Positions 1 to 39,216 of a stretch of DNA of 39,216 nucleotides are shown in pieces (the first letter of the stretch is position 1; the number at the start of each line of letters is the position of its first letter). This stretch comes from Verrucomicrobiales bacterium. Lineage in GTDB: Bacteria > Verrucomicrobiota > Verrucomicrobiia > Verrucomicrobiales > DEV007. A program made the translations under genes and the position numbers. Location: the NCBI GenBank assembly GCA_014239335.1, contig JAAZZC010000099.1:1-39216 (forward strand). The letters are read 5' to 3'. The notes under the pieces were generated by a model, which saw only the letters and a list, made by a program, of their open reading frames with translations, was not told the origin of the DNA and did no database searches.

Positions 1-189
1 TGTGGGGGCTTTTGACTTCAATAGCGCGCCCATGGGCTCACTTTAATAAATCCTCAATAATAGAAAGCCTGAACAACTGGATCCCTGAAATGCTTTTAAG
101 AACACCTCATTTTGCTATTCCCTTGTGCCTATTACTTGCACTTAAGATAAAATGCGCCAATGATGCTGACCTGTTGCCTCGATAAGCAC

Positions 190-1443
190 ATGAAAATACC
201 TCATCTCTTCATTCTATTTATTAGTTTAACAGTTAACGTCTTTGCCAAGACAGACAAATACAGAGTCATTTGGAACTCGTCTCCTGAGTCTTGTGCAACA
301 ATAGGTTGGTGCAAAGTTGACGGATTAGGAGCAAAGGTTCACTACGGCGAAGCGGACGTTGTTGATAAAGAAAATAATTACCCACTTCAAAAAGAAGTGG
401 ACCGTAAAACATTTCACCTAGAACTTAAGAGTCGATTCGTCCGATTAGAAGGACTCAAGCCTGACACTGTTTATGCATTCATTATAAAAGATAGCAATTC
501 AGAAAGTAAGCGCCTTACATTCAAAACAGCTATCGGCGATCCAGGAGAATTCTCCTTCGTGGCTGGTGGAGACAGTCGCAACAACAAAGAAGCGAGGCAA
601 AATGCTAATAGGGCAGTTTCTAAGATTCGACCCATGTTTGTATGCTTTGGAGGTGACATGATATCAACCCCAACGACAAAAAATTGGTCTCAGTGGCTCG
701 ACGACTGGCAATTAACGACGGGAAAAGATGGTAGAATGGTTCCTATCATAGCTGCTCGCGGAAATCACGAAGGAGCATGGGACGTGCACCGCTTATTCGA
801 TACTCCAAGACCAGAAGATTATTATGCTTTGGAATTCGGAAAGAAATTTATGCGAGTCTACACATTGAATAGTTGCATTGTTCGTGCAGGAGCGCAGGGA
901 GAATGGATCACTAAAGATCTCTCTGAAAATAAGGATGTTAAGTGGAAAATAGCTCACTACCACCACCCTTTCAGACCTCACCACAAAGGCAAAAAAGAAC
1001 AAGATACGCAGTACAATGCATGGGCAAATAATTTTTATAAATATGGTATGAACTTGGTCATCGAATGTGACAGCCACGTTGTGAAAAGAACTTGGCCAGT
1101 TCGTCCATCCAATGATCCTGGAAATGATCAGGGATTTATTCGAGATGACAAGAAAGGGATCACATTTATTGGAGAAGGTTGCTGGGGAGCTCCACTAAGA
1201 AGTAATGACGATGACAAGGAATGGACACGAGCTTCCGCAAGCTTCAATCAAGTTAATTGGATTTGCGTGACACCAGAGAAACTCTTTGTCAGAAGCATTA
1301 AAGTGGACAATATCGCTAAAGCAAAATCCATCGATCCGACCAAGCCCTTTGAATTACCTGAAGGAATGGAAACATGGAAACCGGAAACTGGAGAAGTTGT
1401 AGATATTTTTCCAAGAAAAACATCAAAACCTGAAAATCCTTAG
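190..1443 (+). CDS. Secreted metallophosphoesterase, purple-acid-phosphatase-like
   Basis: Calcineurin-like metallophosphoesterase, probably a periplasmic phosphomonoesterase or phosphodiesterase. The N-terminal ~100 residues after the signal peptide look like the fibronectin-type domain found ahead of purple acid phosphatases (ends with LKPDTVYAF). The catalytic domain then shows GGDSR, GGDMIS, RGNHE and HYHHPF, which supply Asp, Asn and His metal ligands. The last motif reads CDSHVV where the family usually has GHxH, so one His is replaced. The track start at 160 adds ten residues ahead of a typical signal peptide (MKIPHLFILFISLTVNVFA), so I place the start at the ATG at 190. The stop codon overlaps the stop of the converging gene by 4 bases (TTAG). 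Family is clear; substrate is unknown. Confidence 0.85.
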   Translation: MKIPHLFILFISLTVNVFAKTDKYRVIWNSSPESCATIGWCKVDGLGAKVHYGEADVVDKENNYPLQKEVDRKTFHLELKSRFVRLEGLKPDTVYAFIIKDSNSESKRLTFKTAIGDPGEFSFVAGGDSRNNKEARQNANRAVSKIRPMFVCFGGDMISTPTTKNWSQWLDDWQLTTGKDGRMVPIIAARGNHEGAWDVHRLFDTPRPEDYYALEFGKKFMRVYTLNSCIVRAGAQGEWITKDLSENKDVKWKIAHYHHPFRPHHKGKKEQDTQYNAWANNFYKYGMNLVIECDSHVVKRTWPVRPSNDPGNDQGFIRDDKKGITFIGEGCWGAPLRSNDDDKEWTRASASFNQVNWICVTPEKLFVRSIKVDNIAKAKSIDPTKPFELPEGMETWKPETGEVVDIFPRKTSKPENP

Positions 1444-2366
1444 ATCTCAGCTAAGGACTTTTCAATATATTCCCGGCTCTTAATAATAGCTTTAGAGATA
1501 TCTTCTACTGTCGGAAGTATCGGTATTCCCCGAGGCACAGGATGCATAAATATTTCACAATATCCAATGTATTTTATAGCCTTGAGAGCCCCTAAAATTG
1601 GTTTGTATTTAAGTCTTCCACCAAACCCAGGCATTTGTTGCATCTCGATCTCTTTGGAAGCCTTATTGTACATTGCATCAGAGTGCTCCTGGAAATACAT
1701 GAACGGGATATTCTCATTACCCAGATCCAGAATAAGTTTAGGAATATCCCCTTGAAATCGATGCAAATGGTGGGGAGCGAGCGCAACCCCCAAATGCTTA
1801 GACTGGTTCAATTCTGCAAAATAACGTAACGAATCGGGATGATACAAAAACTGCCGACTATGATTCTCAACGGCAATAATCATTCCTAATTCCTCCGCAA
1901 CAGCAATGTGAGGTTTCATTTTTTCGAGAAATTCCTGAACTACCTTCTTCGCTTCTTTTCCTTTCACTTCTGATGGGCCTGTTGTGCCGCAAACAATAAT
2001 CTCAGCATCAAAATTTTTATGAATCTTTCTCATCTCTTCAATGAGACCAAAAGGGCCGAGAGGGTAACGTGTAAATACTGCAGCTTTAACTTCATTTTTC
2101 GCCAACAAATTCTTGGCAACCGAGTGACCCATTTCATCTATTTGCTCTCTCTGGTTTCCATGAACTTTGCACCACACGTCAATGGCTTCGGAACCAGTCA
2201 GAGAAACTTGAGATAAAATAGACTCAAGAGACATATAACCATACATCGCGGATGAAAGTATGTAACGGAGTTGGAACTTATCTGATTCCGCAATGAGTGG
2301 AGAAACTGTAGCAACACTTCCAGCCAACGATCCTATCGATCTTATAGCATTTCTACGATCCATCAT
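1440..2366 (-). CDS. Tat-exported TIM-barrel sugar isomerase/epimerase (AP-endonuclease-2 fold)
   Basis: Member of the xylose-isomerase-like TIM-barrel superfamily annotated as sugar phosphate isomerase/epimerase. The N-terminus carries a twin-arginine leader (DRRNAIRSIGSLAG followed by a hydrophobic stretch ending near PLIAES), so the enzyme probably acts outside the cytoplasm, where a phosphorylated substrate is unlikely. Barrel-type motifs are visible: AVENHSRQF (Glu and His of a metal site), GVALAPHHLHRF, and a late EIFMHPVP strand. Two adjacent ATGs at 2366 and 2363 can serve as the start. It lies 16 bases downstream of the DJ-1/PfpI gene on the same strand, a likely two-gene operon. Exported members of this fold act on keto-sugars or inositols in some bacteria; the substrate here is unknown. 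Confidence 0.8.
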   Translation of the reverse strand: MMDRRNAIRSIGSLAGSVATVSPLIAESDKFQLRYILSSAMYGYMSLESILSQVSLTGSEAIDVWCKVHGNQREQIDEMGHSVAKNLLAKNEVKAAVFTRYPLGPFGLIEEMRKIHKNFDAEIIVCGTTGPSEVKGKEAKKVVQEFLEKMKPHIAVAEELGMIIAVENHSRQFLYHPDSLRYFAELNQSKHLGVALAPHHLHRFQGDIPKLILDLGNENIPFMYFQEHSDAMYNKASKEIEMQQMPGFGGRLKYKPILGALKAIKYIGYCEIFMHPVPRGIPILPTVEDISKAIIKSREYIEKSLAEI

Positions 2367-2382
2367 TCAAATAAATTTATAC

Positions 2383-2955
2383 TTATGTAATCTTCTCTCT
2401 CTCATCAATGAGCATCTTTATCCAGTGACCAAGGTAGTGCCCGTTATCATGAAATGTTCTTCCGGAAACAAGATTTCCATCTACTACACATGGCTCATCC
2501 ACAAAGATTCCACCACACACTTCAAGGTCAAACTGGCACTTTGGAACCGTAGCCATTCTTCTGCCGCGGACCCTGTCAGCACGCGCCGGTATCTCAACAC
2601 CATGACAAACACTAGCAATGGGCTTGTTATTATCAAAGAACCACTGTGTTATTCTTATCAGGTCGGGATGATCTCTTATGTATTCAGGGGCCCTGCCCCC
2701 ACTGAAGAAAATACCAAGGTACTCTTCAGGATTAATTTCATTAAACGCTACATCTGCCTGTATCGTGTATCCTTCCCATTCCTTAGTGATGGTCCATCCC
2801 GGTTTCACTTCGTGCATCACCATCTGATATAACTTTTTCTCTGGACCGGCTACTACAGGAATGAAATTATCCTCCTGAAGGCGATAAAAAGGATACATTG
2901 TGTCCAACGTCTCACTGGCATCACCCACAATAATTAATACTTTTGACTCAGACAT
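2383..2955 (-). CDS. DJ-1/PfpI family protein
   Basis: Class-I glutamine-amidotransferase-like fold of the DJ-1/PfpI group (deglycase, protease-like or chaperone members). The nucleophile elbow is present as SVCHGVE near residue 115, with Cys followed by His, and GDASE near the N-terminus supplies the acidic residue that usually supports the Cys. Length (190 aa) is normal for the family. No signal peptide is seen, so it is probably cytoplasmic. It is the first gene of a leftward pair with the TIM-barrel isomerase. It faces sufS across a 109-base divergent gap that must hold both promoters. Exact reaction cannot be read from the sequence. Confidence 0.85.
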   Translation of the reverse strand: MSESKVLIIVGDASETLDTMYPFYRLQEDNFIPVVAGPEKKLYQMVMHEVKPGWTITKEWEGYTIQADVAFNEINPEEYLGIFFSGGRAPEYIRDHPDLIRITQWFFDNNKPIASVCHGVEIPARADRVRGRRMATVPKCQFDLEVCGGIFVDEPCVVDGNLVSGRTFHDNGHYLGHWIKMLIDEREKIT

Positions 2956-3064
2956 ATACTATATTTAAAGCTCCCATAGACCTGAGAAACAATACTAAAC
3001 ATTAAAACTAAGAAATCCGTTTGAATGTTTCCATCGTAAGGTTGATTTAAAGAGAGTCGGATAA

Positions 3065-4285
3065 ATGAAAGAAGATACAGATCTCAGAAAAGACTTCCCA
3101 ATCCTTAGCCAGAAGGTTCACGGTAATCCGTTAATTTATCTCGATAATGCCGCTACGACCCAAAAACCACAGGCCGTCATAGACCGTCTATCTGATTTCC
3201 TGTCTAAGGAAAACGCCAACATCCATCGAGGCGTTCACTATCTGAGTATGAATGCTACCACATTATACGATGAAGCAAGGTCATGCGTAGCCAATTTCAT
3301 CAATGCGAATCATGAAGATGAAATTATTTTTGTTCGTGGGGCAACCGAGGCAATTAATCTTGTCGCAAGAAGCTTCTGTAATGAAAGACTTGAGCCAGGT
3401 GATGAAATCTTAATAACAGAAATGGAGCACCATGCTAACATCGTACCTTGGCAGTTAGTAGCCAGCGAAAATGGTGCACGGGTCGTCCCAGCACCGATCA
3501 CAGACGAGGGCGAAATAGATATTGACCAATTCGAATCATTACTGAATGAACGTACAAAGCTAGTGGCATTCGTACATGTATCGAATGCATTAGGAACCAT
3601 TAATTCGGCCAAGAAGTTGGTCGATCTGGCCCATCAAAAAGGAATACCCGTTCTCGTCGATGGGGCCCAGGCCGTAGCTCATCAGAAAGTCGATGTGCAA
3701 GATATAGGATGTGATTTTTATGTTTTTTCATCCCACAAGATATTTGGACCCGATGGTGTGGGAGTTCTATATGGGCGCAAAGAACTCCTCAATAAAATGA
3801 CTCCTTATCAGGGATGAGGAGACATGATAGAAATCGTTAGCTTTGATGGGACCACTTTCCGTCCTTCTCCAGAAAGATTCGAAGCGGGGACCCCAAACAT
3901 TAGTGGGGCAATAGGGCTCAAAGCGGCAATTGATTACGTTAACAACATTGGCTGGGAAACGATCCACAAAAAAGAATCTCTTCTCTTGGATCATGCTAAT
4001 GAATCATTGGGAAAAAATCCCTCAATAAAACTGGTTGGGACTGCAGAAAATAAAGTGCCTGTAGTCTCCTTTACGATTGATTCGGCTCATCCTCATGACA
4101 TTGCTACTATACTAGATACGAAGGGTATAGCTGTTCGTGCAGGTCATCACTGTACTCAACCCCTGATGAAAAGATTAGGGCTAAGTGCAACTACACGTGC
4201 CTCTTTGAGTTTTTATAATACGATTGATGAAATTAATCAATTAACTGAAGCGCTCAAAGAAATCAGCGCGTTATTTGAATCCTGA
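3065..4285 (+). pseudogene. sufS: Cysteine desulfurase SufS interrupted by an in-frame TGA
   Basis: PLP-dependent group-II cysteine desulfurase that feeds sulfur to Fe-S cluster assembly. The track shows it as two ORFs, 3065..3817 (250 aa) and 3824..4285 (153 aa), which lie in the same frame. They join through a single TGA at 3815-3817 inside the conserved Gly-rich loop, read as PYQG-stop-GDMIE where homologues have three Gly. One base change (GGA to TGA) explains it. Without the stop the product would be 406 aa, the normal SufS length. The first part carries the PLP lysine (FSSHKIFGPDG); the second carries the catalytic Cys loop (RAGHHC). The ATG at 3824 has GAGGAG only 2 bases upstream, too close for a good ribosome site. 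The downstream half shows no further decay, which suggests a very recent mutation, a sequencing error or readthrough. TGA is a normal stop elsewhere here, including the end of this gene. Confidence 0.85.
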
Positions 4286-4299
4286 GCAATTATAACTAA

Positions 4300-4749
4300 A
4301 TGGAAGACCTGAGTGACCTTTACCAAGAAATTATTCTTAGTCACAATAAACGCCCAAGGAACGGCGAACCTCTGATCCCATGCACTCATCAGGCTGATGG
4401 GTTCAACCCTTTGTGTGGTGATAAGCTAACGGTTTATCTCAGAAAACCAGACGAGCAGGTGGATGAAATTGCCTGCAATACTGAAGGATGCGCCATCTCG
4501 CGTGCCTCTGGATCAATAATGACATCAATGGTTCAGGGGAAAACGATCAGTGAAATAGAAACACTAATTGAAGAGACCAAAGCCTTGCTTACGGGAGATG
4601 AAGAACCGGAAATTGATCTAGCTCAACACGGGGACATGGCTGCACTGGTAGGAGTTCGTAAATTTCCCGCGAGAATCAAATGCGCAACGTTAGCCTGGCA
4701 CGCCCTTGAATCTGCACTCAAGGGTGAAGTAGACGCGACTACAGAATAA
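4300..4749 (+). CDS. sufU: SufU-type Fe-S cluster assembly scaffold/sulfur acceptor
   Basis: IscU-fold protein of the SUF system that takes persulfide sulfur from SufS through a zinc-bound Cys site. The ligand pattern of SufU is complete: NPLCGDKL (Cys and Asp), EGCAIS (Cys) and RIKCATLAWHA (Cys). The insertion between the second and third Cys regions that separates SufU from IscU is present (TGDEEPEIDLAQHGDMAAL). At 149 aa it is of normal length. It starts 14 bases after sufS on the same strand, the usual SufS-SufU pairing. No Shine-Dalgarno is visible before the ATG. Because its partner carries a premature stop, function of the pair depends on how that stop is handled. Confidence 0.92.
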   Translation: MEDLSDLYQEIILSHNKRPRNGEPLIPCTHQADGFNPLCGDKLTVYLRKPDEQVDEIACNTEGCAISRASGSIMTSMVQGKTISEIETLIEETKALLTGDEEPEIDLAQHGDMAALVGVRKFPARIKCATLAWHALESALKGEVDATTE

Positions 4750-4763
4750 TAATCAAATCAAGA

Positions 4764-5528
4764 TTATTTAACACGTCCAGTTGCCCAGAGAATACCATTA
4801 CTGACAAGATCAAGATATTCTTTAGCCTGCATAGTTTCATTGTGATGGCCTATTGTAGTTCCAAATACTCTCCCCTTACCATACTTGTTAACCCAAACAC
4901 AATCATGGGTAGACTTACCATTATCAATTGAGCCCTTCGCTAGGACCGTGGCACTTGGCCAGGTTTTCTTAATGTGATAAAGCTCTCCCTTCGGAGTGAC
5001 CCACTTCTTAGGAAATCCTTTCATGACCGGATGGTCTGGCTTTACGTTAGTTATCGTGATCGGGGCATGCTTCCCATGACGAGGCGAAGTGACTCCAAGC
5101 ATTGCAGGCCAGTGCTTTGTTTCACCAGGTATTTTCCAATGATATGAATGCATTGAGCAATGAATAGCTACTGCAGGCTTTCCAGATTCATGAATTTTTG
5201 CCAGCGAGTCGACGAACGAAGCATCTGTCTCATGAGCATGGCAAAGATTATAGACTACAATATCATAATCGTCGGCCCATCCTTTTTTACTGAGAGCTTC
5301 TTTCGTGCCTTTAGCGTCTTTGTGAATGACTCCCCATTTGACCGGAAATCTTTTACCAACTCCTTCAGTTAAGATCTTTTCCTGACCCTTGTAATCATGG
5401 TATCCGCCTCCGGTAACGAGCAGAGCTTTGATGGGAGGAGCTGCTTTTTTTTCTTCGGCAAACGAAAACATTGCAGCTGATACAAAAGCCACTATAGGGA
5501 AAAGAAGGAGAGTTACTGTACGAGTCAT
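4764..5528 (-). CDS. Secreted ThuA-domain protein
   Basis: ThuA-like (trehalose utilisation) domain protein with a class-I glutaminase-like fold. A cleavable signal peptide is clear (MTRTVTLLLFPIVAFVSAAMFSFA), so it is exported. Typical ThuA-family features follow: LLVTGGGYHDY near residue 36, a VVYNLCHA strand, AIHCSMHSYHW near the middle, a HPVMKGFPKKW segment, and the C-terminal WVNKYGKGRVFGTTIGHHNET that characterises this group in planctomycetes and verrucomicrobia. In rhizobia ThuA works with the Gfo/Idh/MocA oxidoreductase ThuB on 3-keto-trehalose, so this may be an isomerase or hydrolase for keto-sugars; that role is inferred. It converges on sufU with 14 bases between stops. Confidence 0.82.
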   Translation of the reverse strand: MTRTVTLLLFPIVAFVSAAMFSFAEEKKAAPPIKALLVTGGGYHDYKGQEKILTEGVGKRFPVKWGVIHKDAKGTKEALSKKGWADDYDIVVYNLCHAHETDASFVDSLAKIHESGKPAVAIHCSMHSYHWKIPGETKHWPAMLGVTSPRHGKHAPITITNVKPDHPVMKGFPKKWVTPKGELYHIKKTWPSATVLAKGSIDNGKSTHDCVWVNKYGKGRVFGTTIGHHNETMQAKEYLDLVSNGILWATGRVK

Positions 5529-5621
5529 TTTTAAATAGGTTTTATTTATTATTGAAATGCTTGGCCAAAAAAAAGCTAACCACCATAAAAAACTAAACGA
5601 AATAGCTTTATCTTAGAGAAT

Positions 5622-7076
5622 TTAATTACTGAATTGATCTGAATTTAGCCCCGGATCACCTAAATTACGTAGCATTTCCTCTGACAATCCCATTGCACAA
5701 CCAAAAGGACCAGAAATGATCGATTCCGCCAGAATCGCCCCTTCTTTAATGACCAGCGAAGCGAACCCTGAATCAACCCACGCATAGAGGTCCGGGTGAG
5801 TTGCACAAATATCTTCTTGCAGGGCTCGTGGAAAAACAGAGAGTCCTGAAAAATAATGGTGCCCGTTACGTTCAACGTGCTGAACGCCCAGTGAGGCCAT
5901 TACTGCAAGATCATTGAGTAGAGCCACTGGTCCAACATTCGCCAAGTCCTCACCACTCAGAATCCATGGACCTGTTCCTTCTCGTCGCAAATATTCGAGG
6001 AGACAGGCATTGGCAATTCCTTTGAATACCCCTTTACAATTCTTGTGACTCGTTCCGCGATAGCCTAGCTCGAGGGCCTTGCGTAGTGAGTCCAATTCAC
6101 CATCCGATTCATCGATAATCATTGGGGGTCCAGATTCCCAAGATTCTATCTCCTGCCTAACTGAATCATGCAAAGCAAAGTCTCTATGAATGGGTTGCTC
6201 TACAAAAAGCAGATGCGAATCACTAAGAAAATTCTCTAAGATAGGATCTTCGAGAAATCGTTCCCAATGTTCCCGGAAAGCCATGACGTTTGGATACTGC
6301 TCATTACCGTCCAAAGTGAATTGAAATTCCGGAACCAATTGCTGAAGCATTTTAGCTATCTCTCTTAATCTCGGAAGGTCAGATTCTAGATTACCCGACA
6401 ATTTCACCTTGAAGTGTGTGAGGCCGTAGTAACGGATAGCATCATCCAAGGCCTGAGGTAATCCATCATCGCACAGCTCTTCTTTCTCAATGTCCTCGGC
6501 AATAAGAGCATCCCCAAGACCAATAGTGTGACGCGCAATGAGCGATTTTTTAGGTTCCTTTGGCAACCATTCTACGGGATCAAATCCTCCCATCTCCGGA
6601 TGAATGGAATCCAATTTAATGCCGAATTGATTACTCTTAAGGGCCTCAGCAAAAGTGCATCCTGTCCCTCGGCAAAAAGCATCAATGACTGCTCTCTCTA
6701 CTAGCGAAGTTCCTAAGTGAGCAAGGAGAGGAGGAATTTTTTCAGTATTGGCCCAACTCTTCTGGCAATCGTAAATCTTTTGCCATAAGGCAAAAACCGA
6801 TTCCGATTCTTGATTTAACCCAAAAGAAACTGCCTGCTCAAGCACCTGATGCATTTGAGGTAAATCCTCTTCAAATCGTGTTGATGGATTTTTGGTGAAC
6901 CACTTAGGAGGCAATCCCTCTGAAGCAATTCCATCAATCTTTTCCCCATTCAAGTCCACAGTAACACAAAGAAAAACATGCGGAAGCTCAGTCATGGCAG
7001 CGATTCCATAACGGAATGGGAACCGCGTTCTCATCGGACGCGTGCGAAACTCGAAATTCTCTATGGTAATTGACAT
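5622..7076 (-). CDS. Enolase-superfamily (mandelate racemase/muconate lactonizing) enzyme
   Basis: A capping domain is followed by a (beta/alpha)7-beta barrel. The superfamily catalytic set is recognisable: HFKVKLSG (KxK catalytic lysines, around residue 222), FTLDGNE, FVEQPIH and MIIDESDGE as the three acidic Mg ligands, and SHKNCKG as a second lysine region, followed by GEDLANVGPVALLND near the C-terminus. These enzymes remove a proton next to a carboxylate, as in sugar-acid dehydratases, racemases and dipeptide epimerases. At 484 aa it is longer than the usual 370-400, with an insertion between cap and barrel. It is divergent (79-base gap) from an SSS symporter operon, so the symporter may import its substrate. 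Specific reaction unknown. Confidence 0.78.
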   Translation of the reverse strand: MSITIENFEFRTRPMRTRFPFRYGIAAMTELPHVFLCVTVDLNGEKIDGIASEGLPPKWFTKNPSTRFEEDLPQMHQVLEQAVSFGLNQESESVFALWQKIYDCQKSWANTEKIPPLLAHLGTSLVERAVIDAFCRGTGCTFAEALKSNQFGIKLDSIHPEMGGFDPVEWLPKEPKKSLIARHTIGLGDALIAEDIEKEELCDDGLPQALDDAIRYYGLTHFKVKLSGNLESDLPRLREIAKMLQQLVPEFQFTLDGNEQYPNVMAFREHWERFLEDPILENFLSDSHLLFVEQPIHRDFALHDSVRQEIESWESGPPMIIDESDGELDSLRKALELGYRGTSHKNCKGVFKGIANACLLEYLRREGTGPWILSGEDLANVGPVALLNDLAVMASLGVQHVERNGHHYFSGLSVFPRALQEDICATHPDLYAWVDSGFASLVIKEGAILAESIISGPFGCAMGLSEEMLRNLGDPGLNSDQFSN

Positions 7077-7155
7077 CTTTCAAATAAGCATGCGACTCAA
7101 ATAGAGAATCGACAAGTTACTCATGTTCGTTTGAAATAAAAGATTATCAGACAGT

Positions 7156-7401
7156 ATGCCGGGCCACAAACAGCAAAAACACAGAACCATGGCTTTTACC
7201 TTGGTTGCAATATTTTTAATCGCATTAATCATGGGCCCGGGACCTGGCTCATTATTAATAAATCCGCCCGGATCAGAGCCTAAATTCTGGTTCGGTATGC
7301 CAGCCCTGTACGTCTGGGCTGTTCTCTGGTTCTTTGTCGAAGCGGCAGTGATTCTCGTCGCTGCGCGGGTCCTATGGGGAAAGGGGCAAGACAATGAGTA
7401 A
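7156..7401 (+). CDS. Small two-helix membrane protein, probable symporter companion
   Basis: An 81-aa protein with two hydrophobic segments: residues ~12-28 (MAFTLVAIFLIALIMG) and ~50-72 (LYVWAVLWFFVEAAVIL), separated by a Pro/Gly-rich loop. Its last 8 bases overlap the start of the SSS symporter, so the two are translationally coupled. Small two-helix proteins (for example YhdT with PanF, or DUF3311 proteins) often sit directly before SSS symporters and may stabilise them; that role is inferred from position and topology, not from a motif. The ATG at 7156 is used; an internal ATG at 7189 would give a shorter form that starts at the first helix. Confidence 0.7.
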   Translation: MPGHKQQKHRTMAFTLVAIFLIALIMGPGPGSLLINPPGSEPKFWFGMPALYVWAVLWFFVEAAVILVAARVLWGKGQDNE

Positions 7402-8992
7402 TCTAATCATTTTGCTCTCTAACACTGATCTTGGCAATACCCCGAAAATTGTCCTGGCCATCTATTTATTAATCCTACTCGGGCTGGGCATTTTCGGATA
7501 CCTGAAAAGCAAAGGTACTGAGGAAGACTATTATCTTGCAGGACGAGGTCAGGGACTGCTGGTCACCTCACTAACAATCATGGCAACTTTCTTCTCAGGC
7601 GTTGCCCTACTTGGTTTTCCCGGTCTAGTCTACGAGCATGGCGTCTCCTCAATGTTCCTTGCACTGAATTTACCGGTCGCTGGAGTGGCCGTCTATCTAC
7701 TCGGGAACGGAATACGAAAACTGGGTCAAGCTAGGGGCTACGTGACTCCTGGAGACATGATAGCAGGATATTACGGTGGAACTGGAATCCGTTTCGTCGT
7801 GGCAGTACTGGGTATACTCTATGTCCTTCCATACATCATCATTCAGATCAAGGCCGGCGGGATGCTCGCTCAACAACTGTTCGGTGAGAATATGTTCAAC
7901 TTTGGAGCGACGGCTCTCTCTCTTGTTACTCTCATTTACGTACTAGTCGGCGGAATGCGCTCCGTTGCATGGACTGATGTACTGCAAGGTCTTCTACTTC
8001 TGGCCGGTGCTTTATTGGCCGGTGTTGCAGTGATGGTAAGTTTAGGAGGAGTAGAATCTTTCTTTAGTAAGGTCGCTGAACTTGACCCTAAGCAACTAAC
8101 AATGCACGACCCACAAAAATCCAAGTGGAACCCATGGTGGCTCCTAACCTTCTGCTTATTTGCCTCACTGGCGAGCATCGTTCAGCCAGCACAATGGATG
8201 CGTTTTTATGCCGCCAAATCATCTAAAACACTTCGTCAAAGTGCTGTGATTTTTGCGGTCGTTTTACCGGCATGCTTTCTTTTCGGAGTGATGCTGGTTG
8301 GTTTGGTAGGCAGAGCCGTTCATCCACCCATTGATCCCAACCTAGCACTGACCGCAGAGAATCTACCTGAAGGACTCAATAAACCAGATCAAATTGCGGT
8401 ATTTATGTTAAGCGAACAATTACCAGCAATGCTCGGAGGCCTTGGAGTGATATTGATATCAATTATCATGGTCGCTATCATGGCCGCCTCAATGAGCACT
8501 GCTGATAGTAACCTCCATGCCCTTGGAGGAGTCATTACGAGAGATTTTTACGATCGAATTAATCCAAATGCCACTGAAAAACAACGTGCCTGGGTTGGCA
8601 GGTTCGTAATCATAATCACGACCGCAATAGCTCTTGGTATTGTTTCTCTTGGAGAAAATACTGACTTTGGAAAAGGTCTTCTGCAAACCATTGCCGAATT
8701 CTTTTTCCTCGCCATGGCCTTCTCCTGTCAGTTAGTTCCAGCGGCAATTGATATCCTTTACATACGTAAAGGGACTCGGACCGGAGCCATCGCCGGCATG
8801 TGTACTGGCGGAGCAGTCGTGCTGGTGACTTATCTTTTCTCTTCTGACGAAGGCATTCAATACATTAAGCGTCTCATCGATCTTGGTTGCTTGGCAGTAA
8901 CATTTAATGTGATAGTCTTTGTCATTGTTAGTAAATTAACCAAGAAGATTGACCCTTCTCACATTGCAAGTTTTGAACGTGACCTTTCCTGA
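7394..8992 (+). CDS. Sodium:solute symporter (SSS family)
   Basis: Integral membrane Na+-coupled symporter of the SSS family (LeuT-like fold), 532 aa with about 13 hydrophobic helices. Early features include LKSKGTEEDYYLAGRGQG, the conserved loop after helix 1, then ATFFSGVALLGFPGLVYEHG and YVLVGGMRSVAWTDVLQG, which is a strong family signature. ASMSTADSNLHALGG corresponds to the region of helix 8 that contributes to the Na+ site. Closest in style to pantothenate or organic-acid permeases, but the substrate cannot be assigned. It is preceded by an overlapping small membrane gene, followed 12 bases later by a MetE-like gene, and divergent from an enolase-superfamily enzyme. These neighbours suggest uptake of a small carboxylate or methylated compound. 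Confidence 0.92.
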   Translation: MSNLIILLSNTDLGNTPKIVLAIYLLILLGLGIFGYLKSKGTEEDYYLAGRGQGLLVTSLTIMATFFSGVALLGFPGLVYEHGVSSMFLALNLPVAGVAVYLLGNGIRKLGQARGYVTPGDMIAGYYGGTGIRFVVAVLGILYVLPYIIIQIKAGGMLAQQLFGENMFNFGATALSLVTLIYVLVGGMRSVAWTDVLQGLLLLAGALLAGVAVMVSLGGVESFFSKVAELDPKQLTMHDPQKSKWNPWWLLTFCLFASLASIVQPAQWMRFYAAKSSKTLRQSAVIFAVVLPACFLFGVMLVGLVGRAVHPPIDPNLALTAENLPEGLNKPDQIAVFMLSEQLPAMLGGLGVILISIIMVAIMAASMSTADSNLHALGGVITRDFYDRINPNATEKQRAWVGRFVIIITTAIALGIVSLGENTDFGKGLLQTIAEFFFLAMAFSCQLVPAAIDILYIRKGTRTGAIAGMCTGGAVVLVTYLFSSDEGIQYIKRLIDLGCLAVTFNVIVFVIVSKLTKKIDPSHIASFERDLS

Positions 8993-9004
8993 ATAATTTA
9001 TCCC

Positions 9005-10009
9005 ATGAGTGAACCAAGAATCCTAACTACAACTGTCGGATCATATCCCGTGCCACAATGGCTATCGGTCCTACCCTCAGAGCAGGCCGTCATTGATGCG
9101 ACACGAGTCATTTTTGATACGCAACGTTCGTCAGGTATCGATTTACCAACTGATGGTGAACTTTACCGTTTCGATGTGAATCATCCAGACACTAACGGGA
9201 TGATTGAATATTTCCTAAAGCCAATGGGAGGATGTGATAGCACTATCGGCCGTACTGACACTGAGGCTTTCCGAGAAAAACAGGAGATGGGATTTCGGGC
9301 CAAGCCGGCAGCGGCGGTACGATCAGCTCTGAATAGTGGTTCCCTTAATCTGATTGAGGATTGTGCCCGAGCAGGATCTGTATCTGGTGGAGATTTTAAA
9401 TTTACAGTGACTAGCCCCTACATGCTTTCGAGAACTCTTCTGGACAATCACTACAACGACTTTGATGCCCTGACACTGGCAATCGCAGACGTATTGGCTG
9501 AGCAAGTCAAAGACTGTCCCTGTGAATGCCTTCAGGTCGATGAAGCTAATATACCAGGAAGCCCCGAACATGGACCACTCGCAGCCGAAGCAATTAACAG
9601 GGTCCTCGACGCATTTAACGGTAAGACCGCTGTGCATTTCTGCTTCGGAAATTACGGCGGACAGACAATACAGTCGGGTAAATGGAAACCCTTAATAGAT
9701 TTTCTTAATTCTCTTAACTGTGATCATCTGGTCCTCGAACTTGCTCATCGGCCCGATGATGATCTTGAAGCTTTGAAGGAGATTAAACCTGAAATCGGTA
9801 TTGGTATCGGCGTCGTCGATATTAAGGTAAATCACGTAGAAACTGCGGACGAAATTGCCCAATCAATCGAAAAATCCGAAAAGGTTCTCGGTCAGGGGCG
9901 GGTAAAATACATTCATCCTGACTGTGGTTTTTGGATGCTTAAGAGGAGTGTCGCTGATAGAAAAATTGCCGCACTTGCCAAGGGCCGGGATCTTTATTTA
10001 GGCATATAA
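9005..10009 (+). CDS. MetE C-terminal-like zinc methyltransferase
   Basis: Cobalamin-independent methionine synthase II family protein (UROD/MetE-like barrel), 334 aa. It corresponds only to the C-terminal catalytic half of MetE (~750 aa), with no N-terminal domain. Start TTTVGSYPVP matches the family opening (TTxIGSFP). All four zinc ligands of MetE can be matched: His and Cys in VHFCFGN, Glu in LVLELAHR, and Cys in HPDCGFWML near the C-terminus. The zinc activates a thiol to accept a methyl group. The methyl donor of these short homologues is usually unknown. It follows the SSS symporter by 12 bases, so it likely acts on, or with, the imported compound. A role in ordinary methionine synthesis is possible but less supported by context. 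Confidence 0.85.
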   Translation: MSEPRILTTTVGSYPVPQWLSVLPSEQAVIDATRVIFDTQRSSGIDLPTDGELYRFDVNHPDTNGMIEYFLKPMGGCDSTIGRTDTEAFREKQEMGFRAKPAAAVRSALNSGSLNLIEDCARAGSVSGGDFKFTVTSPYMLSRTLLDNHYNDFDALTLAIADVLAEQVKDCPCECLQVDEANIPGSPEHGPLAAEAINRVLDAFNGKTAVHFCFGNYGGQTIQSGKWKPLIDFLNSLNCDHLVLELAHRPDDDLEALKEIKPEIGIGIGVVDIKVNHVETADEIAQSIEKSEKVLGQGRVKYIHPDCGFWMLKRSVADRKIAALAKGRDLYLGI

Positions 10010-10110
10010 GGACCTTCCACTTAACACAAATACCACTTTCCTCTTCGTCAGTAGAGAAAGGACTGTGAAAACTGGACGATGGCCCAGTTCATGTTATCCT
10101 GCGCTCACTC

Positions 10111-10374
10111 ATGGATATTATCAACAAAACCAAGAAGCCGCTGAGGATCCCATTGCCCGGCGGGAAGAAGCTGTTTTTGGGACCCGGAAAAACTGGCCAG
10201 GTGAACGCGAAGGCGTTGCAGCATCCCCCGTTGGCAAAGCTTGTCGAAGCCGGTGATGTTGAGTCGGGCGGCACAACGGCGGCTCGTCAGGGAGGTGGAA
10301 CTGACAAGGGAGGGCACTCTACTGGTCTCCGCCATGGAACAACTGGTGCCATGCGTCAATCCGGTGACCGGTGA
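10111..10374 (+). CDS. Small basic protein with Gly-rich tail, unknown function
   Basis: I do not recognise a named family. The 87-aa product has an ordered-looking first half rich in Lys and Pro with PLPGGKKLFLGPGKTG and a following HPPLAKLVEAGD segment. The second half is a low-complexity Gly/Thr/Arg/His tail (ARQGGGTDKGGHSTG) that ends in RQSGDR. The stop lies directly against the stop of the converging sulfatase. Base composition is clearly more GC-rich than the neighbours. Three other frames are also open here (10065..10256 +, 10241..10459 + and 10105..10359 -), so the choice of frame rests on protein-like composition of the first half and on the long run from the ATG at 10111. No signal peptide or membrane helix. 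Confidence 0.5.
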   Translation: MDIINKTKKPLRIPLPGGKKLFLGPGKTGQVNAKALQHPPLAKLVEAGDVESGGTTAARQGGGTDKGGHSTGLRHGTTGAMRQSGDR

Positions 10375-11949
10375 TCAAAAAAGAGGTACGCTCCGGCCAC
10401 TCTCTTTGAACTGCTCAAGCTTTTCTTTTAATTCCTTAACAATTTCTGGATTTTTATAATACAGATTTTCGGTCTCTCCGGGATCACTGTTAAGGTTATA
10501 TAGTTGACCAGGAGCCTGTGGAGCCTTCTCTGGGACTATGTACTTTTTCATCCCCCAGCGACCGGCACGAGTATAGTTATTTCCTCCGGACCCTTTGTGA
10601 TCAAGGTACTTCCAAGGACCACGCCGAATGGCCAATGCTAGACTAATCGTCTGATGCAATGTGTATTTACGGATCTGTTTACCCTGATCCTCTGAGAGTA
10701 AAGCGGGGAGCATGTTTACACTATCCTCACCGGCCTTCTCGGGAATCTTCGCACCGGTAATAGCTGCACAAGTTGCCATTAGATCAGTGAGGCAAAGGGT
10801 CTGGGCACTTGTCGAACCGGGCTTAATCTTACCGGGCCAACGAGCAATGAAGGGAACCCTATGACCTCCTTCCCAGTTATCTCTTTTGACTCCTCTCCAG
10901 GGTCTGGCACCATCATGATTGTGATCATTACGCATTGATAGGACGGTCGGAACCTCTGGACCGTTATCACTCGAAAAAATGACCAGAGTATTATCAGTAA
11001 GTTTGTGCTTATCTAGGGCCTCGAGAAGTTCACCAACTATATAATCGAGCTCAAAAATGAAATCACCATGCGGCCCGGCCTTGGTTTTTCCTTTGAATTG
11101 ATCAGCAGGGAAAGAAGGTAAGTGAACGGCCTGAGTCGAGTGGAATAAAAAGAAAGGAGCCTTTTCCTTGACCTTGGTATGTTGATCAAGAAATTCCAAG
11201 CTCTTATCAAGGAACTGCAAATCGATCTCCTCCATCTTATACCCTGGAGCAATCATTCCTGGTCGATTATCTTGCGAGTATGGATGCTTTGGAAGTGGAC
11301 CACGATCAATTATTTTCGTTGGAGGAACAGGAATACGGTCACCATCTATAAAGGCATAGAGCCAGTCAGTAGTAGGACAGCAAACACTACCATAGAAAAA
11401 ATCAAAGCCCCGGTGTATGGGCGCGTCTGGAATTACTCTTGAATAATCAATTCTTTTAACTGCTTCGAGCCCATTTTTATTAATTGGCCTCCCTTCCTTA
11501 TCATGAAAAGTCATGCCAACGTGCCACTTCCCAAAGAGGGCCGTTTTATAGCCACGTTCCTGAAGCATTCCCCCGATAGTCATCCTTCCCTCCTCAATCA
11601 TGCAAGGGCCCCCTGCCCCTGTAAAAACACCTCTCATTCCCGTTCGAAAAGCCATCCGACCAGTCAAAACAGAATATCGTGTCGGAGTGCATACCGTAGA
11701 AGGACTGTGCGCATCAGTGAACCGGATTCCATCAAGTGCCAACTGATCCAAGTGAGGAGTTGGCACTTTGGATTTTGGATTATAACACCCCACATCGCCA
11801 TAACCCAAATCATCAGCAAGAATAAAAAGAATATTTGGCGGACCCTTCTCAGCAGATAATGTGAGCGATGAAAATGAAGTAATAAGAAATACGACTGTAG
11901 TCAGGAATATTGAATGGGATATAATCAATAGACGGTAAGATCTTTTCAT
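10375..11949 (-). CDS. Secreted sulfatase 1 (arylsulfatase A-like, type I)
   Basis: Type-I sulfatase that hydrolyses sulfate esters using a formylglycine made from an active-site Cys. The start of the metal site (ADDLGYGDVGCY), the formylglycine motif VCTPTRYSVLTG (C-x-P-x-R intact), ALFGKWHVG and SSDNGPE are all present, with the family C-terminal WKYLDHKG and LYNLNSDPGETENLY. The track start at 12033 (552 aa) gives an unlikely N-terminus. The ATG at 11949 gives a Lys/Arg-then-hydrophobic signal peptide (MKRSYRLLIISHSIF...LTLSA) and a 524-aa protein. It is divergent from the pectate lyase with about 110 bases between the chosen starts, so the two may be co-regulated for polysaccharide use. 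Best resembles N-acetylgalactosamine-6-sulfatase or arylsulfatase A annotations; substrate unproven. Confidence 0.92.
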   Translation of the reverse strand: MKRSYRLLIISHSIFLTTVVFLITSFSSLTLSAEKGPPNILFILADDLGYGDVGCYNPKSKVPTPHLDQLALDGIRFTDAHSPSTVCTPTRYSVLTGRMAFRTGMRGVFTGAGGPCMIEEGRMTIGGMLQERGYKTALFGKWHVGMTFHDKEGRPINKNGLEAVKRIDYSRVIPDAPIHRGFDFFYGSVCCPTTDWLYAFIDGDRIPVPPTKIIDRGPLPKHPYSQDNRPGMIAPGYKMEEIDLQFLDKSLEFLDQHTKVKEKAPFFLFHSTQAVHLPSFPADQFKGKTKAGPHGDFIFELDYIVGELLEALDKHKLTDNTLVIFSSDNGPEVPTVLSMRNDHNHDGARPWRGVKRDNWEGGHRVPFIARWPGKIKPGSTSAQTLCLTDLMATCAAITGAKIPEKAGEDSVNMLPALLSEDQGKQIRKYTLHQTISLALAIRRGPWKYLDHKGSGGNNYTRAGRWGMKKYIVPEKAPQAPGQLYNLNSDPGETENLYYKNPEIVKELKEKLEQFKESGRSVPLF

Positions 11950-12059
11950 TTGTACTTGGCAAAAGTGAGCTGAAATCGCTTCTAAGGCAATACACAAACC
12001 CTTACAATGCACTAGTGAGACCAAATATCTCAATAGAAAGGCTCAGCCCTTCACACCAA

Positions 12060-13157
12060 ATGCTCTTCATTGGGTTCGTCACGTGCCTCTGGCTCGTTAC
12101 CATCTCAGCTAGTGCTATCTCATGGCGTGACTGCGCGAATCAGGAAGAAGACTGGCACAAGACTGCCGAAGCAAAGCGCATCGGGAACAACGTCCTCTAC
12201 TTTCAGTCGGATTTAGGCGGTTGGTACAAAAACGACGGAAGTATCCATCCCTCAGGAAATGCTGCGATCGATGTGCACAGTCAAGAGGATAGAATGAAGT
12301 ACAAAGAGTCACTGGCGCAGCTCAAGTATCCATGCACCTTAGATAATGACGCGACTTGGTCTGAAATGCGTTTTCTCGCCAAGGTCCACGCTGCGACGGG
12401 TCACAGGAAGTACAAGGACGGATTTTTGAAAGGTCTTCGCTACTTACTCAAAGCACAGTATCCAAACGGTGGCTGGCCGCAGTTCTATCCTCTCAGACCA
12501 GGATACTCGAGCCGGATCACTTTCAACGATGGCGCTATGATCGGAGCCATTACGCTCCTCGACGATGTCGTACATCGCCGACCACCTTATGATCTCGCTG
12601 ACGACAGACTCCTGAGAAAATGTCAGGCCGCGGTGATGAGGGGCCGAGAATGTATTCTCAAATGCCAGATTATAGTAAATGGAAAAAAGACTACCTGGTG
12701 CCAACAACATGACCAACGGACCCTAGAACCGGCTCAGGGCCGCATCTCTGAGAACCCGTCCCTGTCCGGAGCCGAGAGCGTAGGCGTTATACGCTATCTC
12801 ATGTCAATCGATAGCCCTTCGCCCGAAATTATGGCAGCGATCGCAGGCGCGGTAAAATGGTTCAAAAAAGTTAAGATAACCGGGATCAGGGTCATCAACT
12901 TCGAGGACAAGTCGCTCCCCGGGGGCGTGGACCGAAAAATCGTTGTGGATCCGGAGGCGCCACCGATCTGGGCACGCTACTATGAGATCGGAAGTGACCG
13001 GCCCATGTTCATCGAAAAGGGAGTCGCGAAATACAAACTCTCGGAACTGAGCCATACCAAGCGCATCGGCCACTTATGGATTGGAGGCCGCTGGCCAGAG
13101 AATCTTCTGAAGGTCGAATACCCAGCATGGGTTGAGAAGCATCAACCCAAAGACTAA
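12060..13157 (+). CDS. pelA: Secreted pectate lyase, PL10 family
   Basis: Polysaccharide lyase family 10 pectate lyase, which cuts polygalacturonate by beta-elimination in an (alpha/alpha) toroid. Family signatures are strong: NGGWPQFYPLR, RITFNDGAMIGAI (the catalytic-domain FNDGAM motif), and TTWCQQHDQRTLEPAQGRISENPSLSGAES, which includes the region with the catalytic Asp and Arg. The GTG at 12015 is an alternative start; the ATG at 12060 opens a good signal peptide (MLFIGFVTCLWLVTISASA) and is preferred, giving 365 aa. Base composition is visibly more GC-rich than the flanking genes, so acquisition by transfer is possible. Divergent from sulfatase 1. Confidence 0.88.
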   Translation: MLFIGFVTCLWLVTISASAISWRDCANQEEDWHKTAEAKRIGNNVLYFQSDLGGWYKNDGSIHPSGNAAIDVHSQEDRMKYKESLAQLKYPCTLDNDATWSEMRFLAKVHAATGHRKYKDGFLKGLRYLLKAQYPNGGWPQFYPLRPGYSSRITFNDGAMIGAITLLDDVVHRRPPYDLADDRLLRKCQAAVMRGRECILKCQIIVNGKKTTWCQQHDQRTLEPAQGRISENPSLSGAESVGVIRYLMSIDSPSPEIMAAIAGAVKWFKKVKITGIRVINFEDKSLPGGVDRKIVVDPEAPPIWARYYEIGSDRPMFIEKGVAKYKLSELSHTKRIGHLWIGGRWPENLLKVEYPAWVEKHQPKD

Positions 13158-13193
13158 AGCTGTGATGCGTCAGTAGATCTTACAACTATTATA

Positions 13194-13237
13194 AATAATA
13201 TTCCTTTACAGGTATATACTTATATAGGAATATTATT
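13194..13237. promoter_or_regulatory. Probable ArsR operator: perfect 12-bp inverted repeat
   Basis: AATAATATTCCT at 13194-13205 is repeated as its exact reverse complement AGGAATATTATT at 13226-13237, separated by 20 bases. Between the arms lies TATATACTTATATA, a good -10-like region, and the right arm ends two bases before the arsR ATG. A homodimeric winged-helix ArsR bound here would block both promoter and start. The AGGA in the right arm may double as the ribosome site, 10 bases from the ATG. Symmetry is seen directly; its use by ArsR is inferred. Confidence 0.75.
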
Positions 13238-13239
13238 GG

Positions 13240-13596
13240 ATGAACTCTGATGAGTTGTGCCAAGTTTACCGCTGCCTTTGCGATAAGACCCGATTAAGAA
13301 TCCTTAATCTTTTAAGTGATGGAGCTCTTTGTGTCTGCCATCTGCAGGAAATATTGAAAGAGACTCAGGTCAAGGTGTCCAAGCATCTTGCGTACTTAAA
13401 GTCCCATGGTCTGGTCGAATCAGAGAGGCGAGCGAACTGGATGATTTACCGAATCACAAAAAAGGTAAATCCTATCCTCGAAAATAATCTTAAATGTTTA
13501 CAAGATCTGACCAGTGAAGATCCCATTTTTAGGACTGACTTAAAGCATCTTGATCAGATGGACACATCGGCTGCCTGCTGTCCCACCACTAACTAA
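13240..13596 (+). CDS. arsR: ArsR-family arsenic-responsive repressor
   Basis: Winged-helix metalloregulator, 118 aa. The DNA-recognition helix region reads [16 protein letters not shown] and the wing [10 protein letters not shown]. The As(III)-binding pair of ArsR is present as ALCVCHLQE (Cys31 and Cys33) on the helix before the recognition helix. Further Cys pairs at RCLCDKTR and near the C-terminus (SAACCPTT) could add a third thiolate ligand. It should repress its own operon until arsenite or antimonite binds. First gene of arsR-arsC-aqpS, 11 bases before arsC, and directly behind a perfect inverted repeat. Confidence 0.93.
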
Positions 13597-13607
13597 TTTA
13601 TCGTCCT

Positions 13608-14045
13608 ATGCAAAAACCTACAGTACTTATCTTATGTACCGGAAACTCGTGCCGTAGCCATATGGCCGAAGGCATTCTGCGAAACGCGACATCAGATCTC
13701 ATTGAAGTAGCAAGCGCCGGATCCGATCCTTCAGGCTACGTTCACCCCAAAGCTATAACAGCACTCGAAGAGATCGGGATTGATATATCAGCTCATACTT
13801 CGAAGCACATGAATGACTTTCTAGAACAGGAAATCCACACGGTCATCACGGTCTGTGGTAATGCGGATCAGGCCTGCCCAACGTACCCCGGTCAGGCTCA
13901 TCGTCATCATTGGGGGTTTGAAGATCCGGCTCATGCTGAGGGCAGTGAAGATGAAATTATGGAGATTTTCAGAAAAGTGAGAGATGAAATTAAACTGGTC
14001 TTCGAAGCTTACGCGGCAGGGATACGGTCAGCACGTACAGAATAA
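13608..14045 (+). CDS. arsC: Arsenate reductase, thioredoxin-coupled LMW-phosphatase type
   Basis: Reduces arsenate to arsenite in the cytoplasm, using the low-molecular-weight tyrosine phosphatase fold. The P-loop LCTGNSCRS starts at Cys10 (CX5R). The two further redox Cys of the Bacillus-type enzyme are present as [10 protein letters not shown], Cys83 and Cys90, spaced exactly as the Cys82/Cys89 pair of Bacillus subtilis ArsC. This marks it as a thioredoxin-dependent ArsC and not the glutaredoxin-dependent Escherichia coli type. The late [15 protein letters not shown] segment is also typical. Length of 145 aa is normal. It sits between arsR and aqpS with short gaps. The ATG at 13608 lacks a clear ribosome site. 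Confidence 0.94.
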
Positions 14046-14070
14046 TTATTAACAGAAATCATCAATAAGT

Positions 14071-14826
14071 ATGCCGAAGTGGTTTGCCAGCGAAGTCATT
14101 GGAACCTTTATCATGGTCTTCTTAGGACTAGGAATTGTTGCCGGCTCCGTGACCAGCGATGCAACGGAAGGAATTTTTCAAATCGCAGCGGTGTGGGGAC
14201 TGGGTCTGGCCTGCGCAATCTATTTAACGACCCATCATAGTGGAGCTCACTTCAATCCAGCCATTACACTTGCGTTCGCATTCCAGGCAGACTTTCCAAA
14301 GCGCCGGATCCCAGGTTACTTTGTAGCCCAATTGCTTGGAGCATTCATTGCTGCATCGGCAGTTTTCTTTCTCTTTGAAAGCCAGATCAGCGCTTTCGAA
14401 GAGTCAAGGCACATCACCAGAGGAGAGCCAGAAAGCATTGTCACTGCGAGAATGTTTGGTGAATACTTCGCAAAACCGGTATCACACATGACTGCCATTT
14501 GTGCGGAATTTTTAGGTACTCTCCTGTTGGCTCTTGTGATTTTCGGGTTCACAGCCAAAGAAAATAAATCAGGCCCCGGCCCAATGACCCCAATCGCTAT
14601 CGGCATGGCGCTAACAACACTGATATGCGTTTTTGCCCCACTAACACAAGCAGGATTCAATCCTGCCAGGGACCTTGCTCCTCGATTCTTTTCAGCCATT
14701 GCCGGTTGGGGAACAGTACCATTCTCCCATAACGGTATCGGCTGGCTCACAGTCTATGTCCTTGCACCTTGTGGGGGAGCACTGACCGGAGCATGGATTG
14801 GAAATTTTCTCTTTTCACGAGAATAG
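14071..14826 (+). CDS. aqpS: Aquaglyceroporin (AqpS-type, arsenite channel)
   Basis: Major intrinsic protein family channel, 251 aa with six hydrophobic helices plus two half-helices. Both pore signatures are present: HFNPAITLAF after helix 2 and GFNPARDLAPR after helix 5. The Asp after the second NPAR is the aquaglyceroporin marker, fitting passage of neutral solutes such as glycerol or As(OH)3. In Sinorhizobium meliloti an aquaporin called AqpS replaces the arsenite pump in the ars operon and lets arsenite flow out downhill after ArsC makes it. The same logic fits here because no arsB or acr3 gene is in the operon. It is the third gene, 25 bases after arsC. Confidence 0.9.
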   Translation: MPKWFASEVIGTFIMVFLGLGIVAGSVTSDATEGIFQIAAVWGLGLACAIYLTTHHSGAHFNPAITLAFAFQADFPKRRIPGYFVAQLLGAFIAASAVFFLFESQISAFEESRHITRGEPESIVTARMFGEYFAKPVSHMTAICAEFLGTLLLALVIFGFTAKENKSGPGPMTPIAIGMALTTLICVFAPLTQAGFNPARDLAPRFFSAIAGWGTVPFSHNGIGWLTVYVLAPCGGALTGAWIGNFLFSRE

Positions 14827-14843
14827 AAATTATCCTATTTCTA
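14824..14843 (+). terminator. Weak hairpin at the end of the ars operon
   Basis: TAGAAAT at 14824-14830, which includes the aqpS stop codon, pairs with ATTTCTA at 14837-14843 across a 6-base loop. The stem is AT-rich and no solid T-run follows, so it is a poor intrinsic terminator and may only be a 3' end stabiliser. Confidence 0.3.
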
Positions 14844-14910
14844 ATTCTTAATTGAAACCCAATCAGGAAAAGACTCGATTTTTTTTGTGTCCATATCTAA
14901 AACTATAAAT

Positions 14911-16251
14911 ATGCGCGTCTTACTCTTTACTTATCTAGCACTCATTTCGGCCGTAACGGCCTCTACTCCGAACATCGTTCTTATCATTTCGGATGATCAG
15001 GCATGGACTGACTACGGATTCATGGGTCATCCAGATATCAAGACCCCACACATTGATAAGCTTGCCAAAGAGAGCGTTCTTTTCAAAAGAGGATATGTAC
15101 CAACTGCACTATGCCGTCCTTCCCTATCAACACTTCTCACAGGCCACTATGCCTCGACCCATAAAATTACGGGCAATGATCCGTCTCCTAAATATGCAGA
15201 ACGTAATTCAAAGCTTTACAATGAAAGGCGGGCCCAAATCATCTCCTTCATTGATAAGTTTGATACTCTGCCTGAACTACTCTCTACCAAAAATTACTTG
15301 AGCCATCAGAGCGGTAAGTACTGGGAAGGAAATTTTAAAAGAGCAGGATTTACCCATGGCATGACTAGAGGGTTTCCGGAACCTGGTGGCCGGCACGGTG
15401 ACGACGGGCTAAGAATCGGGCGCACTGGAATGAAGCCCATCAAAGATTTTATTAAAATGTCCAAAGAGGAAAAAAGGCCTTACTTTCTCTGGTACGCTCC
15501 TTTCCTCCCACACACTCCACACAATCCTCCGCAAAGACTCCTCAAAAAATACACTAAGGAGGGCAGATCAATACACATCGCAAAATACTATGCAATGTGT
15601 GACTGGTTCGATGAAACATGTGGCCAATTACTCAATATTGTTGATGAGAATGGTGATCGTGACAATACCCTCATTGTCTATGTCACTGATAACGGCTGGA
15701 TCCAAAATCCGAAACGTGGCGGTTACGACTCAAGGTCCAAACAGACTCCTTACGAAGGAGGGGTAAGGACCCCAATCATGTTCAGATGGCCAGGGAAAAT
15801 CAAACCTGCAGAGAGGAATGAATTAGTCAGCAGTATCGATCTCGTACCAACTATCCTGTCTGCGGCAGGATCAAAAATCCCGGAAAAATTACCTGGAATC
15901 AACCTACTTCCTCACCTTGAAAATCAGAGCCCAATCAAGAGAGATACTATCTTTGGAGAAAGTTTCGCTCATGACATTGCTGATTTAAATAAACCTGAGG
16001 CGACCCTACTCTTTAGGTGGGCAATTAAGGATAAATGGAAACTTCTTTTAACCTATGACGGAGAAGTGAACCGATACAAATCAACACATCCCCGAACCGA
16101 AAAAAGACCACAACTATTTGATCTTAGTTCTGATCCTCACGAGAAAAAGAACCTCGCTAAGGACAATCCAAAGAAAGTAGCAGAACTGGTCAAAGAAATT
16201 GATTCCTGGTACCCTATCAAGGAGCGTAAAACTTTAATCTCATTCGAATAG
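14911..16251 (+). CDS. Secreted sulfatase 2 with CRPSL active-site motif
   Basis: Type-I sulfatase fold protein, 446 aa from the ATG at 14911, which opens a signal peptide (MRVLLFTYLALISAVTAS). The GTG at 14887 in the track would add eight residues and is less likely. ISDDQAWTDYGFMGHP is the first metal motif and VTDNGW the late one. The nucleophile motif is ALCRPSLSTLLTG: the Cys and Pro are kept but the Arg normally two residues after Pro is Leu, with an Arg directly after the Cys. A group of PVC-phylum sulfatases shares this pattern, so it may be active, but conversion to formylglycine is less certain than for its neighbours. It follows the ars operon and converges on a metallophosphoesterase. 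Confidence 0.87.
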   Translation: MRVLLFTYLALISAVTASTPNIVLIISDDQAWTDYGFMGHPDIKTPHIDKLAKESVLFKRGYVPTALCRPSLSTLLTGHYASTHKITGNDPSPKYAERNSKLYNERRAQIISFIDKFDTLPELLSTKNYLSHQSGKYWEGNFKRAGFTHGMTRGFPEPGGRHGDDGLRIGRTGMKPIKDFIKMSKEEKRPYFLWYAPFLPHTPHNPPQRLLKKYTKEGRSIHIAKYYAMCDWFDETCGQLLNIVDENGDRDNTLIVYVTDNGWIQNPKRGGYDSRSKQTPYEGGVRTPIMFRWPGKIKPAERNELVSSIDLVPTILSAAGSKIPEKLPGINLLPHLENQSPIKRDTIFGESFAHDIADLNKPEATLLFRWAIKDKWKLLLTYDGEVNRYKSTHPRTEKRPQLFDLSSDPHEKKNLAKDNPKKVAELVKEIDSWYPIKERKTLISFE

Positions 16252-16261
16252 CCCTAATCTA

Positions 16262-17368
16262 TCAGGAACTTTTCGGTTTCGCAGTAGCGCTGGGAATCTT
16301 CACCGGTTTTTCCCAGATCCGGTCCCAACGGTGCGTTGCCCAGTTATCATCAGTCGCAACTGAGCGGACTGTAAATTCATCCTTCACGTCTCCGTCACGA
16401 TCAATTAATTCAACGTAAAGGAATCCGTGCTTTATCCCGACGGCCTTACCTGGGTTTTTCCGGTCCGTCTTTGCTGCTCCCGAATCATCACAATTAAACA
16501 CATCAATTCCTCTCGGTAATTTTTTACCGAACTGCGTGCCGTTCCACTGTAACTTCCTCGAAGGCGACCCATGCGTATGGCCATGGAAAAGAGCTACAAC
16601 GTTATGTTTTTGAATCGTATTCATGAAAGCGGCCAGATCCTCTTTTGGCCAATCATATTCCGAACTGTTAGGATGTAAGTGAAAAGAAATAATCACGGGC
16701 CTTCCTGAATCAGCCACGTGCTTGGCAAGGTCCACCTGTAGAAATTCTAAACTGCCACGCGGAGCATAGTGGTGCCCTTCTCGACGAGCTTCTCCGCCCC
16801 CGACAAACATACCTAGATTTACTAGGTGCAAAGGACCCCAGTCCCAACTGTAATGGAGTCCGTTCTTTGATCTGTTAACGACTCCTGCACGGGCACGATT
16901 CCTTTCAATAATTTCTTTGATAATGAATGTATCGCCTTGTGGACCATCATGGTTCCCATGCAACTCGTAAACGGGAAAAGGAATCTTTCCACTCTCACCG
17001 TTCAGTCCATAGTCAGATTTGTAACGGGCCCACTCAAAGCGCTGCATGGCGGGGTAATCGCCACCATTCTTGTCCGCACTATCAATGAGATCACCAGCAA
17101 CTAGAATGCCAAGTATTTTATCATCAACTACTCCACCTCCAGAAGAATCAGGTATCTTTGTACCGGCAAAGGATTTCATAAGATTCACAAAACGGGAATT
17201 TGCCTGCTCTGAGAATGGATCCAACTTCTTTGGCTGCGGCGACTTCTCGGCTACGTACTGTGGATCAGCCGAAACGATGAAAGAGTAACGAGTCTCTGAT
17301 TCCACTCGCTGAATAAGAAAAGCATTACAAAAAAGTAGAATAACTAAATATTGGAAATATCTACGCAT
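16262..17368 (-). CDS. Secreted metallophosphoesterase
   Basis: Calcineurin-like phosphoesterase with a signal peptide (MRRYFQYLVILLFCNAFLIQRVES). The track start at 17401 would overlap the upstream kinase gene; the ATG at 17368 fits the signal peptide and leaves a 7-base gap. Metal-site motifs appear in the usual order: VSADPQY (Asp, Asp-x-His replaced by DPQ), VAGDLIDS, ELHGNHDG, IISFHLHP and LFHGHTHG. The substitution in the first motif (DxH to DPQ) is seen in other secreted members. It is third in a leftward operon after a CrtI-like desaturase and an ABC1 kinase, although export suggests a job separate from theirs. Its paralogue-like relative at 190..1443 has a different domain layout. 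Confidence 0.83.
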   Translation of the reverse strand: MRRYFQYLVILLFCNAFLIQRVESETRYSFIVSADPQYVAEKSPQPKKLDPFSEQANSRFVNLMKSFAGTKIPDSSGGGVVDDKILGILVAGDLIDSADKNGGDYPAMQRFEWARYKSDYGLNGESGKIPFPVYELHGNHDGPQGDTFIIKEIIERNRARAGVVNRSKNGLHYSWDWGPLHLVNLGMFVGGGEARREGHHYAPRGSLEFLQVDLAKHVADSGRPVIISFHLHPNSSEYDWPKEDLAAFMNTIQKHNVVALFHGHTHGSPSRKLQWNGTQFGKKLPRGIDVFNCDDSGAAKTDRKNPGKAVGIKHGFLYVELIDRDGDVKDEFTVRSVATDDNWATHRWDRIWEKPVKIPSATAKPKSS

Positions 17369-17375
17369 AATACTT

Positions 17376-18593
17376 TCAAATGAATTTCTCAAAATCATCA
17401 ATGAAAGCCTTCATGTCCTCCATAAGAACAGCATCTGGATTGCACCTTAGGACCATGCCATCAAGGTACATTAAACTGCGAACGATCGCAAAGATCCCCT
17501 GATCAAAAGACATGCCAGATTCGACGCCCAATCTAATGGTTTCCATCATTTTCCGGGTCAAACTAATCTCTGATACCTTTGATCCGGGAAAGTCTTCATA
17601 GAGCTTTATAAGATCAGACTCGAATTTCTCCATAGTCTTTCCAATTAATGGGTCATCGGACATTGTATTCAGTGCTTGTGAAGCCTCCAAAAAATCATTT
17701 CCCGTGAGGGCCTTGAAGAAGTGGAAAAGACCCTTCCTAATCTTAGGACCGACTCGGCCAATGTAGCCCGTGTCTATGAAATAGAAATGGCCCTGATCTT
17801 CATCGACAAGAACGTTACCCGGATGCAGATCACCATGAAATATACCAGCACAAAACATGTAGTAACCATGAATTTTAAAGAGCTCCAAGAGTGTGTCATA
17901 ATCAAGTTTACCCTCATCCAACAACTCATCGAGGCTAGGACCTGGAATAAAATCACTAACCATTACGTTCTTGTTACAGAGCGGCTCATGAACTCTTGCG
18001 AATGACAACTTTGAAAAATCATACTGATCTTTATTTTTATCCCTGATCGAGGCGAGGGTCTTGACACCATCCACTTCTTTTCTAAGGTCCAGTTCACTTA
18101 AAGTGTACTCTTCAATATCATTGAGAATGGCTTCGGGATTACCTACCCTCTTGAGCTTGCGGTAAAAAAATGCAATGAAACGAAATAACCTACGAACGCT
18201 CGAAACATCAGCAATAAAATTTTTCCTTACGTCTTTCTTGACTGCCTTAATCACGACCCGAGTACCATCATTCAGGGCACCCAAATGAACTTGTCCTACA
18301 GAAGCTGTTGCAAGTGCATCTGCTTCAATTTTTTCAAAGTTGCTAATAAATTCTGGAACCGCAGTCGATTCAACCAACTTTAGAAAATCATCAGGCCCCA
18401 TCGATTCGTTGTTTCTAAAAAGCTTTGAAAGGTGCTCACACTTTTCAGGCTCAAGGAAATCTGACCTCAACGCATGGACCTGACCCAATTTAACTGCCAA
18501 GAGTCCCAAGCTCTGGATCCACTCCAAATTAGGTAATTTACCGTTATGTGAATAAATAGAATGGATGAGCCTACCAAATTGAATCCAGTTCAT
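17376..18593 (-). CDS. ABC1/UbiB-family atypical protein kinase
   Basis: Member of the ABC1 (AarF/UbiB/COQ8) kinase-like family, 405 aa. The diagnostic N-terminal KxGQ motif is seen as AVKLGQVHALRSDFLEPE (Lys35-Gln38). The Ala-rich nucleotide loop reads ATASVGQVH, the catalytic loop GIFHGDLHPGNVLV and the metal motif FIDTGYIG. It is shorter than UbiB (~545 aa) and lacks the C-terminal membrane helices. Family members support isoprenoid-lipid synthesis such as ubiquinone, and in plastids they act at carotenoid and prenylquinone lipid droplets. It starts 9 bases after a CrtI-like gene, with an AGGG ribosome site overlapping that stop codon, so the two are made together. No quinone genes are nearby. 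Confidence 0.9.
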   Translation of the reverse strand: MNWIQFGRLIHSIYSHNGKLPNLEWIQSLGLLAVKLGQVHALRSDFLEPEKCEHLSKLFRNNESMGPDDFLKLVESTAVPEFISNFEKIEADALATASVGQVHLGALNDGTRVVIKAVKKDVRKNFIADVSSVRRLFRFIAFFYRKLKRVGNPEAILNDIEEYTLSELDLRKEVDGVKTLASIRDKNKDQYDFSKLSFARVHEPLCNKNVMVSDFIPGPSLDELLDEGKLDYDTLLELFKIHGYYMFCAGIFHGDLHPGNVLVDEDQGHFYFIDTGYIGRVGPKIRKGLFHFFKALTGNDFLEASQALNTMSDDPLIGKTMEKFESDLIKLYEDFPGSKVSEISLTRKMMETIRLGVESGMSFDQGIFAIVRSLMYLDGMVLRCNPDAVLMEDMKAFIDDFEKFI

Positions 18594-18602
18594 TTCAGGA
18601 CC

Positions 18603-20141
18603 CTATGTTTGGGTATTTTTGGATTCAAACACAACGCCATGTCTCTTAGATATCATGTTAGCAGCAATCCTGCCTGATTCGTAAATCGTAGGCAGACCAC
18701 TTCCGGGATGAGTGCCACCACCCACTAAGTAGCAGTTTCCCAATTCCTCAAACTTGTTGCGTGGCCGCAAATGCATCATCTGCTTAAGTGAATGCGCAAG
18801 ATTAAAAGTCGCACCGAACTGAATATTCATGTCCATCCAAGTTTTAGGCGTGTAAACAATTTCTTCCTTTATGTGTTGTCTAAGATCGGACATTCCTGCG
18901 CGCTCCTCCATCTCGTTAATTACTTTTTCTTTAAAAGTATCAATGTTTTCCTGCCAATTAATATTGGCCGTGCAATTCGGCACTGGCACTAGAACATAAA
19001 GAGCAGAATGCCCTTCAGGCGCCAATGTTGGGTCATTCACGCTTGCATTACGAACATAAAATGACAAGTCATCGGAGAGGACCTTATTAGTGAAAACATC
19101 ATCAATATTTTTCTTATAGTCTCCAGCAAAGTAAATCGTGTGATGAGGAAGATCATACACTTTATCAACTCCTAAATAGAGCATAAAAGTTGAACAGGAA
19201 TATTCTTTGGAATCAACTTTTTCAGGACTGTATTTCTTCAGTACACCAGGAGGCACAAGATTCTTCATAGCATACCCGAAATCCGCATTTAAAACTGTCT
19301 CATCTGCCATGACTTTCTCACCATCTTCGAGCTCGACTCCAGTCACATTTTTTCCATCCAGAATTAACTGCTTCACAGAAGAACCGAGACGCATCTCCAC
19401 TCCATGCTCATTACAAACCTTGGCCATGCCTTCGGAAATTTCACTTAAACCTCCAGTCACGTGATAAACACCAAACGCATGCTCAACATAAGGGAGAATA
19501 CCAAAAGCACCAGGACAGTCCCAGGCAGACATACCTAGGTATTTTGCTTGGAAAGTAAAAGACAGCTTTAACTTTTCACTATCGAAGTAATCTCCAAGAA
19601 CGCCAATGAGTGACCTTCCTATAGATAATTTGGGAAGTGCTTTGAGGAGATCAAGGGAAAGGAACTTGGAGTAAGATGAGTAGTCCTTCTGCAAACATGG
19701 ATACATCCTATCAAACCTAACACTTTCAGTCTTAAGGAATTTCTCGTAGCCCTTGGAACTCCCAGGAAAATTTTCTTCGAGCTGCTGAATCATCGCTTCC
19801 TTGACAGTCGTGGGCTCAAGACAAACGTCATCGAACTGAAGACGATACATAGGTTCGAGTCTTTTGAACTCCATGTAGTCCTCTACTTTCCTCCCTGCCT
19901 CGACAAAAACTTCATCAAGTATGAATTTCATCATCAAAAAAGTAGGACCAACATCAAACTTGTAACCGTTTTTAACGATCGATGAATTTCTGCCACCTAC
20001 CTTATTTTCTTTCTCAAACAAGGTGACTTTAAATCCCCTCTTAGCCAATAACATGGCAGCAGTCAGACCACCTGGGCCTGCTCCGACAACATTTATTTTT
20101 TTTATATTTGACACTTTTGATATGTGATTCAAAGAAATCAC
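18603..20141 (-). CDS. crtI: Phytoene desaturase (CrtI/CrtN-type) FAD oxidoreductase
   Basis: Carotenoid desaturase-like flavoprotein, 512 aa, the normal length. The FAD-binding Rossmann motif VVGAGPGGLTAAMLLAKRG starts near residue 18, with the second part LFEKENKVGGRN. The C-terminal signature of the family is clear: LVGGGTHPGSGLPTIYESGRIAANMI. It would introduce double bonds into phytoene or a related C30/C40 chain at the membrane. The exact step (CrtI, CrtN or CrtD) cannot be told, and no phytoene synthase gene is in the window. The predicted start is a GTG at 20141; TTG at 20132 and GTG at 20114 are alternatives and no ribosome site decides. First gene of a leftward operon with the ABC1 kinase. 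Confidence 0.87.
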   Translation of the reverse strand: MISLNHISKVSNIKKINVVGAGPGGLTAAMLLAKRGFKVTLFEKENKVGGRNSSIVKNGYKFDVGPTFLMMKFILDEVFVEAGRKVEDYMEFKRLEPMYRLQFDDVCLEPTTVKEAMIQQLEENFPGSSKGYEKFLKTESVRFDRMYPCLQKDYSSYSKFLSLDLLKALPKLSIGRSLIGVLGDYFDSEKLKLSFTFQAKYLGMSAWDCPGAFGILPYVEHAFGVYHVTGGLSEISEGMAKVCNEHGVEMRLGSSVKQLILDGKNVTGVELEDGEKVMADETVLNADFGYAMKNLVPPGVLKKYSPEKVDSKEYSCSTFMLYLGVDKVYDLPHHTIYFAGDYKKNIDDVFTNKVLSDDLSFYVRNASVNDPTLAPEGHSALYVLVPVPNCTANINWQENIDTFKEKVINEMEERAGMSDLRQHIKEEIVYTPKTWMDMNIQFGATFNLAHSLKQMMHLRPRNKFEELGNCYLVGGGTHPGSGLPTIYESGRIAANMISKRHGVVFESKNTQT

Positions 20142-20252
20142 ATCTTACTGATCACAGTTCAAACGATATAATTATAAATCATGCAAATAATCGACCCAAA
20201 AGTCTCTTTTAGCATCGTTATCGAAACGTATTGATTGAAATTTTGGATTTAT

Positions 20253-20273
20253 TTTTGACTCAATAAGTCAAAA
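20253..20273. promoter_or_regulatory. Perfect 8-bp inverted repeat in the divergent crtI/CE15 gap
   Basis: TTTTGACT is followed by the loop CAATA and its exact reverse complement AGTCAAAA. It lies 55 bases before the CE15 gene and about 110 bases before the crtI-like start, within a 187-base divergent gap. Its symmetry fits a dimeric regulator site. The TTGACT half could also be part of a -35 element. No regulator gene is nearby, so the binding protein is unknown. Confidence 0.45.
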
Positions 20274-20328
20274 GCTGTCCCGTCATACTTGCCCGATTCC
20301 TCAAAAGCACTAGAATTGAGATTACTTA

Positions 20329-21579
20329 ATGAATCAAATGAAGATAATAAAACTCGTAATTCCCTTATGTATTTTGCCCCTCATGGACCTTCAGTCTCGG
20401 GAATCAAAAGAATATGATAATGACGTCAATTACGATGAAGCCAAAATTCCTCACTATGACCTCCCAAAGTTACTAGTAACGCCTGAGGGGCAAAAAATAA
20501 CCTCGATCAAGGAATGGAACGAAATTCGCAGACCGCAAATTCTATCACTCTTCAGTAACTTGGTTTATGGAAGAGTCCCTCAACCTCCAAGCCCAATCAA
20601 AGTCGATTTTGAAGTAGTTAAGAAAGATGACAAGTTCATGAAAGGGAAAGCAACCAGGAAGGACATTGACATTAAAATCAGTAACGAAAATGGAAATATA
20701 ACAATGCGTTTGATTGTCTTCTCACCTAACAGCGTTAAGGGCCCTGCCCCTGCATTTCTTAAGCACAGCTTCAATAATACCAGATCAAATGATTTCGACG
20801 CGTCTCCTTTCCGAAGAGGAAAACTAAAGAACGGTTGGCCCTTAGGTGAATTCTTTGATCGTGGCTATGGATTCTGCGCAGTGTACCATGAGGACCTTGT
20901 CAAACATAACGAAGTTGGTTTTGGTAATAGTATCCACAAATTATTTTACCCTAAGGGACAAAGTTTTCCGAAGGCCAGTGAATGGGGAGTCATTTCCGCA
21001 TGCGCTTGGGGAGCAATGCGCGCCATGGACTATCTGGAAAAAGATGAGGACATTGACCATACCAGAGTCGCCATAATGGGGCATTCGAAGATGGGTAAGA
21101 CGACTCTCTGGACTGCTGCTCAGGACGAGCGTTTTGCTTTGGCAATATCAGCACAATCAGGTTGTGCAGGGGCTGCCTTATGGCGAAGAAAATCAGGTGA
21201 AACTCTAAAGAAAATGGTCACTCGTTTCCCTTATTGGCTCTGTAGAAATGCTTGGAAATTTGTAGACCAAGAGGATGATCTTCCTGTCGATCAACACATG
21301 CTCATAGCTTGCATTGCACCCAGACCCGTATACATCCATAGCGGAGTCAAAGACACCTGGGCCGATGGCCGGGGAGAATATCTATCAGCTTATCATGCGA
21401 GCAAAGTCTATGAACTTTTCGGCAAAGAAGCGCTCAAGTCTGAAGAATCACCCGCTGTAGGAAAAGCAATCATTGAAAGCCATGTAGGATATCACATAAG
21501 AGAAGGCGGGCATTCGATCGAAAGCTTTGACTGGAAAAGGTTCATGGATTTTGCTGATCATCACTTAAAATCAAAATAA
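20329..21579 (+). CDS. Secreted CE15-type glucuronoyl esterase-like alpha/beta hydrolase
   Basis: Bacterial carbohydrate esterase family 15-like protein, 416 aa, with a short N-terminal hydrophobic leader (MKIIKLVIPLCILPLM). The nucleophile motif IMGHSKMGKTTLWTAAQDERF matches the bacterial GxSRxGK elbow, followed by the characteristic AISAQSGCAGAALWRR segment, LPVDQHMLIACIAPRPVYIHSGVKDTWADG, and EGGHSIESFDW with the catalytic His. CE15 enzymes cleave ester bonds of 4-O-methylglucuronate between xylan and lignin; marine homologues may act on other uronate esters. The canonical acidic residue of the triad is not obvious at the usual place, as in some bacterial members. ATG at 20329 or 20338 may start it. 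Followed at once by a PQQ-like protein and sulfatase 3. Confidence 0.8.
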   Translation: MNQMKIIKLVIPLCILPLMDLQSRESKEYDNDVNYDEAKIPHYDLPKLLVTPEGQKITSIKEWNEIRRPQILSLFSNLVYGRVPQPPSPIKVDFEVVKKDDKFMKGKATRKDIDIKISNENGNITMRLIVFSPNSVKGPAPAFLKHSFNNTRSNDFDASPFRRGKLKNGWPLGEFFDRGYGFCAVYHEDLVKHNEVGFGNSIHKLFYPKGQSFPKASEWGVISACAWGAMRAMDYLEKDEDIDHTRVAIMGHSKMGKTTLWTAAQDERFALAISAQSGCAGAALWRRKSGETLKKMVTRFPYWLCRNAWKFVDQEDDLPVDQHMLIACIAPRPVYIHSGVKDTWADGRGEYLSAYHASKVYELFGKEALKSEESPAVGKAIIESHVGYHIREGGHSIESFDWKRFMDFADHHLKSK

Positions 21580-21591
21580 CCCCGTAAATTG

Positions 21592-22845
21592 GTGCTAAGA
21601 ATTAAGACACTATCAAACGTAATATTTTTTTGGGTACTGCTCCTTGCAACGGAAGCGGACTGGCCCAAGTTCCGTGGTTCAACTGGACAAGGGATATGGG
21701 AATGCCCTGGACTACCTCTTAAAATAGATAATCCCGGAAAAGTATGGGAGCATCAAATTAATGGTGGATACAGCGGCATCACCATTAAAGGTGGAAAAGT
21801 TTATACAATGGATCGTCCAGAAAATAAAAATCTGGAAAGAATACTCTGTTTTGAAGAGAAGAGCGGCGAACTGATTTGGGAACATCAATATGAAGCCAAT
21901 TATAAGGGGCTGAGCTATGACATTGGACCGAGGGCATCCGTCACAATCTTCAATGATAAAGCCTTCACTTTTGGTGCAGTCGGTCACATGCACTGCCTGA
22001 ACATGAATAATGGAAAAGTTATATGGGCCAAAGACAGTAGAGAGGCCTTTGGTGCAAAGCGTCCGACTTGGGGATTTGCTTCTTCACCCGCGCCATGGAA
22101 TAAATCTATTATTTATCAAATAGGTAGCAGCAGTGGTGGCTACATTGCTTTGGATCCTGATACCGGATCCAAGTTGTGGTCAGGTTCTGATGATCCTGCA
22201 GGTTATGCCATGCCTGCATTCATAAAGCATGAAGGAAATGAAATGATGCTCGCATGGACACCTGAAAACGTCCGAGGCATGTCGCCAAAGAATGGTGAAG
22301 TTCTGTGGTCTTTTCCTTATAAAATAAAATACGGAGTCTCTATAGCGATGCCAATCTACCATGACAATGTAATTCTGGTATGCGGGTACTGGCACGGTTC
22401 CAGGGCCCTCCAATTAGGTGAGGATGGCAGAAGTGTTAAGCTTTTATGGGAAGATCAGGAAAATATCCGTGGACTCATGGCGCAACCTCTTCAGAAAGAT
22501 GGTTTAGTTTATTTACTGGATAGAACGAACGGTCTTTGCTGCTTTGAAATTAAAACTGGAAAAAAGCACTGGGATGATTCTAAAAATCACACAGTAACAC
22601 CGTCAGGACGAAACCCCCAAGCGACTCTGGTCTGGGCCCATGATGGCAAGCGTAAGAATCGTGCATTAATACTCAACGCCAATGGCGAACTTCTATCCGT
22701 AACACTGAGCAAGGAAGGTTTTGAGATTCACTCAAGATCACAAATCACCGGGAAGACCTGGGCCCATCCTGCCTATAATAAAGGGCACATATTTGCTCGA
22801 ACAGATAAGAAGATTGTTTGCTGGGAACTGAATCCGCGACATTAA
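21592..22845 (+). CDS. Secreted PQQ-like beta-propeller protein
   Basis: Beta-propeller of PQQ/BamB-like repeats, 417 aa, with a signal peptide (LSNVIFFWVLLLATEA). After the opening DWPKFRGSTGQG, repeated blades each hold a strand and the motif of the type xGKVxWxx: KSGELIWEHQ, NNGKVIWAKD, DTGSKLWSGS, KNGEVLWSF, KTGKKHWDD, ending in KKIVCWEL. The family opening WPxFRGxxGxG is typical of exported planctomycete and verrucomicrobial proteins whose function is unknown. The track begins at a TTG (21589); the adjacent GTG at 21592 is equally possible and I chose it. It sits 12 bases after the CE15 gene and 13 before sulfatase 3, in one operon. No catalytic residues are visible, so a structural or binding role is likely. 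Confidence 0.83.
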   Translation: MLRIKTLSNVIFFWVLLLATEADWPKFRGSTGQGIWECPGLPLKIDNPGKVWEHQINGGYSGITIKGGKVYTMDRPENKNLERILCFEEKSGELIWEHQYEANYKGLSYDIGPRASVTIFNDKAFTFGAVGHMHCLNMNNGKVIWAKDSREAFGAKRPTWGFASSPAPWNKSIIYQIGSSSGGYIALDPDTGSKLWSGSDDPAGYAMPAFIKHEGNEMMLAWTPENVRGMSPKNGEVLWSFPYKIKYGVSIAMPIYHDNVILVCGYWHGSRALQLGEDGRSVKLLWEDQENIRGLMAQPLQKDGLVYLLDRTNGLCCFEIKTGKKHWDDSKNHTVTPSGRNPQATLVWAHDGKRKNRALILNANGELLSVTLSKEGFEIHSRSQITGKTWAHPAYNKGHIFARTDKKIVCWELNPRH

Positions 22846-22858
22846 CAATCGACTCAAA

Positions 22859-24628
22859 ATGACATACAGGAAAATAATCCTCAGACAGTTCCATTGCCTC
22901 TTTTTATTCTTACTAATTTCCAGCGCTCAGGCCAAGCGACCCAATATCGTTGTTATTCTAACTGATGATCAGGGATGGGGGGACCTAAGCCTTAACGGAA
23001 ATAAAGACCTTTCCACTCCCAACATTGATTCCTTAGCTCATGACGGAGCACGATTCGATCGTTTCTTTGTTTGCCCAGTATGTTCACCCACTCGCGCAGA
23101 ATTCTTAACAGGAAGATACCACGTAAGGGGAGGCGTTTATAGTACCTCGACCGGAGGTGAACGCTTGAATCTGGATGAACTCACCATTGCAGATACATTC
23201 AAATCAGCAGGTTATTCGACGGGCGCATTTGGCAAATGGCATAATGGAATGCAATACCCTTATCATCCTAACGGTCGTGGGTTTGATGAATTTTATGGAT
23301 TCTGCTCCGGGCACTGGGGAGATTATTTCGGCCCTCCTCTCGAACACAATGGCCAGATAGTAAAAGGTGAAGGGTTTTGTATTGACGATTTCACGAATAA
23401 GGCCATGGCCTTCATGGATAGTTCTATCAAGGAAGGAAAGCCGTTCTTTGCTTATATTCCCTATAACACTCCTCACTCTCCGATGCAGGTCCCCGACAAG
23501 TGGTGGAATAAGTTCAAGGACAAGGAAATAAAACTCCATAACCGAGACCCCAGAAGAGAAAATATGCCTCACTTACGTTGCGCTTTGGCCATGTGTGAAA
23601 ACATTGATTGGAACGTTGGGAGGATCCTTAATAAAATTGAGGACCTAGGAATAACTAATGACACTATCGTGGTATTTTTCCATGATAATGGTCCAAATGG
23701 CGTGCGCTGGAACGATGGGATGAAAGGCCGTAAAGGTTCGACAGATGAAGGCGGAGTACGCTCTCCGTTACTGATCCGATGGCCAGGCCATATCCCAAAA
23801 GGAAAATTCATTAAACCAATTGCATCTGCATTGGATTTACTTCCTACGCTAGCAGATTGTGCAAGCATCCCAGTGACCAGTAAAAAAACTCTGGACGGAA
23901 GGACCTTGAAGCCTCTCTTGGTACAGGAAAAAAATTCTTGGAAAGAGAGGACCTTGATTAATTACTGGAAAGGTAAGGTCAGCGCAAGGACTCAACGATT
24001 CCGACTCGATCACCATAGAAAACTGTTTGATCTTATCAAGGACCCAGGACAACGGATCGATGTGAGCCGCACCCAATCCGAAGTAGCCAAACAGCTACTC
24101 AAGGAAGTCACCGAATGGGAAGAAAATGTACTTTCCGAATTGGTTAAAGATACCCGACCCTTCATTATCGGGCACCCAGACTATCTCTGGACTCAAATCC
24201 CTGCCCGGGACGGAGTGGCTCATGGTGGTATAAAGCGCTCAGGACGCGCTCCTAATTGTTCTTATTTTATGAATTGGAAACGCACCGAAGATAAAATTAT
24301 CTGGGACTGTGAGGTAGGATCCACGGGCACTTATGAAATTTCAATACATTATGCACTTCCAAAAGGAGATGAAGGTACAGTCTTAGAACTAAGTCACAAT
24401 CAATCCAAGATCCAATACACAATTACCGAACCTCACGAAGTACAAAACCGGGGCCACGAGAATGACCGCGTCACGCGTCGGGAATCTTATGTGAAAGATT
24501 TTAAGGAAGTAAAAATAGGGGGAATGAAATTAAATAAAGGGAAAGGAGAACTTACTCTGCGTGCCTTGGAGATTCCAGGAGACACATCAATTGAATTCCG
24601 CCTAATGATGCTCAAGCGAATTCAATGA
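22859..24628 (+). CDS. Secreted sulfatase 3 with C-terminal beta-sandwich domain
   Basis: Type-I sulfatase, 589 aa with a signal peptide ending near SSAQA. Metal motif LTDDQGWGDLSLNGN, formylglycine motif CPVCSPTRAEFLTGRY (C-x-P-x-R intact), AFGKWHNG and FFHDNGPNG are present. From about residue 440 a second domain follows the catalytic C-terminus, starting near GHPDYLWTQIPARDG and rich in beta strands with YEISIHYALPKGDEG. It resembles carbohydrate-binding beta-sandwich modules that appear on PVC arylsulfatases, so it may anchor the enzyme to its glycan. Third gene after CE15 and the propeller protein. It converges on the Tat-exported Gfo/Idh/MocA gene with a 7-base gap. Confidence 0.92.
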   Translation: MTYRKIILRQFHCLFLFLLISSAQAKRPNIVVILTDDQGWGDLSLNGNKDLSTPNIDSLAHDGARFDRFFVCPVCSPTRAEFLTGRYHVRGGVYSTSTGGERLNLDELTIADTFKSAGYSTGAFGKWHNGMQYPYHPNGRGFDEFYGFCSGHWGDYFGPPLEHNGQIVKGEGFCIDDFTNKAMAFMDSSIKEGKPFFAYIPYNTPHSPMQVPDKWWNKFKDKEIKLHNRDPRRENMPHLRCALAMCENIDWNVGRILNKIEDLGITNDTIVVFFHDNGPNGVRWNDGMKGRKGSTDEGGVRSPLLIRWPGHIPKGKFIKPIASALDLLPTLADCASIPVTSKKTLDGRTLKPLLVQEKNSWKERTLINYWKGKVSARTQRFRLDHHRKLFDLIKDPGQRIDVSRTQSEVAKQLLKEVTEWEENVLSELVKDTRPFIIGHPDYLWTQIPARDGVAHGGIKRSGRAPNCSYFMNWKRTEDKIIWDCEVGSTGTYEISIHYALPKGDEGTVLELSHNQSKIQYTITEPHEVQNRGHENDRVTRRESYVKDFKEVKIGGMKLNKGKGELTLRALEIPGDTSIEFRLMMLKRIQ

Positions 24629-24635
24629 ATATGAC

Positions 24636-26009
24636 CTAAAGCCATTCTTCCCTATCTTCCTTGCCAATATAAGCATCCGCTTCCGGATGACCCTTTACCT
24701 TCATCGCTTGCCCGTCCCACTGAATTTCTTTCTGCATCTTTAAGGCCACGATTCCGGAAAGGCCAATTTCCGTGAGGTGTCCTCCATGCTCAAAACTAGC
24801 AAAGGTTTTTCCTTTTCCTTTGCAAGCATCGACCCACTCATGCATGTGCCCCCTTGATCTAGGAATAGTTTTGGGAACGATTTTTGCAGCATCATGATTC
24901 CCTTCACCAATGTACTTCTCTTCTCCGTTCATCTTTATGTAGCACTGAGAGTTCCATAGTCCCGAAGAAAGCATTCCTTTATCACCAATAAAAATACAAC
25001 CTACCCTAGGCAAGCTACCGAAAGTTTTGACAGCGGCCTCTACAGCATAATTAGGCGGAACATCTTTTCCTCCACCAGTATAAATATTTAATGCGACATC
25101 ATGAGAGCGCTCCTTATTTTTGGAAAAGTGATACTTGACTGAGCATGACTTCGCAAAGGTTTCAGTGCCCAATCCTTCACCAGTGAAAGAAATCTTGGAA
25201 GGATAATCCAAACTCAGCGATCTAAGGGCTAAGTTAAATGAGTGGCAGCAGAAATCGCCTATAAAGCCGTTGCCAAAATCATACCATCCACGCCACTTGG
25301 CCGGATGGTAGATGCTTTCTTTGAAAGGCCGCACAGGTGCCGTTCCACACCAGAAATCCCAGTTCAGTTCTTTTGGCACTGGATCTGAACCCGCAGGCCG
25401 CAGACCACCACTTGGCCAATTGTGCTTTGGATGCCAAACATGAATCTCACGAATAGGACCAAAAACATCAGCCGCAATTAATTCCATGCTACGACGTAAA
25501 TTAGAAGATGCGCTGCCCTGATTACCAGTCTGAGTTGCGACCTTGGAAGCCTTAGTAAGTTCTCTAAGTTCTCTAGCTTCTTTAATTGTATGAGTCAGTG
25601 GCTTCTCGCAATAAACATGTTTCCCCGCCTTCATAGCTGCCCTGCAGATCGGAGCATGCCAATGGTCAGGCGTTGCTATTACGACTGCATCGACTGATTT
25701 TTCCTTCTCTATCAATTCTCTGTAATCCTCATATTCCTTTACCTTGTTAACCTTATTTCCGTGCCGGTTCTTGGAGTTTTCAATCTGCCTCTTATCCACA
25801 TCACAAAAAGCGGCAACGTGCTGTCCCTGATTAAGTATATTCGCAACATGTCCCTGAATCTGCCCACCCATCCCGATAAAAGCCACTGACAGTTTATCCA
25901 AAGCCTTAGTCTCTTTACCGTATAAGGTCCCAGAACGAAGAATGTTGAGTGATGTGCCTGCTCCTGAAGCAGCCAGCAATGCACGTCGAGTCAAAATCTT
26001 TTTAGCCAT
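24636..26009 (-). CDS. Tat-exported Gfo/Idh/MocA oxidoreductase
   Basis: NAD(P)-dependent sugar oxidoreductase of the Gfo/Idh/MocA family, 457 aa. A twin-arginine leader is clear (ILTRRALLAASGAGTS), so the folded enzyme with its cofactor is probably moved to the periplasm. The nucleotide fold begins at VAFIGMGGQIQGH, the second half of the fold is VVIATPDHWHAP, and the catalytic Lys motif is VYCEKPLTHT. WHPKHNWPSGGLRP and DFWCGTAPVRPF are signature blocks of the PVC Tat-dependent group, and WYDFGNGFIGDFCCHSFN is the active-site region. Relatives of this layout carry tightly bound cofactor and oxidise glycosides, in some cases at C3. It is the last gene of the leftward run, 57 bases after the NagB-like gene. 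Confidence 0.88.
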   Translation of the reverse strand: MAKKILTRRALLAASGAGTSLNILRSGTLYGKETKALDKLSVAFIGMGGQIQGHVANILNQGQHVAAFCDVDKRQIENSKNRHGNKVNKVKEYEDYRELIEKEKSVDAVVIATPDHWHAPICRAAMKAGKHVYCEKPLTHTIKEARELRELTKASKVATQTGNQGSASSNLRRSMELIAADVFGPIREIHVWHPKHNWPSGGLRPAGSDPVPKELNWDFWCGTAPVRPFKESIYHPAKWRGWYDFGNGFIGDFCCHSFNLALRSLSLDYPSKISFTGEGLGTETFAKSCSVKYHFSKNKERSHDVALNIYTGGGKDVPPNYAVEAAVKTFGSLPRVGCIFIGDKGMLSSGLWNSQCYIKMNGEEKYIGEGNHDAAKIVPKTIPRSRGHMHEWVDACKGKGKTFASFEHGGHLTEIGLSGIVALKMQKEIQWDGQAMKVKGHPEADAYIGKEDREEWL

Positions 26010-26066
26010 TCCCTACATTATCACGAACAGGTACACAGTGTCTTGTTAATTCGAACACTCTAGCGA

Positions 26067-26999
26067 TTAATGCATTTCAACATCACAACTTCCTAGGCCA
26101 CCCCGATAATAATTGAACTGCACATTTGGATGATCCGCCAGCAATGACATCGGAACAGCAGTATCAGCAATTCCCTTAGAAATCATTAAAGCCGTCAACC
26201 GCTGACCAAACGGATTATCATGAGTGCCTGCTTGCCAGATTGAAACCTTATCTGATTTCCATGTTTGAACTGGGCCGACCGTGATCGCCCTCTCAGGAAC
26301 TAGAGTGATATTGCCGCCGCCTGAGGTCCTAGCATTCTGCGCCAAGGTGATGGGATGCAGTTCCACGACTCGTGTTGAGAGTTTCCGGTATTGATCCGGT
26401 GATGGAGGAGATTCCTTATATTCTCCTTCACGGCGCGGAGGATCGTTAAAAGCCCAATGCTTAATATCACCCTGCCCCCCCTGCATCAGCGCGCAACGGA
26501 CCCCTTCCCATGAATTGATGTAATCCTTAGTATCCGCAGCAGGAAAATGCATATTTGACTCAGGCATTTGCAGATCCTCGGAAATGCGATCAAAGCACAA
26601 CTCCCTATCAGCTCTTTCAAAGGAAAGAGGATGTGAAATTGCTACTTCCTTCCCATCCTCACCTAACCATTCATCCATTCCCCAAAAATGTGCCGCGGAA
26701 AGATCCAATCTGAGCTCATTCACGAGCCTTGCAACGAGCGGCAATTGTTCTGTAGGGCCTATAGGACCACATATGCCCACTGGGTTATCAAGGGTAGAGG
26801 ATTGCCAAGCACTAATGTATTCAAGAGCTTCGGCCAAATAAAAATCTTCCAAAGTGTCATACATGACTACCTTGAAACCTGGACGCGACAGTTGCTCCAA
26901 GTCTTCCATACTTAATGAGGCAACATCACGAATTAAATCATCATCAAGTGTAGTGTAGTCCCACCATCCAGGGGCTATTGTGCTTAGTTTTCTGGCCAT
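26067..26999 (-). CDS. NagB-like (glucosamine-6-phosphate deaminase family) protein, divergent active site
   Basis: NagB/RpiA-fold protein, 310 aa. It keeps [11 protein letters not shown] (phosphate-binding loop region), [10 protein letters not shown] with the MDE motif, and [14 protein letters not shown] as the catalytic loop. In Escherichia coli NagB this loop is GVGNDGHIAFNEP, where Asp141 is the ring-opening general base, His143 its partner and Glu148 a relay. Here the His is kept, but Asp141 aligns with Ile and Glu148 with Asp. The closing [19 protein letters not shown] block is unlike classical NagB. It may deaminate or isomerise a different amino sugar. It lies 7 bases after a PIG-L deacetylase gene, a natural partner that would remove the N-acetyl group first. 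Confidence 0.8.
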
Positions 27000-27006
27000 C
27001 TAAGGT

Positions 27007-27801
27007 CTAATTATCCAAGTTATATTCCGGGTTTAAATAGTACAGTTCTCCGAGAGCTTCTGAAAGCGGATCCTCTTCATTTTGGCTAAAACCAAGATGA
27101 GATCTTCTCCTCCAACCCTCAGCATAATCAAATTTGCCTGACATTTCTCCGAGCTCACCGGACATATCCTCCATAGACATGAGATAAGAATTCATTCCCT
27201 GACTAGATTCGAGCCAAGAATGCTGGCTCTTATGCTCTGCGAGAGCAACTCTTTTACTATCCATGACTGACGAAATATCAACGTACGCTTCAGGAATTAC
27301 TTTCTTTCTCAGCCCACCTCTCAATCCATGAGGCATGGCATGATATACGCTAGTCTGATGTCCATCAAGATGACTCGTTGGAGGATCAGTAACAAAGTTA
27401 GGCATACCATGAGTGAAAGCTGCAGTGACGGCTAAACGGGACGTTTCCATATGATCTACCATGTAATCTTCAGGAGAATGTGTAAGGACAATATGTGGCG
27501 CCGCGGACCGAATCACTGAGGACAAGCGCCGGAGCAGATCCACGGAATAGACAATCTCCAGATCATCACATAGGGGAGGGTAATACTTAGCGCCTAAATA
27601 TGCTGCCGCGCGTTGGGCCTCATCCTGACGAACTTGCCGAGTCTCTTCAGCATCCATATCTAATGAACCACAATTTCCACTGGCAATGGTAACATAATGG
27701 AGACTCCATCCGCGAGCAGCCAATTGAAGCATCGTACCCGCAAAGAGGAACTCAATATCGTCCGGGTGGGCGACTATTGCGATTGCATTTTTAGTCACCA
27801 T
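27007..27801 (-). CDS. PIG-L family deacetylase
   Basis: Zinc-dependent N-acetylglucosaminyl deacetylase-like protein (LmbE/BshB fold), 264 aa, no signal peptide. The catalytic N-terminal motif AIVAHPDDIEFLFAGT gives the metal His and the Asp general base, and HSPEDYMVDHMETSRLAVTAAF supplies the second His cluster. It removes acetyl groups from amino sugars or their conjugates in the cytoplasm. It overlaps the end of the preceding Gfo/Idh/MocA gene by 11 bases and is followed 7 bases later by the NagB-like gene, so all three are probably one translational unit. The trio looks like a route for an N-acetylated sugar; phosphate dependence and exact sugar are unknown. Confidence 0.9.
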   Translation of the reverse strand: MVTKNAIAIVAHPDDIEFLFAGTMLQLAARGWSLHYVTIASGNCGSLDMDAEETRQVRQDEAQRAAAYLGAKYYPPLCDDLEIVYSVDLLRRLSSVIRSAAPHIVLTHSPEDYMVDHMETSRLAVTAAFTHGMPNFVTDPPTSHLDGHQTSVYHAMPHGLRGGLRKKVIPEAYVDISSVMDSKRVALAEHKSQHSWLESSQGMNSYLMSMEDMSGELGEMSGKFDYAEGWRRRSHLGFSQNEEDPLSEALGELYYLNPEYNLDN

Positions 27802-28822
27802 TAATTTCTGAAATTTTCACAGGCCTTCCAAGCTCAGCTGATCTGTCAGCGGCAAAAACAACTTCAAAGCTCTTATAAGCTTCATTGATTGAGGTCAGTG
27901 GCATTTCCTCTCCCTTAGCCATCGAATCAAAGAATGCCTGAAACTGAGTCGTGTAGGGATGGTCACTCACATCACCAGAATCCAACATTTTCATTGATAA
28001 TGAACTCCAAGACCCTTTGTCAGTGGAGAGTTTTTCAGAATGAAACTTATTGTCTAGCAAGCTCCCCTCTGAACCGACAAGATGAGTATGAAAGTAATAA
28101 GGTTGGAGACAATCGATGCATGAGGTTGCTTTGCCTACACGCCCATCAGTGAACTTCATTATAGTGGTCGTAGTCGTGGGATATTCGTAATCAGAAAAAG
28201 TAGGGCTCGCTGAAACCGCAGCATATGAACTCACTTCCTCAACATCACCTCCCATACAAAGGAGCAACGCGTCGAGTGCATGACACCCGGCCGAAAGCAA
28301 ACTACTTCCTCCGTGTTCCTTTCCGGTATTCCAACGAAATTGTCCATACCATGGTCCAATGCCATGATAATAATCCACTTCACCATAGTGAATTTCGCCC
28401 AGCAACCCATCATCAATGACTGACTTAGTAACAAGGAACTGACTTGAATATCGACACTCAAAACATACACAAGTTCGAACATTCGCTTCCTCAACAACTG
28501 AACGAATTTCGGAACAGTCCTCAATGGACAATGCGAGTGGCTTTTCAAGGATAAGATGCTTTCCTGCTCTCGCGGCAGCAATCGCATGTTCCTTGTGCTG
28601 GCCCGGATAACTGCAAATAGAAATCACTTCAATGTCATCTGATGAGAGCATTTCTCCAAGGTCCTGAAATGCCTTGATAGATGAACCGTGCTTCTTTGAA
28701 AGCTCATTCTCATCCTGAGGACGAGAAGAACAAACTGCAGTCACTTCGATCCCATCAATCGAATTGAGGGCATCAATATGAGCTCCTGCGACCCAACCGT
28801 ATCCAACAATACCAACATTCAT
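27791..28822 (-). CDS. Cytoplasmic Gfo/Idh/MocA oxidoreductase
   Basis: NAD(P)-dependent oxidoreductase, 343 aa, without leader peptide, so cytoplasmic, unlike the 457-aa family member at the end of this cluster. The dinucleotide fold opens with VGIVGYGWVAGAHIDAL, ISICSYPGQHKEHA is the second half, and LILEKPLALS holds the catalytic Lys. HGGSSLLSAGCHALDALLLCMG is the usual His/Asp active-site helix. It leads the tight trio with PIG-L and the NagB-like gene and lies 70 bases after the DUF1080-sulfatase fusion. It may oxidise or epimerise an amino sugar released from a sulfated glycan; this is inferred from neighbours. Confidence 0.9.
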   Translation of the reverse strand: MNVGIVGYGWVAGAHIDALNSIDGIEVTAVCSSRPQDENELSKKHGSSIKAFQDLGEMLSSDDIEVISICSYPGQHKEHAIAAARAGKHLILEKPLALSIEDCSEIRSVVEEANVRTCVCFECRYSSQFLVTKSVIDDGLLGEIHYGEVDYYHGIGPWYGQFRWNTGKEHGGSSLLSAGCHALDALLLCMGGDVEEVSSYAAVSASPTFSDYEYPTTTTTIMKFTDGRVGKATSCIDCLQPYYFHTHLVGSEGSLLDNKFHSEKLSTDKGSWSSLSMKMLDSGDVSDHPYTTQFQAFFDSMAKGEEMPLTSINEAYKSFEVVFAADRSAELGRPVKISEINGD

Positions 28823-28892
28823 GTATCAATTTTACCAAATCCTGTGGACTTGGAAAAGCCAATAATGAAGATTGATCAGTGCTAGAAAACTC

Positions 28893-31442
28893 TCAATTAG
28901 ATTTCTTTTTTGCTGGCATGAAACTACCGGCCCCTGGTGAAAAATCCCAAGGTTCTGTTTTTTCGCCAAGCCCATCAAGAAATGCACCACTCGAAAAAGC
29001 TATGAAAAAATTATTATCACCAGGCTTATGGCGAGTCTTCGCGTAAAGTTTCTTCATTGTCCCTAGGACTGGCTTTGCCTTTGGTCCCAATAATTCAATT
29101 GCACGGCAAGCTTGCAAAGCGACTGCCCAATCAGGATGCTCAAGATCTTTCACTAATCGATTAAGAGCCGCTTCTCTTTTTTCAGGAAAAAACGCCAACC
29201 ATCCGGCAATCTCAATCCGGACAGAGGGTGCAACGTCCTGAATCCATTCAAATGCGCTTTGCTGGATGCTCTTTTCACCAAAGAACCCATTCCTAAGAGA
29301 AACTGCAGCCCAATACCTCTCATTAACATTCCCTTTTTTAAGAAGTTCAAGAAGTTCCTTAGAATCAGAAGTGCCTACTTTATCAGCGGCTGCCCATGCC
29401 CTCTCGAGGTCAGGAGAATGGTCCGTCTTACCAATAACAATGTCTCTCATTGGGCTACCTTCGTTCTTTACCCAACGACGCATTTCACTTTCAGGCAAAG
29501 CACCTAAGTCTCCGACTGCATTGCGGTGTTCAACTAAGCCTAACCGTAATCTCTGTAATGCTTTCTTGGCCTCATCTGACAACTTTCCAGAAATCAAATT
29601 GCGGGTATTGTCAGGATCATTTTCACAATTATAAAGTTCTTCAGTTGCCCTTGTGGGGCCGGCATAGTGCCTCTGAGCGACACTAGATGAATTAGGATCC
29701 TCTCGGAAAACTCGGGAAATTTCATACCGTATTTCACCAAGATCGGAAAATACTGAAGGCTGGTTCCAGGAAAGATGGGGATGATAATTACGTATGTATA
29801 ACCATCTCTTATTTCGTACTGATCTGGAACAATCAAATACTTCATCGACCCTGTCTCTATTACCAAAAACAAATTTCCTTTTCTGGGTAGAGCCAACACC
29901 TATAAAAGGAATTCCTTGCATATATTTTGGTGATTTGAGACCAACTAATCCAAGAACTGAGGGTGGAAAATCAACAAAACTCACCAATTGATCCGTCGCG
30001 GAACCGGGAGCAGTTGGACGAAGATGTTTCCATTTCTCAGGAACATGTATAAGCATGGCAACTTTCATCCCACTATCATGCAATAGCCTTTTATGACGCG
30101 GCATTCCGGAACCATGGTCAGAGAAGAAAAAAACAATAGTATTATCAGCCAACCCGTCCTCATGCAATTGGCTCATAATCTCACCGACACGCTGATCCAT
30201 GGCCGTTACACAATCATAATATCGGCTAATAGCTTTTCTTATGAGAGGCGTGTCAGGATAATAGTCAGGGACCGGAGCCTTCTTAGGATCATGAATTTCA
30301 GAAGCCGACAATTCAGATTGAACATGTTTTTTAAAAACAGAATAGGGCCAGACCATTGAGCGGGACTGGTGGCTGGTCATAATATTAAAGACAGAAAAGA
30401 ACGGCTGCCCCTGACTTCGATTCGGGTTGCGCCAGTGAGCCTTAGGACTCGATTCATCCCATGATTCTTTGATCAGACGTGCAGCATCACTACTGTTATA
30501 GTCTGTTTTAACATTATTAGTTGTATAATAACCTGATTTCCTCATATAGGCCGGGAAGCCCCTGACCCCCGTCGGCAAAGGAAATCCGGACCTCATCTGA
30601 TGAGTCCCAGTCGAGACATTGTGCATTCCAGTGATCAGGACCGACCTTGAAGGAGAGCAGACAGGAGAAGCTGCAAAAGCATTGGAGTATCTTGTCGAAG
30701 ATTTGGCCAACTGATCAATGTTCGGAGTGATCGCATATTTATCTCCATAACAACCCAGAGTCGGGCTCATATCTTCAGCCGTGATCCATAAAATATTGGG
30801 TCTCTCCTGAATTTCTTGCGTCACTTTTTTATTAGAGATTTCACGGGCCCTGATATTCCTGAAACGAACAGTCCCTCCTTTCCCATGATGCTGGATACCA
30901 AAATAACCCTTTAATATCTTTCCATGCTTAATATCTGATACGGGCTTTCCATTCAACCATGTTTGGATCCTCTCTCCGACAGCCTTCACTCTAAAGTGAT
31001 TCCAATCATCTTTCTTAAAATTACCACGAATTCTTTCAGCAAACTCTTTGGTCTGGCCTTTTCCTGGATAGATCCAACCACCATTGCCGATCCCATAAAC
31101 TCCGCCTGGCTTTTGTCGATCAATCTCACACTGGTATCCTTTAGGACGACCCTGATTACCAATGCATCGGAAGGCTAATCCGGAATTAAATCCCTCTTCC
31201 TTTGGCATAAGAACTTCAATCTCTGCCTCAAAATCACTCATCTGAATCTCAGTAGTGACCCAACAATTTGTCTTCGATAGCAAATGGAGCTCGCCTCCCT
31301 TAGCATCAAAAGAAATGACCTCAGATCTCGGCTTCCAACCCTCAGTAGTCTTACCATCAAAAAGCTCAATCCACTCTGCACTGGCCCTGAAAACCATCAT
31401 CAGAGAAAAAGTGAAAATACAAAACAGTCTTAAGTAGATCAT
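28893..31442 (-). CDS. Secreted DUF1080-sulfatase-HEAT fusion protein
   Basis: An 849-aa exported protein with three parts after a signal peptide (ends near FRASA). Residues ~24-205 are a DUF1080 (3-keto-disaccharide hydrolase, LamG-like) domain: EWIELFDGKTTEGWKP, LAFRCIG, GYQCEIDRQKPGGVYG, KKDDWNHFRVKAVG and VRFRNIRARE. Residues ~213-650 are a type-I sulfatase: LWITAEDMSPTLGCYGD, formylglycine motif PVCSPSRSVLITG, and FFSDHGSGMPRHKR. Residues ~690-830 are HEAT-like helical repeats (ERYWAAVSLRNG, APSVRIEIAGWLA, WAVALQACRAIELLG). The sulfatase and tail resemble the upstream neighbour, so it is probably a tandem duplicate that gained the N-terminal domain. One chain could bind or cut a keto-glycoside and remove sulfate. 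Confidence 0.88.
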   Translation of the reverse strand: MIYLRLFCIFTFSLMMVFRASAEWIELFDGKTTEGWKPRSEVISFDAKGGELHLLSKTNCWVTTEIQMSDFEAEIEVLMPKEEGFNSGLAFRCIGNQGRPKGYQCEIDRQKPGGVYGIGNGGWIYPGKGQTKEFAERIRGNFKKDDWNHFRVKAVGERIQTWLNGKPVSDIKHGKILKGYFGIQHHGKGGTVRFRNIRAREISNKKVTQEIQERPNILWITAEDMSPTLGCYGDKYAITPNIDQLAKSSTRYSNAFAASPVCSPSRSVLITGMHNVSTGTHQMRSGFPLPTGVRGFPAYMRKSGYYTTNNVKTDYNSSDAARLIKESWDESSPKAHWRNPNRSQGQPFFSVFNIMTSHQSRSMVWPYSVFKKHVQSELSASEIHDPKKAPVPDYYPDTPLIRKAISRYYDCVTAMDQRVGEIMSQLHEDGLADNTIVFFFSDHGSGMPRHKRLLHDSGMKVAMLIHVPEKWKHLRPTAPGSATDQLVSFVDFPPSVLGLVGLKSPKYMQGIPFIGVGSTQKRKFVFGNRDRVDEVFDCSRSVRNKRWLYIRNYHPHLSWNQPSVFSDLGEIRYEISRVFREDPNSSSVAQRHYAGPTRATEELYNCENDPDNTRNLISGKLSDEAKKALQRLRLGLVEHRNAVGDLGALPESEMRRWVKNEGSPMRDIVIGKTDHSPDLERAWAAADKVGTSDSKELLELLKKGNVNERYWAAVSLRNGFFGEKSIQQSAFEWIQDVAPSVRIEIAGWLAFFPEKREAALNRLVKDLEHPDWAVALQACRAIELLGPKAKPVLGTMKKLYAKTRHKPGDNNFFIAFSSGAFLDGLGEKTEPWDFSPGAGSFMPAKKKSN

Positions 31443-31501
31443 AATAGTAAATATTAGTTTCGGCTCGTTGAAAATGAAATCAGAGACTTCCTAATCATAA
31501 A

Positions 31502-33364
31502 TTAAGGGACCCTATTTTCGGTCCCGAGCAAGTCATTCAGTGCTCGGTTCGCAACTCTAAGAATATATTTATTAGGTTGTCTGGTACTTAGGACCTCCTT
31601 TAGGTCCTTGACCATTTTCCGAGCCGATTCCTCCATCTCGTCAATGACAATGGTCGCCGCGAGCCTTCCCCACTGATGCTCAGACCGAAGCTCTTCTTTT
31701 AAAACTTCCAGTGCTGCATCCGTATTACCTAAGCGAGCCACTGCCCGAGCAGCAGCGATTCGTACACTGGGGGATTGATCCTTCATTGCCTTCATCGACA
31801 ATTCTAACGCTTTTCCCTTAGCAGCTTTTCCTATATTACCAATGCCAGTCAATGCCCAATACCGTATGGCAGGATCCTCATCTGAGATGGCACCCATCAG
31901 TTCTCCAAGAGCCGAGGGCCCTTCTGATGCTTGTGTAGCAATTGATACTAATCGTTGAATCTGACCCCTGTCAGATGATTCCTCATTCATAATTTCAAAT
32001 CTAGAACCTGCCTTCTTCTCTCTAATTTCGATCTCCGCCTCAGGAATGAGACCAATGTCACCTATTTCAGATTGCCATTGCGCCAAATGAACACGCATTT
32101 TTTTCAAAAGTGCTGAGTGCTCAGGATTGTCTGCCAGGTTACGAATCTCATGAGGATCATTCTTAAAATCATAAAGTTCTTCGACGGGCTTCTTGCTAGT
32201 TGAAAAAATCTTGCCTATTTCAGTCAGAGATCCATCCTCCTCTGCTCTCCTTATCTCACGCATGGTCGCTCCTTTTTCCGGTGTATTCATGTACTGATAG
32301 TAGGGCTTCAGAGGCTCAAAGTTCCGGATGTATCGATAGCGCCCATCAAAAATAGAGCGGATAATATCGTACCTTTCATCCATTCTATCTCTTGCCCCGA
32401 AAACAAAACGGCGAGGAGTGGATAATTTCTGACCCAAAAATGCTCTGCCTTGTAATTTTTCAGGAACTTCAATCCCAGCCAGGTTCAATACCGTAGGCCC
32501 CAGGTCAAGTGAACTCACCAATTGCGCATCTACTTTTCCCCCCTCCTTGCCAGGTACACGAACGATCAGAGGAATGTGCGTTCCGGAACCATAAAGCCAA
32601 CGCTTTGCACGAGGCAAGCCCACACCATGGTCAGCCCAAAAAAATATGATTGTTTCCTCGTAAAGCCCAGCATCTTTAATTTCTTTGATAAGAGATCCTG
32701 CCCAAGAATCCATCGCTGTGATCAGTTCATAATTCCTTTTCCAGTCCTCTCGGACCACAGAAGTGTCCGGATAATACGGGGGCAAAGTATCTAACTTGGA
32801 CGGATCCTGCCTCTGTTCAGGTTTAAGATTACTCGTGACAGCCTTGTACTTACCTTCGGAAGCGATTCCACTCTCGTGACATCCAGTATAATTAAATACC
32901 GCAAAGAACGGCTGACCTTTCTTTCGATTCTTCCAGTGAGCCTTTGAGCCACTCTGGTCCCATATTTCTCTAGTCGATGGTCTTGAAAACTGATAATCCG
33001 TTTTGGAGTTATTAGTACAATAATACCCGGAGCCCCTAAGAAGAATTGGAAAAGGTTTGAGCCAGGAAGGCAGGACCGCATTACATCTCATATGATGGGT
33101 ACCAATACTGTTCTGATACATGCCAGTTATGATTCCACTGCGGCAAGGCGCACAAACTCCTGCAGTCGTATAAGCGTTAGTGAAGCGTATCCCTTCGGAA
33201 GACAATTGATCAATGTTGGGAGTAATCGCATGCTGATCACCATAGCAACCAAAATGAGGGCCAATGTCCTCTGCGGAAATCCAAAGTATGTTTGGTTTAG
33301 CACATACTTGCAGCACTGAAAACAGTGGAAATAAAGCACCTAATAAAAATATCTTCTTAATCAT
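31502..33364 (-). CDS. Secreted sulfatase 5 with C-terminal HEAT repeats
   Basis: Type-I sulfatase of the heparan N-sulfatase-like group, 620 aa, with a signal peptide (IFLLGALFPLFSVLQVCA). Metal motif WISAEDIGPHFGCYGDQ, formylglycine motif AGVCAPCRSGIITGMY and FFWADHGVGLPRAKRW are present. The motif has an extra Cys (CAPCR) where most sulfatases have Ser or Thr; the C-x-P-x-R core is still intact. Residues ~470-610 are HEAT-like repeats with DPAIRYWALTGIGNIG, SPSVRIAAARAVARLG and HQWGRLAATIVIDEM, a common tail of PVC-phylum sulfatases, likely for protein contact. It heads the leftward run and is divergent from the photolyase genes across 202 bases. Confidence 0.92.
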   Translation of the reverse strand: MIKKIFLLGALFPLFSVLQVCAKPNILWISAEDIGPHFGCYGDQHAITPNIDQLSSEGIRFTNAYTTAGVCAPCRSGIITGMYQNSIGTHHMRCNAVLPSWLKPFPILLRGSGYYCTNNSKTDYQFSRPSTREIWDQSGSKAHWKNRKKGQPFFAVFNYTGCHESGIASEGKYKAVTSNLKPEQRQDPSKLDTLPPYYPDTSVVREDWKRNYELITAMDSWAGSLIKEIKDAGLYEETIIFFWADHGVGLPRAKRWLYGSGTHIPLIVRVPGKEGGKVDAQLVSSLDLGPTVLNLAGIEVPEKLQGRAFLGQKLSTPRRFVFGARDRMDERYDIIRSIFDGRYRYIRNFEPLKPYYQYMNTPEKGATMREIRRAEEDGSLTEIGKIFSTSKKPVEELYDFKNDPHEIRNLADNPEHSALLKKMRVHLAQWQSEIGDIGLIPEAEIEIREKKAGSRFEIMNEESSDRGQIQRLVSIATQASEGPSALGELMGAISDEDPAIRYWALTGIGNIGKAAKGKALELSMKAMKDQSPSVRIAAARAVARLGNTDAALEVLKEELRSEHQWGRLAATIVIDEMEESARKMVKDLKEVLSTRQPNKYILRVANRALNDLLGTENRVP

Positions 33365-33566
33365 CGGGCAAATTCATTCGTAATTGGTTTTTAGGATAAG
33401 AAAGGTTAGAGATCATTTAAATATGAATACCTAGTCTTCTTCAAGGATCAGATTGCAATTAATGAAAATAGGCATCCAAAGAAATAAATTGGCCAAAAAA
33501 TAATTTTATGAAGCAGATCCACTCATATTTAATCTCCGTTTAATATAGCTGCTACCTAATATTTAA

Positions 33567-34997
33567 TTGAAAAAGAAGAAAACCATAATGTGGTTCAGGC
33601 TGGACCTGAGACTCAAAGATAATCCGGCACTGACCGCGGCCTGTGAGCGGGGTGACGTTATTCCTGTTTATATATATGACACTTTTAATGGAGAAAAACA
33701 TGGCCCTGGCAGTGCAACTCGTTGGTGGCTACACCAATCGCTCCTTTCGCTTAATGAACAATTAGGTGATTCCCTCGTAATTATGAGCGGTGATCCAAAG
33801 ATCTTATTAGCCGAACTAGCAGCTAAGTCAGGTGCAGATATGATCACATGGAACCGAAACTACGAGCCGTGGCAAATAGCCAGAGACAAACATATCATAA
33901 AGGAACTCAAAGGGCCTAACCTAGATATTTACACCTATAATGGGAGCCTTCTTTGGGAGCCTTGGGACATACTAAATAAGTCAGGCCAACCATATAAGGT
34001 GTTTACTCCATTCTACCGAAGAGGCTGCTTGGAGGGGCCCGAGCCCAGAAAACCGATCCCGGTTCCTAATGAGAAAAGATTCTTCTACCTAAATGAGATG
34101 GATCAAGGAATTGATTCTCTAAAACTTATTCCCAAATTTCGATGGCATGAGAAGTTCTCTAAAACTTGGAAACCTGGTGAAAATGAAGCCAATAAAAAAC
34201 TCAAGAGCTTCCTCAAGGCTCCAGTGAATGATTACAGATCAAACCGTAACGTTCCGGGATCCAAGGGCACTTCTAAACTGAGCCCTCATCTGCATTTCGG
34301 AGAAATATCGCCCAACCAGATTTGGTACGCTTCACTCAATAAACTAAAAAAATTCCAATCTAATGAAGACATGGATTGCTTTCTTAGTGAAATCGGCTGG
34401 AGAGAATTTAGTTATTATTTACTCTATCATTTCCCAGACCTTCCACATAAGAATTTTAACTCGAAATTCGATAATTACCCATGGTTAAATGATGGCCCAC
34501 CACTCGAGGCTTGGAAGAAAGGCATGACTGGCGTGCCTATCGTGGATGCTGGAATGCGCGAGCTGTGGCAGACCGGATACATGCATAACCGAGTACGAAT
34601 GATTGTTGGCTCTTATCTGGTCAAAAATCTAAACATCGATTGGCGTGAAGGTGGGGCATGGTTTTGGGACTGCCTCTTAGATGCTGACCTTGCATCAAAC
34701 AGTGCCAGCTGGCAATGGGTCGCCGGATCAGGCGCGGACGCGGCACCTTTTTTCAGGATCTTTAACCCAGTGCTGCAAGGAGAGAAATTCGATGAAAATG
34801 GAAATTATGTCATTAAGTATTGCCCTGAACTTGGCAAGCTCCCCAAAAAATATATCCACAAACCATGGGACGCTCCAGCCGATGTATTGCGTGGGGCCGG
34901 AATCATACTTGGTAAGAACTACCCATACCCGATCGTTGATTTAAGAAGGTCACGTTCTGAAGCACTTGAGAAGTATAACCTTGTCAAAGTCTCATAG
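33567..34997 (+). CDS. phrB: Deoxyribodipyrimidine photolyase, class-I CPD type
   Basis: Light-driven DNA repair flavoprotein, 476 aa, cryptochrome/photolyase family. The N-terminal antenna domain starts MWFRLDLRLKDNPAL. The FAD domain shows GWREFSYYLLYHFPDLPHKNFN, PIVDAGMRELWQTGYMHNRVRMIVGSYL, and NSASWQWVAGSGADAAPFFRIFNPVLQGEKFD, which match the E. coli PhrB pattern, including the Trp used for electron transfer. Start: a TTG at 33567 directly follows a stop in the same frame and gives MKKKKTIMWFR; the ATG at 33588 would remove most of the first beta strand. So I keep the TTG, though no ribosome site supports it. Six bases before a second photolyase gene. CPD repair is the likely role; a cryptochrome function cannot be excluded. 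Confidence 0.92.
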   Translation: MKKKKTIMWFRLDLRLKDNPALTAACERGDVIPVYIYDTFNGEKHGPGSATRWWLHQSLLSLNEQLGDSLVIMSGDPKILLAELAAKSGADMITWNRNYEPWQIARDKHIIKELKGPNLDIYTYNGSLLWEPWDILNKSGQPYKVFTPFYRRGCLEGPEPRKPIPVPNEKRFFYLNEMDQGIDSLKLIPKFRWHEKFSKTWKPGENEANKKLKSFLKAPVNDYRSNRNVPGSKGTSKLSPHLHFGEISPNQIWYASLNKLKKFQSNEDMDCFLSEIGWREFSYYLLYHFPDLPHKNFNSKFDNYPWLNDGPPLEAWKKGMTGVPIVDAGMRELWQTGYMHNRVRMIVGSYLVKNLNIDWREGGAWFWDCLLDADLASNSASWQWVAGSGADAAPFFRIFNPVLQGEKFDENGNYVIKYCPELGKLPKKYIHKPWDAPADVLRGAGIILGKNYPYPIVDLRRSRSEALEKYNLVKVS

Positions 34998-35003
34998 ATA
35001 AAG

Positions 35004-36545
35004 ATGCCCAAGACTTTGAGGTTGGTACTAGGAGACCAGCTCTCCGACAAATTGGAGAGCTTAAAAGAAATTGATAAGGACAATGATTTGGTCCTCATGT
35101 GCGAAGTCAAAACTGAAGCGACTTACGTAAAGCACCACAAAAAGAAGATTATTCTCATTTTCTCGGCCATGAGACACTTTGCTCAAGACCTCATCAGTCA
35201 GGGCATTCGCGTTAATTATGTGAAATATGATGACCCAAAAAATACGGGTTCGTTATTGGGTGAAATAAAAAGAAATCTTAAAAAAGAAAAGTTTGAACTG
35301 ATCGAAATTACTCACCCCGGTGAACATCGCCTACTTGCCGAGATTCAAGACTGGAAGAACCAAATCTCCGTGCCCGTTAAGATCTGCGATGACACCAGAT
35401 TCCTAAGTCCTCTAGATGATTTCAAAGAATGGGCAACGGGGAGGAAGCAACTAAGAATGGAATTTTTCTATCGAGAAATGAGAAAAAAAACCTCCACTTT
35501 AATGGAAGGAGAAAAACCAGCAGGAGGACAATGGAACTATGATAGTGAGAATCGTAAAACGATACCCACAAATATTAACATTCCTGAACCGATTCGATTC
35601 AAACCAAATGCAATTACAATTGAAGTAATTGAACTGGTTGAAAAAGAGTTCAAAAATCATTTCGGATCCTCTAAAGATTTTCACTTTGCTGTTACTAGGG
35701 ACCAGGCAACTGAAATTCTAGAGCACTTCATTGAGGAGAAATTGAAACATTTTGGTAATTATCAAGATGCCATGGTTGAAGGGAAGCCCTGGCTATTCCA
35801 CAGTCACATAAGCTTTTATCTTAATTGCGGCCTCCTTGATCCACTGGAAGTTATAAAAGAAGCCGAAAGAGCTTACCTTGAGGGTAAGGCCAAAATTAAT
35901 GCAGTTGAGGGCTTCATTCGGCAGATACTTGGTTGGAGGGAATTCGTTCGCGGTATTTACTGGTTAAAAATGCCGGAATACGCAAATTTTAATTACTTTA
36001 ATGCAAAGCGACCACTACCAAAATTTTTCTGGTCCGGTAAGACCAAGATGAACTGCTTATCTCAATGCATAACCGAGACTAGCGACAACGCATACGCTCA
36101 TCACATACAAAGACTCATGGTTTTAGGTAATTTTCTACTCCTATCTGGCGTCAGCCCCGAGGAAGTTAATGAATGGTATCTTGTAGTCTATGCAGATGCT
36201 TATGAATGGGTTCAAATGCCCAATGTGAGTGGAATGGTCCTCTTTGCTGATGGGGGCATACTAGCAAGCAAGCCCTATGCATCGAGCGGCGCTTACATCA
36301 ATAGAATGTCAAATTACTGTAAGAGTTGCTCGTACAAGGTTAAGGAGAAAAATGGCCCTCAAGCCTGTCCTTTCAATTATCTCTATTGGAACTTTCTTGA
36401 TCATAATAAATCGAAACTCTCCAATAACCCAAGGCTCGGCATGCCTTATAAAACTTTATCTAAAATGCCTAAAGAAAAAATAGAGCTCATCAGGAATGAC
36501 AGTAAAATATTTCTTAAAGCACTCAAAACCAATCAGCACATCTAA
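35004..36545 (+). CDS. Iron-sulfur bacterial cryptochrome/(6-4) photolyase (FeS-BCP)
   Basis: Photolyase-related protein of the FeS-BCP (CryPro) group, 513 aa. It opens with LRLVLGDQLS, typical of this branch, and has the all-helical FAD domain with FIRQILGWREFVRGIYWLKMPEY. Four Cys ligands for a 4Fe-4S cluster can be placed at 351 (MNCLSQC), 439 and 442 (YCKSC) and 455 (ACPF). Each is offset by one from Cys350, 438, 441 and 454 of Agrobacterium PhrB, a proven (6-4) photolyase with 6,7-dimethyl-8-ribityllumazine antenna. So (6-4) photoproduct repair is the best call. The gene follows the CPD photolyase by 6 bases, giving an operon that covers both main UV lesions. Confidence 0.93.
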   Translation: MPKTLRLVLGDQLSDKLESLKEIDKDNDLVLMCEVKTEATYVKHHKKKIILIFSAMRHFAQDLISQGIRVNYVKYDDPKNTGSLLGEIKRNLKKEKFELIEITHPGEHRLLAEIQDWKNQISVPVKICDDTRFLSPLDDFKEWATGRKQLRMEFFYREMRKKTSTLMEGEKPAGGQWNYDSENRKTIPTNINIPEPIRFKPNAITIEVIELVEKEFKNHFGSSKDFHFAVTRDQATEILEHFIEEKLKHFGNYQDAMVEGKPWLFHSHISFYLNCGLLDPLEVIKEAERAYLEGKAKINAVEGFIRQILGWREFVRGIYWLKMPEYANFNYFNAKRPLPKFFWSGKTKMNCLSQCITETSDNAYAHHIQRLMVLGNFLLLSGVSPEEVNEWYLVVYADAYEWVQMPNVSGMVLFADGGILASKPYASSGAYINRMSNYCKSCSYKVKEKNGPQACPFNYLYWNFLDHNKSKLSNNPRLGMPYKTLSKMPKEKIELIRNDSKIFLKALKTNQHI

Positions 36546-36820
36546 ATATTTTCATTTATCTACTGATCTTGACAGGATATTCGAAGTGAATTGACGTTAA
36601 TGAATATTTCATTCGAGTCGTGGTGCTGTATATACAGTATTTCCAAACAAAGGTAATTATTAGATTTTTTTCTTATCCCGTACATATATACATCACAACT
36701 CACTCGAAAAAATGGAACACCTATCCGTGGCGTCTCCCATAGGTTATGGAGTTGCGATCTGATTGATCCCTTCGACTATCGAGGGTAAGCCGGTCACCAG
36801 CATCGGAATCCTCGGCTATT
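36546..36820. other. Convergent gap with two small symmetric elements, no gene
   Basis: The stretch lies between the stops of the FeS photolyase and the CbiQ-CbiO gene. It holds a perfect 12-bp palindrome, CTGTATATACAG at 36626-36637, which resembles half-sites of LexA boxes but is too short for the CTGT-N8-ACAG spacing. It also holds a hairpin CCCTTCGACTATCGAGGG at 36768-36785 (one bulged T). No convincing ORF, tRNA or riboswitch is seen. The last ~120 bases are more GC-rich than the first half. The hairpin may mark the end of the leftward transcript, but no T-run follows it on that strand. Confidence 0.4.
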
Positions 36821-38263
36821 TTAGCTACGGATTCGTAACCGATCACGAAGCCAGTTAAGTGCTTCTTCTTGTGTCCTCGGTATTTTTTTCTCTAACGACG
36901 GACGCTCTTTTTCAAGATCGTTAAATGCTTGTGATACTCGAGGCAGCTTTAGTCCGGCGCTACCCATTATTTCAGAGTTTGTCAGTATATCAGGGGTTCC
37001 AGAAGCTATTACATGTCCGTTCTCCATGATTACGATTATATTCGCCCATTCAGCCGCGAAGTCTACATCATGTGTAGCAGCAACGATAGTATGACCGGAC
37101 CGATGAGCGTCTTCTAAAAGGACGGTAATCTCGTCGCGTCCGGGAGGATCAAGTGATGCCATTGGCTCATCTAAGAGAAGGATACGAGATCCGCTAGAAA
37201 ACAGTCCTGCTATTGCTAAGCGTTTCCGCTCTCCTCCGCTGAGTCGATGAGGTGTTTGATGGCGTTGGTTCCACAGTCCTACCTGACGCAGGGATGATTC
37301 TACAATCGAATCCTTTTCGGTGTCCAGAATCGGAAGCTGTTTTGGACCAATTGCCACGTCCTCTTCAACCGTCAGGCCAAGAATTTGATCGTCAGGGTTT
37401 TGAAAAAGCATACCCACCTCCTTTCGAATGCGCGCACGATTTTCTCGGTTCATTTCTAATCCGCTAATTTCAATGCGACCGCTTTGCAGAGGCAGAACAG
37501 CACTGAGTTGAAGTAATAAGGTAGTCTTTCCTGCGCCGTTACACCCAAGTATGGCGACTTTGGATTGTGGAGTTATTTCAAGACAAATTCCGTGTAATGC
37601 TTGCCCATTACCTTCTTTATAGCGGTAACTGACGTTCTCGATCTGGATCGAAGTGGGTTCTTCCATTGTGGGAGAGTTTGTATCATGGTTTCTCAAATCG
37701 CGAGCGATAATTTGATAAGCGGCACGCTCTTGGGTTTTCAGGAACAGTAATGAAACCATGTTTCCTGCGGTTTTAATCAACCACAGTCCCCGATAAACGG
37801 TCCGTGATTTTAGTGCTTTGCGCATCGAAAAAACTTCTCGAATAAGCATGCATAGGTTCTTGTAAGTTGAGCGTAGTATTTCGAGTAACCATGTAGGGAA
37901 ACGCAGTGACTCCATTGCGTTGAACATTCGATGAGGTGGTAGTTTCCAAGTCATCCAAGAAAGAAGGAGCATAATTCCCGTGAGTTTGAGAGCAGTGGCC
38001 ACACCCATTTGTGTTTCTCCTCCTATTACAGGAAGAATTAAGAGGGCTGCCACTAGTCCCGGAATGATGAGAAGGGCTCGCGAGATTAAGTGAAGGGCCG
38101 AAACCTTACTACTGAGAACAAGCGATAGAGATATTAATAATAGGGTTCCATGCCAGTAAAGTGGAGCCTTTAGCGGAATAAGTGCCAAAATCAACACTGC
38201 TGCAATGCCATACCCGAACAGTGCGATGTCTTTACTGTTGTCTGAGTTTAGACGGATCTTCAT
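36821..38263 (-). CDS. Fused CbiQ-CbiO: ECF-type Ni/Co transporter membrane subunit plus ATPase
   Basis: A 480-aa fusion. Residues ~1-195 are a CbiQ/EcfT-like membrane part with about five hydrophobic helices and coupling helices around FNAMESLRFPTWLLEILR and KTQERAAYQIIARDLR; the second coupling motif departs from the usual ARG sequence. Residues ~205-480 are a CbiO/EcfA-type ATPase: Walker A GCNGAGKTTLL, Q-loop FQNPDDQI, signature LSGGERKRLAIA, Walker B ILLLDEPMASLDPP and switch ATHDVDFA. These parts are normally separate genes. Together with CbiM and the small PDGL protein it forms a full importer for Ni2+ or Co2+. Nickel is favoured because the gene upstream of cbiM looks like ureD. Confidence 0.9.
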   Translation of the reverse strand: MKIRLNSDNSKDIALFGYGIAAVLILALIPLKAPLYWHGTLLLISLSLVLSSKVSALHLISRALLIIPGLVAALLILPVIGGETQMGVATALKLTGIMLLLSWMTWKLPPHRMFNAMESLRFPTWLLEILRSTYKNLCMLIREVFSMRKALKSRTVYRGLWLIKTAGNMVSLLFLKTQERAAYQIIARDLRNHDTNSPTMEEPTSIQIENVSYRYKEGNGQALHGICLEITPQSKVAILGCNGAGKTTLLLQLSAVLPLQSGRIEISGLEMNRENRARIRKEVGMLFQNPDDQILGLTVEEDVAIGPKQLPILDTEKDSIVESSLRQVGLWNQRHQTPHRLSGGERKRLAIAGLFSSGSRILLLDEPMASLDPPGRDEITVLLEDAHRSGHTIVAATHDVDFAAEWANIIVIMENGHVIASGTPDILTNSEIMGSAGLKLPRVSQAFNDLEKERPSLEKKIPRTQEEALNWLRDRLRIRS

Positions 38264-38399
38264 GAGTAGGTTTCAGTCCCAGTTTTTCCAGAGTAATAGT
38301 CAAACCGTCCGGCAGTTGACTTGAAAACTGAGCTAGAATTAGCAGGGCTAAGGCGATTAAAAGTATTTTTCCCGATACACTGGATAGTAGTCTGCGCAT
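38232..38399 (-). CDS. Small PDGL-motif membrane protein, CbiN/NikN-like subunit
   Basis: Too short for the ORF track. The frame from the ATG at 38397-38399 to a TAA at 38232-38234 encodes 55 aa: a basic start (MRRLLSSVSGK), one hydrophobic helix (ILLIALALLILAQF), then SSQLPDGLTITLEKLG. The PDGL sequence after a helix is the mark of the PDGLE family that accompanies NikM/CbiM importers and contributes to metal loading. It overlaps cbiM by 43 bases and cbiQ-cbiO by 32 bases, each in another frame, which ties the three genes into one translational unit. Its length is about half that of typical PDGLE or CbiN proteins, so only one helix is present. The 67-aa track ORF at 38260..38463 is a shadow of it. 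Confidence 0.78.
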   Translation of the reverse strand: MRRLLSSVSGKILLIALALLILAQFSSQLPDGLTITLEKLGLKPTHEDPSKLRQQ

Positions 38400-39022
38400 T
38401 GTCTTTGGTGGTAGAATAGAAATTTCGCAATAAGCATGGTTGCGATGCCCTCTGCAATTCCAATCAGTGCATGGAAACTGATCATTAGCGTTAATATAGG
38501 TTTCAGGTCAGCCTGTTTTGAAAGCCAAAGCTCTAAGGAAGCAAGGAATGCAGCGACAACAGTGGCAGTCCAGCCCCCAACAAATGCGGCTGTTGAATCA
38601 CGGGCAGTCCATGTGTTCGGATTGGTTCCCGGGGATCGGTATCGGATAGCGCGATACAATAGGTATCCTACACCTGGGCCGATTATTCCGAGATTCAGAA
38701 TGTTTGCCCCAAGAACTGCTACGCCTCCGTCCTGAAACATCAGAGCCTGAATGATTAAAACAGCGCTCATGACCAGTATACTGACTCGCCAACTCAGAAG
38801 TATTGCTACTAATACGCCACCGATGATGTGGCCAGAAACGAATGAAGCCACCGGGAAGTTAATCATTTGAGCTGCAATTACAAACGCAGCAGTGGCTCCT
38901 ATCATTGGTGATGCCAGCACTTTCTTATTTGTTTTTTTTGCCGCGAGAGCAACGAAGGCGGCGCTCACTAGTGTTGTCCCAGTGATAACTGTTTCATTCA
39001 GGAATCCGTCGGGAATATGCAT
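38357..39022 (-). CDS. cbiM: CbiM/NikM substrate-binding membrane subunit of an ECF Ni/Co importer
   Basis: Energy-coupling-factor S component, 221 aa with about six or seven helices. The N-terminus is the family hallmark MHIPDGFLNE, in which the amino group, His2 and further His residues bind the metal. SFVSGHIIGGVLVAILLSW and SFHALIGIAEGIATMLIAKF provide the conserved SGH..GG and FH..IGI.E motifs. It starts only 8 bases after the stop of a ureD-like frame and is followed by overlapping PDGL and CbiQ-CbiO genes, so the order is ureD-M-N-QO. Substrate by family is nickel or cobalt; nickel is inferred from the urease context. Confidence 0.93.
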   Translation of the reverse strand: MHIPDGFLNETVITGTTLVSAAFVALAAKKTNKKVLASPMIGATAAFVIAAQMINFPVASFVSGHIIGGVLVAILLSWRVSILVMSAVLIIQALMFQDGGVAVLGANILNLGIIGPGVGYLLYRAIRYRSPGTNPNTWTARDSTAAFVGGWTATVVAAFLASLELWLSKQADLKPILTLMISFHALIGIAEGIATMLIAKFLFYHQRQCADYYPVYREKYF

Positions 39023-39030
39023 GCTTCAGA

Positions 39031-39216
39031 TTAAAGCTTTCTGGGGTTGGTGTTAAGGAATGGCAAAAGTGTAGACATGTGGATGCGAACACGCTGCAGC
39101 GCGTCTCGAAGAGGAATACTTGATGAGCTAATGACTTTGATTGCGATTGCGTTGGGAGAGATTCGGGAAGATCCTACGAGGCGATCATGTGTGGACAGAT
39201 CTTCAAGTTCTTTAAA
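39031..39216 (-). CDS. ureD: C-terminal end of a probable urease accessory protein UreD (partial)
   Basis: An open frame enters from the window end and stops at TAA (39031-39033), giving 61 residues of a longer protein. The stretch DRLVGSSRISPNAIAIKVIS followed by LRDALQRVRIHMSTLLP resembles the UreD/UreH C-terminus, where a strand of the type LVVRVLG is followed by an amphipathic helix ending in a LR..L segment. UreD helps load nickel into urease. The nickel-type importer 8 bases downstream supports the call. The match is by eye on a short end and is the least certain gene call in this operon. The 5' part lies outside the window. Confidence 0.55.
   Translation of the reverse strand, partial: FKELEDLSTHDRLVGSSRISPNAIAIKVISSSSIPLRDALQRVRIHMSTLLPFLNTNPRKL

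Follow-up and report, generated by a model that had tools for sequence, protein, structure and literature searches.

Closest described systems

Amino sugars make up a large marine pool of carbon and nitrogen; in the textbook route by which bacteria use them, phosphorylation comes first. For the glucosamine-6-phosphate (GlcN6P) deaminase NagB (TIGR00502/PF01182; PDB 3hn6, 1dea, and 7lqn), we take the catalytic residues to be Asp72, Asp141, His143, and Glu148 (E. coli numbering) and the phosphate site to consist of Lys208, Arg172, and a TGG loop. NagB-LmbE fusions (PRK02122/NF002557, about 640 aa) join a NagB-fold domain to a PIG-L-type domain in one protein. In the archaeal chitin route, the partners of diacetylchitobiose deacetylase (Dac) are a glycosidase, a kinase, and a deaminase. 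The heparin pathway of Pedobacter heparinus ends in GlcN (PMC10154612), and sulfatase family S1_8 includes both the human and the P. heparinus N-sulfoglucosamine sulfohydrolases (PMC5066984, PMC10154612).

We analyzed a 39,216-nt stretch of a marine Verrucomicrobiales genome (contig JAAZZC010000099.1; hereafter, the window) that contains a run of six open reading frames at positions 24636-33364. Like the Bacteroides thetaiotaomicron 3-keto-disaccharide system BT2157-BT2159, the run has a homolog of BT2158 and, within the same operon, a DUF1080 domain (BT2157 family); however, its DUF1080 domain is fused to a sulfatase, its exported enzyme falls below the BT_2158_fam cut-off, and the portions of PMC11300592 and PMC9007349 consulted mention no PIG-L protein, NagB-like protein, or sulfatase for the known system. 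The PIG-L protein of the run is nearest to Dac structures, but its operon partners are instead an altered NagB homolog (NagBL) and Gfo/Idh/MocA enzymes. The family of the P. heparinus heparin sulfatase Phep_2826 (S1_8) is nearest to both operon sulfatases, although the operon lacks a polysaccharide lyase or GH88 and has HEAT tails and the DUF1080 fusion. As in the NagB-LmbE fusions, a NagB fold is paired with a PIG-L-type domain, but here the two are encoded by adjacent genes, and NagBL belongs to a separate, remote lineage (15.5 bits against NF002557); NagB matches in open reading frames of fusion length (about 640 aa) are common in genomes with NagBL. A search of a limited literature collection, where absence is no proof, found no operon of PIG-L, NagB, and Gfo/Idh genes.

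Organization and conservation of the six-gene run

As the initial annotation described, all six genes lie on the minus strand, and its domain assignments held. The intergenic gaps are 7-70 bp, with a single 11-bp overlap (27791-27801). The first gene (31502-33364) encodes an exported S1 sulfatase with C-terminal HEAT repeats, and the second (28893-31442) encodes an exported protein with an N-terminal DUF1080 (3keto-disac_hyd) domain, an S1 sulfatase domain, and weak HEAT repeats. These are followed by genes for a cytoplasmic Gfo/Idh/MocA dehydrogenase without a signal (cytGfo; 27791-28822), a PIG-L/LmbE-type de-N-acetylase whose gene overlaps that of cytGfo (27007-27801), NagBL (26067-26999), and a Gfo/Idh/MocA protein with a Tat-type twin-Arg signal (24636-26009). 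A third S1 sulfatase gene (CSPTR motif; 22859-24628, plus strand) converges on the run 7 bp from its last gene; it is a conserved neighbor of the run in one genus (g1) and is probably a separate transcript.

The domain scan of the window also identified the ThuA (4764-5528) and AP_endonuc_2 TIM-barrel (1440-2366) genes that had been reported 20-30 kb from the run, together with genes for a pectate lyase (Pec_lyase; 12015-13157) and for a protein resembling glucuronyl esterases (20329-21579). The Pfam scan covered 30 window proteins and found no GH family member and no SusC/SusD pair among them, which agrees with the first reading of the sequence and sets the locus apart from a Bacteroidetes-type polysaccharide utilization locus.

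Two related marine genera of Verrucomicrobiales keep all six genes in the same order and on the same strand, with the complete run in five other genomes and agreeing fragments in five more. Conserved synteny across PVC genomes had been raised as a check, and it was found within these genera only; elsewhere the run breaks up, which rules out the six genes as one pan-PVC unit. The core of the run is PIG-L plus NagBL, often with cytGfo, and these three inner genes form a separate cassette present in several bacterial phyla. Outside the two genera, the sulfatases, the DUF1080 domain, and the exported dehydrogenase show no link to the cassette, and an ortholog of the exported dehydrogenase adjoins NagBL only within them. 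The sulfatases and the exported BT2158-like enzyme are local additions.

Exported enzymes and possible C3 oxidation

Both sulfatases of the run carry a PF00884 domain and the C-x-P-x-R motif of S1 formylglycine sulfatases (CAPCR in the first gene product and CSPSR in the second). Among solved structures, those of S1_8A/B/C are nearest to them (E = 3e-76 and 1e-66), with SGSH further off; the putative placement in S1_8 is by nearest solved structure only, and not every member of S1_8 is necessarily active on amino sugars. The DUF1080 domain, a putative 3-keto-disaccharide hydrolase, aligned to PF06439 with 113 bits (cut-off 26.8). Because DUF1080 domains are so abundant in these genomes (23 in the incomplete window genome and 23-37 per genome in its family), a single copy in the operon says little.

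The exported Gfo/Idh/MocA protein is a homolog of the glycoside 3-dehydrogenase BT2158, with matches to BT_2158_fam (NF058561; E = 6e-89) and to PDB 8tdf (E = 1e-64), and it is predicted from this homology to oxidize glycosides at C3. The initial annotation proposed that the glycan is cleaved without a GH: the exported enzyme would act on a desulfated N-acetyl amino-sugar glycoside and oxidize it at C3, the DUF1080 domain would split the resulting 3-keto glycoside, and the 3-keto amino sugar set free would be deacetylated by PIG-L and deaminated by NagBL. Besides the BT2158 homology, the occurrence of a DUF1080 domain within the operon, and of DUF1080 beside the cassette at two other loci, is consistent with this route, as is the distribution of GH20: a hexosaminidase search limited to GH20 found none in the window genome and none in G027, a close relative (94% complete), and GH20 is present in 7/88 genomes with NagBL versus 46/102 others. 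However, in most genomes across 68 dereplicated loci the exported enzyme and DUF1080 are unlinked to the cassette, DUF1080 occurs in dozens of copies per genome, the score of the exported enzyme (298.8 bits) is below the BT_2158_fam equivalog cut-off of 750, and the hydrolase beside the cassette in Chitinophagaceae is a GH20. We therefore consider GH-free cleavage via C3 oxidation unlikely for this operon, and it is unproven.

The GH20 counts also rule out a general tie between NagBL and GH20, which is local to Chitinophagaceae and one further locus (L084). At the four loci where GH20 adjoins the cassette, three also have a NagP-like MFS permease beside it, and this arrangement of hexosaminidase and sugar permease in Chitinophagaceae points to N-acetyl amino sugars. 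AraC/periplasmic-binding regulators are likewise among the neighbors of the cassette. Since the transporters beside it vary (FGGP-like MFS, NHS, amino-acid permease), they fix no single substrate.

The NagB-like protein

NagBL has no Pfam match, PF01182 included, and it aligned only weakly to TIGR00502 (20.9 bits; cut-off 236.9). In the AlphaFold2 model (pLDDT 87.6), the top Foldseek matches in the PDB were all GlcN6P deaminases (best E = 2.4e-15; TM-score 0.6-0.8), and on the basis of this predicted fold the original label of altered NagB homolog is correct. Asp109 and His181 of NagBL are equivalent to Asp72 and His143 of NagB, and Asp186 stands at the position of Glu148; residue 179, however, is Ile, Val, or Thr in place of Asp141, leaving the NagB catalytic set incomplete. 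NagBL also has an N-terminal extension of about 40 residues relative to NagB. Canonical NagB occurs nearly throughout the order and was found above the cut-off in 16/20 genomes with NagBL; a role for NagBL as its substitute is ruled out, and the inner cassette is no replacement for canonical NagB, because the same genomes retain it.

The phosphate site bears on whether NagBL, as ordinary NagB does, takes a phosphorylated amino sugar as its substrate, in a second route alongside canonical NagA/NagB. R224, the equivalent of Arg172, is kept and invariant, and sugar kinases lie near some NagBL copies (FGGY at one locus and PfkB at another), both of which would fit such a route. However, Asp261, invariant in 39 sequences, aligns with Lys208 (an alignment-based placement at about 20% identity), the TGG/TGS phosphate loop of NagB is replaced by GPI/GPT, and the conserved cassette contains no kinase. 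The NagB phosphate site is incomplete, and a phosphorylated substrate appears quite unlikely.

Co-inheritance with PIG-L and the inner enzymes

NagBL and PIG-L are co-inherited, with almost perfect co-occurrence: across 190 genomes of the order, 82 have both, 94 have neither, 6 have NagBL only, and 8 have PIG-L only (odds ratio 161, uncorrected for shared ancestry). Each of the six genomes with NagBL only is <90% complete. In many genomes the two genes are apart from each other; within the 68 dereplicated loci, PIG-L lies near NagBL on the same strand in up to 36, the nearby PIG-L is non-orthologous in four cases, and an opposite-strand PIG-L was never found.

The PIG-L protein aligned to PF02585 with 88.1 bits (cut-off 28.2), its AHPDD and DYMxDH motifs (the HPDD and H metal motifs) are conserved in 71 orthologs, and its nearest solved structure is a diacetylchitobiose deacetylase. 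In cytGfo, the EKP and AGCHxxD motifs are conserved, and the window copy has Ser at the usual catalytic Asp position. Orthologs of cytGfo also occur in 30 genomes that lack both NagBL and PIG-L, which indicates other uses for this enzyme.

Proposed function of the operon

We regard it as somewhat probable that the run is a two-layer catabolic operon, in which an outer layer for desulfation and glycan preparation is joined to an inner amino-sugar cassette. Outside the cytoplasm, preparing a sulfated glycan or oligosaccharide that contains amino sugars would fall to the two formylglycine-type sulfatases and the BT2158-like glycoside 3-dehydrogenase. In the cytoplasm, PIG-L would remove an N-acetyl group, NagBL would carry out an aldose-ketose isomerization and deamination like that of GlcN6P deaminase, probably with a substrate that lacks the 6-phosphate, and cytGfo would oxidize or reduce the sugar before or after these steps. 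The domains, gene order, co-inheritance, predicted fold, residue replacements, and nesting of phyla in the tree are computed results, whereas we infer the substrate, the order of the reactions, the absence of a 6-phosphate, and C3 oxidation. The inner cassette would be a module spread by horizontal transfer in Verrucomicrobiota and other phyla, and the outer layer would have joined it in two related genera. Amino-sugar catabolism by the operon is well supported, and its probable role is to desulfate an amino-sugar glycan and afterwards degrade the sugar. Of the combined desulfation, 3-keto, and amino-sugar route first proposed, the amino-sugar part (PIG-L/NagBL co-inheritance, the Dac-like PIG-L, and the GH20 and NagP-like neighbors in Chitinophagaceae) and the BT2158 homology stand, whereas a single general pathway does not, as the outer genes are unlinked outside the two genera.

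Another reading is that the sulfatase pair and the amino-sugar cassette share a transcript in one clade by accident; in its favor, DUF1080-sulfatase orthologs occur in other genera with no cassette nearby, and in most genomes the cassette occurs without sulfatases. The identical six-gene order across two genera at 68-84% protein identity, with short gaps, argues against accident and makes chance adjacency rather improbable. Least probable is that the cassette acts on another polyol or conjugate (e.g., GlcNAc-inositol or GlcNAc-malate-like) through an MshB/BshB-like PIG-L and an inositol-type Gfo/Idh enzyme: PIG-L and cytGfo do score against BshB1 (97 bits) and inositol 2-dehydrogenase IolG (TIGR04380; 129.7 bits), but both scores fall far short of the curated thresholds (182.5 and 355 bits, the latter for equivalogs), we know of no NagB-fold partner in thiol biosynthesis, and the GH20, permease, and regulator neighbors suggest catabolism.

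Distribution of the NagBL family

NagBL sequences from Verrucomicrobiota, Planctomycetota, Bacteroidota, Kiritimatiellota, and Omnitrophota are 74-80% identical to the window copy, and mean column identity is 82% across 39 sequences from several phyla. In the NagBL tree, the phyla are nested among each other, and at least two transfers of NagBL between phyla are probable. Tentatively, and with less confidence than for the two-layer operon, we suggest that NagBL founds a new family that isomerizes and deaminates amino sugars lacking a 6-phosphate, possibly as 3-keto forms, and that with PIG-L and Gfo/Idh it makes up an unrecognized phosphorylation-free pathway of several phyla, coupled here to extracellular desulfation and C3 oxidation. 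A widespread cassette with an invariantly altered NagB homolog that has no Pfam family and is tightly co-inherited with a deacetylase suggests a different route for amino sugars, and it offers three small soluble targets, also in cultured organisms (e.g., Segetibacter koreensis and Ilyomonas limi).

Distant NagBL homologs (25-32% identity) are present on Haloarcula and Vibrio plasmids, in uninformative contexts. At one locus, a NagX-like gene with no Pfam match lies upstream of NagBL, a single occurrence.

Architecture and conservation of the six-gene run

The run at 24636-33364 comprises six genes, all leftward, with spacing of 7-70 bp and one overlap of 11 bp. Pfam confirmed the sulfatases, their HEAT tails, DUF1080, PIG-L and both Gfo/Idh/MocA proteins; the six-gene observation of the initial annotation stands. 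Read by eye, the N-termini suggest export of the two sulfatases and of the last Gfo/Idh enzyme, which has a twin-arginine signal, and a cytoplasmic location for the inner three proteins. The window genome is 2.89 Mb and 59% complete, and its near relatives, also Verrucomicrobiales MAGs, are inferred to be marine from isolate names and sulfatase-rich content.

The complete order is found at L031 (G188), L032, L131 (G027), L173 (G365), L174 (G366) and L153 (G096), of which L032 and L173 are probably one and the same record, their contigs being equal in length (67,571). Five more loci (L175, L154, L155, L156 and L157) show an agreeing order interrupted by contig ends. The expectation that the six genes stay together across genomes thus held in two related genera, g1 and g11, but not elsewhere, as no locus compared outside them carried all six. 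In other genera, the DUF1080-sulfatase occurs at 55-61% identity, and the cassette is absent from its vicinity.

Co-inheritance and spread of the inner cassette

The inner cassette consists of PIG-L and the altered NagB homologue NagBL (26067-26999, reverse strand), often with the cytoplasmic Gfo/Idh/MocA protein (27791-28822, reverse strand). Among 190 genomes of the order, close matches were detected for NagBL in 88, PIG-L in 90 and the cytoplasmic Gfo/Idh/MocA protein in 115. NagBL and PIG-L agreed in 176 of the 190 (both in 82, neither in 94); NagBL occurred alone in 6, all <90% complete, and PIG-L alone in 8 (Fisher p = 1.7e-36, with shared ancestry still in the counts). Among 68 dereplicated loci with flanking sequence, 32 have the orthologous PIG-L near NagBL on the same strand and 4 have one from a different lineage there; none had PIG-L on the strand opposite a nearby NagBL.

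At least 588 stretches in the genome collection contain NagBL, the best 80 of these at 74-93% identity, and carriers among the matches listed belong to Verrucomicrobiota, Planctomycetota, Bacteroidota, Kiritimatiellota and Omnitrophota. An alignment of 39 sequences has a mean column identity of 82% and >100 invariant positions. In a tree of 83 sequences, Bacteroidota nest within Verrucomicrobiota at two separate supported places and Planctomycetota appear at two places, the second with poor support; this nesting makes movement between phyla likely, with the proviso that MAG titles may be mistaken. In the Segetibacter family, a near-full-length NagBL at ≥64% identity is present in only 4 of 150 genomes. 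L138 (G135:C30) has two copies of NagBL, one intact and, ~8 kb downstream of it, one that is partial and contains an in-frame stop.

The initial annotation had proposed that the run desulfates, 3-oxidises and cleaves a sulfated, N-acetylated glycan without a glycoside hydrolase, then deacetylates and deaminates the product. Its deacetylation-deamination half has strong comparative support, reaching well past the window genome. The desulfation and 3-keto half is a local addition, plausible by homology.

Fold and residues of NagBL

NagBL has no Pfam match and scores 20.9 bits against TIGR00502 (cut-off 236.9). Its AlphaFold2 model (pLDDT 87.6) was searched against the PDB with Foldseek, which placed GlcN6P deaminases on top (E 2.4e-15), followed by 6-phosphogluconolactonases. 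Aligned to canonical NagB (~20% identity, at which the loop may be misplaced by one residue), NagBL keeps the equivalents of Asp72, His143 and Arg172, has Asp at the Glu148 position and Ile, Val or Thr at the Asp141 position, and reads GPI/GPT in the phosphate loop; positions are numbered, and their roles assigned, as in the E. coli enzyme. The Lys208 position is an invariant Asp (Asp261); with the charge of the phosphate lysine changed, it is plausible that the substrate is not phosphorylated.

In G007 (L162:4438-5692, C132), a NagB-fold relative from a remote sister group (~30% to NagBL) directly adjoins a same-strand PIG-L (32%), and the two make a second pair of NagB-type protein and PIG-L. 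Order-wide, NagB matches that exceed the cut-off are often part of ~640-700 aa open frames, as long as the NagB-PIG-L fusion proteins of the named family PRK02122; genus g1 has a short canonical NagB in place of these long frames.

Genes around the cassette

Among solved proteins, diacetylchitobiose deacetylase is nearest to the window PIG-L. In the Chitinophagaceae loci L060, L061 and L111, the pair adjoins GH20 and an FGGP/NagP-type MFS permease, each locus with a different gene order; "NagP-like" is a reading from sequence, as Pfam gives MFS_1 only. GH20 also adjoins the pair in L084, L061 has an AraC-type regulator, bearing a sugar-binding domain, that diverges from the pair, and DUF1080 adjoins the cassette in L055 and L095. 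Nearby transporters differ (NHS in Opitutae, an amino-acid permease in L045 and L110).

The outer layer

Both operon sulfatases carry formylglycine motifs, and their best structure matches are S1_8. This likeness fits an amino-sugar glycan, because human SGSH and the N-sulfamidase of Pedobacter heparinus are S1_8 members (PMC5066984, PMC10154612), although the family may also contain enzymes of other activity. BT2158, of which the exported Gfo/Idh enzyme is a homologue, is a periplasmic glycoside 3-dehydrogenase required for disaccharide use (PMC11300592); the 3-ketotrehalose hydrolase BT2157 is a DUF1080 protein (PMC9007349). Since these genomes hold dozens of DUF1080 domains each, its presence in the operon is weak evidence.

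Other amino-sugar and carbohydrate genes

Neither the window genome nor G027 (94% complete) yielded a GH20. In the g1 genomes tested, NagB over the cut-off is present in most and NagA over the cut-off in none, so the organism may lack the usual NagA step; an absence from the window genome (G000) means little, because that genome is incomplete. The window also encodes a Pec_lyase pectate lyase (12015-13157, forward strand), which scores above the TIGR02474 cut-off, and a glucuronyl-esterase-like protein (20329-21579, forward strand), so non-GH carbohydrate-active enzymes are present. A SufS-type cysteine desulfurase (3065-4285, forward strand) has an in-frame TGA at 3815-3817, which probably arose by a point change, or by an error of assembly, in the window MAG, because the frame is uninterrupted at that site in eight relatives of the genus.
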